The position numbers were made by a program, and so were the translations under genes. Source: Actinomycetota bacterium (lineage in GTDB: Bacteria > Actinomycetota > Coriobacteriia > Anaerosomatales > Anaerosomataceae). From it: DNA of 64,000 nucleotides. Below are positions 1-64,000 of the stretch, piece after piece. The notes under the pieces are model-generated. The model did not search any database. It saw only the letters and a list, made by a program, of their open reading frames with translations, and had not been told where the DNA came from. How positions within the stretch are numbered: the stretch's first letter is position 1; every line of letters begins with the position of its first letter. The stretch covers positions 1-64,000 of the forward strand of contig WSXY01000008.1 in assembly GCA_009773565.1 (NCBI GenBank), written 5' to 3'.

Positions 1-196
1 CCCGAGATGCCATGGCTGTCCCCTCTCGACCGCCCCCCGGCGGCGCCACGCCAATACACTCATCCGAGAATGGCAGGTGCTGGAAGGGAAAGATAGGGGT
101 TGTATACACTTTCTTGACGGAAATACTCACAGCCACACCTAATGAGCGTCAGGTCACCAAAGTGTCTCGCATGCATCTGAACCCGGAAGTCACCTA

Positions 197-853
197 TTAG
201 ACGCCCGTGAGCAAGGTCATGATCGGGCGCACCGTTACGTCGAGGTACGTTCCGAGAATGTCGATGTTGAACACTCTCGGCAAGATGATGAGCGCCCCGA
301 AGACGATGAGAACGCCGTAGCGCTCGAACTCGTGGTAGCGCTGCAGCGCAGTGTCCGATAGGAAGATCGGGAGCACGCGGGAGCCATCCAGTGGCGGAAT
401 CGGTATCAGGTTGAAGAACATGAGCACCAGGTTGATGAGTGCGAACTCGTAGAGAACAAACGTCGCCCAGTAGCCGACGGTCGTCTGAAAGAGGCCGGCC
501 GCCACAAGACCGCGCGACACAAGGCCGGCGACTATCGCCAACGTGAGGTTTGTCGCTGGACCCGCGAGACCGGTCAGGAGCATCCCTTTGCGGTAGTCCT
601 TGAAGTAGTGCGGGTTGATCGGGACGGGTTTAGCGTAGCCAAACGCCGGCATACCGGTCGCCGTCAGCAGAAGCGGCAGCAACACTGTGCCGAACGGATC
701 CACATGCTTGAGCGGGTTGAGGGAGAGTCGACCGCGCGACTTAGCGGTCGGGTCGCCGAGGAGAAACGCAACGTAGCCATGCGCTACTTCGTGAAAAACG
801 ATACACGGAATGAACACGGCAAAGCCGATGACACCCTGCATCAAACTCGACAT
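197..853 (-). CDS. Site-2 protease family (M50) membrane metalloprotease
   Basis: A 218-residue polytopic membrane protein of the short M50/site-2 protease family, which cuts peptide bonds inside or next to the membrane. The zinc-binding motif HEVAH lies in the first membrane segment (about residues 22-26). The second catalytic motif, in NLIPIPPLDGSR, lies near residue 150 and supplies the third zinc ligand (Asp). At least four hydrophobic segments are visible. It lacks the PDZ domain of RseP-type enzymes, so it belongs to the compact group with unknown substrates. It lies 16 bp downstream of the DHH-CBS-nucleotidyltransferase gene on the same strand and probably shares its transcript. Family certain, substrate unknown. 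Confidence 0.9.
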   Translation of the reverse strand: MSSLMQGVIGFAVFIPCIVFHEVAHGYVAFLLGDPTAKSRGRLSLNPLKHVDPFGTVLLPLLLTATGMPAFGYAKPVPINPHYFKDYRKGMLLTGLAGPATNLTLAIVAGLVSRGLVAAGLFQTTVGYWATFVLYEFALINLVLMFFNLIPIPPLDGSRVLPIFLSDTALQRYHEFERYGVLIVFGALIILPRVFNIDILGTYLDVTVRPIMTLLTGV

Positions 854-869
854 CGAAGTACCTCTTCTG

Positions 870-3521
870 TCACGTGGCGCGGCGTGGCCGCGCGAGTCGT
901 CTCAGGTTGGAAAGTTCAGCCGCACGCCCGACCGCACGTCCATCGAGACGGTCAGCAAGCGCTTGCGCCAGGATAGCAGAGTAGCCCGGTCCCGGTTTCA
1001 TCCCCAGCGCTGTCAGGTCGTCTCCGCTGACCGCGATTCGAACTCCCGCGAGGACATCCAGGTAGCGTTCGATGCGTTCTCGGGCAAGACGCTCCCCCAC
1101 GGCCCACAGATAGACGATCGCCACGTCGGGCAGCGGCTGCAGCAGGAAGTAGAGGCGGCTGTCCAGCATCTTGCGACCATCTTTGAGCAGGCGAACGACG
1201 ACTTCTCGCCGCTCGACGATCAAGAGCGCCGCGGCCGAGTACTCACGGCCAAGCCGCAGACGCCGTGCCCAGCGCTCGGCACTGGCGCGCGAGGCACTCG
1301 CTGCTAGCGGCGTGGTGAGCGCGGCCTGTCTGCGCACGGGGTGCGGGAATCGACCGGAGATCTCGGGCAACCCTGCGGCGACACGGCCGACTTCATCGAG
1401 CACGCGCGCCCGATCGATCCCTTCAGGCACGAGCGTCTCAAGCGCACCGAACTCCTCGAGGCGCCTCAAGACCTCCGCGGCCAGCTCCTCATCGAGGATA
1501 TCGAGCATCTCCTCGCGGATACGCGCTCCGCTCACCTCTTCAAGCATGCCGAGAACGACCGCCTGGCGCAGGAGCGCTTCCGTGGAGCCGTCGATTGCGA
1601 AGCCGTAGCGCCTCTCGAAACGCACGGCCCGGAGAACGCGCGTGGGATCCTCGACGAACGAGAGCGAATGCAGGCACCGGACGATGCCGTGCTCGAGGTC
1701 GGCAAGTCCGCCGAACGGGTCGACGATGACCCCGAAGCAGCCCGGAGAGATGCACGCCGCCATCGCATTGATCGAGAAGTCGCGCCGGAAGAGATCCTGC
1801 CGAAGCGACGAACGCTCGACCGTCGGCAGCGCGCCCGGGCGCGTGTAGTACTCCGTGCGCGCGCTGGTGATATCGAGATGAAGCGTCTTGCTCGCAACGA
1901 GGACCGCGGTGCCAAACCGATGGTGCACCCGGATCCGGTAGCCGAGAACCTTCGCTGCGTGCTCCGCGAACGCGAGTCCGTCACCTTCGATGACGATGTC
2001 GACATCCAGGTTCGGTCGGCCAAGCAGCATATCGCGCACGAAACCGCCGACCACGTGCGCGCGCAGGCCCTGCTCGTCTGCAAGCGCACCCAGAGCGCGA
2101 ACGGCATCCCGGACGTCAGTGGGCACAAGCTGCTCGAATGACGCCATGAACCTATGGGACGCGGCGCTGCGCTGCTGTGCGACACCGCGATCCATGTACG
2201 CGGCACCGTGCTCGGCGCGCAAAAGATCCTTGCGAGTCACGATGCCGAGGATCTGGTCGCCCTCGACCACCGGCACGCGACCGATCCCAGACCGACCGAG
2301 GAGCCCCTCCAGCGACGCCAGGTCGACGTCTGGCCCGATGGTAATTGGGTCTCTCGCCATGAAACCGGTGAGCGGCGCGTGGTCGAGCCCGTGGCGGACC
2401 GCCTTGTCGACGTCCTTGCGCGTCACGAGACCGACGAGCCGTCCGTCCTCGGAGACCGGCAGACCGCCGTGGCCCCAGGTCGCCATGAGTCGGCCCGCCT
2501 CGGCCATCGTCATCTCCGGCGTCACGACCCGCACCGGCGACGTCATGATGTCGCGCGCCTTCAGGGGCGCGGAGACCTCAAGCTCGAGCGCCTCTCGCAG
2601 ACGTGCGACGATGTCCGGAATGTGTGCGCCCTTGAGCGCCGTCGACGCGGCCTGCGGGTGGCCTCCGCCGCCGAGGTGCTTGAGCACCGCACCGATATCG
2701 ACCTCTGGGAGACGACTGCGCCCGACGACATGCAGCCGGTCGGGCATCGCGATGATCGCGACCGCAACCCGGTAGCCCAGGTCCTCGCAGATGTAGTGCG
2801 TGAGGACACTCGCCGAGTCCACGTATTCCGTGGCCACTGCGGTGCCGACGGCGATCTGATGCCCGTGGATGTCCCAAAGCTCGAGCGTTTCGAGGAGCAC
2901 GTCGAGTAGTTCGCGCTGCACGACCGTGAGCGTCCGGCTCATGAAGCGGTTGAGCACCTCGATGTCGGCGCCTGCCGCCATGAGGAACGCGACCGCATCG
3001 GCATCGTAGGGCGTGGTACTTGGATACGTGAGCGAGCCGGTGTCCTCGTGAATGCCCAGCAGCATCACGCTCGCCTCAAGCGGCGTCAGCGCCACCGCAC
3101 GGTCGCGGATCTGGTGCACGAGGATCGACGTTGACGCGCCGACGTTCATCGAGTGGTCGGCCGGCGCGACAAGGTCGCCTTCGGAGTGCGGGTGGTGGTC
3201 GTACACGATGACCTCGACGCCCGGAGTGCGAACGACGCGGCCCATCTCGCCTATGCGGTCCGGATCGCGGGTGTCGACCATGATGACCTGGCGAACCGCG
3301 CTCACATCGAGCTGCTTGAGGTCGACGAACTCGAGGAACTCCTCGTGCAGATTGTGAAACTCGCGCACGTTCGCGTTCTGCGAGCCGAGAAAGACCGCCT
3401 TCGAGCCGGGATAGAGTTTGGTGGCCGCGACCATGGCCGCATACGCATCGAAGTCGGGGTTCGCGTGCCCGACAACCACCCGGGTGACGGGCTCACGGGC
3501 CTTCCCGGGACGCCGCGTCAC
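870..3521 (-). CDS. DHH phosphoesterase - CBS pair - tRNA nucleotidyltransferase/poly(A) polymerase fusion
   Basis: An 883-residue three-part protein. Residues 13-310 form a DHH/DHHA1 phosphoesterase (NPDFDA at 21-26, DHH at 108-110, GGGGHPQAAS near 284-293). Residues 322-440 hold two CBS domains, which usually bind adenine nucleotides. From about 460 a class II poly(A) polymerase/CCA-adding head follows, with GG at 492-493 and the metal-binding DVD at 506-508, then an RNA-binding tail. This architecture is known in several bacterial phyla, where the enzyme adds A or CCA to tRNA 3' ends; the role of the fused DHH part is unclear. The gene starts 5 bp after the pyrimidine-nucleoside phosphorylase stop, so it is probably translated from the same mRNA. 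Which nucleotide is added cannot be read from sequence alone. Confidence 0.9.
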   Translation of the reverse strand: MTRRPGKAREPVTRVVVGHANPDFDAYAAMVAATKLYPGSKAVFLGSQNANVREFHNLHEEFLEFVDLKQLDVSAVRQVIMVDTRDPDRIGEMGRVVRTPGVEVIVYDHHPHSEGDLVAPADHSMNVGASTSILVHQIRDRAVALTPLEASVMLLGIHEDTGSLTYPSTTPYDADAVAFLMAAGADIEVLNRFMSRTLTVVQRELLDVLLETLELWDIHGHQIAVGTAVATEYVDSASVLTHYICEDLGYRVAVAIIAMPDRLHVVGRSRLPEVDIGAVLKHLGGGGHPQAASTALKGAHIPDIVARLREALELEVSAPLKARDIMTSPVRVVTPEMTMAEAGRLMATWGHGGLPVSEDGRLVGLVTRKDVDKAVRHGLDHAPLTGFMARDPITIGPDVDLASLEGLLGRSGIGRVPVVEGDQILGIVTRKDLLRAEHGAAYMDRGVAQQRSAASHRFMASFEQLVPTDVRDAVRALGALADEQGLRAHVVGGFVRDMLLGRPNLDVDIVIEGDGLAFAEHAAKVLGYRIRVHHRFGTAVLVASKTLHLDITSARTEYYTRPGALPTVERSSLRQDLFRRDFSINAMAACISPGCFGVIVDPFGGLADLEHGIVRCLHSLSFVEDPTRVLRAVRFERRYGFAIDGSTEALLRQAVVLGMLEEVSGARIREEMLDILDEELAAEVLRRLEEFGALETLVPEGIDRARVLDEVGRVAAGLPEISGRFPHPVRRQAALTTPLAASASRASAERWARRLRLGREYSAAALLIVERREVVVRLLKDGRKMLDSRLYFLLQPLPDVAIVYLWAVGERLARERIERYLDVLAGVRIAVSGDDLTALGMKPGPGYSAILAQALADRLDGRAVGRAAELSNLRRLARPRRAT

Positions 3522-3526
3522 CGTAC

Positions 3527-4828
3527 TCAGACCTCGTGGAAGAGCGGGATCGGCTCGGGCTCCGCATCGCCGATATGGATGGATGCGAGCAGCCGCGAGG
3601 ATGCCTCGGCAAACAGCGAATCATCGGATGCATACAGCGTGGCGAGAGGATCGCCCTCGGCCACGCACTCGCCCGCCCGGACCGCGAGGACAAGTCCCGC
3701 CGCGGGGTCGATCGTGTCGTCTTTCGTCGCACGACCCGCGCCGAGAAGCATGGCCGCGCGGCCGACTCCTTCGGTATCGAAGCCGGTGATGAATCCGCCA
3801 CGCGGGGCCGCGACGACGGTTGTGTGCGCCGCCTGCGGGAGCAACGACGGGTCATCAGCCACGCGCGGATCGCCACCCTGGGCCTCGACCCAGTCGGCGA
3901 AGGTCTGGATCGCACGGCCCTGGGCTATCGAGTCAAGCAGCAGTGCGCGTCCGGCGCGCTCATCATCGGCGACACCGCCAAGCACGAGCATCTTGGCGCC
4001 GAGCACGATGCAGAGCTCCGTCAGATCGGCGGGACCGTCGCCCTTGAGCGTCTCGATCGCTTCTGCGACCTCGAGCGCATTGCCAACGGCGCAGCCAAGC
4101 GGCTGGTTCATATCAGTGCGGATGCAGACGACCTTCCGGCCAAGCGACTCGCCGACGCGCTGAAGCTCTGCCGCAAGCGCTTTCGCCTGCTCCTCGGTCT
4201 TCATGAACGACCCGGAGCCGACCTTCACGTCCAGAACGATCGCATTCGCGCCACCGGCGACCTTCTTGGAAATGATCGAACCGACGATGAGCGGGACCGA
4301 CGGAACGGTGCCCGTCACGTCACGCAACGCGTACATCTTCTTGTCTGCCGGGTCGACGTCGGCGCTCTGCGCGATGACCGCGCACCCGACGTCGCGGACC
4401 TGTGCGAGGAACGCCTCGGGCTCCAGGTTCACGCTGAAGCCGGGGATCGACTCGAGCTTGTCGAGCGTCCCCCCGGTGTGCCCGAGGCCGCGGCCGGACA
4501 TCTTCGCGACCGGAACGCCGCAGCTTGCCACGAGCGGCGCCAGCACAAGCGTCGTGGTGTCCCCGACCCCACCGGTGGAGTGCTTGTCGACCTTCACGCC
4601 GGGAATCTCCGAGAGGTCCACCATGCGGCCCGACTCGGCCATCGCCTTGGTGAGCGCGGCCGTCTCGTCGCTCGACAGGCCGTTCAGGAGCACCGCCATG
4701 AGCCACGCCGACATCTGGTAGTCGGGCATCTCGCCGCTCACGTATGCCGAGACGAGACGCTGCACGTCTTCGGCACTGTGCTCCAGCTTGTCACGCTTGT
4801 TCTCGATGAGTTCGACGATCTGTTTCAC
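3527..4828 (-). CDS. pdp: Pyrimidine-nucleoside (thymidine) phosphorylase
   Basis: Cytosolic salvage enzyme that splits thymidine, deoxyuridine or uridine with phosphate into base and (deoxy)ribose-1-phosphate. The diagnostic stretch KHSTGGVGDTTTL, phosphate and sugar binding, lies near residues 70-85, followed by KMSGRGLGHTGGTLDKLES. I chose the GTG start because it overlaps the deoB stop as GTGA and has GGAGG upstream; this gives 433 residues, the usual length for the family. A longer TTG reading adds only 14 residues without homology. It overlaps deoB upstream, so the two are translationally coupled: the phosphorylase makes deoxyribose-1-phosphate, the mutase converts it to the 5-phosphate. 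DeoA and Pdp differ in specificity and cannot be separated here. Confidence 0.92.
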   Translation of the reverse strand: MKQIVELIENKRDKLEHSAEDVQRLVSAYVSGEMPDYQMSAWLMAVLLNGLSSDETAALTKAMAESGRMVDLSEIPGVKVDKHSTGGVGDTTTLVLAPLVASCGVPVAKMSGRGLGHTGGTLDKLESIPGFSVNLEPEAFLAQVRDVGCAVIAQSADVDPADKKMYALRDVTGTVPSVPLIVGSIISKKVAGGANAIVLDVKVGSGSFMKTEEQAKALAAELQRVGESLGRKVVCIRTDMNQPLGCAVGNALEVAEAIETLKGDGPADLTELCIVLGAKMLVLGGVADDERAGRALLLDSIAQGRAIQTFADWVEAQGGDPRVADDPSLLPQAAHTTVVAAPRGGFITGFDTEGVGRAAMLLGAGRATKDDTIDPAAGLVLAVRAGECVAEGDPLATLYASDDSLFAEASSRLLASIHIGDAEPEPIPLFHEV

Positions 4829-6030
4829 GCGCCACGCACCTCCGCAAGGAATGAGGTCCCGCGCCCACAACGGTTCGCGAGGCCATAGAAGTCCAGTACC
4901 GTCTCGCCGATGTCGCCAAATGTCGTCCTGGTTCCCAGGGCCACACCTGTATCCATACCCTTGATCTTCGCGATGAGCGGCGTGTACTCGCGACTGTGGT
5001 CCGAAGACGGCGTCGTCGGGTCGCAGCCGTGGTCAGCGGTGATGATGAGCAGGTCGCCGTCGATCATCGCGTCGAGCAGCTCGGGCATTCGGGCGTCGAC
5101 CGCTTCAAGGCCCGCCGCGTATGCGGGAGCGTCGTTGCGGTGACCCCAGAGCATGTCGAAGTCGACCAGGTTGCAGAAGACAAAGCCCTGCTCGGGACGG
5201 GCGACTTCCTCGACCAGTTTGGTGAAGCCGTCCATGTTGTCGGTGACGTGCGGCGAGGAGGTCACGCCCTGCCACGCGAAGATGTCGCCGATCTTGCCGA
5301 CGCCAAAGACCGGCACGTCCGCATCCTGGAGCAGGTCGAGGACGGTCGGCTCGAACGGCTTCACGGCATAGTCGCGTCGCCGATGCGTACGGTTGTAGTG
5401 ACCGCTCTCATCGGGACCGGTGAACGGACGCGCGATGACACGGCCGACGCAGTGCTCGCCGATCAGCATCGCCCGGGCGATCTCGCACACCTCGTAGAGG
5501 CGATCCAGGCCAAAGGTGTCCTCGTTCGCGGCAATCTGGAAGACCGAGTCCGCTGACGTGTAGACGATGGGCTTGCCGGTGCGGACGTGCTCGTCACCGA
5601 GGTCGTTGATGATGACGGTCCCGCTTGCCGCGTAGTTGCCGAGATAGCCGGGGACGCCTGTGAGGCGCACGAACTCGTCCATGACCTCGTCGGGGAAGCC
5701 GTCCGGGTACGTCGGGAACGCGCTCGCAAGCACGAGCCCCATCATCTCCCAGTGGCCGGTTGTTGTGTCTTTGCCCGAGGACGCCTCGGCGTTGCGGCCC
5801 CAGGACGCGAGCGGCGCATTGGTTACCGGCACCCCGGAAATGTCGGTGATATTGCCAAGCCCCATCGCTCCGAGCAGCGGCATCGCCAAGCCACCAACGG
5901 CATGTGCGACATGAGAGAGCGTGTTGGACCCCGCGTCACCGTACTCTTCAGCGTCCGGAAGCGAACCAGCTCCGACGCTATCGAGGACGAGCACGATCGC
6001 ACGTGGCTCACGCGTTGCGGCGTTGCCCAC
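4825..6030 (-). CDS. deoB: Phosphopentomutase
   Basis: Converts (deoxy)ribose-1-phosphate to (deoxy)ribose-5-phosphate, linking nucleoside breakdown to central metabolism. The 401-residue protein shows the alkaline-phosphatase-superfamily metal sites: LDSVGAGSLPDA near the N-terminus, DTTTGHWE with the activated Thr near residue 90, and ITADHGCDPT near 335. Start is GTG with GGAGG five bases upstream. It precedes and overlaps the pyrimidine-nucleoside phosphorylase gene by four bases, forming a salvage operon that continues into the DHH-CBS-nucleotidyltransferase gene and the protease. Confidence 0.95.
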   Translation of the reverse strand: MGNAATREPRAIVLVLDSVGAGSLPDAEEYGDAGSNTLSHVAHAVGGLAMPLLGAMGLGNITDISGVPVTNAPLASWGRNAEASSGKDTTTGHWEMMGLVLASAFPTYPDGFPDEVMDEFVRLTGVPGYLGNYAASGTVIINDLGDEHVRTGKPIVYTSADSVFQIAANEDTFGLDRLYEVCEIARAMLIGEHCVGRVIARPFTGPDESGHYNRTHRRRDYAVKPFEPTVLDLLQDADVPVFGVGKIGDIFAWQGVTSSPHVTDNMDGFTKLVEEVARPEQGFVFCNLVDFDMLWGHRNDAPAYAAGLEAVDARMPELLDAMIDGDLLIITADHGCDPTTPSSDHSREYTPLIAKIKGMDTGVALGTRTTFGDIGETVLDFYGLANRCGRGTSFLAEVRGA

Positions 6031-6056
6031 GGATGCCTCCGTTCCGCGGCCGTCGG

Positions 6057-7724
6057 CTAGACGACCACCCGGTTGATCTCCTCAAGCGTGGTGATGCCTT
6101 TGGCCACCTTATCGAGCGCGTCACGGCGAAGTGAGATCATCCCGGCCTTGAGCGCGGCTTCTCGCAACTGCTCAGACGGTGCTTCGCGGAGGAAGAGACG
6201 CTCAAGTTCTTCGTCCATCTCCATGATTTCGAACAAGCCGACGCGACCGCGGTAGCCGGTGCCGGTGCACTCGTCGCAGCCCTTGGCTCCGTACAGCTTC
6301 AGACCCGCGGTGATCTCCTCTTCCGAGAATCCGGCAGCACGGGCTAAATCGTCGCTGACCTTGACGCGCTTGCGACACTTCTTGCACAGGCGCCTCGCCA
6401 GGCGTTGGGCGACGACCCCGACCAGCGCCGATGACGTGATGTACGGCGCGACCTCCATGTCCACGAGACGGGTCAACGCGGACGGTGCATCGTTTGTGTG
6501 AATCGAGGAGAGCACGAGGTGTCCGGTAAGTGCGGCCCGAATCGCGATCTCTGCCGTCTCGGAGTCACGGATCTCGCCGACCATGACGACATCCGGGTCG
6601 GAACGGAGAACCGTCCGGAGTAGACGCGCAAAGGTGAGGCCGATGCCGGGATTCGCCGCCATCTGGGTGATGCCTGCGATCTGATACTCGATGGGATCCT
6701 CGATCGTGAGGATCTTGCGTGTGGGATTGTTGATGCGCGTAAGACCCGCATACAGCGACGTCGACTTCCCGGACCCCGTCGGCCCGGACACGAGGATCGC
6801 GCCGTACGGCCGCGCGAGGAACTTCTCCATCTGGCGCAGGTGCTTGTCCGCCATGCCCAGATCCTCGAGGGTGAGCATCTCCATGTCGTGATTGAGCACG
6901 CGAATGACGATGGACTCGCCCGCCGGGGTTGGCAGCGTGGCCACACGCAAGTCGATGCCGCGGCCGTTCACGACGATGCTGATGCGACCGTCTTGCGGCC
7001 GACGACGCTCGGCGATGTTCATCTCGGCCATGATCTTCACGCGGCTGATGACGCCTGCCTTGACCGAGAGCGGCAACTGCATGACCTCGTGCAAGACACC
7101 GTCCACGCGATACCGGACACGAATGGATTTGTCTCCCGGCTCGATGTGGATATCGCTTGCCTGGTCGATGACGGCCTCACGGATGAGCTGGTTCACGAGA
7201 CGCACGATGGGAACATCGTCGTCACTCTCGATCTCGCTGGGGATCTCTTCGTCTTCCTCGACGGCGATCATGACGTCCGAGAACGCATTTTCGGAGGTGA
7301 TGTACTTCTCGATGGCGTACTGAATCTGCGTCGATGTCGCTACCACCGGCTGTACCGGCATATTCGTGCGCACTCTGACGTCGTCGATGGCCTCGATATC
7401 GAGCGGATCGGCCATCGCGAGAACGATTGCCCCGCTAGCGTAGCCGACCGGAAGAATGAGGCTCCTGCGAGCGACCCGCTCGGGGATTCTGGCTACGGCC
7501 TCGCGGTCCACGGGGTACGTGGTCAGGCTGATGTACTGCAGCCCCTTCTGATCCGCAAGAGTCCGCGCGATAAGGTCCTCATCGAGCACGAGTTGACGGA
7601 CCAGCACCTGGCCAAGCTTGCCGCCCTCGTCGGCCTGCACCGCGAGCGCCTCGGCAAGCTGGCCCTCGGTGATGCGACCGGCCGACAGCAGCAGCTCCCC
7701 GATGCGCTCTCGTGTGTACGTCAT
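6057..7724 (-). CDS. Type IV pilus assembly / type II secretion ATPase (PilB/GspE family)
   Basis: Cytoplasmic hexameric ATPase that drives pilus polymerisation or type II secretion. The 555-residue protein has an N-terminal GspE-N domain (residues 1-150), then Walker A GPTGSGKST at 314-322, the Asp box region TIEDPIEYQ, Walker B VMVGEIRD, and the His-box LTGHLVLSSIHTND. A C-terminal zinc-finger pair (CKKC and CDEC) is characteristic of PilB/GspE rather than PilT. No pilC, pilin or secretin genes are nearby, so pilus versus secretion cannot be decided. It is the first gene before the nucleoside salvage operon (26-bp gap) and probably not functionally linked to it. Confidence 0.92.
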   Translation of the reverse strand: MTYTRERIGELLLSAGRITEGQLAEALAVQADEGGKLGQVLVRQLVLDEDLIARTLADQKGLQYISLTTYPVDREAVARIPERVARRSLILPVGYASGAIVLAMADPLDIEAIDDVRVRTNMPVQPVVATSTQIQYAIEKYITSENAFSDVMIAVEEDEEIPSEIESDDDVPIVRLVNQLIREAVIDQASDIHIEPGDKSIRVRYRVDGVLHEVMQLPLSVKAGVISRVKIMAEMNIAERRRPQDGRISIVVNGRGIDLRVATLPTPAGESIVIRVLNHDMEMLTLEDLGMADKHLRQMEKFLARPYGAILVSGPTGSGKSTSLYAGLTRINNPTRKILTIEDPIEYQIAGITQMAANPGIGLTFARLLRTVLRSDPDVVMVGEIRDSETAEIAIRAALTGHLVLSSIHTNDAPSALTRLVDMEVAPYITSSALVGVVAQRLARRLCKKCRKRVKVSDDLARAAGFSEEEITAGLKLYGAKGCDECTGTGYRGRVGLFEIMEMDEELERLFLREAPSEQLREAALKAGMISLRRDALDKVAKGITTLEEINRVVV

Positions 7725-7736
7725 CGAACGCCTCCC

Positions 7737-8021
7737 CTAGGCGCGTCGCCGTGCGACGCTGAGTATCCATTCCACGACGAGCACTACCCCTACCGTCGCC
7801 GCAGCATTCACATTGAACTGCCCGCCATACGGCGTGTTCACGGTGCCAAACCCGAAAGGCGCCGTTATGAGTGAAACAAACCGCAGGTAGGAAACCCCCA
7901 CAGAAGAGTCGGCGAGCGAACCGAAGAAGCGAACGACGACGCCGATGGTCAGGCAGATGGCAACCACCACAAGCACGTCCATGATAATTGTCAGCGCGCG
8001 AGCGACGGGTCTTGATACCAC
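7737..8021 (-). CDS. Small two- or three-segment membrane protein, unknown function
   Basis: I do not recognise this gene. The chosen GTG start has GGAGG four bases upstream and gives 94 residues; an upstream in-frame start would add a Cys-containing stretch without a ribosome binding site. Hydrophobic segments are visible near residues 10-32 and 70-87, with a middle hydrophobic stretch (LRFVSLITAPFGFG) resembling the re-entrant part of YggT-like proteins, and an Arg-rich C-terminus (RRRA) likely facing the cytoplasm. It lies 12 bp upstream of the PilB/GspE ATPase gene on the same strand, so co-expression is likely. The YggT resemblance is weak and I do not rely on it. Confidence 0.6.
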   Translation of the reverse strand: MVSRPVARALTIIMDVLVVVAICLTIGVVVRFFGSLADSSVGVSYLRFVSLITAPFGFGTVNTPYGGQFNVNAAATVGVVLVVEWILSVARRRA

Positions 8022-8132
8022 AGTGCCTCCAGCCGGATCAGCCTTAGAATGCCAGGGAAACCCTGGAGTCCAATCGTAACAGAACGGGCAGCGCATGAAG
8101 CGCTGCCCGTTCTATGGTGCGATTCGTTCCTG

Positions 8133-8393
8133 CTAGCGCAGTGAATCGGACAAGACACGCCCGATAAGCTTGCTGGCAACGACCTCAGAATCTGGCATGT
8201 GACAGAGCATCTCACGCGCCTCAAGTATCCGGTCCTGCCGTACATCGGGAGTCTCGCTGAGTTCATGCACGATGCGATTCACAAGCTCTGAAGCAGGAGC
8301 AGCGGCCATAGCCGCATGGTGCGCATCGCCATATTCATCTGGTGTATGCAGGTAGTCGACAACTCGCCGTACCTGCTCATCGGAAATTATCAT
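8133..8393 (-). CDS. FlgM-like anti-sigma factor domain protein
   Basis: A small acidic cytosolic protein of 86 residues from the ATG that begins MIISDEQV. The C-terminal third (RILEAREML, then PDSEVVASKLIGRVLSD) has the helix pattern of the FlgM sigma-28-binding region, where Arg and hydrophobic residues lead to an amphipathic final helix. FlgM proteins bind a flagellar-type sigma factor until it is exported. No flagellar genes are in the window; the nearest neighbours are the small membrane protein and PilB. It may therefore control another sigma factor or be a FlgM-fold relative. The ribosome binding site is weak. Identification rests on pattern, so moderate confidence. Confidence 0.55.
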   Translation of the reverse strand: MIISDEQVRRVVDYLHTPDEYGDAHHAAMAAAPASELVNRIVHELSETPDVRQDRILEAREMLCHMPDSEVVASKLIGRVLSDSLR

Positions 8394-8487
8394 CTCAAGT
8401 GTGTGTATCGGCTCTGAGCGTACAGAACTTGAGCATATAGACGTCAAGTTCGCGCACAAATACGCGAGAATCGTCCGGAAATGGGGA

Positions 8488-8515
8488 GAGCCTCAAGGCC
8501 GGCACCTTGAGGCTC
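8488..8515. terminator. Perfect 11-bp hairpin downstream of nuoN
   Basis: GAGCCTCAAGG, a 6-base loop, then CCTTGAGGCTC. It lies about 100 bp after the nuoN stop on the minus strand and is a plausible end of the nuo transcript. No clear run of T follows on either strand, so it may stop or stabilise the mRNA 3' end rather than act as a classic intrinsic terminator. Confidence 0.5.
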
Positions 8516-8618
8516 AGGGGTAAGGGGTTGCCGTAGCAACTCTTAGGAAGCAGTCTAGCACGCCGTTCAGACTTCGCAAGGGTTGGTACACGATTCCTGA
8601 GCGAATGTATAAAACGCC

Positions 8619-10112
8619 CTACATACCGAAGACGATCGACACCCAGTCAAGCCCGGTCACCATCGGTATCGTTCCAAACGCGATGATGATGATTGCCGCG
8701 ACGACAGCCGGCCATACGGTCGCGGATTGCGAGCCGGCAACCGATTCTTCTCCGTCAGACTCCCCCGCTTCTTGCGACGCATCGATGTAGAGGGAGCGGA
8801 TAACGCGGCCGTAGTAGCCGAATGAGACGACCGATCCGACGACACCGATGATCACGAGCCACAGCAGTTCTGCCTCGAGACCGCCGAGGAACGCGAGCGC
8901 CTTGCCCCAGAATCCAGCGGTCAGCGGAATCCCCGTCAGCGACAACATGCTGACTGCCAGGGCGAACGCGGCAACCGGGTGCTTTCTCCCGGCGCCGGCA
9001 AGTCCGGCAACGCTCCCGTCCCACTCCGGCATTGCGGACTGCAGCGCCTCAATCGACAGGAACGCGCACGCGACACCAAAGGCGTACGTCGCCGCGAACA
9101 GCGTCGCACCCGGAATGACTGCGCTGATGCCGACAAGCGCGTAGCCGACCTGCGCGATACCCGAGTAGCCAAGCATTCGAGAAACCGACGTTTGCTTGAG
9201 GGCCACGAGGTTGCCGAAGATGATTGATGCGGCCGAGATTCCCGCGATGATGACCGTGAGAGGTGCAAGCGTATCTGCAAGCGCCGGATTGAGCCCGCTC
9301 AGAACTGCGGGGCCGAATGCCCGTCCGATCAAGAAGATGAACGCTCCAAGCGCAGCGACCTTGAGGCCCGAGGCCAGAAACGCGGCAGCAGCGGGCGGCG
9401 CGGTCTCATAGGCGTCAGGCGCCCACGAGTGGAACGGGAACACGCCGATCTTGAACGCGAGCGATGTGAGCAGGAGCATCGTTCCGAGGAGCGCCGCCTG
9501 CGGGCCGAGCGTAGCGAGACCATCCAGCATGCCGCTGAATCCCGTCCCGCCGCCACCCAGACCGACCACGACGGCAAGTCCGTAGACCGTGAGGGCCGTT
9601 GCGACGGCGCCCTGGACGAAGTACCGCGCGGCAGCTTCATCTGAACGATCGGTACCACCAGCGGCGACGAGGGCGTAGCCGACGAGCGCCACCGCCTCAA
9701 GCGACACGAACAGGACGGCCAGGTCGAAGGCGCCCACAAGGACCTGCCCGGCGACCGAGCCCAGCGCGATGAGTGCAGCGACGCCCACGCGAGAGGCTTC
9801 TCTCACGGAGATCAACCCTGTTCCCACCGAGAGGAATCCGAGGAAGTAGATGACGAAGGCATATCCAGAGAAGCCGTTGCCGATGAGGATGACGTCAAAG
9901 ACCTGTGTCACCGAGGAGACGTCCGGAATCTCCGGCACGACCGCGCGGGCCAGACAGAGGAGCGACGCGAACAGCAGCGCAGCGCTGACAAGACGCAAGC
10001 CAAGGCGAACACGGCCACCCATATCTGCAACCATTCCAAGCACAGCCCCACCGGCGGCGACCGCAGCGGGAAGCCAGCCGATATCTGCAAGGTTGATCAT
10101 CCAGACTGGCAC
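8619..10112 (-). CDS. nuoN: NADH-quinone oxidoreductase-type complex, subunit N
   Basis: Antiporter-like membrane subunit of complex I, carrying one of the proton paths in the membrane arm. The 497-residue polytopic protein shows the Proton_antipo_M core: a conserved Lys-containing helix (SLAFKIGVFPFHSWAPDAYE), a glutamate in an early helix (LFVSLEAVALVGYAL), and LKQTSVSRMLGYSGIAQVGY. The GTG start shares one base with the nuoM stop (TAGTG), indicating coupling. It is the last gene of the nuo operon. The C-terminal loop is acidic (QEAGESDGEESVAGS), ahead of a final membrane helix. Confidence 0.95.
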   Translation of the reverse strand: MPVWMINLADIGWLPAAVAAGGAVLGMVADMGGRVRLGLRLVSAALLFASLLCLARAVVPEIPDVSSVTQVFDVILIGNGFSGYAFVIYFLGFLSVGTGLISVREASRVGVAALIALGSVAGQVLVGAFDLAVLFVSLEAVALVGYALVAAGGTDRSDEAAARYFVQGAVATALTVYGLAVVVGLGGGGTGFSGMLDGLATLGPQAALLGTMLLLTSLAFKIGVFPFHSWAPDAYETAPPAAAAFLASGLKVAALGAFIFLIGRAFGPAVLSGLNPALADTLAPLTVIIAGISAASIIFGNLVALKQTSVSRMLGYSGIAQVGYALVGISAVIPGATLFAATYAFGVACAFLSIEALQSAMPEWDGSVAGLAGAGRKHPVAAFALAVSMLSLTGIPLTAGFWGKALAFLGGLEAELLWLVIIGVVGSVVSFGYYGRVIRSLYIDASQEAGESDGEESVAGSQSATVWPAVVAAIIIIAFGTIPMVTGLDWVSIVFGM

Positions 10113-11557
10113 TACGACCCCCCTCCCAGAATCATGGTGATTCCGCGCACGACCGGATCGGTCAGTCGCAGGACGAGGCCGGGAGCCACGCCAAGAACGA
10201 TGATCGCCACGACGAGCGGCAGTGCAGCAACAAGCTCAACGGTGCTGGCGTCGGCAAGCGACGACCACTCGCCCGCGAGCGGACCGAAGTTGACCCTGCG
10301 GACCGCAGACAGGTTGTAGACCGCGGCCAGGAACACGCCGATGCCAGCCGGGATCATCCACCAGCCAAACTCGCCGAAGCCCTCGATGAACGCGAGGAAC
10401 TCGCCCGGGAAGCCCGAGAGCCCCGGCAGTCCGAGACTGGCGAGTGCCGCAAACGTGAAGAGCGTCGCCCATCTCGGAACCTGCGCGGCAAGGCCGCCGT
10501 ATCGCGCGATCTCACGGGTGTGGGTACGCTCGTAAAGTGAGCCGACGAGCAGGAAGAGAAGACCCGCCACCAGTCCGTGGCTCACCATGGCAAGAACGGC
10601 GCCGGCAAAGCCCAGCGCGGTACCGGTGGAGATTCCGAGCAACACGAATCCCATGTGGGCGACCGACGAATAGGCGACGAGCCGCTTCAGGTCGGACTGC
10701 GCGAATGCCATGAGCGCGCCGTACACGATGCCGATGATGCCAAGCCCGGCAAGGATCGGGGCGGCGGCTTTGAAGCCCTCGGGCGCGTACGGGATAGCCA
10801 CGCGCAGGAGCCCGTAGCCGCCTATCTTGAGCAGCACGCCGGCAAGCATGATGGAGCCGGCGGTCGGTGCCTCGACGTGCGCATCCGGCAGCCACGTGTG
10901 GAGCGGCCACGCAGGAATCTTCACGAGCATTCCCGCGGCGAGCAGCCAGAAGAGCCAGACCTGCACATCGGCAGGAATCGGGACTGTGATGTCGCCGATT
11001 GCGCCACCGCCGGTGTACGTGAGTGCGACCAGCAGGCCGACGAGCATGAGCGCGGAGCCGGCAAAGGTGTAGATGAAGAACTTGAGCGCCGCGTGTCGGC
11101 GGTTCTCGTGACCCCACTTCCCGATGAGGAAGAACATCGGGATGAGCACGGCTTCCCATGCGACGTAGAAGAGCAGCAGCGTGCCCGCGAGGAAGACGCA
11201 CGTGACAGCTGCCTGCAGCGACAACAGCAGGGCGTGATGCGCGCCTGGGGCGTCGTCAATCTTCCACGAGGCTAGCACCGCAACGATGCCGAGGAGCGCG
11301 GTCAACAGGACGAAGGGCATCGCCAGACCGTCTCCGACAAGCCGGAAGACGACCATGCCGGGCTCGCCCGTGTACGACCAGGCAAACATCGCGTCGTGGT
11401 CACCGAGAAGCTGCACCAACGCGGCGATGGAAACCGCGGCCGTCAGCACGGTCGTTCCAAGTGCGATGACCCTGGGGAGCTGCGCGTTACGCCGACCACT
11501 GAGGGCCGCGGCGATCGCTCCGAGAAGCGGCAGGACTACGAGGAGTACGAGGATCAT
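10112..11557 (-). CDS. nuoM: NADH-quinone oxidoreductase-type complex, subunit M
   Basis: Antiporter-like subunit M of the complex I membrane arm, 481 residues. Visible signatures: the Glu helix in LLFYVAWEAVLIPMFFLIG, the Lys/His helix in KIPAWPLHTWLPDAHVEAPT, and KRLVAYSSVAHMGFVLLG. The start ATG is preceded by GGAGG. It overlaps nuoN by one base and lies 7 bp after nuoL. Distinguished from NuoN by WPLHTWLPDAH and from NuoL by its shorter C-terminus. Confidence 0.96.
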   Translation of the reverse strand: MILVLLVVLPLLGAIAAALSGRRNAQLPRVIALGTTVLTAAVSIAALVQLLGDHDAMFAWSYTGEPGMVVFRLVGDGLAMPFVLLTALLGIVAVLASWKIDDAPGAHHALLLSLQAAVTCVFLAGTLLLFYVAWEAVLIPMFFLIGKWGHENRRHAALKFFIYTFAGSALMLVGLLVALTYTGGGAIGDITVPIPADVQVWLFWLLAAGMLVKIPAWPLHTWLPDAHVEAPTAGSIMLAGVLLKIGGYGLLRVAIPYAPEGFKAAAPILAGLGIIGIVYGALMAFAQSDLKRLVAYSSVAHMGFVLLGISTGTALGFAGAVLAMVSHGLVAGLLFLLVGSLYERTHTREIARYGGLAAQVPRWATLFTFAALASLGLPGLSGFPGEFLAFIEGFGEFGWWMIPAGIGVFLAAVYNLSAVRRVNFGPLAGEWSSLADASTVELVAALPLVVAIIVLGVAPGLVLRLTDPVVRGITMILGGGS

Positions 11558-11564
11558 CGTCGCA

Positions 11565-13382
11565 TCACCTCCCCAGCCAGATCGCTATGCTCATAAGCAC
11601 CACGAACCCGACACCGAGCAGCGACGCGTACACATCCGTCTCGCCGGTTTGGAGGCCTGAGGCGAGGCGACCGAAGAGCATCGTAAGCTTCGCCGTACCC
11701 TCGGCGGCGCCGTCGATCACTTTGCGATCAACGACCTCGTAGAACCACGAAGCCACCTTCTCAAGCGGTGCGACGAGGAACCGGGTGACGAAGCTGTCAA
11801 CGCCATAGGCGCTGAAAAGCACGCCGTGGACCGGCCCGAGCGACGTGCGCTCGGTCTCGAGCCGATCGACCCCCAGACGATAGAGCGCGGCCGCGAGAAG
11901 AACTCCGATAACCGCGACCGTCACCGAAACACCGGCGACGACAGGATCGAGTGCTTCGGCCTCATGACCGAGTGACTGCATGAAGGGTGCTGAGAAGTAG
12001 CCAAGGGCGATGGCCGGTACCGCAAGGGCGATGAGCGGGGCCGTCATGACCAGGCCGCCCTCGTGCGGGTGCGCGGAGCCGCGATACGACCCGAAGAAGA
12101 CGAACCACGTGACGCGGAACGCGTAGAAGGCAGTGAGGAGACTCGCCGCGATGAGTGCGTATCCGGCCAGCGGCGCCGCGTGCAGCACCGACGCGATCAC
12201 GCCGTCTTTCGAGAAGAACCCGGAGAGCAGCGGCAGGCCGGAAAGCGCCCATACGCCGATAAGCCAGGTCGTACCGGTCACCGGCATCTTCTTGAGCAAC
12301 CCGCCCATCTCGCGGATGTCCTGCGTCTCGACGGCGTGGATGACGCTCCCCGAGCCGAGGAACAGCAGCGCCTTGAACGCGGCGTGGGTGGTGAGGTGGA
12401 ACATCGCGGCGCCGGTCGCTCCGGCACCTAGAGCGGCGAACATGAAGCCGAGCTGACTGATCGTGGAGTACGCCAGCACCTTCTTGATGTCGAGTTGCAC
12501 GCAGGCGACAGTGGCCGCGAAGAAGGCGGTCACCACTCCGACGACGAGAACGACATCAAGCGCGATCGGGGCCACTTCGAAGACGGGCCACATCCTGACG
12601 ACGAGGAAGACGCCCGCGGCAACCATGGTCGCCGCGTGGATGAGCGCCGAGACCGGCGTCGGACCTTCCATGGCGTCCGGTAGCCAGATATGGAGCGGGA
12701 ACTGCGCCGACTTCCCTGCAGCTCCGACAAACAGGAGCAGCGCGATGACTGTCACGATGCCGGCACCGATCTCGGGTGCGGCCGCAAGGACCTCCGGGAT
12801 GGAGAGCGAACCGGTGACGCGCCAGAGCAGCGCAAGCCCGAGCAGCATGCCCACATCGCCGATGCGGGTCGTCAGAAACGCCTTGACGGCAGCGGCAGAC
12901 GCGCTTGGCTTGCGGTACCAGAAGCCGATAAGCAGGTACGAGCACGCCCCGACAAGCTCCCAGCCGATGAACAGCGTCACCAGAGACGACGCCATCACGA
13001 GCATGCTCATCGCGCCGGTGAAGAGCGCGAGCAGCGCAAAGTATCGCGGGCGGGCATCATCGTCGGCCATGTAGCCGATCGAGAAGACGACGACGCACGT
13101 CGCAACCACGCCGACGATAACGAGCATGACCGCGGTGAGGTTATCGATGGCCAGCCCGGCGGTCACGACCGAGCCGCCCTGCGACAGCCATGCGACGTCC
13201 TGTGCGGCGGTCGGCACGCTCGATGCGAGAACGCCCACACCTGCAAGCGCCGCAGCAACCGGCGCGACAACAGCGAGCCACTGCGTGATCGAGACGAACT
13301 TCTTGCCGCCAGCGGCAATCAGCAGCGCGAGCGCGAACGGCAGTGCCACGACGCTTAAGGGGTTGCCTGCGAGAAGCGACAT
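11565..13382 (-). CDS. nuoL: NADH-quinone oxidoreductase-type complex, subunit L
   Basis: Distal antiporter-like subunit of complex I, 605 residues, with the long C-terminal part that includes the lateral helix spanning the membrane arm. Signatures include FIGWELVGACSYLLIGFW (conserved Glu), AQFPLHIWLPDAMEGPTPVSALIHAATMVAAG, and the conserved KKVLAYSTISQLGFM. It overlaps nuoK by one base at the start and has close spacing to nuoM. Full length for the family. Confidence 0.97.
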   Translation of the reverse strand: MSLLAGNPLSVVALPFALALLIAAGGKKFVSITQWLAVVAPVAAALAGVGVLASSVPTAAQDVAWLSQGGSVVTAGLAIDNLTAVMLVIVGVVATCVVVFSIGYMADDDARPRYFALLALFTGAMSMLVMASSLVTLFIGWELVGACSYLLIGFWYRKPSASAAAVKAFLTTRIGDVGMLLGLALLWRVTGSLSIPEVLAAAPEIGAGIVTVIALLLFVGAAGKSAQFPLHIWLPDAMEGPTPVSALIHAATMVAAGVFLVVRMWPVFEVAPIALDVVLVVGVVTAFFAATVACVQLDIKKVLAYSTISQLGFMFAALGAGATGAAMFHLTTHAAFKALLFLGSGSVIHAVETQDIREMGGLLKKMPVTGTTWLIGVWALSGLPLLSGFFSKDGVIASVLHAAPLAGYALIAASLLTAFYAFRVTWFVFFGSYRGSAHPHEGGLVMTAPLIALAVPAIALGYFSAPFMQSLGHEAEALDPVVAGVSVTVAVIGVLLAAALYRLGVDRLETERTSLGPVHGVLFSAYGVDSFVTRFLVAPLEKVASWFYEVVDRKVIDGAAEGTAKLTMLFGRLASGLQTGETDVYASLLGVGFVVLMSIAIWLGR

Positions 13383-13678
13383 CAGCCGTTCACCTCCTGC
13401 AGGTCATCCGTGCGGCTTCGAGCGCTCCGACGCGAGAGCGTCACGATGATGGCCATACCGACGCCAACCTCGGCGGCAGCGACAACGAGCACCATGAGCG
13501 CGAGCGCCTGGGCGCTCTCACCGGGCACCCCGGACATGGACGCGAAGGAGACGAGCTGGACGTTGGCAGCACCGAGCATGAGCTCCGCACCTGCGAGGAC
13601 TGCGATGAGCTCGCGCCTGGTGAGGACGACGTAGAGGCCAAGGCCGAAGACTGCGGCACACAGAACAAGCGCGCTCAT
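13382..13678 (-). CDS. nuoK: NADH-quinone oxidoreductase-type complex, subunit K
   Basis: Small three-helix subunit of the proton channel region, 98 residues (the family is usually about 100). The two conserved membrane glutamates are seen as LIAVLAGAELMLGAANV and MVLVVAAAEVGVGMAI. It overlaps nuoJ by four bases (ATGA type) and nuoL by one base, so all three are translationally linked. Confidence 0.95.
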   Translation of the reverse strand: MSALVLCAAVFGLGLYVVLTRRELIAVLAGAELMLGAANVQLVSFASMSGVPGESAQALALMVLVVAAAEVGVGMAIIVTLSRRSARSRTDDLQEVNG

Positions 13679-14166
13679 CGGCGCTCACCCGCCCCGACGA
13701 TGACAAGCACCGCGACAAGGGCGATCAGCAAGAGCCCTCCCGCAAGTTCGAAGACGACGATGCTCCTGCCGAGCAACTCGACGGCAATCGGTCCGCCGGG
13801 GGTCCCGCTTTGCGGCAGCCACCCGCCAACAGACTCGCGCAGCGTCATGAAGAGCATCCCTGAAACGCCGGCCCCGATTGCCGCGGCACCGATGTCGTGT
13901 CGCGCCTCAAGAACAGGCCGACCGTTCGCACGATGCACGACCATGATGGCGAAGATCATCAGCACAAGGACGCCGCCGACGTACACGAAGACCTGTGCCG
14001 TCGCAAGAAAGGCGTGACCGTAGTAGAGGAACATGCCGGCGACACCCAGCAAAAACGCGCCAAGGCCGACAACCAGGCGCATGACGTCCTTGGTGAGTGC
14101 GACGCCCAGCGCGCCACCCACCATGAGGGCCGCAGCAAGCGCAAACGCAACTGTATCGAGTGACAT
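13675..14166 (-). CDS. nuoJ: NADH-quinone oxidoreductase-type complex, subunit J
   Basis: Five-helix membrane subunit of complex I. The central conserved helix appears as LATAQVFVYVGGVLVLMIFAIM, including the YVGG/VLxLFxFVxM motif. I chose the ATG that shares one base with the preceding stop (TGATG), preceded by GGAGG eight bases upstream; this gives 163 residues. Earlier in-frame starts would lie inside the end of the oxidoreductase fusion gene. Confidence 0.94.
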   Translation of the reverse strand: MSLDTVAFALAAALMVGGALGVALTKDVMRLVVGLGAFLLGVAGMFLYYGHAFLATAQVFVYVGGVLVLMIFAIMVVHRANGRPVLEARHDIGAAAIGAGVSGMLFMTLRESVGGWLPQSGTPGGPIAVELLGRSIVVFELAGGLLLIALVAVLVIVGAGERR

Positions 14167-16211
14167 CACCGCTCCCTCCATCGCGGAACGGGACATCCCG
14201 GCGGCATGATGCCGTCGCGGCCGGTCGCACGGGTGCCGTCACCGGAGCGCAGCATCTCTCCCTTGTCGAAGATCATGAGGTCGCGGTGGAAGAACGACAG
14301 CTCGTACTGGCCCGTGTGGGTCAGCGCGTTCGTGGGGCACTGCTCGGCGCAGAGACCGCAGAAGGCGCACTTGGACAGGTCAAGGTCGTAGCGAGTCAGG
14401 CAGCGACCACCGGGGTCGTCGACGCGCTCAACGTGGATGGCGTAATCGGGGCACGTGCGCGCGCAGAACGTGCATCCCACGCAGACCTCGGACTGGCAGC
14501 GCAAGCAACGCGCGGCCTCCATCATCGCTTCCTGATGCGTGAGGCCGAGCTCGACCTGGCGGAAGTCCTTCGCACGCTCTTCGGGCTTCGTCATCGGCAT
14601 GACCGAGCGAAGGCGCGAGCGCTCGACGCTGCTGACGTCAGCAACGGCGTACTTTGCGTAAACGGGGACCGGCCGCGGAGTGCGATTCTCGGAAAGCGGC
14701 GCCCCTTGCAGGAAGCGGATGATCGACGTGGCGGCTTCGTGACCGGTCGCGATCGACCCGATCGCGCTACCGGGGCCGGTGACGACCTCGCCGCATGCGA
14801 ACACGCCGGGAGTGGACGTCGTGAACTGCGAGCCGTCAACGACCAGCTGCCCGCGGCCCGAGACAAGCACCTCGGTGCCCGCGATGAGCGTATCGAGCCT
14901 GGCCGCCTGGCCGATCGAGAAGACGACAACGTCGCACGGGAAGTCCGAGAGGCCCTCGCCGTACTTTGGCGAGAAGCGCCCGGTCTCATCAAAGACTGAG
15001 AGGCACTCCCGCATCCGCATACCGGTGACCGCACCGTGCTTGACGAGCACTTCCTCGGGACCGACCGAACACGTCGCGATGACTCCCTCGTCAAGCGCTT
15101 CTTCGATCTCCCACGGATGCGCTGGCATCTCTTCCTCGGACTCGAGTGACGCGAGTCGTACCTCGCTCGCGCCTGTACGCAGCGCGCAGCGGGCGACGTC
15201 GACGGCGACGTTGCCGCCTCCGATGACGAAGACGCGCTTGCCGCGCACGCCGGTCTCGCCTTTGTGGTTGGCGGCCCAGAGGAACTCGAGCGCACCGACG
15301 ACACCGTCGGCGCCTGCGCCGGGAATCGGCAGGATGCGGCTTGTCTGGAGGCCGACGGCGAGGAGCACCGCGTCGTGCTCGCGCTGCAGCGCCCCGAGCG
15401 GCTTGCCCTTCCCTACCTCGATGCCGCAATGCAGCTCGAGGCCGAGCGCGACGATCCCGTCGATCTCGTCGTAGAGAACGTCGCGAGGCAGGCGGTACGC
15501 GGGCACACCGCTGTTGAGTGCGCCACCGGGGCGCTCCTCGCGCTCGTACATGACGCAGCGGTAGCCAGCCTTCATGAGGTCGTATGCGGCGGTGAGACCA
15601 GATGGTCCGCTGCCCACGATCGCGACCGACTTCTCCTGCGTTATCGGCAGAGGTCGGAGGCGCTCAGAGGCGACCTTGCGGAACTCCTCGTAGGCAAAGC
15701 GGTGGAGCGGCCGGATGGCCACGGGTTCATCGTAGAAGTTGCGGCGACACGCCGTCTCGCACGGGTGATGGCAGATGCGGCCAAGGACTCCCGGCAAGAT
15801 GTTGCGGTCGCGGACAAGCTCGTACGCCTCGGGGATGCGGTCCTCGGCGATGAGGAACCCTTGCCCGCGCGCGTCGACGTTGGCCGGGCAGTTCCCCACG
15901 CACGGGGGAAGCCGCTCGCCGTTGTAGAGGTCGTCGATCACCGCGTTGTAGGCGGTGGAGGCATCGCGGATGAGCGGGATCTCGTCGTGACCGAGCACGC
16001 CGCGGAGCCGCAGCGCGCCGCGCCAACGCGGGCTGACGGTCCACTTCTCGGCAGGATAGCGGATGGTGATGGGCTTCTCGGTGCTGATGCGCGCCGTGAT
16101 GCCGAGGCCGTTGACGAGCGAATGCACCTTCTCGAGAAAGCCCTTCACGCCGGGCGAATACTCGTTGCTGACGCTCGCGGGCGTCGTGATGTCTTTGCGG
16201 ATCACAACCAT
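14166..16211 (-). CDS. NuoI with inserted GltD-type FAD/NAD(P) oxidoreductase (fusion)
   Basis: A 681-residue protein in the nuoI position of the operon. Residues about 20-72 match the NuoI N-terminal arm (KPITIRYPAEKW, PRWRG). Residues 90-560 are a GltD-type module: an N-terminal Fe-S region (Cys 104, 108, 147, 151, 155), FAD motif GSGPSG at 200-205, and second dinucleotide motif IGGGNVAVD near 330-338. Residues 577-588 (CVGCTFCARTCP) and 615-626 (CAFCGLCAEQCP) bind two 4Fe-4S clusters as in NuoI, followed by a NuoI-like tail. nuoE, F and G are absent, so I infer that the inserted module feeds electrons from NAD(P)H, or takes them from a ferredoxin, directly into the peripheral arm. The ATG overlaps nuoH by ten bases; no clear ribosome binding site, and a GTG two codons on is possible. 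Confidence 0.88.
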   Translation of the reverse strand: MVVIRKDITTPASVSNEYSPGVKGFLEKVHSLVNGLGITARISTEKPITIRYPAEKWTVSPRWRGALRLRGVLGHDEIPLIRDASTAYNAVIDDLYNGERLPPCVGNCPANVDARGQGFLIAEDRIPEAYELVRDRNILPGVLGRICHHPCETACRRNFYDEPVAIRPLHRFAYEEFRKVASERLRPLPITQEKSVAIVGSGPSGLTAAYDLMKAGYRCVMYEREERPGGALNSGVPAYRLPRDVLYDEIDGIVALGLELHCGIEVGKGKPLGALQREHDAVLLAVGLQTSRILPIPGAGADGVVGALEFLWAANHKGETGVRGKRVFVIGGGNVAVDVARCALRTGASEVRLASLESEEEMPAHPWEIEEALDEGVIATCSVGPEEVLVKHGAVTGMRMRECLSVFDETGRFSPKYGEGLSDFPCDVVVFSIGQAARLDTLIAGTEVLVSGRGQLVVDGSQFTTSTPGVFACGEVVTGPGSAIGSIATGHEAATSIIRFLQGAPLSENRTPRPVPVYAKYAVADVSSVERSRLRSVMPMTKPEERAKDFRQVELGLTHQEAMMEAARCLRCQSEVCVGCTFCARTCPDYAIHVERVDDPGGRCLTRYDLDLSKCAFCGLCAEQCPTNALTHTGQYELSFFHRDLMIFDKGEMLRSGDGTRATGRDGIMPPGCPVPRWRER

Positions 16212-17149
16212 GGGAGCACCGCCCCGACGATCACGAGTTGCAGCAGGGCAAGCGGCGTGAGCACCTTCCAGCAGAACGACATCAGCTGGTCCTGGCGGGG
16301 CCGCGGAAACGTCCACTTGACCCACATCACGGCGGTCATGATGAGGACGGTCTTGATGACGAGAAGGACCACACCAGCAGCGCCGGAGAGCGGCCAGCCG
16401 CCACCAAAGAACACGACGGCGCCGAAGAGGCTCGCCGCGATCATCGAGCCGTACTCGGCCATCATGAAGCTGGCCCAGCGCATGCCCGAGTAGTCGGCGA
16501 AGTACCCGGCGACAAGCTCGGAATCGGCCTCGGGGATGTCAAAGGGACCGCGATTCATCTCGGCGATAGATGCGATGAAGTAGATGACGAATCCGACGAA
16601 CGTGAGCGGCGCCCACCACCACTGCCAGGCGCTGAGTACGTCGAGCGGGCGGAGCGAACCGGCGAGCAGCACCACCGAGAGGACGGCGAGCGATCGCGGG
16701 ATCTCGTAGCTGATCATCTGTGCGGTGGCACGAAGGCCGCCGATGGTGGAGAGCGTGTTGTGACTCGCCCATGCGGACAGCAAGATGGCGATGACCTCGA
16801 TCGACGGCACCGCGAGGAAGAACAGGATGCCGACGCTCATGTCGACCGGCGCCCAGCCAGCCGCGAACGGGATGACGACCATCGACGTCGCGACCGGCCC
16901 GAAAACAAAGAGCGGCGCGAGCTTGAAGACCGCCTTGTCGGCGAGGTCCGGGACGATATCTTCCTTGAAGAGCAGCTTCGGCACGTCGGCGATCATCTGC
17001 AGCGAGCCGTAGGGCCCGATCTGCTGCGGCCCGTAGCGCATCTGGATGCGCGCGGAGACCTTGCGCTCCCACCACACGCCAAGGATGGCACCACCGGCGA
17101 TGGTGGCGACCGACGCGACGCCCCAGAGGAATCCCCACAAGAGCGTCAC
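16202..17149 (-). CDS. nuoH: NADH-quinone oxidoreductase-type complex, subunit H
   Basis: Membrane subunit that forms the quinone entry chamber with NuoB and NuoD. The 315-residue polytopic protein shows the family signatures ERKVSARIQMRYGPQQIGPYGSLQ near residue 30 and EMNRGPFDIPEADSELVAGY (conserved Glu cluster) near 205. GTG and ATG starts are possible; the start used overlaps nuoD by four bases. Its 3' end overlaps the NuoI-GltD fusion gene. Confidence 0.96.
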   Translation of the reverse strand: MTLLWGFLWGVASVATIAGGAILGVWWERKVSARIQMRYGPQQIGPYGSLQMIADVPKLLFKEDIVPDLADKAVFKLAPLFVFGPVATSMVVIPFAAGWAPVDMSVGILFFLAVPSIEVIAILLSAWASHNTLSTIGGLRATAQMISYEIPRSLAVLSVVLLAGSLRPLDVLSAWQWWWAPLTFVGFVIYFIASIAEMNRGPFDIPEADSELVAGYFADYSGMRWASFMMAEYGSMIAASLFGAVVFFGGGWPLSGAAGVVLLVIKTVLIMTAVMWVKWTFPRPRQDQLMSFCWKVLTPLALLQLVIVGAVLPWL

Positions 17150-18315
17150 CTGTCCACCTCCCCGAAGACGGGGTCAAGCGAGCCGAGGATGACGACAAGG
17201 TCCGAGAGCGTGTGGCCCTTAGCAAGCAGTGGCAACACCGCGAGGTTGCAAAACGCTGGCGACCGAACCTTCATACGATAGAGGCGCGGCGAACCATCGC
17301 TGACGAGGTACACGCCAAGCGAGCCGCGGGCGGACTCGATGTGGTCGTACGCGTCGCCCGGGCGCGGTGCGAGCAGCCGCGGGAGACCCTCGGCCTGCAC
17401 GGATCCGGGCTCGAGCTGATCGAGCGCCTGGTTGATGATGCGGCACGACTCTACGCACTCCCACACGCGGACGCGCGCACGGTCGTAACTGTCGCCGTTA
17501 TCGCCAAGCGGCACGCTGAAGTCGAAGCGCGGGTACACCGAGTACGGGTCGTCTCGGCGAAGGTCCCAATCGACGCCTGAGCCGCGCGCGATTGGGCCCG
17601 AGGTGCCCCAGGCGACGGCATCGACTTGCGTGAGCACGCCCACGCCCTTGAGACGAGCGCGCGCGATGACGTTGCCAAGCAGCAGGTCGTCGATCTCGAG
17701 CATCGCCGAGGGGTGCTGCGCGGTGAACGCGCGACACTGCTCGACCCAGCCGTCCGGCAGATCGCGCGAGACGCCACCGGGACGGACGTAGTTATACGTG
17801 AGGCGAGCTCCGCAGAGCAGCTCGAAGAGCTCCACGACCTTCTCGCGCTGCGCGAACGTGTACATGAAGGCGGTGAACGCGCCCGTATCGGCGCCGGTGG
17901 AGCCGATGCCCATCATGTGCGACGCGATGCGCTGCAACTCGCAGACGATCACGCGGATGTACTCGGCGCGCTCCGGGACGCGGATGCCGGCGAGACGCTC
18001 GACAGCGCGGCAGTACGCCCAGTTCGCGTACATCGAACCGACGTAATCGAGGCGGTCTGTGAGCGGCACGACCTGGAGGTACGTGCGGTTCTCGGCCATC
18101 TTCTCGATACCGCGATGGAGGTGCCCGATGATCGGCTCGCAGTGCGTGATGACTTCGCCGTCGAGATGCACGACAACGCGACACACCCCGTGGGTGGACG
18201 GGTGCGAAGGCCCGATGTTGACGACGGTCTCCATCACGGTCTCTGTCGGCTCGGTCCCGGTAGGCTGGGTCTCCGCCGTGTCCGGCGTGACGTCGCTCGT
18301 GGATGTCTGGGTCAT
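17146..18315 (-). CDS. nuoD: NADH-quinone oxidoreductase-type complex, subunit D (49 kDa)
   Basis: Hydrophilic subunit related to the large subunit of NiFe hydrogenases; it binds quinone together with NuoB. The 389-residue protein shows NIGPSHPSTHGV and the quinone-site region GHLHRGIEKMAENRTY, and ends in the conserved DPVFGEVDR. An extra Thr/Glu-rich N-terminal stretch of about 27 residues precedes the domain and may be absent if translation starts later. It is separate from nuoC, not fused as in E. coli. Confidence 0.96.
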   Translation of the reverse strand: MTQTSTSDVTPDTAETQPTGTEPTETVMETVVNIGPSHPSTHGVCRVVVHLDGEVITHCEPIIGHLHRGIEKMAENRTYLQVVPLTDRLDYVGSMYANWAYCRAVERLAGIRVPERAEYIRVIVCELQRIASHMMGIGSTGADTGAFTAFMYTFAQREKVVELFELLCGARLTYNYVRPGGVSRDLPDGWVEQCRAFTAQHPSAMLEIDDLLLGNVIARARLKGVGVLTQVDAVAWGTSGPIARGSGVDWDLRRDDPYSVYPRFDFSVPLGDNGDSYDRARVRVWECVESCRIINQALDQLEPGSVQAEGLPRLLAPRPGDAYDHIESARGSLGVYLVSDGSPRLYRMKVRSPAFCNLAVLPLLAKGHTLSDLVVILGSLDPVFGEVDR

Positions 18316-18327
18316 GTTCGCACCCCC

Positions 18328-18789
18328 TTAGATGTAGTCGGGACGTCGGATGATACGGTCGTCCTCGTAGTCTTTGCGAAGCGGATAGCCGACCCAATCG
18401 TCCGTCAGCAGAATCCTGCGAAGGTCGGGGTGGCCGTCGAACGTGATGCCGAACAGGTCGAAGACCTCGCGCTCCTGCCAGTTGGCCGCGGGCCACAGAT
18501 CGCAGACGGACGCGATGACCGGCGTCTCTCGCTTGATGCGAGCCTTGAGGAAGATGCCGGCATGCATGGCTCGCGACTGCAGGCGATAGACCAGCTCGAA
18601 CTCCTCGCCGTAGTCGACAGCGGTGACCATGCCGAGACGGTCGAAGCCAAGATCCTTGAGGTCGCTCGCCGCTTGATGGAGTCGCTCGTGAGAGACGCAG
18701 AGAACACCATCGCCGAACTCGATGGAGAAGAGCGGGCAGAGGTCCGGATAGATGCCGCAGAGGTGTTCGCGGAGGTCCTCGATCTTCAC
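18328..18789 (-). CDS. nuoC: NADH-quinone oxidoreductase-type complex, subunit C (30 kDa)
   Basis: Hydrophilic subunit of the peripheral arm. The 153-residue protein carries the family signature [20 protein letters not shown] followed by [18 protein letters not shown]. The ATG start overlaps the nuoB stop by four bases. The spacing to nuoD is 12 bp. Confidence 0.96.
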
Positions 18790-19373
18790 GACGGCTCACC
18801 ACCTTCGGCAGCGATGTCGCCTTTTCGCGGATCGCCCGGCTGCGGCAGGATGCTCTTCACAGGTTTCGCGCGCGAAGGAACGATCGACTCGGCGCTGACC
18901 TTCTCGCGGAGCCTGAGGATCGCGTCCTGCAACGCCTCGGGGCGAGGCGGGCAGCCGGAGATGTACACGTCGACCGGCAGGAACTCGTCCACGCCGCGCA
19001 CGACGGAGTAGGTGTCGTAGTAGAAGATGCCGCCGGAGACGGCGCAGTTGCCCATCGCGATACACCACTTGGGCTCGGGCATCTGCTCCCAGAGGCGCTT
19101 GACCGCGGGCTCCATCTTGCGGGTGATCGTGCCGGCCACCACCATGACGTCCGTGTGACGAGGGTCGGGGCGCGGGATCGAGCCGTGACGGTCGAAGTCA
19201 AAGCGTGCGAACGACGCGGCGATAAGCTCCATCGCACAACACGCGGTGCCCATCGGCATCATCCACAGCGACTTACCGCGCGACCAATCGATGAGCGCAT
19301 CAAGCGACGTGAGGATGATTCCGCCGCCGGGGGTCTTGTCGAGCGCAGCGCCAAGGTCGTCTACGAAGGCCAC
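18786..19373 (-). CDS. nuoB: NADH-quinone oxidoreductase-type complex, subunit B (N2 cluster)
   Basis: Carries the terminal 4Fe-4S cluster N2 that reduces quinone. All four cysteine ligands are visible: the CC pair in TACCAMEL, then CIAMGNC, and CPPRPEAL. I chose the GTG beginning VAFVDDLG, with a G-rich ribosome binding site and a 13-base overlap with nuoA; this gives 195 residues. The much longer open frame upstream is the antisense-like shadow of nuoA. The C-terminus has a charged extension ([16 protein letters not shown]) beyond the usual domain. Confidence 0.94.
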
Positions 19374-19720
19374 TTGAGCGCCCCCTTCCGCCACGCGTAG
19401 AGCAGGCCGAATCCGAGGAACGCCGCGAAGGCGGCAAGCTCGACCAACCCGGTGACCGACCCGCGAACAGCCGGTGCGACCGCGAACAGGAGCACGGTCT
19501 CGGCCTCGAAGATGACGAAGAGCAGGGCGATATCCGCGAAGCGGACGTTCACGGGAAGCCACGGGGACGACGCCTGAGGTATGCCGCATTCGTACGCGGA
19601 GTTCTTGGTGTCGTTCGGCTTGCGCGGAGAGAGCAGCGCGTTTGCGGTTATGAGCAGGAGCAGGAAGAGTACGGGGCCGGCCGCGAGCCCAATTGCAAAG
19701 AGCACTCGCTCTGCCGCCAT
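19361..19720 (-). CDS. nuoA: NADH-quinone oxidoreductase-type complex, subunit A
   Basis: Three-helix subunit next to the quinone chamber; its first loop (KNSAYECGIPQ, with the conserved Cys) changes conformation during turnover. The ATG beginning MAAERVLF has GGAGGGG upstream and gives 119 residues, normal for the family. First gene of the 11-gene operon; the promoter and two palindromes lie directly upstream. Confidence 0.95.
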   Translation of the reverse strand: MAAERVLFAIGLAAGPVLFLLLLITANALLSPRKPNDTKNSAYECGIPQASSPWLPVNVRFADIALLFVIFEAETVLLFAVAPAVRGSVTGLVELAAFAAFLGFGLLYAWRKGALKWPS

Positions 19721-19759
19721 CAGCTGATCCCCACCCCTCCAGAAACGTGACCATCGACA

Positions 19760-19777
19760 TTGTAACAAGAGTTACAC
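19760..19777. promoter_or_regulatory. Rex-like palindromic operator, proximal copy
   Basis: Contains the perfect inverted repeat TGTAAC-AAGA-GTTACA. It lies about 40 bp before the nuoA ATG, inside the predicted leader. Seven-base arms with a four-base centre are the layout of binding sites for the redox regulator Rex (TTGTGAA-N4-TTCACAA), but the arm sequence here is TTGTAAC. The regulator itself is inferred, not shown. Confidence 0.6.
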
Positions 19778-19859
19778 ACTTTTGAGGTGAGAACATCCGC
19801 CCTCGTCATCGTGCATATCCCCCCAACCGCGGTCTCTGTCACACCGTCGGCTACTGCGC

Positions 19860-19889
19860 TTTATAGCAGAATCAACAAGACTTTGTAAA
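19860..19889 (-). promoter_or_regulatory. Predicted sigma-70-like promoter of the nuo operon
   Basis: On the minus strand a -35 element TTTACA and a -10 element TATAAA are separated by 18 bases. The start of transcription would be about 130 bases before the nuoA ATG. The distal palindrome overlaps the -35 element, which is the geometry expected for repression. Confidence 0.55.
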
Positions 19890-19905
19890 CATTGTTACAA
19901 AGTCT
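19878..19905. promoter_or_regulatory. Rex-like palindromic operator, distal copy
   Basis: AGACTTTGTAA, six bases, then TTACAAAGTCT: perfect 11-bp arms sharing the core TGTAA-N6-TTACA with the proximal copy. The centres of the two copies are about 123 bp apart. It could also fold as an RNA hairpin ending the ABC-F transcript, but no T-run follows. Confidence 0.6.
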
Positions 19906-19947
19906 CGGACTTCTCGTTGGTTGTTACTCGAACCGTACGCCGGGCGA

Positions 19948-21951
19948 CTACTTGGACTCTTCGCCCTCAACGGCCTCGGAAGCCTCAAGCCACTCAGCCT
20001 CAAGCGAGACGAGTTGGACCTTGAGATCCTTGTACTCCGCCATGACGCGCGCGAATCTCACCGCGTCGTCATAGACCGCGGGATCGGCAAGGTCGACGAG
20101 CATCTCGGCGTGCCGGGCATTCGCGGTCGCGAGCTCCCTATCAAGCGTGGTGAGGCGCTTCTTGAGCTCTTTAGTCGCACGGTATGCGTGATTGCGTGCC
20201 TCGGCCTCGGCGCGCTTTTGCTCTTTGGTCTTGGGAGCAGCGGCGCCCGTATCGCTCGAGACCACCCGCGGCGCCTCGGCGTCGCGTCCGGACGCGGAGT
20301 CCGCCAACTTGCCGGGCTTGGCGGCTCCCGGCGTCGCGGATCCGGTACCCTGAGCGCGCTTGAACAGGTAGTAGTCGTAGTCGCCCTCAAAGATGCGAAT
20401 CCCGCCGTCGCGCACTTCGATCACCTTGTTGGCGACCGCACGGATGAGGTGCCTGTCGTGCGTGATGAGCACGAGCGTTCCGGTGTACGAGCAGAGCGCA
20501 TGCTCGAGCACGTCGCTCGACGTGATATCCAGGTGGTTGGTCGGTTCGTCGACGCACAGGAGCGGCGCAGGGGCCACGAGCAGCTTGGCAAGCGCGAGCC
20601 GGGCACGCTCCCCTCCCGACAGGACGCGAACCTTCTTCATGACGTCGTCCCCCAGGAAGAGGAAGGCGCCGAGAAGGCGACGGCATTCCTGGGGCGTCCA
20701 GGCGGGTGCTGCAGTCCCAAGTTCCTCGAGAACGGTGTTCGTGAGGCCGAGCGCCTCCAGCTGGTGCTGCGCGAAGTACGCCACCGAGGCGTTGTGGCCA
20801 AGCTTGCGCTCCCCAGCATCGGGCGCGAGTTCGCCTGCGAGCATGCGCAGGAGCGTAGACTTCCCGGCGCCGTTGGGTCCGACGAGTGCGACCTTATCGC
20901 CGCGATGCAGCGCCAGGTCGAGTCCGTCGTACACGACGAGGTCGCCGTAGGCTTTGCGCACGCCGTCGAGGCGGATGACCTCGGCGCCGGTCCGCTCGGG
21001 CTGCGGGAAGCGGAACTTGACCGTCTTGCGTTCCTCGGGAAGCTCGATGAGCTCCATCTTCGCGAGCATCTTGACGCGCGACTGCACCGCGGTGGCCTTC
21101 GTGCTCTTCGCACGGAATCGCTCGATGAACTGCTTCTGGTGCTCGATCTCCTTGCGCTGCTGCTCGTAGGCGGTCTTCAACTGCTCGAGGGCGACCGCCT
21201 TCTGTGCGAGGAACGCCGAATACGTGCCCGGATAGACGGTGAGCTTGCGCTGGTCGATCTCGGCCACGTGGTCGACGAGGCCGTCGATGAACGCGCGGTC
21301 GTGGCTCACGATGAGGATCGCGCCGTCGTACGCGCGCAAGAAGCCTTCGAGCCAGGTCACGCTCTCGAGGTCGAGGTGATTGGTGGGTTCGTCGAGCAGC
21401 AAGACGTCCGGTTGCGTCAAGAGCAGCTTCGCGAGCGCGATCCGCATGAGCCAGCCGCCCGAGAACTCGGCGCAGTCGCGCTCCAGGTCACGCTCCTTGA
21501 AGCCGAGGCCCACAAGCACCGCTCGGGCGTCGATCTCCAGCGTGTAGCCGCCGAGGTGCTCGAACCGCTCGCGGAGACGGCCGTACTCGGCCAGCAGGCG
21601 CTCGGCGTCCTCGCCTTCTGGGTCGTCGGCCAGCTGCTCCTCGAGCACGCGGATGCGGTGGTCGAGCGAGTTGACCTCCTCGGCGACGGACAGGACTTCT
21701 GCCAGAACGCTGCGGCCTGCCATCTCGATGGCTTCCTGCTTGAGGTAGCCGATCGTGGCGCCCTTGGCGGTGTACACGCTACCCTCGTCGGCCGTCTGCT
21801 CGCCGGCGATGACTTCGAGGAGCGTCGTCTTGCCCGCGCCGTTTGCGCCGACAAGCGCAACACGGTCGCGTGCTCCAACGCGAAGGAACGCGTCCTTAAC
21901 GAGGACGCGTTCGCCAACTGATTTCATGACATGGTCTACGGTGATTATCAC
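19948..21951 (-). CDS. ABC-F family ribosome-associated ATPase
   Basis: Soluble protein with two ABC ATPase domains and no membrane part, the ABC-F type that works on ribosomes in translation or antibiotic protection. Domain 1: [33 protein letters not shown]. Domain 2: [31 protein letters not shown]. Between them is the long charged linker (region of [16 protein letters not shown]) that reaches the peptidyl-transferase centre in this family. A C-terminal coiled coil ([14 protein letters not shown]) follows a low-complexity Lys/Ala/Glu stretch, as in Uup-like proteins. GTG start without a clear ribosome binding site, perhaps leaderless. Subfamily (EttA, Uup, other) not decided. Confidence 0.92.
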
Positions 21952-22021
21952 GTCGAACAGTCTACCATCTGAAGCGGCGCGTGCCGGAAGGAATCGGCAC
22001 GATTACCGGAAACAACAGCAC

Positions 22022-22390
22022 TTAGTTGTCGGCCACGCGAGAGAACACGCGCTCCATCTCACTCTGGTGACGCCTTACGACAACCTCGGGGGTTCCCCAC
22101 GCACGGGATTTCTCGGCGAGATACTCCGCGACGTTCTCGAGGTCATGCTTCGTTGGCGCATCGTAGTTGCCATGCATCTGCTTGAATGCGAGACGCATCG
22201 CGCCCTTGACGCTTCGCATGACGGCGCGCTCATCCGCGAGAATGCCAAGCTGTGACTTGGCTTCAATGAAGTAATCGCCATGAACGGCGTGGAAGCAATC
22301 AAGCAGGATATCCCTGGCTTGCAAGGTCGTAAGCTCGGCGGGCAATACCACTTGGAGCCGCCACTCCCGGTAGACTCGATCTCGAGCCAT
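22022..22390 (-). CDS. Conserved-looking hypothetical cytosolic protein (122 aa)
   Basis: I do not recognise the family. The ATG has GGAGG seven bases upstream, so it is very likely translated. The protein is mixed charged with no membrane segment; it opens with an Arg-rich strand (RVYREWRLQVVLP) and contains several His/Met-rich helices (KQMHGNYDAPTKHDL, RRHQSEMERVFSRV). It lies on its own between the ABC-F gene and a small DUF6582-like gene, with gaps of 70 and 113 bp, so it is probably transcribed separately. Confidence 0.65.
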   Translation of the reverse strand: MARDRVYREWRLQVVLPAELTTLQARDILLDCFHAVHGDYFIEAKSQLGILADERAVMRSVKGAMRLAFKQMHGNYDAPTKHDLENVAEYLAEKSRAWGTPEVVVRRHQSEMERVFSRVADN

Positions 22391-22503
22391 AACGTGCCTC
22401 CAGCGGAACCCGCCACAGGGTTGTCGTGTCTAGTATCGATGGAACCGGCGGGTGTCCATACCGTTCATCGGCACGCAGGAGCACAACCTGTAGTAGGACT
22501 CAC

Positions 22504-22809
22504 TCAGCGTCGGGCATAACTCGGCTTGTGCGGCCTGGTTCCAAGTTGCCGCCAGTCGGTCTCGGTGATCTTCACGTGGTAGCGATCGGCGGCTCTGCGG
22601 ATGTTCTCGAAAGCCAGGTCGCGATCCTGGTCGGTGACGTCGGTGAACTCACTGAAGGACGAGATGGCCTCGCGTACGTAGCCGGCTCCCGTCAGTGGCC
22701 CCTTGCGCTGGGTCGGGAACGCAAACGCCGAATCCGGCAGCGCACGCTCTTTCGCCTCCGACAATGTTCCATGCGTATCACGCGGTCGCCATGTTGCCTT
22801 GATAGCCAT
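22504..22809 (-). CDS. Small DUF6582-like protein
   Basis: A 101-residue protein whose central part (LPDSAFAFPTQRKGPLTGAGYVREAISSF, read as separate blocks LPDSAFAFP and YVREAISSF) resembles the short DUF6582-type domain found in phage- and plasmid-associated actinobacterial proteins. That domain typically continues with a helix like RDLAFENIRRAADRYHV, which is present here. The ATG has GGAGG six bases upstream. Function unknown; in phages such domains sit in structural or protease-like proteins, but no other phage genes are nearby. Confidence 0.6.
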   Translation of the reverse strand: MAIKATWRPRDTHGTLSEAKERALPDSAFAFPTQRKGPLTGAGYVREAISSFSEFTDVTDQDRDLAFENIRRAADRYHVKITETDWRQLGTRPHKPSYARR

Positions 22810-22891
22810 CAGGAGCCTCCTTGTCCGGTAATGCAACCGGACTCATGTGGACGAGCTTGAACGAGAAGTCCCGCTGCGGAGTGATTACCCT

Positions 22892-23905
22892 TTAGGGTAG
22901 CTGCGCCATCGAGTGACAGTTGAGACAGAGGTTGTCACCGACTTCCACGAGGAGTCTCGCGTTCTGCGTCTCGTGGGGGAAGTTCTGGAAGAGCGGCGAG
23001 TCCGAAGCCGGGCCACTGGCGTTGGGAGTGTCGCCGTCGGTCACGCCGTTGCCGTACCTGTAGACCTGTGCCCGATTGACCGCGCCGGGCTCTGCGACCA
23101 CGCGGGAGTCCTCATGGCACTGCTGGCAGATCGGAGAATGCCCCGCTTGCCCGGCAGTCCGGGGATACGGCATCACGAATCCCCTGTTGTGCCAGTAGAG
23201 ATTCGGCGTGCTGGTACCCTCCATGCCCATCGTCCCGTATGTCGTCTCCAGCGAAGTGTCGGACTTCACAATGGCGACGTTGTCGTAGTAAAAGGGCGAG
23301 GTCGTCGTGAGCTTCGAGTCGACAGGGTGGTTATGGACCGTCGCTCCCGAGCTGCGCCCCAGATGGCAGCTTGCGCACCAGTCTGAGCCGTACACCGTCG
23401 CAGTCGTGTCGGCGCCTGTCGGCCGCTGACGAAGCAGTTTGCTGGTGCGCCACTCTTTGGTGGGAGCGCCGAGGAACTGATCGGTCGCATGGTACCGAAC
23501 TCGCTCGCCTCGGAATCCGGCCACGGTCTTGGAGTTGTGGGGGCTGTGACAGTCTCCACAGGTGAGCGTGCCGCCAGTACCCTTGAATGTCTCGGTTCTA
23601 CTGCCTCCCGAAGCGCCATCGCCGCCCGGAATGACCGTCGATGTTTCGACCCGATGGGATGCTCCGACAGTGAGACCGCGCGCCTTGATCGACCCGTAGA
23701 CGCCGCTGCCGGCTGTACCGTCGTGGCACATCTCACAGGTCGCCTTGACGGTGAACTCGGGCAGGAGCTTGTACGGAGAGTTGGCGTCATGCAGCGTGTG
23801 GCACAGGTGGCACTTCTTGGACGTGGCTGTGTAACCGTCGTGCGGGCCCGTCTTCTCACCGTAGGGGGGTGATTGGTCTACGTGACAGGTTCCGCACTCC
23901 AACAT
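22892..23905 (-). CDS. Multiheme cytochrome c (seven CXXCH), body of a gene with an in-frame stop
   Basis: Heme-binding electron carrier expected outside the membrane. Seven CXXCH sites are visible in order: CGTCH, CHLCH, CEMCH, CGDCH, CASCH, CQQCH, CLNCH, with additional His residues as possible sixth ligands (for example SPHN). The body has no signal peptide. In the same frame, 3 codons upstream, a TGA separates it from a typical signal peptide with its own ribosome binding site (see next entry). If the TGA is real and not suppressed, the product could not be exported or matured, so this copy would be inactive. The gene stands alone; the partner oxidoreductase is unknown. Confidence 0.85.
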   Translation of the reverse strand: MLECGTCHVDQSPPYGEKTGPHDGYTATSKKCHLCHTLHDANSPYKLLPEFTVKATCEMCHDGTAGSGVYGSIKARGLTVGASHRVETSTVIPGGDGASGGSRTETFKGTGGTLTCGDCHSPHNSKTVAGFRGERVRYHATDQFLGAPTKEWRTSKLLRQRPTGADTTATVYGSDWCASCHLGRSSGATVHNHPVDSKLTTTSPFYYDNVAIVKSDTSLETTYGTMGMEGTSTPNLYWHNRGFVMPYPRTAGQAGHSPICQQCHEDSRVVAEPGAVNRAQVYRYGNGVTDGDTPNASGPASDSPLFQNFPHETQNARLLVEVGDNLCLNCHSMAQLP

Positions 23906-24019
23906 TCCGGGTCACGGGGTAAGTGTCCCGAATCCATGACCGTAATCGAATGCGTACGCAACGCCGCACACCATAACCATCGCTACCGTCAAGACGACAG
24001 CGAACGCATATCTATACAT
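23906..24019 (-). pseudogene. Severed signal peptide of the multiheme cytochrome
   Basis: Beginning at an ATG with AGGAG upstream, the frame encodes MYRYAFAVVLTVAMVMVC and GVAYAFDYGHGFGTLTP, a clear Sec signal peptide with an AYA-like cleavage site. It then meets TGA at 23912-23914 and continues without frame change into the heme-binding body. A single base change (CGA or GGA to TGA) would explain it. Confidence 0.8.
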
Positions 24020-24079
24020 TCCCAGGCTCCTTGGGACGAACAGGCTTCACTAAACTTTACCATACCGACCTGCTCAAAG

Positions 24080-24116
24080 AGCAGACCCCCTCGAGTGGCG
24101 TCCGAGGGGGTCTGCT
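24080..24116. terminator. Strong hairpin, likely terminator after tRNA-Val
   Basis: Perfect 14-bp stem AGCAGACCCCCTCG / CGAGGGGGTCTGCT with a 9-base loop, ten bases past the tRNA 3' end on the minus strand. No long T-run follows, but stability is high and it may serve both directions, between the cytochrome and the tRNA. Confidence 0.65.
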
Positions 24117-24125
24117 TGAATTACA

Positions 24126-24200
24126 TGGTGGGCGATACAGGATTTGAACCTGTGACTTCTTCCGTGTGAAGGAAGCGCTCTCCCACTGAGCTAATCGCCC
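24126..24200 (-). tRNA. tRNA-Val, anticodon CAC
   Basis: Minus strand reads GGGCGATTAGCTCAGTGG onward with a complete cloverleaf: acceptor GGGCGAT/ATCGCCC, anticodon stem CTTCC/GGAAG, loop TTCACAC giving anticodon CAC, T-loop GGTTCAAATCC. The 3' CCA is encoded. It would read GUG valine codons. Confidence 0.95.
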
Positions 24201-24290
24201 GTTCAAGCCGCCAAAAGCGGCGACGACCATTCTAGCGTGCAATGCGACTGAACGTAACCCCGAGATTCAAGCGCTTAGAGCCCCCGGAAT

Positions 24291-26510
24291 CTAGTGGCTC
24301 ATCAGAGAATTGATCTGCTCTTCCACCGGGCCGCTGACCGCTCCCGGGCCGCCACATATCTCAGTATCTACGATGTCGGCAATGTTCCGGGTCATGAAGG
24401 CTGAAACGGGCGCTGAAAGCTGCAAAGGATCCGTCAGAAGCAAGACACCTCCGCGTGCACCACAAACGGCGCCACCGCCAAGCGCGTCAGCAAATCCTCG
24501 TCCGGTGGCAATCCCGACGTAACCGGCGTTGCCCCACCAGAGATCGAGGCCTTTCTGGGCGATCACCGTGGCCGTGTCGTAGCGGCTCAGGCCGGCCAAC
24601 CGTACAACGTCGGTGGTAACGGTTGGCAGATAGTTGAGTGCGTTGAAGACATTGGTCGCAACCGCACCGGTGCCACCAACCACATAGATCTCTCGAATAC
24701 CCAGGGTGGTGATGACCGCAGAACACTCCGGCGGGAGCGTCGATGTCTTCGTGAGAAGGACAGGAAAGCCCTGGCTGTACGCGAACGGCGCAACAGCAAG
24801 CGCGTCGGCGAAGTCGTCTCCGCGTGCCACGAACGCAATTTTGGCGAATGAGGCACCCTTGAGCGCTGCAACGCGTCTTGCCGCTGCGGCAGACGTCGAG
24901 TACCGGTTGTTGCCGGCAATCCTCGTGACAGCGAGTCCCCGAGCGATAAGCGCACGCTCCACCGGAAGCCCGACAGCACCCGCCCCGCCCATGATGACGA
25001 CGTTGTGCGCACCAAGGCGGGTGATCTCTGCGAGTAGGCCATCGGGAAGCGCTAGCGGCTTTGTCAACAGCACGGGACTCCGGTAGGCTCCGGCAACTCC
25101 GGCCGCAGAAAGTGCGTCCGGGAAGTCAGCACCGGTCGCGAGTACAACGGTATCGACACTTCCGGCCGCATACGCGCTCGCGGAAAGCTTCATGGCGGTC
25201 GTGTAGCGGTCGCCTCCCGCCTGCCGGTCGGTCGTAGCCCATGCGGGCGTCATCGTTGTCTTGTATTCCAGGTTGTATGCGCCACTCCCACTGAATGACA
25301 CGACCTCGATGTAGTAGGAACCAGCAATGGAAATGTCATAGATGAGGTACTCCGAAGACCCTATGTCATTTGAAAACGCTACTGGCTCGCCGCCACCCGG
25401 ACCGTACAGGTAGATGTCGAAATCGGTGCCTGCATCTGCGGTCAGAGTCGCCTCAAAGCGCTGGCCAGCGGAAAGCGTCCACTTGTAGTAGTCATTCGTG
25501 TCAGTCAGACGATCAAGCCTACCGGCGCGGGTGCCGTTGTTGAACGGCAAGGAGAACGCGTCGCCGGCCGTTTCGAAGGCGCCGGCAGGAACGTCTGATA
25601 CCGCCCACTCCATCGTGTACTCACCCGTGCCGCTCACGCAGTGAACGTCTATGTAGTAGTCGCCCGCCTGACCAGTGGGAGCTTCAAACACGAAAGACTC
25701 AGTGGAACCCGCGGTCGACGAGCCGCCGATCGGCCATGTGTCACCGAGTCCGGTCGCGTCTTTGCCGTAGAGCAGCAGATCGAAGTCCGTGCCCGCGTCA
25801 CCCTCAAGCGAGGCGACGAGGCGCTGACCCTCACCGATGGTGATGCGGTACACATCGTCGATGTCGGTCAGGTAATTGAGGTCGCCGATCACTGGCGATG
25901 GTGCCGACACGCTTCCGGAGATGTCATCATCTGCGCCCGATGGGATGTCCATGATCTCCCACGTCACAGAGTACGAGCCGGATCCGGCCGCGGTATCGAC
26001 GGCAATATAGTACTCGCCGGCTGTCATGGCGTCGTACTTGAACAGCTTCGGGAATGCATCGCCGAGTGTTCCGGCGATGGCCGATGTGATCTCCGCGTCG
26101 ACGGTCCCCGGGAAGTACAGATACGCATCGGCGTTGAGCGTCGCGCTGCCCGTGATTGCCACCCTCAGGCGTTTTCCAGCAGCCAGTGTGACCGAGTAGA
26201 CATCGGTCTTATCGGTAGCGGCGTCAAGTGTGCCGGCGACCGGGCTTGCCGGCAGCGCAACAGCTCCACCGATGGTGTCATCGGCACCGAGCGGGACGAT
26301 TGTGCCGACGACTGAATCCTCGGCGACGACCCCTGCACGGAACACGCGCGACGCTGCCTTTGCGTCTTTGAGCGCGGCGGCTGGTCGACTCACAGATGCT
26401 GTCTCAGTGTGAGCAAGCGCGCTTGTCACGGGCGCTACGCTCAGAACCAGCGAAGCCACAACTGCCAGCGAAAGAATGCGACGACTACCGAACAGAATCC
26501 TCGTGTCCAT
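24291..26510 (-). CDS. Secreted surface protein: PPC-like domains plus cell-wall-binding repeat 2
   Basis: A 739-residue exported protein. Residues 1-33 form a signal peptide (Arg-rich start, hydrophobic core, SALA site). Residues about 75-425 contain three similar beta-rich domains of the bacterial pre-peptidase C-terminal type, each with a TDxDDVYxxTLxxGQRL-like strand and a GDYYIDV/GSYYIEV-like end. Residues about 435-735 hold three cell-wall-binding repeat 2 units (motifs DRYTTAMKLS, FPDALSAAGVAG, VVIMGGAGAV, and NNRYSTSAAAARR), which attach proteins non-covalently to wall polymers. Start ATG has GGGGG upstream. No enzymatic domain is visible, so an adhesin or surface-layer role is likely. 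Monocistronic, before the galE and sugar-transferase genes. Confidence 0.88.
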   Translation of the reverse strand: MDTRILFGSRRILSLAVVASLVLSVAPVTSALAHTETASVSRPAAALKDAKAASRVFRAGVVAEDSVVGTIVPLGADDTIGGAVALPASPVAGTLDAATDKTDVYSVTLAAGKRLRVAITGSATLNADAYLYFPGTVDAEITSAIAGTLGDAFPKLFKYDAMTAGEYYIAVDTAAGSGSYSVTWEIMDIPSGADDDISGSVSAPSPVIGDLNYLTDIDDVYRITIGEGQRLVASLEGDAGTDFDLLLYGKDATGLGDTWPIGGSSTAGSTESFVFEAPTGQAGDYYIDVHCVSGTGEYTMEWAVSDVPAGAFETAGDAFSLPFNNGTRAGRLDRLTDTNDYYKWTLSAGQRFEATLTADAGTDFDIYLYGPGGGEPVAFSNDIGSSEYLIYDISIAGSYYIEVVSFSGSGAYNLEYKTTMTPAWATTDRQAGGDRYTTAMKLSASAYAAGSVDTVVLATGADFPDALSAAGVAGAYRSPVLLTKPLALPDGLLAEITRLGAHNVVIMGGAGAVGLPVERALIARGLAVTRIAGNNRYSTSAAAARRVAALKGASFAKIAFVARGDDFADALAVAPFAYSQGFPVLLTKTSTLPPECSAVITTLGIREIYVVGGTGAVATNVFNALNYLPTVTTDVVRLAGLSRYDTATVIAQKGLDLWWGNAGYVGIATGRGFADALGGGAVCGARGGVLLLTDPLQLSAPVSAFMTRNIADIVDTEICGGPGAVSGPVEEQINSLMSH

Positions 26511-26586
26511 GAATCCCCCTAATCGGGAACGTGTTCCCGATGCAGCCCCCCGTCGCTTGCCGGATGTGGCGCGACGTCATTTCGCA

Positions 26587-27558
26587 TTATGGCACACGTG
26601 ACTGACACCAACGCCATGCATCCGAAACCATTATCGCGAGGTCTCCGCGCGATGGTTCCCAGCCGAGGAGAGACGCTGCTCGCGCAGCCGAGGCCACCAG
26701 CACGGCGGGATCGCCGGCGCGTCTCGGCCCGAAGACAACCTCTATCTCCGTGCCGCTTGCACGTGCGCATGCCCGCACGACCTCCAGATTCGAGTACCCC
26801 CGACCGTTGCCGAGGTTGCACACGCTCGCCTGCCCGCCCGCGTGCAGATGCTCAAGCGCGAGCACGTGCGCGCGCGCGAGGTCGCACACGTGGATGTAGT
26901 CGCGTACGCACGTGCCGTCGTCGGTGGGATAGTCGTTGCCGTAGACCTCGAATCTCCGCTCGCCGGCGGCAATCGCGCCGAGAACCCGCGGGATGATGTG
27001 TGTCTCGGGATCGTGTGCCTCGCCGAGGCTACCATCGGGCAGGGCGCCCGCAACGTTGAAGTACCGCAACCGCACCGCACGCAGGCCCCATTCGGCACCA
27101 GCGCGGTCAAGCTCGCCCTCAAACGCCAGCTTGCTTTCGCCATAGGCGTTGACCGGAACTGTCGCGGAGTCCTCAACGATCGGAACGCTCATGGGTTCGC
27201 CATAGACGGCCGCTGTCGAGGAGAACACGATCGCCCCCACCCCTGCCGCTCGCATCTCCCCAAGCATCACGAGTGGGCGGGTCACGTTGTTGTCGAAGTA
27301 GCGGTCCGGGTCGGCCTGCGACTCGGCTACCTCGATGTATCCGGCAAGGTGCATGACCGCATCCACGCCGCCCAGCGCCGCGCCCACGACCTGGCGGTCG
27401 CCAACGTCTCCCATAACCAGCGTAGCGCGCGGATCGACGGCCCAGCGGTGCCCCTTCTCGAGCGTGTCGAGAACGACCACCTCATGACCCGCGTCAAGCA
27501 GCGCTCGAGCCGTAATGGAGCCGATGTATCCGGCGGCGCCGGTGACAAGCACGCGCAT
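26587..27558 (-). CDS. galE: UDP-glucose 4-epimerase
   Basis: Extended short-chain dehydrogenase interconverting UDP-glucose and UDP-galactose. The 323-residue protein has the NAD motif TGAAGYIG at residues 6-13, DTLEKGH binding the adenosine ribose, SSTAAVYGEP with catalytic Ser/Thr, and YGESK at the active site; GNDYPTDDGTCVRDYIHV is the GalE C-terminal signature. It lies next to the sugar-transferase gene and likely supplies sugar nucleotides for the polysaccharide locus. The C-terminus is full length. Confidence 0.93.
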   Translation of the reverse strand: MRVLVTGAAGYIGSITARALLDAGHEVVVLDTLEKGHRWAVDPRATLVMGDVGDRQVVGAALGGVDAVMHLAGYIEVAESQADPDRYFDNNVTRPLVMLGEMRAAGVGAIVFSSTAAVYGEPMSVPIVEDSATVPVNAYGESKLAFEGELDRAGAEWGLRAVRLRYFNVAGALPDGSLGEAHDPETHIIPRVLGAIAAGERRFEVYGNDYPTDDGTCVRDYIHVCDLARAHVLALEHLHAGGQASVCNLGNGRGYSNLEVVRACARASGTEIEVVFGPRRAGDPAVLVASAARAASLLGWEPSRGDLAIMVSDAWRWCQSRVP

Positions 27559-27609
27559 AGGACCTCTTCTCCTGGTGTCATTCGACCAAGCAACAGAGCG
27601 GCTCCGCCC

Positions 27610-29112
27610 CTAGTACGCGCCCTTAGCGAAAAGCACAGCAGGCACGGTGCGCATGATCAGCGACATGTCGAAGCCGACGCTCCAGTTCTCGATGTAGTAG
27701 AGGTCGAGACGCACCATTTCTTCGAAGGTGAGCGACGAGCGTCCCGAGACCTGCCAGAGACCGGTCATACCGGGCGGAACTTCCATGCGTCGCCAGTGCT
27801 CGGGCGTGTACTGCACCGTCTCGCCCGGCAGTGGCGGGCGCGGACCGACCAGTGACATCTCGCCGCGCAGGACGTTTATGAGCTGCGGGAACTCGTCAAT
27901 CGAGAACTTACGCATCCAGGCGCCGATACGCGTGACCCGCGGGTCGTTTTTCATCTTGAAGAGCGGGCCGGTGGCCTCGTTGACATGCTTGAGTTCGGCG
28001 AGACGCGCCTCGGCGTCGTGACACATCGAGCGGAACTTGAACATCCCGAACGTCTTGCCATCGCGACCGACGCGTTCTTGCCTGTAGAAGACCGGGCCAC
28101 GGCTCTCCATCTTGATGCCAAGTGCAAGCGCGGCCCAAACCGGCAAGCCGACAAGCACACCGAGCGATGCGGCCCCGATATCGAAGATGCGCTTGGCAGC
28201 GAGATTGCCGCGGGAAAGCGAAACGCTTCTCACGGTGATGAGCGGGACACCGGCAAGCTCGCGCACCAGCACACGGCGCGTAAGAATCTCGAAGAGACCT
28301 GATGAAACGTGCGTGGTGATGGCATAACCCCTGAGCTCGCCAAGCATCCGCGAAACGGCACTATGCTCAAATGCCGAGGAAGCGATAAGGACGGTGTCGA
28401 TCTGCCGCTCACGCACGATGGTGGCGAGTTCGGCGGCCTCGCCCAAGCACGGAACATCGCCGCCACAGAAGTCGAGATTGAGGACGTCGGTCTGCGAGGA
28501 AGCCAGACAACCGATGGGCACAAGGCCGGTCTCAGGCGCGCTCTTCAGAAGCCGGATGATCTGCGCTGCCTCCTGGTTGGTTCCCACGACGAGGGTTCGG
28601 CGAAGGAACCGCCCACTGCGGCGAGCCGTATGAAGGACGTAGCGGACTACGGCGCGCCCGAGCGAGACAAGTGCGATCGACAGCGCGAACGAGAGAATCA
28701 TCCACGCACGTGAGAGGCCCGGCATCCTGAGCGCGTATGTTGCGAGAATGAAGGCGACCATCCCAAGGGCGATCGCGGTGACAACCCGCGAATACTCTCC
28801 GCTGCCCCAGAAGAGGCGCTCAAGGTCGTAGAGGCCGTGGCGCCAGAGAAAGAACAGCGAGATTAGGACGGCAATCTCGGCAACCTCGTAATACGAAAAC
28901 TGTACACCGATGTTCTCAAAACCTGCGTTGGCGGCGAGTGTGTTGAACCGGAGGTAGGTGGCGCCCAGGGTGGCCGCGGTGAGCATCAACAAGTCGACCA
29001 GAAAGAGCGACGCGACGACAATCCGCTTGCGAGTGGCAGTTTCGACAAAGTTCGCTCCGGAAAGGTCGTGCGCCGCGTCTCCCACTCGTGCCTCCCCCTC
29101 GTGTTCCCCCAT
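27610..29112 (-). CDS. Polyprenyl-phosphate sugar-1-phosphate transferase (WcaJ/WbaP type)
   Basis: Initiating enzyme of polysaccharide assembly: it moves a sugar-1-phosphate from a nucleotide sugar to undecaprenyl phosphate in the inner face of the membrane. Four N-terminal membrane segments are followed by a CoA-binding-like (NAD-fold) domain ([17 protein letters not shown]) and a C-terminal catalytic domain: [17 protein letters not shown] (re-entrant helix), [23 protein letters not shown], and the active-site [21 protein letters not shown] region. Start uncertain: the ATG beginning MGEHEGEA gives 500 residues but lacks a good ribosome binding site; a TTG or ATG up to 24 codons earlier is possible. 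First gene of the leftmost polysaccharide group. Confidence 0.92.
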
Positions 29113-29190
29113 TGCGAGTAACCGCTTGTCTATGATACACGACCGTCTGACAGCGCTGCGAGTTACCCCCGGTGCTCCCGGCAATGCAGC

Positions 29191-29219
29191 GGGGCTGAGG
29201 GGGCGGGGGGGGCGGAGGG
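29191..29219 (+). other. Dense G-tract, possible G-quadruplex
   Basis: G4, G5, G8, G2 and G3 runs separated by one to four bases, 80 bp upstream of the sugar-transferase start on the strand opposite to its mRNA. Four-run spacing fits the general G-quadruplex pattern, but no function is shown. Confidence 0.45.
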
Positions 29220-29240
29220 TCGTTTGGCGATGGTTTGAAG

Positions 29241-29302
29241 CGCATCGATGTTCACGAGGGGCTTATCGACACTCATCGAACACATTGTCGAAGCGCTTCG
29301 AT
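29241..29302 (-). repeat. Dispersed repeat copy F (inverted, partial)
   Basis: Read on the minus strand it aligns over 62 bases with the core of the dispersed repeat (ATCGAAGCGCTTCGA, TTCGATG, CCCTCGTG, ATCGA at matching spacing). It is the only copy in this orientation and forms an inverted pair with copy A 60 bp away. About 60-65 percent identical by eye. Confidence 0.6.
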
Positions 29303-29361
29303 ACCACCGAACGGGACCATCATCTGTAGAAGGGCCGCGCGATCTCCATGGCCGCTAATCT

Positions 29362-29492
29362 CCCTCGATGCCTCTCAATAATCTCTTCGATGGCCTTCGA
29401 TATCGCCCTCGTGGATATCGAGCGCTATCAAAGAAGTACCAGAGAGCTCTGCGCCATCCCGGACGCACAAGGGGGGCCCGCAGGCCCCCCTT
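29362..29492 (+). repeat. Dispersed repeat copy A
   Basis: Contains TTCGATATC, nine bases, then GATATCGA, as in the other copies, the shared CATCCCGGACGCACAAGG segment and a terminal hairpin GGGGGGCC-CGCA-GGCCCCCC followed by TT. An open frame reading MAFDIALVDIERYQR crosses it. Lies downstream of the rfbD scar and fcl (both minus strand). Confidence 0.75.
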
Positions 29493-29518
29493 ATCGAGCG
29501 ACGCGCCTAGGTGCCCGC

Positions 29519-29572
29519 CGTCGCCCACCTACCGACCCCCGAGAAACCGTCCCAGAGCGTCGCGCGTCAGTC
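29519..29572 (-). pseudogene. Scar of an rfbD 3' end
   Basis: About 54 bases closely match the last codons and stop region of the truncated rfbD at 43.0 kb (shared CGTCGCCCACCTACCG, AAACCG, CCCAG, TCGCGC), but with a two-base length difference that breaks the frame. Only this tip remains, directly before the fcl stop codon. Confidence 0.6.
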
Positions 29573-29580
29573 ATCGGCGC

Positions 29581-30513
29581 TCAGCGCGTGCCCTGCGCCA
29601 CGTACCACTCGTACGTTGCCGCGATGCCCTCGCGGAGCCCGACCTTCGGGCTCCAGCCAAGTCCGCGCAACTTCGAGACGTCAAGCAACTTGCGCGGCGT
29701 GCCGTCCGGCTTGGAGGTGTCGTAGACGATCTCGCCCTCGTATCCCACGACGTCGGCGACAAGCGCCGCAAGCTCGCCAATGCTCACGTCCTCACCGGTG
29801 CCGATATTGATGATCTCCTCGTCGTCGTACGCGCTCATGAGGAACACGGCCGCGTCGGCGAGGTCATCCACGTGCAGGAACTCGCGTCGGGGCGTACCCG
29901 TGCCCCACACCGTCACGCTCGGCTCCCCCGCTACCTTGGCCTCGTGGATCTTGCGGATAAGCGCCGGCAGCACGTGCGAGCTTGTGAGGTCGAAGTTGTC
30001 GCCGGGGCCGTAGAGGTTGGTGGGCATCACGCTGATGCCGTCGAAGCCGTATTGGCGCCGGTAGCTCTTGACCATCATGATGCCGGCGATCTTGGCGACC
30101 GCGTACGCGTCGTTCGTGGGCTCGAGCGCGCCGGTGAGCAAGTACTCCTCTTTGAGCGGCTGCGGCGCCATCTTTGGGTAGATGCAGCTGCTGCCGAGGA
30201 AGAGCAGCTTGCTCACGCCGGAGTGGTACGCGGCGTCGATGAGGTTAGTCTGGATGAGCAGGTTCTCCCGGATGAACTCTGCCGGTCGAGTGCTGTTGGC
30301 GAGGATACCACCGACCTTCGCAGCCGCGAGGAAGACGTACGCGGGACGCGTGTCCTCGAAGAAGGCATAGACCGCAGCCTGGTCGGTGAGATCGAGCTCC
30401 GCATGTGTGCGTGTCACGATGTTCGTGAAGCCTTCGCGCTCAAGACGCCGCACGATAGCCCCGCCGACAAGCCCGCGGTGCCCGGCAACGTATATGCAGT
30501 TCGACTTGTCCAT
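29581..30513 (-). CDS. fcl: GDP-L-fucose synthase
   Basis: Converts GDP-4-keto-6-deoxy-mannose to GDP-L-fucose (epimerase and NADPH reductase in one site). Signatures: [14 protein letters not shown] at the NADP site, AAKVGGI, SSCIYP, and YAVAKIAG with the catalytic Tyr and Lys; [12 protein letters not shown] is specific for the family. The ATG beginning MDKSNCIYV has GGAG seven bases upstream and gives 310 residues. Its substrate producer gmd lies 11.4 kb away, beyond the toxin-antitoxin island. Confidence 0.94.
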
Positions 30514-30536
30514 GCAGGACTCCTGATGCACTCGGC

Positions 30537-31484
30537 TCATTCTGCGTCGCGCCAGCGAGCAAGAGTGACTTCGTCTTCGCGCAGCCAGCTCATGTACTCG
30601 CGTAGCCCATGTTCAAGCGGAACCGACGGCACAAATCCGAAGGCCTCAGTCGCAGCACCGATAGCCGCGAGGCTATCGCGTACATCGCCGGAGCGCGGGG
30701 CCGTGTGCCGAAACACGGGTTCCACACCCGCGAGTTCGCCCATCATACTGGCCAGGTCGTTAATCGTTACGCGGGTTGCGCTGCCAAGATTGAACGCGCC
30801 CCTCGCTGCGTCACTTGTGCCGGCGAGGTAGTTTGCCCGGACAACATCCCTCACGTTCACAAAGTCACGTGTCTGCAGGCCATCACCGAATACCACAACT
30901 TCCTGGCCGCGCAGCATACGTTCGGCGAAGATTGGAATCACGTTCCCGTATGCATCGAAGCGCTGATTGCGACCGTAAACGTTGAAGTAGCGCAGACACA
31001 CGTTGTCCATTCCGTGGAGCTTGTTATATACGAGACACATCTTCTCCGCCGCCAGCTTACTGACGCCGTACGGTGAGTCCGGGTCCTGAGGATGATCTTC
31101 CGCGATTGGCAATGTCTTGAGTTCGCCGAAGATCCCGGCCGATGAGGAGAGAACCACCCTCTGAATGCCCTCGCTTCGCGCCGCCTCCAGCACCGATAGA
31201 GTCCCGAGGACATTCACTTCGGAATCGCGCAAGGGATGCTCAATCGCGCGCGCATTCCCGACACTGGCAGCGAGGTGGAATACGATGTCCACCCCTACAG
31301 CGGCAGCCCGAACGGATTCGCAGTCCGCAACGTCGCACCTCACGAATTCCACGCCGGGTTCGAGATTCTCGGAGTAGCCCGATGACAGGTCATCGAGCAC
31401 TACAACCTCGTGTCCTTCGTTGAGCAGAAGCGCAACAAGGTTGCTCCCAATGAACCCTGCACCTCCGGTGACAAGCGCCTTCAT
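30537..31484 (-). CDS. NAD-dependent nucleotide-sugar epimerase/dehydratase
   Basis: Extended SDR enzyme of 315 residues with [11 protein letters not shown] at the NAD site, [20 protein letters not shown] and the catalytic YGVSK. Resembles UDP-glucose/UDP-N-acetylglucosamine 4-epimerases; the exact sugar cannot be fixed. The ATG starts MKALVTG. It lies 23 bp upstream of fcl on the same strand and is probably co-transcribed with it. Less GC-rich codon use than galE suggests a separate origin from the housekeeping genes. Confidence 0.88.
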
Positions 31485-31662
31485 GACCCGCAGCACCTTG
31501 GCGCGAAACCACGATCGGGTAGGTTCTCATTCATGAGCAGTCGACCCTCCTGAGGCAAGATGCGCAACAACGTCTGATACGTCGACGTAGAATGATTCGA
31601 TTATAGCGAACCGTGCTAACCGAGACCCGATTTCAAGCAGAACGTTGCACTTGAGGACATCC

Positions 31663-32130
31663 CTAATCCTGCGAGGAGACCCGCTTGCGATACGGCCCCC
31701 GCGACTCACGCGCGACCAGACCGGACTCGACGCACAGCTCCGGGTGTGCCCACAGCAGCCGCATGAAGTTGTCCGCCATGTGACTCTGCAGCGCCGTGCC
31801 TCGCTCCCAGCGCCCCACGGTCCCGGTACCAACGCCCAGTTGTCGCTCCAGTTCAGACTGAGTGAGCCCCAAATCATGTCGTAGTCCGTGGATGTCATCT
31901 GACGTAAGACGACCAAGTTGCGTTCGTGCGACGACGATTGCCGCGTGCTGCATCGCATCCATCTGCCCGGACTTGATGATGTCCTCTCCGCAGGCACTGC
32001 AATGATCATGCTCGAAACCCTCGATCAAGAAGGTGCCTTCGCGGAACTCAATTGGGACAGCGTCACGGCATGTGCGAAGCGCAGTCTCGCCGCAGATCGA
32101 ACACACCGATAGTGTTGCTTGTTCGGTCAC
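31663..32130 (-). CDS. mqsA: MqsA-family antitoxin (zinc finger plus HTH)
   Basis: Antitoxin and autorepressor of an MqsRA-type module. The N-terminal half has a YgiT-type zinc site (CSICGE ... CSACGE), the C-terminal half an Xre-like helix-turn-helix (GLTQSELERQLGVGTGTVGRWERG). The GTG start seven bases after GGAGG gives 155 residues; the longer ORF runs into the toxin gene. It follows the toxin with a 16-bp gap, the MqsR-MqsA order. The tail VARESRGPYRKR is shared with two other MqsA copies and a stub in this window, so they are recent relatives. Confidence 0.85.
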   Translation of the reverse strand: MTEQATLSVCSICGETALRTCRDAVPIEFREGTFLIEGFEHDHCSACGEDIIKSGQMDAMQHAAIVVARTQLGRLTSDDIHGLRHDLGLTQSELERQLGVGTGTVGRWERGTALQSHMADNFMRLLWAHPELCVESGLVARESRGPYRKRVSSQD

Positions 32131-32146
32131 CGTTACCACCTCCGGA

Positions 32147-32479
32147 TCAGTGCGGTTCGCCGTCGCCGCAGAACGAAAGAACCATGAAGCCCAAATCCCC
32201 TTCAAGCGGAGTGAACTTCACGTACAGACACTCTCCTCGAAAGACCGGCTTGTAGATGTCCAGCCACACTCCCTCACGCGACACGTGACGCTGGGACTTA
32301 TAGAAGTCCTCGGGAACAAGCGTCGCGACGCAATCGCGAACGGTATCCAGCTTCCAGCCTCTTCGCAGAAGATGACCGAACACGCGACCACTCACGCAGA
32401 ACCGTCCCGCAGTGAAGGCCGCTCGGACTGCATCAAGCGAGTAGTGAGGCGTACCCCGCTCTCTAGTTCGTTCGGACAT
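32147..32479 (-). CDS. mqsR: MqsR-family toxin
   Basis: Small RelE-fold mRNA interferase of the MqsR family; E. coli MqsR cuts mRNA at GC-containing sites. The 110-residue protein shows the family blocks PHYSLDAVRAAF, PEDFYKSQRHVS, VWLDIYKPV and LYVKFTPL, ending in LSFCGDGEPH. A good AGGGGAG site precedes the ATG. This is the only intact mqsR of the window; relics of two others lie at 33.9 and 36.0 kb. Confidence 0.82.
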   Translation of the reverse strand: MSERTRERGTPHYSLDAVRAAFTAGRFCVSGRVFGHLLRRGWKLDTVRDCVATLVPEDFYKSQRHVSREGVWLDIYKPVFRGECLYVKFTPLEGDLGFMVLSFCGDGEPH

Positions 32480-32502
32480 ACAACTCCCCTCTCACCGCGG
32501 AA

Positions 32503-32534
32503 GCGAGAGGGGCTCGCCAAACACAAACATAGCA
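32503..32534 (-). promoter_or_regulatory. Promoter/operator box of mqsRA, copy 1
   Basis: On the minus strand an extended -10 element TGCTATGTT is followed nine bases later by GGCGAGCCCCTCTCGC. The same arrangement recurs at the two decayed mqsR loci, which supports a common promoter and MqsA operator. Confidence 0.55.
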
Positions 32535-32637
32535 CCATGCGATTATTCGCGCAATACTCTGAGGTTCATCGATTGGTCGCCTACAAGGTTGAACCGGGGA
32601 GCCGCTCGCCCGCCACGCGCGAGAAGACCTCGGTGCG

Positions 32638-33078
32638 TCAGAACAGCGCATCCTGTGCGTGGGCGCTGCACTCAAAGGCATTCCGTGGGTGAACATGCAG
32701 CACGCCGTCATACGTCCTTACAACAACAACCAGATAGCGCAAGACGCTGGCTCCGATGATCGCGAACGGAAGTTCGCAGCGTGTCACGAAAATGGGAGCG
32801 TCAATGCGCAGAATCTCGTCTTCCCGAGGGCCGACAACCTCAAGCGTCACGTTGAACTCGGGGACATCCATGTCCGTGTATCCGCCAATGGCAAGCGCCG
32901 AGATATGGCGTTGCGGAGCCGTATCCGCGAACGCAGTCAAGAAGCTTGCCGGCAACACCGTGTGTGTCGATCCCGTGTCGACCAATCCAAGCGTAACCAC
33001 ACCCGTATGGTCGTCGAAAAGCCGGAAGTCCAGAAGAGGTCTGGTGACGCCATCTACGTCGCCGAATTCGAATCGCAT
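32638..33078 (-). CDS. Retropepsin-like aspartic protease
   Basis: A 146-residue single-domain aspartic protease. The active-site motif VDTGSTHTVLP lies near residue 33, the flap region follows, and the second half has the hydrophobic-Gly motif AIIGASVLRYL typical of retropepsins (which act as dimers). Cytosolic by sequence. Twelve bp downstream of a DUF5678-like gene; such pairs recur in bacterial genomes, with unknown substrate. Ribosome binding site is weak, so translation may depend on the upstream gene. Confidence 0.82.
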   Translation of the reverse strand: MRFEFGDVDGVTRPLLDFRLFDDHTGVVTLGLVDTGSTHTVLPASFLTAFADTAPQRHISALAIGGYTDMDVPEFNVTLEVVGPREDEILRIDAPIFVTRCELPFAIIGASVLRYLVVVVRTYDGVLHVHPRNAFECSAHAQDALF

Positions 33079-33090
33079 GACGCAGCCGAA

Positions 33091-33294
33091 TCAGTACGCG
33101 GACCAGATGGTGTTTGCGAACCTCTCACGGGGCGAGTAGATGGCTTCGAGTCTGCCTTCTGGATTGCCACGGATGGCTTCGATGGCCTCCGTGCGGGTGG
33201 GCGCGTGCGAGACGACCCGGTCGCCGGAGAACACGACCCATTCGCCCTTGTACCGCTTGAGCTTGCGCCTGATCGCGGCGTCATGTTCACGCAC
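33091..33294 (-). CDS. DUF5678-like small protein
   Basis: A 67-residue cytosolic protein with the pattern KGEWVVFSGDRVVSHAPTRTEAI, i.e. a beta hairpin then a helix, characteristic of DUF5678. I chose the GTG eight bases after GGAGG; another GTG three codons earlier overlaps the ribosome binding site. First gene of a two-gene operon with the aspartic protease. Function unknown; it may be the protease partner or substrate. Confidence 0.75.
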   Translation of the reverse strand: MREHDAAIRRKLKRYKGEWVVFSGDRVVSHAPTRTEAIEAIRGNPEGRLEAIYSPRERFANTIWSAY

Positions 33295-33426
33295 TATACC
33301 CACCTCCTTCCGCGCCCATGGTACACCCTACGTCACGGTACTTTCCGAATCCTTTCCCGCATCCAAACAAGCACTTAACCAAAGTGCCGCCAATCGCGCG
33401 GAAACCGGGGCGCCCAGCGCACGGAG

Positions 33427-33888
33427 CTATTTCGCCCGTGCCCGATACGGTCCACGGCCCTCTCTTGCGATTAGCTCGCCCTCGCTCACGAGCTCGGGAT
33501 GCGCAGAGAGGTCCCGCAAATACTTGTCTGCCATAGCGTTCGGCAGGACCGTGCCGCGTTCCCATCTGGCCACCAGGCCAATGCTCACGCCGAGGCGGGC
33601 CGCCAGTTGCACCTGAGTCAGGCCGAGTCCACGTCGCATCACTGCGATATCCTCACCCGACAGCCGTCCAAAGTCCTCGCGCGCGGCCGCATTAGCCGCC
33701 CGCAGAATCTCATCGACCTGGCCGGAAGCAAAGTACTCCTCTCCACAGGCCGTGCAGCAGTTGTACCGAAAGCCGTCGATCCGATACTCCCGACCGCTCA
33801 CCGTCTGTTCGATTGGATCGGAAGTCACGATGATCGCCCGCTGCCCGCACGCGGGACACTGCGATCCCTCCGGTTTCGGCCACTCCAT
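33427..33888 (-). CDS. MqsA-family antitoxin, orphan (copy 2)
   Basis: A 153-residue protein with zinc-finger pairs (CPACGQ ... CTACGE) and an Xre-type HTH (GLTQVQLAARLGVSIGLVARWERG). GGGAG precedes the ATG. Its toxin is missing: directly upstream only the last eleven codons of an mqsR-like gene and its promoter remain. Tail IAREGRGPYRARAK matches the other copies. It may still repress its own promoter or neutralise the intact MqsR. Confidence 0.82.
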   Translation of the reverse strand: MEWPKPEGSQCPACGQRAIIVTSDPIEQTVSGREYRIDGFRYNCCTACGEEYFASGQVDEILRAANAAAREDFGRLSGEDIAVMRRGLGLTQVQLAARLGVSIGLVARWERGTVLPNAMADKYLRDLSAHPELVSEGELIAREGRGPYRARAK

Positions 33889-33897
33889 AACGTCTCC

Positions 33898-33933
33898 CTA
33901 GTGTTTGTCGCCGTCGCGGCAGAACGACGCGCG
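33898..33933 (-). pseudogene. Remnant of an mqsR toxin gene (3' tip)
   Basis: Reads RASFCRDGDKH then stop, matching the C-terminus LSFCGDGEPH of the intact MqsR at 32.1 kb and sitting in the same place, nine bases before the antitoxin ATG. The body of the toxin is deleted. Confidence 0.6.
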
Positions 33934-33939
33934 GCCAAT

Positions 33940-33973
33940 GCGCGAGAGGGGTTCCCGCTCATGAAACATACCA
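33940..33973 (-). promoter_or_regulatory. Promoter/operator box of mqsRA, copy 2
   Basis: Minus strand: TGGTATGTT, then nine bases to GGGAACCCCTCTCGCGC. Matches the box of the intact mqsRA locus; the toxin start codon between box and antitoxin is gone. Confidence 0.55.
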
Positions 33974-34018
33974 CGCTGGTTATATTGCTACAAGCAGCGT
34001 ACGCTCGAATCGGTCCAT

Positions 34019-34126
34019 CATCGACGCGCTTCGATATTTACTTCAGTAGCCTTCGATATCTCCCTCGTGGATATCGAACGGCATCAAAGAAGCGCCAAAG
34101 AACTCCGCGAGATCCCGGACGCACAA
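34019..34126 (+). repeat. Dispersed repeat copy B
   Basis: Shares CATCGACGCGCTTCGATA, TTCGATATC-N9-GATATCGAA and GAGATCCCGGACGCACAA with the other copies; the terminal GC hairpin is missing. It separates the orphan MqsA unit from the Fic unit. Confidence 0.75.
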
Positions 34127-34149
34127 AATGGCCGACCGGACCCCTGCTC

Positions 34150-34177
34150 TTGCCATCTGTATGCTTAATCATATAAT
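34150..34177 (+). promoter_or_regulatory. Sigma-70-like promoter of the fic gene
   Basis: TTGCCA and a perfect TATAAT separated by 16 bases, about 40 bases before the chosen ATG. One of the clearest promoters in the window. Confidence 0.65.
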
Positions 34178-34218
34178 CGCGTTAGTGTTTCTTGTTTCAA
34201 TCAGAAAGGTCCGTCGAC

Positions 34219-35397
34219 ATGTACAGATACGAGCTGACACAGGCCGTCGCCTCCGGCGTCCGCCGAATCGAAGAACTTCGTGCCCGCTTGGACGCTCAAG
34301 GGCCGCTCCCCCGCATCTGGCTCGGTCGGACGCGGCGAGACCTCGAGGCCGAAGCCATTGCCGCCTCCACGATCATGGAAGGCGTGGCCGTCACCGTCGA
34401 TGAGGCACGCCGGATCCTCGCAGGCGACAGGCCGACGGGGGTATCGACGCAAGACATCGATCTTGTGGACGGCTACCGCGATGCCATGCGCTTTGTGCTC
34501 GCTCGCGCCGATGCCGGGGCATTCCAGTGGCAAAGCGAGTTGTTGCTCTCGCTGCACCATTTGGTCCTCGGCGGTTCGTACGCCAAGGGCGCGGGCCGAT
34601 TCAGGGAGAGTCAGAACTGGCTTACCAACAGGGCAAGCTGCACGCAGGTGTACCTGCCCCCTCCCGCCGAGAAGGTACCCTCGCTTGTCGACGAGCTGGC
34701 GCGGTGGCTACAGAACGCAGATGAGCCAGGGCCGGTGATGTCGGCGCTCGCCCACGTCTCTGTGGCTGGCATCCACCCGTTTGGCGACGGCAACGGTCGA
34801 ACTGCACGTATCGTCGCTTCGCTCGCGATGTATCGCGCCGGATACCGGTTGTCCCAGTTCACCAGTCTTGAGGAGTGGTGGGGCCGTCATCTTGAGGACT
34901 ACTACGGCGCCTTCGACTGTCTGGGCACTGAGTGGGCGCCCGATACCGACGTCACTCCGTTCATCGAGGCCCATGTGGTCGCGCAGGTCGCACAGGTCGA
35001 AGCGCTGTCACTTCGCAACACAACCGAGCGTGCCATGTGGACGGTGCTGCAGGACGTCGCCGTACACGACATGCGACTGAACGAACGCGCCACACATGCG
35101 CTCTACGACGCCTTCTTCGCGCGCGAGGTCACCAACCGCTACTACCGCGGGATGGCCGACGTATCGGAAGTGACAGCGTCGCATGACCTGGCAAAGCTCG
35201 TGGCGTCAGGTGCGCTCGAAGCCAGGGGCGCCGGGCGCAGCGCACATTACGTCGCGGCTCCGGCGCTCTATGAGCTTGTGGTGAGAAACGCCGAACTCGA
35301 CCCGCGATGGATTGGCACCCCCGGGGATACTGTCGCCCAGAGGGACGCGGTTCTTACGGGACTCGCGAATCGCTTACATGGCACGGACGGTGATTAG
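34219..35397 (+). CDS. Fic family protein (class II, N-terminal inhibitory motif)
   Basis: Likely AMP-transferring enzyme that modifies hydroxyl side chains of target proteins. The catalytic motif IHPFGDGNGRTAR matches HPFx(D/E)GNGR with the catalytic His. An N-terminal inhibitory helix (STIMEG, pattern S/T-xxx-E-G) is present, which in class II Fic proteins blocks the ATP site; this suggests self-regulated activity. A C-terminal winged-helix-like region (VSEVTASHDLAKLVASGAL) follows. The ATG with AGAAAGG upstream gives 392 residues; an earlier TTG is less likely. The only plus-strand gene of the island, placed directly after repeat copy B. Confidence 0.9.
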   Translation: MYRYELTQAVASGVRRIEELRARLDAQGPLPRIWLGRTRRDLEAEAIAASTIMEGVAVTVDEARRILAGDRPTGVSTQDIDLVDGYRDAMRFVLARADAGAFQWQSELLLSLHHLVLGGSYAKGAGRFRESQNWLTNRASCTQVYLPPPAEKVPSLVDELARWLQNADEPGPVMSALAHVSVAGIHPFGDGNGRTARIVASLAMYRAGYRLSQFTSLEEWWGRHLEDYYGAFDCLGTEWAPDTDVTPFIEAHVVAQVAQVEALSLRNTTERAMWTVLQDVAVHDMRLNERATHALYDAFFAREVTNRYYRGMADVSEVTASHDLAKLVASGALEARGAGRSAHYVAAPALYELVVRNAELDPRWIGTPGDTVAQRDAVLTGLANRLHGTDGD

Positions 35398-35403
35398 AGC
35401 CCT

Positions 35404-35865
35404 CTACTTCGCCCGCGGTCGATAGGGCCCGCGCGACTCGCACGCCACTTGCTGTGCGACCTCGACCAGCAGCCCGGGGTGCGCCCACAGCAGGCGCATG
35501 AGTCGGTCGGCCACCGCCGGCTGGACGACCGATCCTCGCTCCCATCGTCCGACCGTGCCCGAGCTTGCGCCAAGTGCGCCATCAAGCGCCGCCTGCGTCA
35601 GGTCAAGATCGAACCGTAGACGCCGAATCTCATCGGGAGTGAGAAGTCCGCGCTCCGCACGCGCCATGTCCGCGGCGCGCGTGTGCATGGCGTCGACCTG
35701 ACCGGCGCGGTAATACTCCTCGCCGCACGCTCCACAGCGCTCGTACTGGAAGCCATCGACGACGTAGCTGCTTTCGCGAAACTCGACTGAGACAGGATCA
35801 TCCGTGAGCACTACGGCGCTTGCTCCGCAGACGAGACATGGGGTCGGTTTCTGGTCTTCGCTCAT
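35404..35865 (-). CDS. MqsA-family antitoxin, orphan (copy 3)
   Basis: A 153-residue zinc-finger (CLVCGA ... CGACGE) and HTH (DLTQAALDGALGASSGTVGRWERG) protein. I chose the ATG five bases after GGGGAG; a GTG two codons before is possible. Upstream only the first 43 codons of its mqsR partner survive. Tail CESRGPYRPRAK matches the other copies. Convergent with fic (6 bp between stops). Confidence 0.82.
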   Translation of the reverse strand: MSEDQKPTPCLVCGASAVVLTDDPVSVEFRESSYVVDGFQYERCGACGEEYYRAGQVDAMHTRAADMARAERGLLTPDEIRRLRFDLDLTQAALDGALGASSGTVGRWERGSVVQPAVADRLMRLLWAHPGLLVEVAQQVACESRGPYRPRAK

Positions 35866-36016
35866 TGCCACTCCCCTCGAGCTCCGTCCAATCGCGCAGA
35901 GCCATGTGACGTCGAACTCGCGACGTGATTACGAAGCGGCCATCCTTAAAGGCGGACTGCACCGACCTAAGCGTGTAGTGAGGAAATCGCTCTTCGCGAG
36001 TACCGCCCTGATTCAT
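35798..36016 (-). pseudogene. Truncated mqsR toxin gene (5' part)
   Basis: Starts with GGAGGAG and ATG and matches the intact MqsR for about 43 residues (FPHYTLRSVQSAFKDGRF corresponds to TPHYSLDAVRAAFTAGRF), to about 35888. It then runs straight into the ribosome binding site of the antitoxin and out of frame through its start; catalytic blocks DFYKS and LDIYKP are lost. Confidence 0.65.
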
Positions 36017-36043
36017 GCCACTCCTCCCACGACACGAACAATC

Positions 36044-36073
36044 GCGCGAGGGGGTTCGCATATGCGTAATCTA
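36044..36073 (-). promoter_or_regulatory. Promoter/operator box of mqsRA, copy 3
   Basis: Minus strand: TGCTAGATT, then about nine bases to GCGAACCCCCTCGCGC. Third instance of the conserved mqsR promoter layout; one base shorter in the C-run. Confidence 0.5.
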
Positions 36074-36108
36074 GCACGCTGACGTCTTTCGCACAAGTGG
36101 TACTAGCC

Positions 36109-36140
36109 CCTTCGACGCCGTTCGACAATCCCTTTGATGG
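36109..36140 (+). repeat. Dispersed repeat copy G (short fragment)
   Basis: About 32 bases (CCTTCGACGC, TTCGACAATCCC, TTTGATGG at the right spacing) correspond to the start of the repeat core; the rest is lost. It lies just beyond the 3' end of the frameshifted nucleotidyltransferase gene. Confidence 0.5.
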
Positions 36141-36182
36141 GACGCCGGGACTCGCCTTCACATTGGGAGGGACGCGAAGAAG

Positions 36183-37007
36183 CTACCCATGGCAGCTACC
36201 GCCTCGTTCGCGTGCAATGCGAGATCCTCGCTCGAGGCCCTTCCGGCCGCGAGCCGCGCATACTGTACTGCGCCAAGGCGGTGCGGAGTCCTTCTTCACA
36301 CGAGCGAGAGCGTCTTGGACGAATGTCTCGCGAAAGACCGGGCTCGCGCTCACTGAGTCAGCGGCGGCCTCCGGTCCGCCCTGCCACCAGCGAACGACGT
36401 ACACCAGATCGTAAGCGTCCTTGGGTTTGTTCCTGTCTAGAAATGCGTCTGCCTTCAGCGCGAGAAAGGGCGCGACATTCGGGAGCCTGAATCGCACGTC
36501 CGAGACAGTGCCGTCCAGTAGCTCCACCGTTCGATCGACAACGAGACTATCCGCAAAGCACAGGTCGATGCCCCGAACGCACAGCAGCCCGCCCCCGCCG
36601 GCGCCGGCGGCAGGCCTAATCCTTGGCGTGAAGATGCTGCCCGCCTCGGCTCCGGCGTCATCTCCGATGAACTCCACCACCGTAGGCAAGCCTTCGACAT
36701 CTGCGAACCAGCGCCAAGACGACGCGTCGAATCGTTTCAGACCGAGACGCTTGAGATTCGATGCAAGCGTTGCATATGCGCCCTCATCGCAGTCGCCAAG
36801 TGCAACGCTCAAAGCGAGATCGACATCCGTCGACCCGACATGCCCTGGCTGTCGGTAGCCAGACATCGGGAGCAGGTATCGCGGCACAAGTCCCCCGATG
36901 AGACACATCCGATCCCGCCACGGCTGACCCACCCCGCGCATGAGTGTCCCGAGTACCCGCTCGCAGCGTTGCGTCGCCTGCGCCGTGTAGTCATCCGAAG
37001 GCTGCAT
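36183..37007 (-). CDS. AbiEii-like nucleotidyltransferase, frameshifted near its C-terminus
   Basis: Predicted toxin-like nucleotidyltransferase: LIGGLVPRYLLP followed by GSTDVDLALS (metal-binding DxD) and later FLALKADAFLDRNKPKDAYDLVYVVRWW, the helix pattern of AbiEii/MenT-type enzymes. The last about 30 codons look out of frame (Arg/Gly-rich). In the neighbouring frame the sequence continues sensibly (HRLGAVQYARLAAG, then EDLALHANEAVAAMG) to a TGA at 36158, so a one-base indel near 36290 probably truncates it. It follows an AbiEi-like regulator by 3 bp, the AbiE gene order. Confidence 0.72.
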   Translation of the reverse strand: MQPSDDYTAQATQRCERVLGTLMRGVGQPWRDRMCLIGGLVPRYLLPMSGYRQPGHVGSTDVDLALSVALGDCDEGAYATLASNLKRLGLKRFDASSWRWFADVEGLPTVVEFIGDDAGAEAGSIFTPRIRPAAGAGGGGLLCVRGIDLCFADSLVVDRTVELLDGTVSDVRFRLPNVAPFLALKADAFLDRNKPKDAYDLVYVVRWWQGGPEAAADSVSASPVFRETFVQDALARVKKDSAPPWRSTVCAARGRKGLERGSRIARERGGSCHG

Positions 37008-37010
37008 CGC

Positions 37011-38045
37011 TCAGAATCCGATCACGGTGCGCCTGAAGTACTCCGCCTGCTCCTCGCCTCGCAAGGAATCCGCCAGAAGGTCCGCATAGATTCTGAACAC
37101 GGATGCAACCGGAGCCACCGTGACAGGCATCGCTGACGTATCGTGCGGCCAGAGCCGATTCAGCCCTCCGCTGAGCAGCGTGAGGTTCGAGCCGCTGACA
37201 ACGTCCTGTGCACCCATGGCACGCAGGACGTAGTCCGTGCGGTGCGGCGTCGTCACCCACGCTTCATATCTAGTGACCTCCGTCAGATGAGGCGCCAACA
37301 GCTGGGCGGCGGCAACGCCGGTGAACACGAGTCCAATGCCGCGCGGCGCGTCTTCAGCCCCATCAAGCCGAGCTTGGATCGTACGTAGCGTGACCTCTGG
37401 TCCCTCGTCTAGCACGTATCCGGATCCCACAACCCTGCGGTCTTTGGCGGCGTCGCGGGCGTAGCGGTCGAGCAAAGTCGACTTGTCCACCAACACTCTC
37501 CGCCGCAGAGGTCCGCTACCAGAACCTGCAACCAATCCCTCGGCTTCAAGCGCCACGAGGACGGTGTGTGCCGTTCCGGCGGAGACTCTCGAGAAGTCAG
37601 CAAGATCAGTCACCTTCCACTCGCGGTTCGGGCTGTGGAGCAACGCCAACACGACCGCACCCGCAGCGCCGCTCAGCTGGACTCTTCCGCGCGCGAGCGG
37701 CACCGCACGTTGCGCCCTCTCGGCTCGAACGCGCAGTCCAAGGTTGGGTATGCGAAGGTCGAGCACCTGATCATCCATATAGCTCGTCCGAGAGTCCCCG
37801 AGCACCCCGGTGGCTTGTCGACCGAAGTGATCGGCGACCAGCACGAACGTGTACTTCTGCTCGCCCTGGCGCAGGAGCGCATTCGCGACCGCTCTCGGTG
37901 CGCCGGTGCCTGCATCCACAATCCTCACAAGGGCCTCCCCGCCGGCGTCGTTACCCACAATCACGCCGTCCCCAGTCATGCGAGCCACGATACCGAGTGA
38001 CGCAAGCCGCTCGACGAACTCCGCTTGCAGAAGAGCTTCGCGCAT
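37011..38045 (-). CDS. AbiEi-like winged-helix regulator/antitoxin
   Basis: A 344-residue protein, partner of the following nucleotidyltransferase. A winged-helix segment (NREWKVTDLADFSRVSAGTAHTVL, then LEAEGLVAGSG) lies in the middle; a C-terminal domain of alpha/beta type (RGIGLVFTGVAAAQLL) resembles those of type IV antitoxins that silence the toxin without binding it. The ATG is five bases from GGGAG; a TTG four codons earlier overlaps the site. A perfect palindrome directly upstream is a likely autorepression operator. Confidence 0.7.
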   Translation of the reverse strand: MREALLQAEFVERLASLGIVARMTGDGVIVGNDAGGEALVRIVDAGTGAPRAVANALLRQGEQKYTFVLVADHFGRQATGVLGDSRTSYMDDQVLDLRIPNLGLRVRAERAQRAVPLARGRVQLSGAAGAVVLALLHSPNREWKVTDLADFSRVSAGTAHTVLVALEAEGLVAGSGSGPLRRRVLVDKSTLLDRYARDAAKDRRVVGSGYVLDEGPEVTLRTIQARLDGAEDAPRGIGLVFTGVAAAQLLAPHLTEVTRYEAWVTTPHRTDYVLRAMGAQDVVSGSNLTLLSGGLNRLWPHDTSAMPVTVAPVASVFRIYADLLADSLRGEEQAEYFRRTVIGF

Positions 38046-38061
38046 ATTCACTCCCAAAGGT

Positions 38062-38084
38062 CATATTCAGTAAGACTGAATATG
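38062..38084. promoter_or_regulatory. Palindromic operator before the AbiEi-like gene
   Basis: CATATTCAG-TAAGA-CTGAATATG, perfect 9-bp arms, 17 bp before the start codon. AbiEi-type antitoxins repress their promoters through inverted repeats, so autoregulation is likely. Confidence 0.6.
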
Positions 38085-38198
38085 GCAACTGGTGTGAAAC
38101 TGTGCAAATGGTCTCTTCGATCAATTTGAGGCTACCCCAACGGTCTTTCCCAGACCTAAACAGCCTCTTACCGATGCCGGAGTGTCCCACCCCTGCGA

Positions 38199-38292
38199 CC
38201 ATCGACGCACTTCGATAATCCCTTCGATAGCCTTCGATATCGCCCTCGTGGATATCGAACGGCATCAAAGAAGCGCCAAAGAACTCCGCGAG
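38199..38292 (+). repeat. Dispersed repeat copy C
   Basis: Core matches copies B, D and E (CCATCGACGC, TTCGATATC-N9-GATATCGAA, AAAGAAGCGCCAAAG). It ends abruptly at the stop codon of the next minus-strand gene, without the terminal hairpin. Confidence 0.75.
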
Positions 38293-38766
38293 CTACCGCC
38301 CTGGGTAACGCTTCGCCAGCACAGCGATCGGCGGTCGATCGGCGGTCGCAGGCACACACAGTTCGCCGCTCAAAAGAGCCCGAGAGAGACCGGGCTGCAT
38401 ACGCAGGAGTCGCATCAACCGATCTGCCGTAGCGCTCTGAAACACGGTGCCCTTTTCCCAACGAATAACGGTCTTGGGACCGACGCCGAGTAAATCCTCG
38501 AACGCAGCCTGCGACATCGAAAACGACCGACGGATGTCGCGGATTTCGGCGGGGGCGAGCAGGCCCCGTGCCGCTTTTGACATGCGAATCGCCTCAGTTT
38601 GCAGCCGCTCGGTCGCATCAAGGGACAGATAGACCTCACCACAGCCGGTACATGCACCGTGCTCGATATCAGGGACTTCAACGGTCTCTCCGCGAACGCA
38701 GAACGGGAGTGCTACGGTCGAGGTCGCGACTCGCCCACCGCAGGCTGCACATCTTTTGGGGTACAT
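38293..38766 (-). CDS. MqsA-family antitoxin-like regulator, orphan (copy 4, divergent)
   Basis: A 157-residue protein with zinc-finger pairs (CAACGG ... CTGCGE) and HTH (SMSQAAFEDLLGVGPKTVIRWEKG). Strong GGAGG sites precede the ATG. Its C-terminal tail differs from the other copies (no RGPYR motif), so it is a more distant relative. No toxin gene is recognisable in the 140 bp upstream; a short minus-strand reading frame there is not convincing. A palindrome at 38.9 kb may be its operator. Confidence 0.75.
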   Translation of the reverse strand: MYPKRCAACGGRVATSTVALPFCVRGETVEVPDIEHGACTGCGEVYLSLDATERLQTEAIRMSKAARGLLAPAEIRDIRRSFSMSQAAFEDLLGVGPKTVIRWEKGTVFQSATADRLMRLLRMQPGLSRALLSGELCVPATADRPPIAVLAKRYPGR

Positions 38767-38904
38767 CGCCCTCCGCCTCCAATGCCGCTAGTGGACTACG
38801 CCATCCCAGCAACACGACCATACGTTCACGCGAAGGGTGGTATTTACACGCCCACAACGCACAAGTTCACCAACTCGGGCCACGGAGTGTCTCCGCTACT
38901 GAAA

Positions 38905-38923
38905 TGGTAGCATGGTGCTACCA
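38905..38923. promoter_or_regulatory. Palindrome upstream of the orphan MqsA-like gene
   Basis: TGGTAGCA-TGG-TGCTACCA, perfect 8-bp arms, 139 bp before the ATG and just before repeat copy D. Likely operator; the 138 bp in between contain no supported gene. Confidence 0.45.
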
Positions 38924-38951
38924 CGACTCGCAAGAACTGGACGTCTCTAGG

Positions 38952-39110
38952 CTAGCAACGGATTCTTACCGAGGTACGCCCATCGACGCTCTTCGATAAT
39001 CACTTCGATGGCCTTCGATAACGCCCTCGTGGATATCGAACGGCATCAAAGAAGGGCCAAAGAAGGCCGAGAGATCCCGGACGCACAGGAGGGGCCCGAA
39101 AGCCCCTCTT
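38952..39110 (+). repeat. Dispersed repeat copy D (full length)
   Basis: Most complete copy with copy E: left extension CTAGCAACGGATTCTTACC, core, GAGATCCCGGACGCACAG and terminal hairpin GAGGGGC-CCGAAA-GCCCCTC plus TT. It ends exactly at the stop codon of the MqsA stub. Confidence 0.78.
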
Positions 39111-39199
39111 CAGCTCCGCTTGCTATACGGCCCTCGCGACTCACGCGCGACCAGGCCGGCATCGACGCAGAGTTCCGGATGCGCCCATAGCACACGCAT
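39110..39199 (-). pseudogene. MqsA C-terminal stub (29 codons)
   Basis: Encodes MRVLWAHPELCVDAGLVARE, then SRGPYSKRS and stop, nearly identical to the end of the MqsA at 31.7 kb. Zinc and HTH parts are gone. A GGAG lies eight bases before the ATG pair, so a short peptide might still be made. Confidence 0.7.
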
Positions 39200-39219
39200 C
39201 ATTGGCTGCTCTCCTGGGA

Positions 39220-40041
39220 TTACGTCGTCGTCGCCGATCTGATCTCATCAGGATCGATGTTGACTCTGACCTTCCACGTGCTGACGTAGCGTCCCGTCGC
39301 GGGCAAGGTCGGGTCGAGCAGTGTGTAGCTCGAGGTGATGAGCGCTTCGAGCCCAGCAAGTGTTTCGGGAGTGCAGAGTTCGAACATCTCGAGTAGGAAC
39401 CCAAGCCGTTTTGCTACGCTCTTGCGGCCAAGACGCCTCGCGTACTCAACCAGTCGCGCATAATCGATGCGGTCGCGAATTGCCCAGAGGCCGGTGGCGA
39501 CTTCGACGATGCCCCCGGATAGATCCGGGCGGTCGAGACAATCGATGATTGTGCGCTCGATGTCGCTCACTCGCACTCGCTCGCCCGGCGTAGCCCAGAT
39601 CTCTTCGGTGCCCCAGAGGTCGTCGGCCCCCGTCGTCACAAAGCGGTAGGTAGCGCCGGCAATCTTCTTGGAGATTCGCCGAATTGGCGTCGAGATACAG
39701 ACGGTGAGCACCGGCTGTGTCGTCATCGCGTGAATCTCAAGCGCGCTGAAGTGCGAAAGGTAATACGCCGCCGGTTCAATCAGGTACTTGGCGACCACAT
39801 ACCAGTTCTCCGAGTACTCTGCGGACTGCCCCGCCGACAATGGCACGATGAGGTGCGTACCGCGGTTAAGGCGGATCAGCCACTTCTTCTTTGTGAGCCT
39901 GGAAATGAGCAAGTCCACAGCAGCGACCGACTTGCCGCTGACCCGGCGGGCGTCCTCGGTGGTGAAGATCGTCTTGTCCCGAGATGCCAATTCAGCCAGA
40001 AACCTGGACTCAGTCTCCCCTAGGCTCCTTGAGGGTTTCAT
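39220..40041 (-). CDS. AbiEi-type antitoxin/regulator without toxin partner
   Basis: A 273-residue protein with an N-terminal winged-helix (TIFTTEDARRVSGKSVAAVDLLI, LTKKKWLIRLNRGTHLIVP) and the AbiEi C-terminal region (ERVRVSDIERTIIDCLDRPDLSGGI). In type IV systems AbiEi represses its operon and blocks the AbiEii nucleotidyltransferase. Here no AbiEii follows; the next downstream item is the MqsA stub. ATG with AGGA seven bases upstream. Two identical palindromes lie in its promoter. Confidence 0.82.
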   Translation of the reverse strand: MKPSRSLGETESRFLAELASRDKTIFTTEDARRVSGKSVAAVDLLISRLTKKKWLIRLNRGTHLIVPLSAGQSAEYSENWYVVAKYLIEPAAYYLSHFSALEIHAMTTQPVLTVCISTPIRRISKKIAGATYRFVTTGADDLWGTEEIWATPGERVRVSDIERTIIDCLDRPDLSGGIVEVATGLWAIRDRIDYARLVEYARRLGRKSVAKRLGFLLEMFELCTPETLAGLEALITSSYTLLDPTLPATGRYVSTWKVRVNIDPDEIRSATTT

Positions 40042-40058
40042 TGCACAGTCCTTAGGTT

Positions 40059-40101
40059 TGGTGTACACCATATGTCTTATTCAGATAGATGGTGTACACC
40101 A
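40059..40101. promoter_or_regulatory. Twin palindromic operators of the AbiEi gene
   Basis: Two identical perfect palindromes TGGTGTACACCA (40059-40070 and 40090-40101), centres 31 bp apart (three helical turns), with a TTGACA element just upstream at 40112-40117 on the minus strand. Fits cooperative autorepression by a dimeric regulator. The rest of the 328-bp gap holds repeat copy E. Confidence 0.65.
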
Positions 40102-40160
40102 GTACTCACTTTGTCAAGAGGGCGTGCGTGTTTCTTGCACCGCGTCATCGAAACACAAGC

Positions 40161-40341
40161 CTAGCAACGGATGCTTACCAGGTTCTGAACGGATTCTTAC
40201 CGAGGTACGTCCATCGACGCGCTTCGATAATCACTTCGATGGCCTTCGATATCCCCCTCGTGGGTATCGAACGGCATCGAACAATCGCCAAAGAGCTCCG
40301 AGAGATCCCGGACACGCATGAGGGGCTCGAAGGCCACCCTT
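40161..40341 (+). repeat. Dispersed repeat copy E (full length, left part duplicated)
   Basis: Same left extension as copy D, here partly doubled (AACGGATGCTTACC and AACGGATTCTTACC 24 bases apart), then core and a degraded terminal hairpin. It lies 28 bp after the stop of abiEii. Confidence 0.75.
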
Positions 40342-40369
40342 CCACTTCGACAACCGGCGGCGAACGCGC

Positions 40370-41179
40370 TCACGACTTCAGCAGTCGCTCAAATGTCGCG
40401 TACTCCAGCAGATCTGCCTCAAGCGGCCGCTCCAGGAATTGCACCGCCTCGGTCCTCGACTTGCCCCAGTCTACGTCACCGAGGCGCCGCAGCACGGCTG
40501 CCCGCCACCCGGCGTCATCCAGACCATCGAGATCCTCCCACCCGCCCTGCTCCGCTGCGTTGCGCAGCATGACCAGGTTCGGCGATGGCCACGATCTATC
40601 CGAGAGATACCACATGAGGTCGTACAGGTCGCGCCCTTTGGTGTATTGACGCATCAAGACTGCGGCAATCTTGCCGGCGAGCAGCGTTGCGCGGTCATGA
40701 TGATAGAGCCGGATGACGACGAACCTCCGGACCTCGCTCACCACCGACACGGCACCCGCAGGCGGATTCGTGTCCACCTCGACCTTCACACTCACCACCT
40801 CGCGCAGCTGCGATGAGAGGCCGAGCTCATGCAAAAGTCCCGGGAACGTCACGAACGCCTTGTCGACTGCGGTCCGCGACTCCTTGGACTTGATCTCGAT
40901 CTCGTATCCCTCGCGCTCGAAGCCGTGCGCGATGACTCCCAAAACGTCACCGAACGCATAGTCGTCCCGATTGGCCTCCAGCGCGAAATCAAGATCCTCA
41001 GAGTAGCGCGGCACATCAAAGAGAAACCGCAGGGCCGTGCCACCCATGAAAGCAAGCGATGTCATCTGGCCCGAAAGCCCGATGTGCTGAAGAATTCGGG
41101 CCTGGAGGTACTCCCGGGCAACGGCATATCCAAAGCCCCCCGGTGCCTGCCGGACGTACGCGGCGAGCTCATGCTTCAT
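40370..41179 (-). CDS. abiEii: AbiEii-family nucleotidyltransferase toxin
   Basis: A 269-residue predicted GTP/CTP-type nucleotidyltransferase of type IV toxin-antitoxin systems. Motif I is FMGGTALRFLF, motif II YSEDLDFAL with the metal-binding Asp pair, later LLAGKIAAVLMRQYTKGRDLYDLMWYL. The ATG overlaps the upstream antitoxin stop by four bases. AbiE systems can abort phage infection; some members modify tRNA ends. All key residues look intact. Confidence 0.88.
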   Translation of the reverse strand: MKHELAAYVRQAPGGFGYAVAREYLQARILQHIGLSGQMTSLAFMGGTALRFLFDVPRYSEDLDFALEANRDDYAFGDVLGVIAHGFEREGYEIEIKSKESRTAVDKAFVTFPGLLHELGLSSQLREVVSVKVEVDTNPPAGAVSVVSEVRRFVVIRLYHHDRATLLAGKIAAVLMRQYTKGRDLYDLMWYLSDRSWPSPNLVMLRNAAEQGGWEDLDGLDDAGWRAAVLRRLGDVDWGKSRTEAVQFLERPLEADLLEYATFERLLKS

Positions 41180-41856
41180 TCAGACACATCCTCCCCTGCT
41201 GGCGTCCACGGCACGTACGACGCATGCTCGTCGCGCGCCATCTCCGCGATGAGCGACACCGCCCGGATCACACGCTTCACGCCACACCGCGCCGCCATTG
41301 TCTCAAGCACGTCTAACCGAATCCTGTCCAAATTCTGAACCCTTAGTTCCTCGAGATACGCCGGATCGGCTGCGTCGTGCTCCAGATACAGTAGGTCGAT
41401 GAGAGCTTTCTCTGGCGTGGCGGCAAAAGCGCGCACGCCGGGCCCGGGCTCGACGGTCTCGAGCCCCCAGAACATCGCCGACTTGACATGGCGGTACACG
41501 AATGTCCCGAGCGGAGTGACATATCGCGCGGGACGACCGGTCGTAACCGACGTCGTCACGGGCACGTACTCCGGAATCAGGCCTGTGCGTGCGAGAACCG
41601 AACTCAGGCTCACGTAGGAGCCGGGTACGAGGCGATTAGCGATCTCGTAGGGTCCCGGGGACCTCAGACCACGCATCTGGCTTCCGGCGAACGCGTAGAG
41701 TCCGCGTCGAAGCTGCACGAGCTTGCCCGACGAGACCCAACGCGAGAGTTGACGCATCACGTCGGCGCGGTCGACATCGCCCACCAGTAGCAGGCCGGTC
41801 TCAAAGAGTGGCTCAGCACCTACGGCGCCGAGAAGGTCATTCCATTTCATAGCCAT
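41176..41856 (-). CDS. abiEi: AbiEi-family antitoxin
   Basis: A 226-residue partner of the following AbiEii. N-terminal winged-helix (ADVMRQLSRWVSSGKLVQLRRGLYAF) and C-terminal part with the family blocks PGSYVSLSSVLARTGLIPE and FAATPEKALIDLLYL. Two ATG codons are possible (first used here); no ribosome binding site, so the mRNA may be leaderless. A direct repeat overlaps the start region. Confidence 0.88.
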   Translation of the reverse strand: MAMKWNDLLGAVGAEPLFETGLLLVGDVDRADVMRQLSRWVSSGKLVQLRRGLYAFAGSQMRGLRSPGPYEIANRLVPGSYVSLSSVLARTGLIPEYVPVTTSVTTGRPARYVTPLGTFVYRHVKSAMFWGLETVEPGPGVRAFAATPEKALIDLLYLEHDAADPAYLEELRVQNLDRIRLDVLETMAARCGVKRVIRAVSLIAEMARDEHASYVPWTPAGEDVSE

Positions 41857-41869
41857 AAGATGCCATAAG
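41852..41869. promoter_or_regulatory. Direct repeat at the abiEi start, possible operator
   Basis: GCCATAAG occurs twice with a 10-bp period (41852-41859, 41862-41869), one helical turn. It is partly inside the first codon region; may bind AbiEi. Confidence 0.35.
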
Positions 41870-41889
41870 TGGCAAGTTACTGCAACACT

Positions 41890-42939
<1,050 letters not shown>

Positions 42940-43009
42940 GCGTCCCCTCCAACAAGTAGCGTTTGTGATCTTCCGATAGCCTAGCAGAAGGCAACGCACC
43001 GTCGCCCAC

Positions 43010-43687
43010 CTACCGCTCCCCGACAAACCGCCCCAGCGCATCGCGCCAGTCGGGCATCGTCACGCCGAGAGACGCAGCGCGCGAGCAGTCCAGCACCGAG
43101 TTCGCCGGACGCGCTGCCTTCGAAGGGAACGCCGAGGCCGTCACGGGCACCAGTTCGCGCGAAAGCCCCGCCAGCCGCAGCACCTCGCCCGCCATCTCGA
43201 AGCGCGAGCACGATCCCGCCCCGGCCAGGTGAAACAGCCCGCAAGCTCCCGCATCCACCAGCGCCAGGATGCCGTTAGCCAGATCGAGCGTGTACGTCGG
43301 CGAGCCAATCTCGTCGGTGACGACCGACAGCGTTTCCCGCGTGGCGGCAAGCTCGAGGATTTTCGTCGGGAAGTTCACGCCGCCGCATCCAAACACCCAC
43401 GCGGTCCGCACGACAAGCGCCTCGGGGTACGCTTCGGCCACCGCGCGCTCTCCCGCCAGCTTCGACGCACCGTACACCGAGAGCGGATTCACCTCGTCAG
43501 TTTCCACGTACGCGCCGACCTTGCGCCCGTCGAAGACGAAATCGGTCGATACGTGGACAAACGCGAGCTCTGCCTCGCGCGCGGCCGTGGCGAGAAGCCG
43601 CGGGCCCGTTTCGTTCACCAGATAGGCGCGCTCGGCATCGTCTTCCGCACCCTCGACATTGGTGTAGGCGGCGGCATCGACGAGCAC
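43010..43687 (-). pseudogene. rfbD: dTDP-4-dehydrorhamnose reductase, 5'-truncated
   Basis: The C-terminal about 225 residues match RfbD: VDAAAYTNVEGAEDD, VHVSTDFVFDG, catalytic YGASKLAGE, VRTAWVFG. The N-terminal Rossmann part with the GxxGQLG NAD motif is missing; the frame stays open to 43852 but that stretch has no RfbD similarity. Without the cofactor motif it should be inactive. Its 3' tip is repeated as a scar at 29.5 kb. Confidence 0.75.
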
Positions 43688-43968
43688 GCCTCCGATAAGT
43701 GGGCCCAACAGGACCGAAGCCCCCGCATCGGGAACGGACACGACCGGGTAAGGCACAGAGTCGAGGTGGCCCTCAGGCTCGACGTGGTAGTCGATATGAG
43801 ACGAGACCGGGCAAGCCGACCTGTCTGAACCCCGCCCGGGCCACACTGGCATACGTCCCTGAGATGCTCATGTTGCCTCTCAAGGATAGTCTGTCTGCAG
43901 GGAACCGTTCCCGGAGCGTTCGTGTAGGATACGTCTGTAATCAACCTGGCATACGAGGGGACGTACCA

Positions 43969-44916
43969 ATGCGGAAGAAGGTCCTGGTAACCGGCGGGGC
44001 AGGCTTCATTGGATCGCACACGATCGAGGGTCTGCTGTCAACGGGCCACTACAGTGTCCGAGTGCTCGACAACTTCTCCACGGGACACCGGGAGAACATT
44101 CGCCATCTCATGGGCAACATCGAGCTGGTAGAAGGCGACATCCGCGACATGGAGACAGTTGAGGAAGCAGTCGCGGACATGGACTCCATTATCCACCTAG
44201 CGGCCCTACCCTCAGTCCCCCGTTCAGTGAAGGCTCCGCTCACCTCAAACGATGTAAACGCGAGTGGCACACTCAAGGTTCTAAGTGCTGCTCACCGCGC
44301 CGGGGTCAAGCGTCTCATTCTTGCCTCGTCTTCTTCAATCTACGGTGCAAATATGGCGCAACCAAAGACCGAAGACATGCTGCCCGCCCCCGTGTCTCCA
44401 TACGCGGCCTCGAAGCTAGCCGCGGAACAATATGTCGGCGTATTTGCCAGAACATACAAAATGAACACGCTCTCCATCCGCTACTTCAACGTGTTCGGGC
44501 CGCGCCAGGATCCCAACTCACAGTATTCGGGCGTGGTAGCGAAGTTTATGACGTCGGCCCTTGCTGGCGAGCCCTGCACAATCTTTGGAGATGGAACCCA
44601 GTCTCGCGACTTCACTTACGTCGGCAATGTCGTTTCGGCGAACATCGCCGCTCTTGAAGCCACCGGGCTACACGGTCAGCCCGTAAACGTGGCGTGCGGC
44701 GAAAGACATACTGTCATTGAACTCCTCGATACCATAACCGCTGCACTTGGCTCACCAGTCCAGGTCATTCGGGCCCCAGGTCGGACAGCTGACGTACTAC
44801 ACTCGCTAGCCGACTGTACGCTTGCCGCGGAGGTACTCGGCTACAGGCCAACCGTTGCTTTTGCAGAGGGAGTTCGACAGACCCTCGAATGGTACAAAAC
44901 AACCTACACCGGCTAG
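43969..44916 (+). CDS. NAD-dependent UDP-sugar 4-epimerase (UDP-GlcNAc/UDP-Glc type)
   Basis: A 315-residue extended [37 protein letters not shown], catalytic YAASKLAAEQY, RYFNVFGPRQDPNSQYSGVV. The last block resembles WbpP/Gne-like UDP-GlcNAc 4-epimerases. ATG after GAGGGG. First gene of a three-gene plus-strand group with two glycosyltransferases, divergent from the truncated rfbD; the 280 bp before it hold no supported gene. Confidence 0.88.
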   Translation: MRKKVLVTGGAGFIGSHTIEGLLSTGHYSVRVLDNFSTGHRENIRHLMGNIELVEGDIRDMETVEEAVADMDSIIHLAALPSVPRSVKAPLTSNDVNASGTLKVLSAAHRAGVKRLILASSSSIYGANMAQPKTEDMLPAPVSPYAASKLAAEQYVGVFARTYKMNTLSIRYFNVFGPRQDPNSQYSGVVAKFMTSALAGEPCTIFGDGTQSRDFTYVGNVVSANIAALEATGLHGQPVNVACGERHTVIELLDTITAALGSPVQVIRAPGRTADVLHSLADCTLAAEVLGYRPTVAFAEGVRQTLEWYKTTYTG

Positions 44917-45137
44917 CGTCGCTGTTGTCTGAGAACCAGAGATGCCTCAGGCTGAATTCACGTTGTTCTCCATATCTGAGCACGGGTCATTGTATCGCCA
45001 TTTTCACGCCGTCACTCAGAAGCCAATCTACTAGATTGCTCTCGATGAATCCCGCTACACCTATCAGTTCCAGTAGAATGGGTGCAGGGACAACTAGGCA
45101 CTCTTCCCTTGTCACCCATCTCAATCATAGGAGCCGA

Positions 45138-46259
45138 ATGAGAGTCGCTGTAGACACCCTATTCGAGACTCCTGGCGCCGGGACCGGGGGCATGACGTAC
45201 CTCACGTCGCTCATCTCGGCTGCGCCAGCCGTCTTGGGAGATGATTCCTTAGTCGCTCTTTGTTCGGATGCCAATCGAACCTACTTCGAGTCCGTTGCCG
45301 GTATTGATCTGGTGCGGGCTGGCTGGTCCAACGAGAATCGGCTCGGGAGAATTCTCTCCCAGCAGCTACTACTTGACAGGGTCGCTCACCGCAACGGATG
45401 CGATGTGCTGCTTGGCGCCGGAAACTCCGTTCCGCTAGGTGGCACCATCCCGAGCGTCGTTGTTCTGCATAGCCTCCAGTGGCTATTTGACCCCGCACAA
45501 GTGGGTGCAGTCCGCTCCACTTACCGTCGATTCGCTGTCGAAGCATCTTGCCATAGAGCCTCGAGAATAATCGCCGTCTCACAGTACTTGGCTGACGTGC
45601 TCGTGGAATGGCGACCACAGTTCGGCGAGAAGGTGCGAACTGTCTTGGAAGGTGTCGACACGGGCTACGGCGACTCAGCAACATCGACGTACGATCCCTA
45701 CGACTCCGTACATGCAGCGGGAGGCAGCGTTATCCTGTTCGCCTCCACACTGTGGCCGTACAAGAATCTGGATGTCGTCTTGCGAGCGTTGGCGAGGCTC
45801 GAAGGCGCTTCAGATCCGCGCCTCTATATATGCGGGGGAGACTACCGCGGGGAGTCGCGCCGCCTGCGCGCTCTTTCAGAATCACTCGGCGTCTCTAATC
45901 GCGTAACATTTCTGGGCCACGTGCCGCAGTCGCAGATGCCCGCGATGTACTCATGGGCCGATGTCTTCGTGTATCCATCGCGGTGCGAGTCGTTCGGTCT
46001 GCCGATTCTCGAGGCTATGTCCTGCGGCACGCCCGTCGTGGCAGCCAACACCAGTTCCATTCCTGAAGTTTCTGCGAACGCCGCCATGCTGTTCGAGCCT
46101 GGTGACTTCGAAACTCTGGCAGCTCAGTTGCAGTTCATCCTTTCAAACGAAAAGGCGCGAACCTCGCTGGAAGTGCGGGGGCTCAAACGGGCCGCAGATC
46201 TCACGTGGGAACGGACTGCAGCCGATACCCTGGCAGTACTACGTGAGGTTCTCTCATGA
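45138..46259 (+). CDS. Glycosyltransferase family 4
   Basis: Cytoplasmic-face glycosyltransferase of GT-B fold, 373 residues from the ATG beginning MRVAVDTLFE with GGAG five bases upstream. N-terminal Gly-rich loop GAGTGGMTYL; C-terminal domain with FASTLWPYKNLDVVLRAL, VTFLGHVPQSQMPAMYSWADVFVYPSRCESFGLPILEAMSCGTPVV read as separate blocks, including the E-x7-E catalytic motif ESFGLPILE. Donor and acceptor unknown. It overlaps the next gene by four bases. Confidence 0.88.
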   Translation: MRVAVDTLFETPGAGTGGMTYLTSLISAAPAVLGDDSLVALCSDANRTYFESVAGIDLVRAGWSNENRLGRILSQQLLLDRVAHRNGCDVLLGAGNSVPLGGTIPSVVVLHSLQWLFDPAQVGAVRSTYRRFAVEASCHRASRIIAVSQYLADVLVEWRPQFGEKVRTVLEGVDTGYGDSATSTYDPYDSVHAAGGSVILFASTLWPYKNLDVVLRALARLEGASDPRLYICGGDYRGESRRLRALSESLGVSNRVTFLGHVPQSQMPAMYSWADVFVYPSRCESFGLPILEAMSCGTPVVAANTSSIPEVSANAAMLFEPGDFETLAAQLQFILSNEKARTSLEVRGLKRAADLTWERTAADTLAVLREVLS

Positions 46260-47473
46260 CCGACGTTCGAATGCAGCAGGCTCGTGAGCAGCCGCTGAGA
46301 ATCGCTTTGCTGGATACGGGTGATATTCGTTTTCCCTACGGTGGCCAAGCCACTTTTCTTCGTGCGGTGGTCCCGCACATTCGACATGAAGTAGTGCTAT
46401 ACACCGGGTGTTCGAGCGCCGTACGTCACTCCGACCAAACGAGACTCGGAGACAGAGCTTATCTGACTCGGTGTGTTGCCGTCTTAGACAGGCCTGGTCG
46501 TCGACCGTTCCTGCCGGTCCGTCTCAGAGCCCTCATTGGCACAGCGCGTCGACGGGGACAGATACTGCTCGGTTCTGACGTTGTCTACGTCCACTCGCCC
46601 GAAATGGCACTTCCTTTCATCTGGGGTCGCCGAGGTCGGGCGCTCGTGTTTCACATGCACGGTAACGCCAATCCGCTTACACATTCGCGATACAAATGGG
46701 CGCGTGGGCGCTTTCTGCAGTGGGCGTACCGAAGGCTCATGGGTGGTGTGATTCGGTCGGCGGACGCTGTGATTGCCGTGGATGCCGACGGCCTGGCACT
46801 GTGCGTATCTTACCTCAGAGATGGAACAACAAAGCCGATGGTGCTCGTGTCCACCGCGGTGGATGATTGTTGGTTCGAGTCTGAACGTAACTGCAATGAG
46901 ATCGGCGACCGTAAACGGAATGTTGTGTTCATCGGTCGTCTTGAGGAAGGAAAGGGCACTACACTGCTCATCGATTCCCTCGCCCTCCTTATGGGCGTCG
47001 ATTCTCGCGTCATCGCCACCATCGCGGGTGAAGGGTCTGAACGTCGTGCTATGGAAGACCAGGCCCGCGCCTTGGGCATCATAGATCGAATGACCTTCAC
47101 CGGATGGCTAGAACCCGACGAAGTCCTAGGCCTCTTGACGACGGCCACAGTCTTGGCTCTACCCTCAAGATCGGAGGGAATGCCCCTTTGCGTGCTTGAG
47201 GCGCTGGCATGTGGAGTACCCGTCGTCGCATCGGCAGTGGGCGCACTTCCAACCATCGTACGGGATGGGGTGAATGGTCGGCTGGTGCATGACCCCAGCG
47301 CGGCCACCTTCGCCCGCGCAATCGAGGACACGCTGCAGGATTTGCCATCAGCATCTGAAGTATCCGCTTCGGTGAGCACGTATCGAGCGGCGAGTATTGC
47401 CCCGACAGTTAGCGGCGTCCTCCTTCAGGCATACGAGGCAGCGTCACGCCCTAAGACCCGCTGCGCGCCGTAG
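46256..47473 (+). CDS. Glycosyltransferase family 4
   Basis: A 405-residue GT-B enzyme. N-terminal YGGQATFLRAVVP, C-terminal FIGRLEEGKGTTLLIDSL, FTGWLEPDEVLGLL, and LPSRSEGMPLCVLEALACGVPVVAS with the E-x7-E motif. Its ATGA overlap with the preceding glycosyltransferase shows co-translation. Last plus-strand gene before the locus turns to the minus strand. Confidence 0.87.
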   Translation: MTDVRMQQAREQPLRIALLDTGDIRFPYGGQATFLRAVVPHIRHEVVLYTGCSSAVRHSDQTRLGDRAYLTRCVAVLDRPGRRPFLPVRLRALIGTARRRGQILLGSDVVYVHSPEMALPFIWGRRGRALVFHMHGNANPLTHSRYKWARGRFLQWAYRRLMGGVIRSADAVIAVDADGLALCVSYLRDGTTKPMVLVSTAVDDCWFESERNCNEIGDRKRNVVFIGRLEEGKGTTLLIDSLALLMGVDSRVIATIAGEGSERRAMEDQARALGIIDRMTFTGWLEPDEVLGLLTTATVLALPSRSEGMPLCVLEALACGVPVVASAVGALPTIVRDGVNGRLVHDPSAATFARAIEDTLQDLPSASEVSASVSTYRAASIAPTVSGVLLQAYEAASRPKTRCAP

Positions 47474-47512
47474 GCGAGACAGGGCAACAGGGGTCTCTTC
47501 AATTCTCAACAC

Positions 47513-47928
47513 CTAGTCAGTGCTGCGCACAAACAACCTCAGCAGCCTCGCTGCTCGGATCCGATTCATCAACCGCCGATATACACGCGGGTTGCCGGAC
47601 TTTAGGAGCATCAGATACTCGCGATCCTCGCCCAAAGCCGCAAACACACGCACCTTTTCTTTGATGCCGCGGTTTCCTAACGACTCTGTCACCCGATTAA
47701 CACCCTCGGTGTGATAGATGCGCAGCGCCCGATTCAAATAGTAGCGTCTCGCGTCCACGTTTATCTTCGCCCATAGCGTGTCCTCATATCCGGGAAGACG
47801 TTCGTCGAAGCGCCGATCTCTCAGCAACTGGGTGCTCGTGATGCCCCAGTGCTCGCCTCGGCAGTTCGCAGCATCTTCGGCGGTGAGCCATCCGTCAACG
47901 CTCGGTCCGAGGCCCGTCATCTCACCCG
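47513..47928 (-). pseudogene. Family 2 glycosyltransferase, 3' part (split by IS21 element)
   Basis: Encodes the C-terminal half (GWLTAEDAANCRGEHWGITS, DERLPGYEDTLWAKI, YYLNRALRIYHTEGVNRV) of a GT2 enzyme. The open frame upstream of 47928 belongs to the insertion sequence. Removing the element and one CACCCG duplication joins it in frame to the 5' part at 50.3-50.7 kb, giving 257 residues. Confidence 0.85.
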
Positions 47929-47991
47929 TGTGTTTGTCCATCGAAAAGTTGACCACTTCGATCACTGAAAAGTTGACCACCCCAAGCTTCT

Positions 47992-48765
47992 CTAGTTGCG
48001 CGGTTTCGTGAGCCGACCCGCACTCTCGCGGAACCGATAGGACTCTCCTTCGAACACGAGCACGTGACTGTGGTGCGTCAGGCGGTCGAGCAACGCCGCG
48101 GTGAGCGTGGCGTCGCCGAACACCTCGGTCCAACGGCTGAACTCCAGGTTGGTCGTCACCATCACCGAGCCGACCTCGTAACGCTCCGCGAAGAACTGGA
48201 ACATCAATGGAGCTCCGGGTCCGAGCGGTAGGTAGCCGAGCTCATCGACGATCACGAGATCAGCACTCCTCCAGCTCTTGAGGTAGCGCGGCAGGCGGTG
48301 ATCGTCGGCTGCTGCCAGCAACTCCTGGGAGAGTGTGACCGCGGTCGTGAACCGCACGCGTGCGCCGGCATAGATCGCCGACAGGCCGATCGCCGAGGCC
48401 ACGTGCGTCTTGCCGGTGCCGGAGGCACCCAGACACACCACGTTCTCCCGCTGTCTCGTGAAGTCACCCGAGCCGAGACCGAGCACGTCGTTCTTGCGAA
48501 GCGATGGCAGAAGCGAGAAGTCGAAAGTGTCGAAGGTCTTTAAGCTCGGGAAGCGGGCGCCTTTGATCCGTGCGGCGAGTCGATGCTCGGCCCGCGACTC
48601 GACTTCAGCTGCCAGGCATGCCGAAAGTGACTCGAGATGTCCCCGGCCCGCTTTGGCCGCATCGCGGGCGACCTCCTCGAAGGCACCGGAAAGCCCGGGC
48701 ATCTTGAGTTCACGTGCGTAGAGCTTGATCTGGGCGGCAAGCACGTCGCTTTTCACGAGGCACAC
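47992..48765 (-). CDS. istB: IS21-family helper ATPase IstB
   Basis: AAA+ ATPase that loads the IstA transposase on target DNA. Walker A GASGTGKTH near residue 113, Walker B LVIVDELGYLP, sensor region VMVTTNLEFSRW, and DRLTHHSHVLVFEGESYR at the end; 257 residues, full length. GTG start overlaps the istA stop by 13 bases. The tail AGRLTKPRN runs to within 12 bp of the inner terminal repeat. Confidence 0.93.
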   Translation of the reverse strand: MCLVKSDVLAAQIKLYARELKMPGLSGAFEEVARDAAKAGRGHLESLSACLAAEVESRAEHRLAARIKGARFPSLKTFDTFDFSLLPSLRKNDVLGLGSGDFTRQRENVVCLGASGTGKTHVASAIGLSAIYAGARVRFTTAVTLSQELLAAADDHRLPRYLKSWRSADLVIVDELGYLPLGPGAPLMFQFFAERYEVGSVMVTTNLEFSRWTEVFGDATLTAALLDRLTHHSHVLVFEGESYRFRESAGRLTKPRN

Positions 48766-50207
48766 ACCGCCAGCTCGTCGTAGCAGGCGATGTTGGCTGC
48801 GGGAAGCGGGATCAGCAGCGGTGCGGGCACGCGGATCGGCTCGGGGGTGCGGTGTGCGGCGTTCAAAGCGAGCTGGCGCACGCGTTCAGGAGTCACGGGG
48901 CCGGTATCGACCGCTGAGCGCAGGGCATCAGCGAGGCGCTCGAGCCCGAACTCACGCGCGAGCAGCAGGACCCGTGCGAACGTGTGGTGACCGTCGGGGG
49001 TGTGAAGCGCCATGTCGCGCACGGTCGTGAACACCGGGTCGGCACTGCCGAGTGCGGCACACGAGAGCGCAGCTCTTGGCTTGCGCTCGAAAGCGTCGAG
49101 GTAGTGGGTCAGATCGAGGACCGTGCCGTTGCGGGTGTAGTTGCGAACGTGGAGTGCGACACGCGACGAGTCGTCGAACACCTCGACCCGATCGACGAAA
49201 CTCTCGGCGCGAAGCGTGCGTCCCACGTGGGTCACCGGCACGGAGTAGCGCACCCGGTCGATCGTGACCATGGAGGTCTTGCCCACCACGACCGGCCTGC
49301 TCACTGAAGGAGAGAACGGGTGGGCCGGCAGGCTTGAAAGTGCAGCCGCCTCGATCGCCCAATCGGCGGCGTGGCGTTGCCGCTCACGCTCGCACCATCC
49401 TCGCAGGTGCACGTTGAGCGCATCGAGTGAAGGGAACGAGCGTGTGTGCGGCACGAGCGCGTTTCTGCGCACGTAGCCCACGAGGTTCTCGACAGACCCC
49501 TTCTCGTTGCCGCTCGCCGGCGTACAGAAGCTCGAATCGAACAGATAGCAGGCGCGAAGCGCACTCAGCCGTTCATGTTCGATGCGGTGCGGACCTGCAA
49601 GGATCTTCACCACGGCGGTCTTGGGGTTGTCGTACCAGAGCTCATGAAACACGCCGCCGAAGAACTCGAAGGCGGCGACGTGGCCAAAGAGCAGTGCCTC
49701 GATCCGTTCAGTGGGCAGCGCGATCACGAAGGGCACCTTGGATGCCTTGGCCCGCATGCAGAAGAGGGCGACCGTGCACCGTTCGTGTCCGATCATCACC
49801 ACCGCCGTGCCGAAGTCCGCCTGTGCGATGTGTCCCCACGGGGCTTCGAGCGGCACGAACGCCTCGATCCGCTTGCCCCGGATCCTGGCAACGGCGCGCC
49901 GCACCGTGATCTCCGAGCCAGTGAAGCCATACTCGTCGACGAGACGGTCATAGACCCGTCTGGCTGTGTGGCGTTGCTTGCGTGGAGCGGCCAGGTCGTC
50001 GGCCATCCACTGCTCGACGACACCCACGACGGGATCCATCACCGGGCGGGGGCGCGGGGCTGCTGTCCGGTAGGCCGGTGGTTCAGGCGCCCCCGCAAGG
50101 TGCTTGCGCACCGTTTGTCGCGACCAGCCCGTCATCCGGGCTATCTCCCGGATCGAGTGGTGCTTGTTCATCTGTCTGATCATCTCGACGTCGACCATCC
50201 CGAGCAC
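48753..50207 (-). CDS. istA: IS21-family transposase IstA
   Basis: DDE transposase of 484 residues. N-terminal HTH (SIREIARMTGWSRQTVRKHL), catalytic core with Asp in HIAQADFGTAVV, Asp in ELWYDNPKTAV and Glu in GNEKGSVENLVGYVRR, then the C-terminal beta-barrel (RVRYSVPVTHVG). All catalytic residues are present, so the element may still be mobile. Confidence 0.94.
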   Translation of the reverse strand: MLGMVDVEMIRQMNKHHSIREIARMTGWSRQTVRKHLAGAPEPPAYRTAAPRPRPVMDPVVGVVEQWMADDLAAPRKQRHTARRVYDRLVDEYGFTGSEITVRRAVARIRGKRIEAFVPLEAPWGHIAQADFGTAVVMIGHERCTVALFCMRAKASKVPFVIALPTERIEALLFGHVAAFEFFGGVFHELWYDNPKTAVVKILAGPHRIEHERLSALRACYLFDSSFCTPASGNEKGSVENLVGYVRRNALVPHTRSFPSLDALNVHLRGWCERERQRHAADWAIEAAALSSLPAHPFSPSVSRPVVVGKTSMVTIDRVRYSVPVTHVGRTLRAESFVDRVEVFDDSSRVALHVRNYTRNGTVLDLTHYLDAFERKPRAALSCAALGSADPVFTTVRDMALHTPDGHHTFARVLLLAREFGLERLADALRSAVDTGPVTPERVRQLALNAAHRTPEPIRVPAPLLIPLPAANIACYDELAVCAS

Positions 50208-50339
50208 TGCCTTCCTCCTGCCACTGTCGACAGCGTCCCGGTTCCGGGATCACTGCGACGGTACAGGCGTTGGTGGGGTGGTCAACTTTTCGGTGATCGA
50301 AAGGCCTCCAGGTGGTCAACTTTTAGAGTACCGAACACA

Positions 50340-50703
50340 CACCCGAAACGGAATCGACGCAGTTGCAGGTAATCGCAGTGGCGCCAGTCTCGCCCGCGCA
50401 TCCAATCAGTACCGCAAGAGCCTCCGGGACCATCTCATCGTCGTCGTCCAGGATTGTGAACCACTCGCCTCGGATTCTGTCGAAACCCGCGTTCTTGGCT
50501 GCTGTCACACCTCGATTCGGAGAATGCCGATGCACTCGTATTCGCGGATCAGACATACGAGCAACAATGTCAGGCGTCTCATCAGTCGACCCATCGTCAA
50601 TGATGATCAGCTCCCAATCCTCGTATGTCTGCTGAAGGACGCTGTTCACAGAACGCTGAAGATCGGACGATCGGTTGTACGTTGGCGTGATGATAGAAAT
50701 CAT
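50340..50703 (-). pseudogene. Family 2 glycosyltransferase, 5' part (split by IS21 element)
   Basis: N-terminal GT-A domain: ISIITPTYNRSSDLQRSVNS, IIIDDGSTDET with the nucleotide-binding Asp residues, and the DDDD metal motif in FTILDDDDEMVP. It reads into the IS21 end and stops after VCSVL. Follows the WecG-like gene by one base, so it belonged to the minus-strand polysaccharide operon. Confidence 0.87.
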
Positions 50704-50704
50704 T

Positions 50705-51505
50705 CTATGACCGCCTGTTCCCGTTCGGCCCGATGTTGCTTAGCAGTTCTCGGACAAACATTGTTGCGAAACGCGTGTTTCCGACCAAGTAGCGACGCCA
50801 CATCCGTTTCGGTTCTTGGAACAACCGGTAGACCCACTCGAGACCAGCCGACTGCATCCAGATGGGTGCGCGGGTGATGTGGCCAGAAACTATGTCAAAA
50901 GTGCCCCCAACCCCCATGCAGAACGGCACCCCAAGCTCTTCCAGGTGATCAGCAATCCAGTACTCCTTCATGGGCGTCGGCAACGCCACGAATAGCATTC
51001 TCGCGCCGCTGCCTCGGATTTCCTGCACGATTCGATCGGACTCTGACTCGTCGAAATACCCGTTTTGGACACCCACAATCTGCAAGTCCGGGTAGCGGCG
51101 CAGGAGCTCAGTGCGCGCTGCCCAGAGGACGGTCTGCTCCGCCCCAAGCAGATACACGGTCCATCCGCGCTCCGCTGCACTCCTGATGAGTGCCATGAAT
51201 AGATCAGGCCCAGCCACGCGCTCAGGGACTTGTTGCCGTAGGGCGCGAGAAGCCCATACGAGGGACTGGCCATCCGCGCTGACGTGGCCGCAGCGCTGCA
51301 CGATCTGCCGCAACCGTTCGTCATCCTGCATGGCGACCAAACCTGCGGCGTTGAGCGCGCAATGCTGAATTGGCCCACCCGACCGCACGATATCCTCGAT
51401 GCGGCGAACGGTCTCATCCATCGTCATCGCATCAACAAGGCACCCGAACAGTGCGACGCGCTTTCCGAGAGACACTTGGGTTCGTGTCGTCTGACGCCCC
51501 ATCAC
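50705..51505 (-). CDS. WecG/TagA/CpsF family glycosyltransferase (GT26)
   Basis: Transfers the second sugar (usually a ManNAc derivative) to a lipid-linked first sugar. The 266-residue protein has NAAGLVAMQDDERL and ADGQSLVWASR (conserved Asp), YLLGAEQTVLWAA, GYFDESESDRIV, LFVALPTPMKEYWI, and GVGGTFDIVSGHITRAP; the C-terminal Arg-rich helix (EPKRMWRRYLVGN) mediates membrane association in the family. Overlaps the next upstream glycosyltransferase gene by four bases. Confidence 0.92.
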   Translation of the reverse strand: MMGRQTTRTQVSLGKRVALFGCLVDAMTMDETVRRIEDIVRSGGPIQHCALNAAGLVAMQDDERLRQIVQRCGHVSADGQSLVWASRALRQQVPERVAGPDLFMALIRSAAERGWTVYLLGAEQTVLWAARTELLRRYPDLQIVGVQNGYFDESESDRIVQEIRGSGARMLFVALPTPMKEYWIADHLEELGVPFCMGVGGTFDIVSGHITRAPIWMQSAGLEWVYRLFQEPKRMWRRYLVGNTRFATMFVRELLSNIGPNGNRRS

Positions 51506-52617
51506 TCATCCACCTTGACTCTATTCCGGACGGCTTCCTCATAGACGCGTATCGTACGCCGAGCCAAAGCATCCGCGGAGAACTCTCGCAGTATGCGTTC
51601 CCGGCCAGTCCGTCCAAGTCGACTCGCGGCGGCCGTGTCCGCACGCAGAACTCGCAGCGCCTGGACGACTGCACCGACGTTGCCAGGCGGCACCAACACG
51701 CCTGTCTCTCCTTCGAGGACCAGCTCGCGGTTGCCTCCACTATCTGTACAAACCACTGGCAGCCCACATGCCATGTACTCCATGATTGCGTTGGAGAAGC
51801 CCTCGGCCGCCACCGTAGGGTCCGTCAACAGAACACCTACGTGTGCTCCACGCAGTTTAGGCAGCGGCTCATTGCCAATTTCGAGAAAACTCGCCACCCC
51901 CGAAGACACCAAGTCGGCATACTCACGCATCAGCGCGTCGCGGTCGTCGCCAGCACCGACGGCGAGAAACGACCACGCGCCTGCAGCCTCGCTGTTCAGC
52001 ACCCGTGCTGCAGATAGAAGGCACCGAAAGTCCTTGTCGCGCGACATTCTCCCGGTCATAGCCACTGTGAAGCGCTCGGGCTTTGCACCGTCGGGTGCGC
52101 AAAGATCCATCCGCGCTGGGTCAAACCCATTGTGGACTACGCGTCCCCGCGCCTTGGTGACCCTGAATGCATCAAGCCCAGCCTGGCTGTTAGCGACTAC
52201 CAGACTAGCCCGACTAAGGAGTAAGCTTTGGATTCGCCCTCTTTTTGGGGGAACACGGCCGCTTCGAATGCTACCCTCAATTACTGGAATAGCCCCTGGC
52301 CGGCACGCCACTAGGGCCGCGGCCGTAGACATCCAACCCCACGTATGTACAACGTCCGGAGCCCACTCGCGAACGATTGTTCGTAGCCGCAGTGTGGGGC
52401 TCGGGTCGAATCGGAACCTGCGCAACAAGACATCAACCTTGACACCCTCGCCTTGCATAATCTCGCAGTAGATGCCTCCACCGAGAGCCGCGACCCGAGC
52501 CACCCACGGCTCGTGCAGTGATCTGGCCAACAGACTTACCTGACGCTCCAGACCTCCGTTGTTCAGACTGTCTACCACGAGTAAAACCCTGCACTGCTTT
52601 GTAGCCGCATCATTCAT
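51502..52617 (-). CDS. Glycosyltransferase family 4
   Basis: A 371-residue GT-B enzyme from the ATG starting MNDAATKQ (overlaps the previous stop by eight bases). N-terminal VVDSLNNGGLERQVSLLARSL, then DVVHTWGWMST, MTGRMSRDKDFRCLLSAA, LEIGNEPLPKL and EGFSNAIMEYMACGLPVVCTDSGGN with the E-x7-E motif. Resembles GalNAc/GlcNAc-type GT4 enzymes (PglA/WbnK-like) but the donor is undefined. Confidence 0.88.
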   Translation of the reverse strand: MNDAATKQCRVLLVVDSLNNGGLERQVSLLARSLHEPWVARVAALGGGIYCEIMQGEGVKVDVLLRRFRFDPSPTLRLRTIVREWAPDVVHTWGWMSTAAALVACRPGAIPVIEGSIRSGRVPPKRGRIQSLLLSRASLVVANSQAGLDAFRVTKARGRVVHNGFDPARMDLCAPDGAKPERFTVAMTGRMSRDKDFRCLLSAARVLNSEAAGAWSFLAVGAGDDRDALMREYADLVSSGVASFLEIGNEPLPKLRGAHVGVLLTDPTVAAEGFSNAIMEYMACGLPVVCTDSGGNRELVLEGETGVLVPPGNVGAVVQALRVLRADTAAASRLGRTGRERILREFSADALARRTIRVYEEAVRNRVKVDE

Positions 52618-53845
52618 GCGCGTTCCCCGATTCTGCAGCACACACACGCTGTATAAGGCGCCGCATTTGCGCCGCGGGGTCGAACTCACGAAATGCCACT
52701 TCTCTACCGCGAACCCCTACGGCCGCAGAAGCGGATTCTGTTAGTGCAAGCCTCAGTGCGGCAGCAAATTCGGCAACATCCGCAGCCTCCACAAGGTATG
52801 CGTCCAGGCCATCGGTAAGATACTCGGAAATATCACCCGTCCTCGTCACGACTACAGGTCTGCCAGTGGCAAGATACTCTCCGAGCTTCGTAGGCATGCC
52901 CGCCTCAGAGAACAGACCGACACGCCGAGGCAAAGCCAACGCTTCCGCGGAACAGAGAAGTGCGGGCATTTCATCTGCCGGAACGGCGACTTTCAGATCT
53001 ACACGCTCCGTCATCCCGTGGCGCTCAATCATTGCGCGGAGCTCCGTGACCTGTCTGTGAGAGCCTGTACCAATGACTAAGAGGTGCACGTCAGGAACTT
53101 CGTCGACAAGGGACGCGACCGCCAACACCAAGTCCTCAATCTCGTCCATGTGCCCCACATTGCCAGCGTACCCTATTAACCCCCGTGTAGGAGGCTCGGC
53201 GCTTGTAAACTGATCCGCGTCAACCATAATGGGGACTCGCAGCAACCACGAGCCACACCGCATTCTTGGTGCGAGCGTCCGCTCAAGAAGCTTGGAAATT
53301 ACCACTACTCCGTCGAAGAGCCGAAAGACGCTACTCATGTACCACGCGCGGTAGGCTCGCCTCAGGACTCCCCCAGGGGGATCGTACACAAACGGATACT
53401 CACTCCGGTCGTGTACAAGGAGAACCCGGTAGCGAGTGCAAATCATACGCAGGGGTACTATCCATCGCAACTCGGGACCGTATAGGATCACCGCATCGAG
53501 GCCGTTAGATCTCACGGCATCCCGAATCATCCGGAGAAGGTACTGCAAGCCACGTACCTCACACCAGCGTCTCCGTAGGAATCCGGCCGGGCCCACTACC
53601 GAACCTCCCGCGTAGCAATATCGGATGCCCCTCCACTCCCCGTCCGCTGCGGTATCCGCAAGGACCGAACCTGGGGCGGCCACCATGAGCGGCACAACAG
53701 CCACGCGGCAGCCCCCGCGCAAGAGACCGAGCGCATAGCTACGAACCCTGGCTGTTGCGCCAGCGCCATTCGGAAAGCCGAACGAACCAGTGATTAGAAA
53801 GCGGGGCGCCTCGGGAGCACTACTTCGTTTGCTTCGTTCGAGCAT
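52610..53845 (-). CDS. Glycosyltransferase family 4 (divergent)
   Basis: A 411-residue GT-B protein. N-terminal SFGFPNGAGATARVRSYALGL; C-terminal domain LIGYAGNVGHMDEIEDLVLAVA, VDLKVAVPADEMPALLCSAEALALP, and the variant active-site region SEAGMPTKLGEYLATGRPVVVT (K-GEY instead of E-x7-E with Glu kept in GEY). Similar architecture to the glycosyltransferase at 55.4 kb. Tightly packed with the next gene. Confidence 0.85.
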   Translation of the reverse strand: MLERSKRSSAPEAPRFLITGSFGFPNGAGATARVRSYALGLLRGGCRVAVVPLMVAAPGSVLADTAADGEWRGIRYCYAGGSVVGPAGFLRRRWCEVRGLQYLLRMIRDAVRSNGLDAVILYGPELRWIVPLRMICTRYRVLLVHDRSEYPFVYDPPGGVLRRAYRAWYMSSVFRLFDGVVVISKLLERTLAPRMRCGSWLLRVPIMVDADQFTSAEPPTRGLIGYAGNVGHMDEIEDLVLAVASLVDEVPDVHLLVIGTGSHRQVTELRAMIERHGMTERVDLKVAVPADEMPALLCSAEALALPRRVGLFSEAGMPTKLGEYLATGRPVVVTRTGDISEYLTDGLDAYLVEAADVAEFAAALRLALTESASAAVGVRGREVAFREFDPAAQMRRLIQRVCAAESGNAHE

Positions 53846-53908
53846 CTATCTCACATCAGACATAGCGATCGGACCCACTCACGTTGTCCTCCGTCACATC
53901 CGCATATT

Positions 53909-55357
53909 TCATAATCCGACGTGCGCTTCCTCTCGGCTGCCGGCCTGCCCGCCGAGAACACACATTAGCGCCAGAATGAGCGCCCAAATCAGGGTGATCC
54001 GAATCTGGAGCAGCGGCGTACTGAAGCCCATCTCGAGAAGGATAAACGGTAGCGTACTGACAAGCGCCACCGCGAGGTAGCGCTCGTCACCTCCATGATG
54101 CGCCGCTCTCACACCGGACCCGTAAGCGCCCAGAATGATGACAAACAGTGCGGTCAACCCGAAAATGCCCATCTTCATCCACACAAACAGCGCTCCACTA
54201 TGGACAATCTGAGTCGTCCAGAAGAACACACCCCCCAGTCGCTCCGCAAGCAGGCCTCCACCGATGAGTGGCTGCTGGCTGATTGTGGCCCATGCGAACG
54301 CACCCTCCGTAAGCCGAGTCGCCCCACCGCCCGCCACGGCATCAGGGAAGATTCGCTCGAACAGATTACCCCCCAAAGAGAATCTCGCATAGCTTATTAC
54401 TGAACCGGCGAAAGCTGCGAGACCGGCACCAGCCAGTATCGATTTGCCTCCGCGCGACCAGGTAATGAGTCCAAGCAGGCTGACTGACATAAGTAGTCCT
54501 AGCCACCCCTCGCGCCTATAGGAGAGAGCGACCACCAGGCCAGCCGGCACACACGCACAAAGCCATATGACAAGGCGTCTGCCGGATAGACCACCTTGGA
54601 CGAGGGCGGACAACGCCACAACAATCAGCACGGTGTACAGCAAATGGTCAGCCGAGTCCCATAGCGCCACCTTGGCAACCTGTCCGCGATAGGCGTTCGC
54701 CGGATCCCCGTTGCCAACAAAGAACCGAAGGAGCGCGAAGATGGCTCGGCCGCCGCCGAACAGATACAGCAAATCCAGCACCCACAAGCGCACCCTGGAT
54801 GAGTCAAGCAGCTGAACGAACAGCGGCAACGCAATGCAGAGAAGCAGAAGATACTTGCCGCTTTGTACTTGGGCGATGTCCCAGAACCCATACCCATCAG
54901 AAATTGCACGAAGTACCTGAAACGCGTACACGGCGAACAGCACGCAGACACCACGAGATACCACCCTGCCCGGTGATTTCAGCTGACGGCCGCGGAAGAC
55001 CTGTACTAGCAGCAGCGCTGCCATGAGGTACACCAAGAACTCGTCGGCAACAAGAGTGGTGTAAGGGACATAGTAGCGACGCAGGAGAAACGTGCTCCCT
55101 GGGTCTATCACACCGTAGGCATACTCATCGAAGAGACTCACCACTCCGAGGAGCGCAAATCCAAGCAGCTGGTTCCCACCTGCAGAGAGCGCAACGGCAA
55201 TCGCCAGGGTAGCAACAGCAACTAGTATCCAAGACCCAGTTCCCACCCAGTACCCAAGAAGCACCAGCGCAGCAAACACGGCGCCTGCGGGCGGCAATAC
55301 CGACGATGATAGCGCCTCACGGTGTGGGCCCGTAGGGTTTGTCATTGACCCGCTCAC
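53909..55357 (-). CDS. O-antigen polymerase/ligase-like membrane protein
   Basis: A 482-residue polytopic protein with about eleven hydrophobic segments and a long extracellular loop before ERIFPDAVAGGGATRL and TISQQPLIGGGLLAER; the pattern is that of Wzy polymerases/WaaL ligases, which join or transfer polysaccharide units outside the membrane. LSYRREGWLGLLMSVSLL resembles the Wzy_C core motif (Arg then Gly-Leu-Leu). With an ABC exporter in the locus, a ligase or wall-attachment role is as likely as polymerisation. Overlaps the next gene by four bases. Confidence 0.8.
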   Translation of the reverse strand: MSGSMTNPTGPHREALSSSVLPPAGAVFAALVLLGYWVGTGSWILVAVATLAIAVALSAGGNQLLGFALLGVVSLFDEYAYGVIDPGSTFLLRRYYVPYTTLVADEFLVYLMAALLLVQVFRGRQLKSPGRVVSRGVCVLFAVYAFQVLRAISDGYGFWDIAQVQSGKYLLLLCIALPLFVQLLDSSRVRLWVLDLLYLFGGGRAIFALLRFFVGNGDPANAYRGQVAKVALWDSADHLLYTVLIVVALSALVQGGLSGRRLVIWLCACVPAGLVVALSYRREGWLGLLMSVSLLGLITWSRGGKSILAGAGLAAFAGSVISYARFSLGGNLFERIFPDAVAGGGATRLTEGAFAWATISQQPLIGGGLLAERLGGVFFWTTQIVHSGALFVWMKMGIFGLTALFVIILGAYGSGVRAAHHGGDERYLAVALVSTLPFILLEMGFSTPLLQIRITLIWALILALMCVLGGQAGSREEAHVGL

Positions 55358-56784
55358 GACCTCACTCTAAGGCTGGTAGATTCTGCTAGGCCATCACGAG
55401 CGGCCGAGGCCAGAATGCTGCGGAAGTTCTCGCGAACTCGCACAGCGTCGTGCTCCTTGATGGCTTGAATCTTCGCATGCCTACCCAGACTCGCTCGGAG
55501 ATTCTCGTCGTTGACGAAAGCCAGAACCGCGTCCGCCAACCTACCATCATGCGCAGTATCCACCAGTAATGCACACTCCCCAGCGGATCGTGCATACTCG
55601 GCTAGCGCTCCTCCTCGCGGTGCATACACAAGCATGGGGGCGCCCGACGCCATATACTCCGCAGTCTTGGTTGGCATTGACAGACTAGAGAAGGCGAATC
55701 CTGCATCATCGAAGTCCAGCGGCAGAACAACAGCATCCGCAGCTCCAAGAAGCTCTGGAACCCGACCATGCGGTAGCGCCGACTTCACTAGGACCCCCAT
55801 CTTCGACAAGGCATCTGCAAGCGGCGTCCCAGCGTCCTGCGTGTAAACCTCGAGAACGACGTCGGCTCCTTCAGATCTAAGGTCGGCAATAACTGCCGCA
55901 ACGTCCGCGAGACTGCGCGCATTCGCTCGGCCTACTCTACCGGCGTACACAAATCGAAATGGCACGCCCACCGCCCAACTTGACTTCGCGTGCTGAGTCC
56001 AGACATCAATGTCGATTGGATTGTGAGAATACCCAACTTCGCGTCCATACCTACTTGAATACACCTCAGCCATGCGCCCACTAATGGCAACGAGGCGACT
56101 TGTACGCCGAAGCAAGCCTCGGAATTCGCTATGTGATCTTCGATTCAGTAAAGGCCCAAGAACCCCATCTGCGTTAAGCACAGACGGCCAGTCATCCATG
56201 ATGTGCACAACAAGAGGCAGCTCCGTGCGCTCCACAATCCCGTGAACGAGCCTAATCATCCCGACTGACGCAAGCTGCGTGTAGATAACATCTGGGCAGA
56301 ATTCGGCTATCCAATCCAAAAGCGCGACGGATGGCCTAGCCACAACGAGGAACTCGCCCAAGCCAAGGAACGCCACTAGAGTCCTGAAGATACCGCCGAC
56401 GACCTTGCGTAATCCTCCGCTCTCGCGAGCAAAGGCTTTCTGTGCGCTGCTCGACTCGATTCGCGGCTCTGCAGCTGCAACGCGTCCTGATTGATCCCGG
56501 CATGATGAGAACAACGACAGCGGCCACACCCATTTCAGCTCGCTCGAGCCGAGGTGGTAGTAATGAGAACAAGTCATGAAGTCGGGGAAATCCGCCGCTG
56601 TGGTCGCTACCGCGACTCGATCACTGGGCCAGCCGCGAAAGTGATTTGTTAGTGTGATGCCGCCCCCACTGTGTCCATTAAATGACTGACCGACAATTAG
56701 CACGCGGGGGAATTCTTTCGAATCCGTTGTGGCTTGATCGCCCTCTGGAAGAGCGTCTTCACGACCTGGCTGGTGCTTCTTCAT
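55354..56784 (-). CDS. Glycosyltransferase family 4 (divergent)
   Basis: A 476-residue protein from the ATG MKKHQPGRE, which shares a base with the stop of the ABC ATPase gene (TGATG). N-terminal VGQSFNGHSGGGITLTNHF (Gly-rich loop), middle VDIMD-like VVHIMDDWPSVL, C-terminal FRFVYAGRVGRANARSLADVA and SMPTKTAEYMASGAPMLVYAP. About 100 residues longer than most GT4 enzymes because of an insertion near residues 100-150. Confidence 0.85.
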   Translation of the reverse strand: MKKHQPGREDALPEGDQATTDSKEFPRVLIVGQSFNGHSGGGITLTNHFRGWPSDRVAVATTAADFPDFMTCSHYYHLGSSELKWVWPLSLFSSCRDQSGRVAAAEPRIESSSAQKAFARESGGLRKVVGGIFRTLVAFLGLGEFLVVARPSVALLDWIAEFCPDVIYTQLASVGMIRLVHGIVERTELPLVVHIMDDWPSVLNADGVLGPLLNRRSHSEFRGLLRRTSRLVAISGRMAEVYSSRYGREVGYSHNPIDIDVWTQHAKSSWAVGVPFRFVYAGRVGRANARSLADVAAVIADLRSEGADVVLEVYTQDAGTPLADALSKMGVLVKSALPHGRVPELLGAADAVVLPLDFDDAGFAFSSLSMPTKTAEYMASGAPMLVYAPRGGALAEYARSAGECALLVDTAHDGRLADAVLAFVNDENLRASLGRHAKIQAIKEHDAVRVRENFRSILASAARDGLAESTSLRVRS

Positions 56785-58067
56785 CAGCCTTGTGTCGCTG
56801 TATCTTCGCCGGAAACGCAACGGTCATCAATCGTGTGGGCGCTCGTCGCCCATGACAGAACCGGGGCCACGACGCCGTCAAAGCGCCCCATGTAATCACC
56901 TCGAGCGCGACACGGACCCTCAACCGATACACTCAAAACATCTTGTTCACTTAGCGACAGTTGGTAGTTGTCCGACCAGAAGACGACTGAAATCGAGTAG
57001 GTCTCCTCAGCCAGAAGATTCCCGCATACCCAACACGTACTACGATACAGTCCGACAGGTCTGCTCACGAGTGGCCATTCCGGGTCAGCAGAACTCAACG
57101 ACGTGAACACCGGCACTCCTTCAGAATTGCGCAGGACTATCGTCATCCCGATCCGCGGATCTGACTGAAGGATGTCGAATTCCAGTTCGACCCCGAATGC
57201 CTCGGAACAGGCGACCGCCCCCACCACAGCCCCAGAGCCAAGACGGACGCGGACTGCACGCAACGCGATGAGACCTGATCGCGGCGCTCCCTCAAGGTCC
57301 CATGCGTGTTCGCCCGATAGAGCACTCTGTCCACCCATATACTGGTGAATCACTTCACTGGGGGACCCATCCACCACGATGCCCCCCCGCTCAAGAAGCA
57401 CGGCGCGTGAGCACAAAGACTGGACGGCAGCCATATTGTGACTTACAAAGAGGACCGTTCTGCCCCCACGACTCGCATCATCCATCTTGCTGAGACACTT
57501 CTTCTGGAAGGCAGCATCACCTACGGCTAGAACCTCGTCAACAATCAGCACATCGGGCTCTAGATGAGCCGCCACCGCAAATGCCAGCCTGACATACATG
57601 CCGCTTGAATAGCGCTTGACTGGCGTGTCCAGGAACTGCTCGACTCCAGCAAAGTCAACGATCTCGTCGAACCTCTCCCGAATCTGAATCCTACTCATCC
57701 CCAAGATGGAACCATTCATGTACACGTTCTCGCGCCCGGTGAGCTCAGGATGGAAGCCGGCACCAACCTCCAGAAGCGAACCGACGCTCCCGCGAATCCT
57801 TGCAACGCCCACAGTCGGGGGTGTAATACGGCTGAGGATCTTCAACAGCGTGCTCTTCCCGGCCCCGTTCCGACCAATTAAGCCTAGAACTTCGCCTTCG
57901 GCGACTTCTAGAGAAACGTCCCGAAGCGCCCAGAATTCCCCAGAGGGCACTGGTGTTTTGCTCGACCAGAGTCTCTCCCACGCATCTCTGAGACTACCGT
58001 GTACGTCTCGGCGCTGGCCCAGCCGATACATCTTGCCAAGTCCTTCGATAGACACTGCCGACGTCAT
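56784..58067 (-). CDS. wzt: Polysaccharide ABC exporter ATPase with C-terminal sugar-binding domain (Wzt type)
   Basis: ATPase of an ABC-2 exporter of lipid-linked polysaccharide. Residues 1-250: [16 protein letters not shown] (Walker A), YSSGMYVRLAFAVA (signature), VLIVDEVLAVGD (Walker B), FVSHNMAAVQSLC (switch His). Residues about 275-405 form a beta-sandwich like the Wzt C-terminal domain that recognises the finished chain end. It starts directly after the permease stop (TAGATG). Confidence 0.92.
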   Translation of the reverse strand: MTSAVSIEGLGKMYRLGQRRDVHGSLRDAWERLWSSKTPVPSGEFWALRDVSLEVAEGEVLGLIGRNGAGKSTLLKILSRITPPTVGVARIRGSVGSLLEVGAGFHPELTGRENVYMNGSILGMSRIQIRERFDEIVDFAGVEQFLDTPVKRYSSGMYVRLAFAVAAHLEPDVLIVDEVLAVGDAAFQKKCLSKMDDASRGGRTVLFVSHNMAAVQSLCSRAVLLERGGIVVDGSPSEVIHQYMGGQSALSGEHAWDLEGAPRSGLIALRAVRVRLGSGAVVGAVACSEAFGVELEFDILQSDPRIGMTIVLRNSEGVPVFTSLSSADPEWPLVSRPVGLYRSTCWVCGNLLAEETYSISVVFWSDNYQLSLSEQDVLSVSVEGPCRARGDYMGRFDGVVAPVLSWATSAHTIDDRCVSGEDTATQG

Positions 58068-58925
58068 CTAGACCACATCCGCCATGATTCGCTCCACACG
58101 TCGGAAGTACGCCAAACCACCAACCAGCCCCGCAAGCGCAAGCACACACGAAACTATGAGCGTCCATCCTGGCCACGGTCCGCCGATGAGCGCCCATCGG
58201 AATCCCTGAATGACTCCAACCAAGGGGTTCAGAGCATAGAGCAGCTGAAGGGGTCCGGTGGGAACCAACCTGGATGAGTACGCTACCGGCGAGATGTACA
58301 TCCAGAGGGTCAAACTGAATGGCACAACGTACTGAACGTCCCGGTAAAGAACATTCGCCGCAGATACAATGAAGCTCACGCCCAGCGCCATCAGCACCAC
58401 CAGCAGAGCCAGGAACGGAACCGCGATGAGGCGACCTGTAGGAGCAATGCCGTAGATGACCATCAGGACGAGGAATACCCCGAACGACGCAACGAAGTCC
58501 ACAGCTGCAGCCGCTACCGCTGAAAGCGGTACAGCGAGCCGCGGAAAGTATATCTTGGTTACGAGTCCAGCACTGCTTACAAGGCTCTTGCTGCCGCGAT
58601 CCACTGCGCTGGAGAACAGTTGCCAGGGCAGCAGGGCGGCGAACGTAAACACCGGATACGGCGTGCCCTCCGAGGGCAACTTCGCAAGCAATCCGAAGAC
58701 TACGCTGAACACGAGCGTGGTTGTCAGTGGCTGTAGAATAACCCAAGCAATGCCCAGTACCGCTTGCTTGTAGCGAATAGCTATCTCTCGCCAGGTGAGG
58801 AACAAGACAAGCTCACGGTGGCGGTACAGTTCGGCGATCATCCCCCACAAGCTCCGCCTGATATCCGGCGCAATGACTAGCTCTTGGGTGGATGACGACC
58901 TGACACCGTCAAGTGACGAGCTCAA
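58068..58925 (-). CDS. wzm: Polysaccharide ABC exporter permease (Wzm/TagG type)
   Basis: ABC-2 membrane subunit, 285 residues with six membrane segments. Family blocks: LVLFLTWREIAIRYKQAVLG at the cytoplasmic gate helix, WVILQPLTTTLVFSVVFG, and FSLTLWMYISPVAYSSRLVP. Forms the exporter with the following ATPase. About 90 bp separate it from the tyrosine kinase gene; no supported gene is there. Confidence 0.93.
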   Translation of the reverse strand: MSSSLDGVRSSSTQELVIAPDIRRSLWGMIAELYRHRELVLFLTWREIAIRYKQAVLGIAWVILQPLTTTLVFSVVFGLLAKLPSEGTPYPVFTFAALLPWQLFSSAVDRGSKSLVSSAGLVTKIYFPRLAVPLSAVAAAAVDFVASFGVFLVLMVIYGIAPTGRLIAVPFLALLVVLMALGVSFIVSAANVLYRDVQYVVPFSLTLWMYISPVAYSSRLVPTGPLQLLYALNPLVGVIQGFRWALIGGPWPGWTLIVSCVLALAGLVGGLAYFRRVERIMADVV

Positions 58926-59017
58926 TTAGCAACCAACCTTGTGCGTCGGAGGGTTCACTAGACCGCTCATAAACTCATCTGTAACAACGAAACCGTGAAC
59001 AAGCCTGGGCCGCAGCA

Positions 59018-60850
59018 TCATCGCAAGAATCCTTGCACAATCCCCCAGCCCAGTGCCTGGTCGAGGAAGTACACCACCAATGCAACGATGACCACGATTA
59101 CCAGGAATGCCAGTACGCCAGTGATTACGCGTCCCACCGTCATCGCAAGTTGACGCCCGGGACTCGTCGGCGGGATGTAGACCTGTTGCTGGGTCTGACT
59201 GCTCGGAATCGCACTCGTTGTGTCCTTCCGACCGCCCTTGGAGCGGCCATGCTCGGGTGATTCGCCCTGATACTGGTTGTAGTAGTCGGCGTAGTAGTAG
59301 TAACCCTTGTAGCCCTTGCCGTAGTAGTAGCCGTAGCCACGTCCGCCGGAACTCTCTTCGAGACCCCATACGACCGAGCCAACTATCCTAGCGCCCACCT
59401 GACCGAGCATCTCCGCGGCCTTCTTTGCGGCGTCACGGGTGGACTCCCCGCCTCTCGTGACCATGAGCACGCCGTCCGACCAGCGGGCCACGGCGGCGGC
59501 GTCAGCCACAGCGAGAAGCGGCGGCGTGTCAACGATGATCCAGTCGGCCCACTCTTCAAGTTCTTTCAGCAGAGCACGCATCTTCTCGGACCCCAGCAGT
59601 TCGCTGGGGTTCGGAGGCAACTTTCCACTCGTGAGCACGAGAAGGTTGGGAATCTCCGCTGATCGCTGCAATGCGCTCTTCAGCGTATTTGCACCGGTCA
59701 GCACGTCGGAGAGACCGATCATCGTGCTCACTTTGAGGAACTGTTGCGTCGTCGGACGACGGAAGTCGCAGCTGACCAGCACGACCTTCTTGCCCGCCTG
59801 CGCAAGTCCGGCGGCCAGATTGGCGGACACCGTGGACTTGCCTTCGGCAGGCGCGGCGCTCGTGACCAGAAGCGTCTTGATGTTGTGCTCGAAGTTGATG
59901 AAGTCGAGGCTGTTGCGAAGGACACGGTACGCCTCTGCCGCCGCAGTCCCCGCATGTGTGACTAGCGTGAGCCGCCGCTTTTCGTCCTTGTCGTACTTCT
60001 CTGCCGGGATAAGACCAAGAACCGGCGCCCCGAAGAGCGTCTCGGCTTCCTCGGAACTCTTGATGGTGTTGTCGAGGTACTCGTAGAGGAACGCCATGCC
60101 CAGGCCGAAGATGAGGCCCACGGCCAGACCGAGTGCACCGTTGCGCTTTGGGTTCGGAGCGACTGGCTCCTCGGTAATCGCGGCCGGACTGACCACTCGC
60201 CCGCTGCCGGTCTCAAGTTGCTCCTGGATCCGAAGCTCCTCAAGCTTGCCGGCAAGGGTGGTGTACGTGCCGGTCACAATCGCCAGCTCGGCGGAAAGGT
60301 CGTCGCTCTTGCCCTGCGCGGAGATCTTGCGGCCGAGCTCGAGTACTTCCTGCTTCGACTGCTCCAAACGCGACTGCACTTCGTCGGCAGCGGCCTTGAT
60401 GCTCTCGCGCTTGTACTCCTTGCTCCAGGTCACAAACTCCTCGGCCATGGCGTTGGCAATCTGCGATGCCAGACGCGGATCGCCGGCGGTGACCTTCACC
60501 TCTACGATGTCGGTCTGTCCCACGGCGGTGACCTGAATCTGGCCAAGCAACGCCTCCGGCTCAGTCTTAAGCCCCAGCGTGCGGATGACGTTCTCAGCAA
60601 GGGGGCGCAACTGCATAAGCTGCACCTGCGTCTGCAGGCCTCGCTCGGGCTGGCTGGAGAGTGCAGATATCGCCGTGCCCAGAATGGCAGAACCGGTGTC
60701 CTGGCCGCTGATGAGGACCTTCGCGGTGCCTTCATACGACGGCGCCTGCAAGAAGCTCACCGCGAGTGCGGTGAGCGTCACGATGACGACTGCCTGGATG
60801 ATGACCCATTTGCGAGCACGAATAACACTCAGGTAGTCGCGCAGCTCCAC
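59018..60850 (-). CDS. Bacterial tyrosine kinase with Wzz-like domain (Wzc/CpsCD type) and extra C-terminal membrane segment
   Basis: Controls polysaccharide chain export by autophosphorylation. Residues 1-260: Wzz domain with two membrane segments (near 15-33 and 240-257) and a coiled periplasmic part. From about 300: BY-kinase with Walker A APAEGKSTVSAN, Walker A' LVSCDFRRPTT and Walker B WIIVDTPPL. A Tyr cluster (YGYYYGKGYKGYYYYADYYNQ region) gives the phosphorylation sites. Unusually a further about 70 residues follow, with a third membrane helix (AFLVIVVIVALVVYFL). GTG start with GGAG upstream. First gene of the minus-strand operon. Confidence 0.9.
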   Translation of the reverse strand: MELRDYLSVIRARKWVIIQAVVIVTLTALAVSFLQAPSYEGTAKVLISGQDTGSAILGTAISALSSQPERGLQTQVQLMQLRPLAENVIRTLGLKTEPEALLGQIQVTAVGQTDIVEVKVTAGDPRLASQIANAMAEEFVTWSKEYKRESIKAAADEVQSRLEQSKQEVLELGRKISAQGKSDDLSAELAIVTGTYTTLAGKLEELRIQEQLETGSGRVVSPAAITEEPVAPNPKRNGALGLAVGLIFGLGMAFLYEYLDNTIKSSEEAETLFGAPVLGLIPAEKYDKDEKRRLTLVTHAGTAAAEAYRVLRNSLDFINFEHNIKTLLVTSAAPAEGKSTVSANLAAGLAQAGKKVVLVSCDFRRPTTQQFLKVSTMIGLSDVLTGANTLKSALQRSAEIPNLLVLTSGKLPPNPSELLGSEKMRALLKELEEWADWIIVDTPPLLAVADAAAVARWSDGVLMVTRGGESTRDAAKKAAEMLGQVGARIVGSVVWGLEESSGGRGYGYYYGKGYKGYYYYADYYNQYQGESPEHGRSKGGRKDTTSAIPSSQTQQQVYIPPTSPGRQLAMTVGRVITGVLAFLVIVVIVALVVYFLDQALGWGIVQGFLR

Positions 60851-60890
60851 GTGTCCGGTCTCCGATTCGTAAGTGTGGCCGGGTTACTGG

Positions 60891-61742
60891 CTACTTCTTG
60901 GCAAACGAAGAGATGAACCATGTCTTCTCGCCGTTAATGGTCTTGCTCACGCAGGTGATCGTGCCGGCGGATGTGGCAGAGCTGCCACCGGAAAGCGTGA
61001 TGCCGATGGTCGCCGTACCGGAGCCCATGCTGGCACTCTTGATGGTGATGGTCTTGTAGCCGCCGTTGATGATGCCCAGGGGCACATACTGGTTGGCCGC
61101 CTGCCCGGTCACGATCGTCGACACGATACCGGCGTCGCCGGGCTTACTCGTCCGCACCGCAAGCGAGTTGCCGCTACGCGCGATGCTTGAGAAGTACCAC
61201 ACGTTGCTGTAGTTGCGCAGCACCATCGTGCCGGAAAGCGAGCCGCCGGCCTTGTAGGAAACGGTAAGCGGCACGGTTGCGGTGCTGCCGGACTTCACGA
61301 CGGTGCCGATAGCCACCGAGCTAACCTCGCCCTTGACGAGCTTGAGGATCTGCTCCTGGCTGGCGACCTGCTCCCAGTACATGCGGGCAGCCTGGTCACC
61401 GGTTGGCGGCTTGGCAGCGGGAGTTGTCGTGCCTCCGGAGCCTGAGGTGCCAGAGGTGGTGCCCGGTGTGGTGGTGCCGGTGGTGCCGGTGGACGTGCCG
61501 GGTGTCTCGGAACCTGCACCCGTTGAGGTATCGGTGCTGCCGGGAGTCGTCTTTGGTGGCATGACGGTGACCACGGGCTCCGCAGTATCGCCCCCCAGCA
61601 GATCCGCAACCAGGTCATCACCACCCAGGAATGCGTAAGCGATGCCGAAGCCGCCAACGACGAGCAAGAGCAACAACAGAGCAGTTACAACACTCCGCTT
61701 GCTCTTTGTCACAGCCTCGACGTGCTCAGAATTGTCTACCAT
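60891..61742 (-). CDS. Membrane-anchored extracellular protein of unknown function
   Basis: I do not recognise a family. Residues 15-40 form one membrane anchor (KSKRSVVTALLLLLLVVGGF), followed by a Thr/Gly/Pro/Ser-rich linker (about residues 60-115) and a folded domain to residue 283 with small beta-rich blocks (VPLTVSYKAGGSLSGTMVL, WYFSSIARSG, TITIKSASMGSGTATIGITL). No catalytic motif is obvious. Good GGGGGAA site. It lies 40 bp before the tyrosine kinase gene on the same strand, so a role in polysaccharide assembly at the outer face is possible. Confidence 0.7.
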   Translation of the reverse strand: MVDNSEHVEAVTKSKRSVVTALLLLLLVVGGFGIAYAFLGGDDLVADLLGGDTAEPVVTVMPPKTTPGSTDTSTGAGSETPGTSTGTTGTTTPGTTSGTSGSGGTTTPAAKPPTGDQAARMYWEQVASQEQILKLVKGEVSSVAIGTVVKSGSTATVPLTVSYKAGGSLSGTMVLRNYSNVWYFSSIARSGNSLAVRTSKPGDAGIVSTIVTGQAANQYVPLGIINGGYKTITIKSASMGSGTATIGITLSGGSSATSAGTITCVSKTINGEKTWFISSFAKK

Positions 61743-61859
61743 GCCGGTTTCCCCCCGCTTTCGACCACATACGTGGTCTGTGTACGCACACGCGTTTAGA
61801 CGCTACTGTCGCCAATACTAACATGATGTTGCCGGATGGTCACGCAACCGGAAGGCGGC

Positions 61860-63385
61860 GAGCGCGTAAGGATTCGGGGGGTCTGCTCTCAGTTCAAGGG
61901 ATTGAACATCGCAAGGAACTGCTGCCTGGTCGAGAACGGCATCAGGTGTCCTGACGGTGGCTCGTATCCCTTTCCGTCCGAGCGTACCATCTCGTAGCCG
62001 AATCCGTAGTGCTGCTTCTCAAGGATCGCGGCCCTCCTTGTGCGGTCCTTGTCCTTGAAGGCATGCTCGCGCTCCGGGACCGGCAGCGTCTCTCCTGAGG
62101 AGAGCGCCGCCCGGATGCGCGCCATGTCGCTCGCCCCTGCTGCCGACCACGCCCCGCCCCACACCTTCATGCGCGCCGCGTAGAGGTGGGCGTTGGTCCC
62201 CTCCATCGTGCCCATGCCCGGTGCGTCGGCCTCGATCGCCTTCCGGTTGGCGGTGATGTAGGCGCCAAGCGTCCGCATCCTGGGTTCGGCCTTCGGATCG
62301 GCAGCCGCCCGTGCCCGCAGCTCACCGAGCAGCTCGTCGATGCGGCCCTCACGGAGCAGGGCAAGAAGCGGTGCGGCGTCTCGCGGGTCCTGGCACGCCG
62401 CCTTGATGGCGCGGTTGACGTGCCACGGGTCGAGCTTGTGGACGACCGCAGGCCCGTGCAGGTAGTCGGGAAGCGCCCCGCACCACTTCGCGCCGTCGGT
62501 CCCGGCGTAGCAGCGCTTGAGGGCGAGAAGCGAGTAGCGGCCGGCAACGCGGGCCACACCCTCCTCCCAGAAGCGCTTCGGGGCCCCGACGAGCGCGTGG
62601 TGCACGACCCCGACCCTGTGCCCTTCGCGCTTGTCCTCGTAGGCGACGAGCGCCTTGATCTCGATGCCGCGGCCTTTCGCGCCCTGGCGGGCCACCCACA
62701 CCCCGTCTGCCTCGACCCTGATCTCGGAGCACTCGCGCTCGGCGTCGGGGACGAGTCCTTTGACGAACAGGTCCTCACGCTGCCGTGCGGCACGCGCCTC
62801 GAGCAAGTCGCCCGTCTCACGCAGCGTGTCCATCGTGGTGGTGGCGGAGACCTTCTGGTCGCAGTGCCGGAAGAGCACCCGCGCGGCACGTCCGTAGGGG
62901 ATCTCGGCACCGAAGAGCGTAAGTGCGCGAAACGCCCCGGGCGAGAGGCGCTTGCGGGGACGCAGCGACACGATCTCGTCGAGGTAGGTGCGGCGGTCGC
63001 CGCACTCGTCTGTGTAGACCCGCCGCGTGAAGGCCACTTCCCCGAACTCCGTGAGGACCGAGCGCGGACGGAGGTCTTTGACCCGCCAGCCTTCAGGTCT
63101 GTCTGAGAACAGGTGCTCATCGAAGATCTCGAGGGCCTCTGCGAGCGCCGAGGCGAGCGTCTTGAGCACGTCTTCAAGCGCGCTGGTCTCGGCACGCTCG
63201 AAGTCCTCGAACCGGGTGATCCTCTCCAGGCACAACTCGACCAGAGCCGACTTCAAAGGCGCGGTATCATGCTGCATGCGGGTTTCCTTTCTCTCCGGGT
63301 CTTCGACAAACCAAGAGTAGATGGAAACCCGCACTTCACTTCAAGACCGTGACGGAGTCCCCGCCCCCCGAAACCTTACGCGCTC
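61860..63385 (-). mobile_element. ISLre2-family insertion sequence (1526 bp)
   Basis: Bounded by near-perfect inverted repeats: 61859-61881 and 63364-63386 share CGAGCGCGTAAGG, one mismatch, then TTCGGGGGG. Flanked by the 9-bp direct repeat GAAGGCGGC (61851-61859 and 63386-63394), the duplication size of ISLre2 elements. One transposase gene inside. Confidence 0.88.
61889..63277 (-). CDS. ISLre2 (UPF0236) family transposase
   Basis: A 462-residue transposase from the ATG beginning MQHDTAPLK, with AGGAAA upstream. Family blocks: FTRRVYTDECGDRRTYLDEI, LRPRKRLSPGAFRALTLFGA, VEADGVWVARQGAKGRGIEI (Asp of the acidic triad), VVHKLDPWHVNRAI and the C-terminal MGTMEGTNAHLYAARMK with Glu. Looks complete, so probably functional. 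Confidence 0.9.
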   Translation of the reverse strand: MQHDTAPLKSALVELCLERITRFEDFERAETSALEDVLKTLASALAEALEIFDEHLFSDRPEGWRVKDLRPRSVLTEFGEVAFTRRVYTDECGDRRTYLDEIVSLRPRKRLSPGAFRALTLFGAEIPYGRAARVLFRHCDQKVSATTTMDTLRETGDLLEARAARQREDLFVKGLVPDAERECSEIRVEADGVWVARQGAKGRGIEIKALVAYEDKREGHRVGVVHHALVGAPKRFWEEGVARVAGRYSLLALKRCYAGTDGAKWCGALPDYLHGPAVVHKLDPWHVNRAIKAACQDPRDAAPLLALLREGRIDELLGELRARAAADPKAEPRMRTLGAYITANRKAIEADAPGMGTMEGTNAHLYAARMKVWGGAWSAAGASDMARIRAALSSGETLPVPEREHAFKDKDRTRRAAILEKQHYGFGYEMVRSDGKGYEPPSGHLMPFSTRQQFLAMFNPLN

Positions 63386-63452
63386 GAAGGCGGCGGGTGG
63401 GCCGGGTGGCGACCGCGCATGGTTCGTGCTCCGAGCGCGTCACTGTTGCCGG

Positions 63453-63767
63453 TTAGGCGACACTCAGTGGCTTGATGCGTGCCACGTCGTCCTTGATAGT
63501 CTGCGCCGCATCCCAAAGGTCCACGGCGCGCTGAGCGTTCAGCCAGAACTCCGCGGAGTTGCCGAACAGCCGAGAGAGGCGCAGCGCCATCTCGGGGGTC
63601 ACCGCGCGGCGCCCGCGGAGCAGCTCATTGATCGACTGGCGTGAGACACCCACGGCGTTCGCGAGCCCGGTCACGGTCAACGCATAGTCCGGGAGAAAGT
63701 CCTCCCGCAACATCTCACCCGGGTGGGTGGGACGACGCGTCATCTGTCCTGTGTTGGCGATACTCAT
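63453..63767 (-). CDS. higA: HigA-family antitoxin
   Basis: A 104-residue Xre-type DNA-binding antitoxin: THPGEMLREDFLPDYALTVT, HTH TGLANAVGVSRQSINELLRG, and NSAEFWLNAQRAVDLWDA, the HigA/VapI signature. Lies 10 bp after the toxin gene, the HigB-HigA order. Weak AGG site. The IS insertion lies 59 bp downstream of its stop. Confidence 0.92.
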   Translation of the reverse strand: MSIANTGQMTRRPTHPGEMLREDFLPDYALTVTGLANAVGVSRQSINELLRGRRAVTPEMALRLSRLFGNSAEFWLNAQRAVDLWDAAQTIKDDVARIKPLSVA

Positions 63768-63777
63768 GTCACACCTC

Positions 63778-64000
63778 TCAGTGGTAGTCACAGACCTCAA
63801 CGTCGTAGGCATCCCCGTCAACGAACCGAAAACAGATGCGCCACTGGTCGTTGATCGAGATCGAGTGCTGGTCTTTGCGGTTGCCCCCGAGGGCATGCAG
63901 GCGGTTGCCTGGCGGGACCTTGAGGTCATCCAGTTGGGTCGCCAGGTCCACGTACTCCAGCTTGCGCGCGGCTCGACCGGCTACGTCGGGTGGGAACCGT
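63778..64000 (-). CDS. higB: HigB/RelE-type toxin, 5' end outside window
   Basis: The visible 73 codons end ISINDQWRICFRFVDGDAYD, then VEVCDYH and stop, the C-terminal signature of HigB ribosome-dependent mRNA interferases; earlier blocks GNRLHALGGNRKDQHS also fit. No start codon inside the window. Confidence 0.9.
   Translation of the reverse strand, partial: RFPPDVAGRAARKLEYVDLATQLDDLKVPPGNRLHALGGNRKDQHSISINDQWRICFRFVDGDAYDVEVCDYH

Follow-up and report, generated by a model that had tools for sequence, protein, structure and literature searches.

Judging from their sequence, the two palindromes in front of the nuo operon are very probably bound by the NADH-responsive repressor Rex. We consider it highly likely that they are operators of RexA, which is the canonical one among the Rex paralogues of this genome, and that NAD+-bound RexA represses nuo by occlusion of the promoter at the distal site together with the leader site, until NADH releases it. 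The DNA itself provides the sites, which are conserved throughout the order Anaerosomatales, occur at rexA and at other redox genes and are confined to a Rex-bearing order, and it shows the overlap of one of them with the predicted -35. RexA would bind these sites with NADH as the signal for its release, acting as a repressor rather than as an activator, and would form a roadblock in the leader.

Two palindromes in front of nuoA

In the window (the whole stretch of 64,000 nucleotides analysed, from a genome of the Coriobacteriia, order Anaerosomatales), nuoA is the first gene of the operon (19361..19720, minus strand). The intergenic region 19721-19947 is limited upstream by an ABC-F ATPase gene on the same strand as nuo (19948..21951, minus strand). 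The earlier note had described two TGTAA-N6-TTACA palindromes of 7-4-7 spacing, and both were located in this region, with their centres 123 bp apart. The distal palindrome, a predicted Rex site, occupies 19883..19900 (minus-strand TTGTAACAATGTTTACAA, plus-strand TTGTAAACATTGTTACAA). The leader palindrome, also a predicted Rex site of 7-4-7 spacing, occupies 19760..19777 (minus-strand GTGTAACTCTTGTTACAA, plus-strand TTGTAACAAGAGTTACAC), at about +76 to +93; its proximal end is 39 nt ahead of the nuoA ATG, in agreement with the approximately 40 bp given previously. Each site matches TTGTAAC-N4-GTTACAA at 13 of the 14 arm bases, and the symmetry of the distal site extends beyond the core as perfect 11-nt arms (19878-19888 and 19895-19905). 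Both sites have the 18-bp, two-fold 7-4-7 architecture of Rex operators. Their arms are not the TTGTGAA/TTCACAA of Rex: position 5 is A in the four window arms and position 7 is C in three of them.

The search for TGTAAC-N4-GTTACA with up to two mismatches gave two matches in the 64-kb window, namely the distal and leader sites. The same search in the shuffled window gave a mean of 0.51 matches and at least two matches in 9 of 100 shuffles, and consequently the window considered alone is merely suggestive. A 4-bp-spacer site of at least 12/14 was present in 39 of 49 nuoA upstream regions of the order, compared to 0.05 expected from shuffles, and this conservation confirms that the palindromes are real.

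Downstream of nuoA, the operon contains nuoB, C, D and H, a GltD-like/NuoI fusion, nuoJ, nuoK and three more genes (8619..19373, minus strand). The genes from nuoB to nuoK were assigned with NCBIfam, and the last three (8619-13382, minus strand), delimited with our own gene caller, are called nuoL/M/N-type from their size and order. The fusion (681 residues; 14166-16211, minus strand) joins a GltD/NAD(P)-binding-like part to a NuoI-like ferredoxin part and is located at the NuoI position. NuoEFG were not found among the genes of this operon, which makes it less obvious why an NADH sensor should control it. The GltD-like/NuoI fusion may be the route by which complex I meets NAD(P)H, as an alternative electron-input module. 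The Anaerosomatales, the former OPB41 lineage of the Coriobacteriia, include two cultured strains which are described as likewise lacking NuoEFG (PMC9686372). The same source names a Rex-type gene within the multihaem cytochrome cluster of one cultured strain (PMC9686372). In the window, a gene at 22892-23905 (minus strand) has several CxxCH motifs at its start and resembles a multihaem cytochrome (putative). There is a second nuo-like locus near C12:275043, and no site of at least 12/14 was found within C12:270000-289999.

The predicted nuo promoter across the Anaerosomatales

NuoA was detected in 59 of the 61 genomes of the order. The upstream regions analysed were the 49 from genomes with a best match of E ≤1e-30; the other 10 of the 59 genomes, which had only weaker, second-copy-like NuoA matches (E >1e-24), were left out of the nuo set. 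At least one site of at least 12/14 was present in 46 of the 49 regions (the exceptions being G004, G019 and G051). Across the order, the distal site varies very little and is asymmetric (TTGTAACAATnTTTACAA). The hexamer of its nuo-facing arm is TTTACA in 34 of the 39 distal sites, counted in a table in which the row of G002 is a leader site taken as distal. In the window this hexamer (19884..19889, minus strand, read from 19889 to 19884) forms part of the right arm of the predicted distal operator, and its predicted role as the -35 agrees with the overlap proposed in the earlier note. A predicted extended -10, TGC-TATAAA, follows 18 bp after it (19860..19865, minus strand), as deduced from the alignment with relatives. 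A predicted -10 with at least 4/6 matches to TATAAT accompanies 36 of the 39 distal sites; the spacing from the -35 is 17 or 18 bp in 36/39, and TG precedes the -10 in 23. Transcription of nuo would start near 19853. A generic promoter scan listed nothing in the nuoA upstream region. Our reading of the distal sequence is that it serves at the same time as an operator arm and as the -35 element. Its 4-bp spacer (19890-19893 in the window) is AATn in 32 of the 39 distal sites, and the spacers of the formate dehydrogenase sites are mixed. Since A/T-rich spacers favour Staphylococcus aureus Rex, AATn may offset the imperfect distal arm.

Leader sites of at least 11/14, with a 4- or 5-bp spacer, were present in 26 of the 49 nuo regions, including that of the window; three of them reach only 11/14. 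The spacer is of 5 bp in 21 leader sites and of 4 bp in 5 (here and in genus g3). The leader palindrome reported earlier is present, with the correction that its 4-bp spacer is the rarer form.

According to the mechanism that we propose, at high NAD+ RNA polymerase would be excluded by a RexA dimer on the distal operator, where the arm on the promoter side coincides with the predicted -35. A second RexA dimer, on the leader operator some 75-95 bp past the predicted start, would block elongation or add to the repression. A rise in NADH would release RexA and the nuo operon would be transcribed. The two operators might instead cooperate by DNA looping, rather than acting as independent -35 occlusion and roadblock. 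Distal and leader sites are paired in 22 promoters from several families, and 17 of these 22 pairs have a distance of 118-126.5 bp, as looping would favour. However, the whole range is 109.5-144.5 bp, the differences between distances are fractions of a helical turn, and no such pair was seen in 24 of the 46 site-bearing nuo promoters. Looping is, in our opinion, unlikely.

Rex paralogues and their promoters

The search for a Rex homologue proposed in the earlier note was positive: the genome harbours three Put_DNA-bind_N proteins, RexA (L011, C13:20426), RexB (L012, C12:240255) and RexC (L013, C12:247244), and two of them, RexA and RexB, are over the NCBIfam Rex cut-offs. Both RexA domains, the N-terminal Put_DNA-bind_N (PF06971, 60.7 bits) and the C-terminal Rossmann domain (PF02629, CoA_binding, 73.1 bits), are over cut-off, as are its scores with the family models NF003995 (258 bits, cut-off 126), NF003992 (236.3, cut-off 226), NF003993 (227.3, cut-off 217) and others. 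The dinucleotide-binding glycine motif is present (VGAGNLGSAIANY, aligned with solved Rex proteins). RexC is below the NCBIfam Rex cut-offs, without a Pfam CoA_binding match or a clear glycine motif (IGTARMLEA), features from which it may be a Rex that does not sense NAD(H) any more; RexC relatives were found in G009, G016, G025 and G029. Among loci L076-L100, most RexB relatives retain QVRKDLSYLG, the recognition helix of classical Rex, with DLSCLG in the copy of this genome; the classical TTGTGAA-N4-TTCACAA site was nevertheless not found by exact search of the 61 genomes. One genome (G057) has six Rex-domain matches, four of them within 7 kb (C54:69025-75853). Rex matches were obtained in 58 of the 61 genomes of the order; in the rest of the class, none of the 30 genomes had a match over the Rex cut-off and three had weak, sub-cut-off matches.

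A TTGTAAC-N4/5-GTTACAA site of at least 11/14 was present in 49 of 51 rexA promoters (it was lacking in L152 and L161), and two rexA loci outside the 51 (L255 and L256) also carry an upstream site. Pooling the 51 loci with 41 overlapping ones, 89 of 92 had a site, compared to 0.49 expected from shuffles. The rexA site of this genome (TTGTAACAAAGGGATACTA) is weak (12/14, 5-bp spacer).

Spacers of 0 to 12 bp were scanned at a threshold of at least 12/14. The nuo regions had sites with spacers of 4 bp (39), 5 bp (20), 3 bp (1) and 12 bp (1) and none with other lengths; the rexA regions had spacers of 4 bp (27) and 5 bp (21) and no other length. Exact sites with a 5-bp spacer numbered 16, in 15 of the 61 genomes, and the reversed control gave 0. 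They were in nuo leaders (11/16), upstream of a sulfhydrogenase-beta-like gene (3/16, one of them family-tested) and upstream of an SDR gene (1/16), and the sixteenth is the second 5-bp site of G058 (C153). The spacer class switches at orthologous sites, the nuo leader among them; at rexA it is of 5 bp in most of the family of this genome and of 4 bp in most others.

The two spacer classes, together with the presence of RexB and RexC in this genome, might mean that one of these paralogues reads the sites, or those of the 5-bp class. Also, in five motif-bearing genomes (G021, G025, G029, G041 and G046) the Rex recovered was RexB alone or RexB and RexC. However, none of the 22 rexB promoters has a site (nor has rexC, for which there was one locus). 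The 5-bp rexA sites are present in genomes in which one or the other paralogue was not matched: G009 (99% complete) and G016 (100%), both with RexA and RexC and no RexB match, and G003 (99%), with RexA and RexB and no RexC match. As each of these three genomes gave no match to one of the other paralogues, RexA is most likely the reader of both spacer classes. The failure of RexC at the NCBIfam Rex cut-offs and its missing CoA_binding match also argue against it. We consider it quite improbable that RexB or RexC reads these sites.

RexA was recovered in 53 of the 61 genomes. The eight without it (G020, G021, G025, G029, G041, G046, G047 and G051) are all at most 94% complete, and a motif copy is still present in 7 of them (all but G051), including G020 and G047, in which no Rex was recovered. 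From completeness alone, a universal gene would be expected to be missed about 4.4 times, and therefore assembly gaps are the likely, albeit unproven, reason for the missing rexA. G051 (94% complete) has no Rex match and no nuo site of at least 12/14, and keeps two cNMP-binding-domain proteins. Its motif count was 3 compared to 4 in the control, and the counts of three genomes of the same family were 9 vs. 2, 5 vs. 0 and 7 vs. 1. An 11/14 match with a 5-bp spacer, 233 bp before its nuoA, is perhaps a decayed site. The lack of a Rex match together with a background motif count in G051 is one case in support of the Rex reading, short of proof. In G004 and G019, Rex is present and the nuo site is absent.

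Distribution of the motif and putative target genes

The motif was analysed in the 61 genomes of the order and in a class-wide set of 69 Anaerosomatales and 128 other Coriobacteriia. Exact TTGTAAC-N4-GTTACAA was found 41 times, in 36 of the 61 genomes, and the reversed-pattern control in 0/61. Class-wide, it was present in 37 of 69 members of the order vs. 1 of 128 others (reversed control 0/69 and 2/128), and the sole copy from another order (G188) is located between two converging gene ends, outside any promoter.

The scan for the motif at redox genes that had been suggested gave formate dehydrogenase-like, NiFe(Se) hydrogenase, SDR and rexA genes across the order, so the motif is located at rex and at respiratory and fermentation promoters, as Rex operators are. 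Genes were delimited with our own simple caller, and the family matches of the targets cover partial genes and in most cases do not reach the curated cut-offs. With this scope, 24 of the 41 exact copies adjoin formate dehydrogenase-like genes, 22 directly and 2 (L040 and L242) via a neighbouring NHL-repeat gene alone; at the two family-tested loci, L001 (read through an in-frame TGA) and L235, the best match was formate dehydrogenase-N alpha. Other exact copies are upstream of SDR dehydrogenase (8/41), NiFe(Se) hydrogenase small subunit (3/41) and rexA (4/41) genes, and in total 39 of the 41 are beside formate dehydrogenase-like, SDR, hydrogenase or rexA genes. The remaining two are upstream of tungstate-binding tupA (1/41) and by genes without an assignable name (1/41). 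In the genome of the window there are ten sites with up to two mismatches (control, 3), two of them at nuo. Others are upstream of formate dehydrogenase, Ycf48-like, SDR dehydrogenase and TudS-related genes, and one is 228 bp upstream of acetate-CoA ligase. Three have no evident redox link, one of which spans the start of a chorismate-synthase-like gene (this name and that of a LysR-type gene were assigned by eye).

CRP-type sites have the form TGTGA-N6-TCACA, to which the arms found here are akin, and this genome encodes three cNMP-binding-domain proteins, so that an activator or repressor of the CRP/FNR type might read the TTGTAA-N6-TTACAA sites instead of Rex. However, such proteins are present in the 14 genomes tested (14/14), including G051 and five genomes of other orders, and G051 and four of the other-order genomes, which keep them, have the motif no more often than the control. 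Separate CRP-like sites, TTGTGA-N6-TCACAA, were also found (13 in 11 of the 61 genomes), and this reading is difficult to reconcile with the motif in 49 of 51 rexA promoters. A CRP/FNR-type reader is very unlikely. The arm had led the earlier note to suggest a variant site or another regulator. The variant Rex site is favoured because the motif is in 49 of 51 rexA promoters, is restricted to the Rex-bearing order and does not follow the CRP/FNR proteins; the other regulator was not upheld.

An alternative in which the ABC-F gene ends at the distal palindrome as its intrinsic terminator, as the listing of this repeat as terminator-like (13 pairs) would suggest, and in which the leader palindrome forms an RNA hairpin, is scarcely credible and was rejected. 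Conservation is limited to the 18-bp core, the flanking 4 bp being complementary in just 3 of 39 cases, and in several leader arms the sequence is preserved and the pairing lost (e.g. ACGTAAC/GTTACAA). The folding of the leader RNA does not exceed that of shuffled sequences (z -0.25), there is no Rfam match, and the motif also precedes hydrogenase, SDR, formate dehydrogenase and rexA genes.

Comparison with known Rex systems

The predicted RexA sites TTGTAAC-N4/5-GTTACAA would constitute an operator dialect of the known Rex system, particular to the Anaerosomatales; the newness of the motif is not proven. Our literature search found nothing on Rex binding in Coriobacteriia and no earlier regulon prediction for the Anaerosomatales; the consensus of the main comparative study (Ravcheev 2012) is quoted from papers that cite it. 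Among the matches listed for TTGTAAC, the only one that looked relevant was Streptococcus mutans, in which just one arm of a site with mismatches has this sequence. The prediction would place formate, hydrogen and complex I genes of a little-studied subsurface order under one NADH sensor, and a complex I without NuoEFG under such a sensor raises the question of what feeds the enzyme.

The published Rex consensus is TTGTGAA-N4-TTCACAA (PMC5355995), from which the arms described here depart at positions 5 and 7. An exact search did not find this full consensus among the 13 TTGTGA-N6-TCACAA sites of the 61 genomes. In Streptomyces avermitilis and S. coelicolor, with the consensus TTGTGAANNNNTTCACAA, Rex is reported to repress nuoA1-N1 and also the rex operon (PMC5355995). 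The footprinted operator of S. avermitilis nuoA1 is TTGTGACCTGCTTCACAT, and the protection, from -42 to -16, takes in the -35 (PMC5355995), which is a precedent for the occlusion proposed at the distal site. The description of Streptomyces nuoA1 is of one protected region (PMC5355995), whereas here there is a second, leader operator and a TTGTAAC arm. Unlike Streptomyces nuoA1-N1, no NuoEFG were found in the operon of the window.

In Thermoanaerobacter ethanolicus and Thermoanaerobacterium saccharolyticum, Rex also has a lineage dialect (ATTGTTANNNNNNTAACAAT), with T at position 5 instead of the A found here, and paired Rex sites are predicted at adhE, at -150 and -31 (PMC5886521). The solved Rex 3wg9 has RQDLNNFG where RexA has RRDLTHFG.

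The best PDB sequence match of RexA was the Thermotoga maritima Rex-DNA complex (7WB3). In T. maritima Rex, Arg48 is reported to contact Gua5, and Lys49 to contact Gua7 and Ade8 of the operator (PMC8836258). By our own mapping, these contacts would correspond to positions 3, 5 and 6 of TTGTGAA. The residue at the Lys49 place is Arg in 92 of 92 RexA loci and Lys in 22 of 22 RexB loci. The change from Lys to Arg as the only cause of the altered specificity is weakened by the solved Rex 2vt2, which we take to be that of Bacillus subtilis and which also has Arg at this place; as B. subtilis Rex shares it, other residues must matter for the changed code. Thr after RRDL of RexA was discarded as a requirement: it is Ser in L094 and Ala in L143, L144, L157, L162 and L164, all of them with a site.

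It is possible, although we propose it tentatively, that RexA of the Anaerosomatales has evolved a distinct operator code (A where other Rex contact G, and spacers of both 4 and 5 bp), in which the spacer and the -35-constrained arm give rexA, the nuo promoter, the nuo leader and formate dehydrogenase their own NADH set points. If this were true, nuo, with its pair of sites, would have a switch of two thresholds controlling a complex I that lacks the usual NADH module. S. aureus Rex prefers an 18-bp palindrome with a 4-bp, A/T-rich spacer, comparable to AATn in the nuo distal site, and its binding is reported to be most hurt by changes at position 4 or 5 and strongly by changes in spacer length (PMC2883068). 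In contrast to these preferences, position 5 is A here and 5-bp spacers are common. Because S. aureus Rex is least tolerant of changes at just this position and in the spacer, the Anaerosomatales offer a natural series of how the DNA code of a repressor changes.
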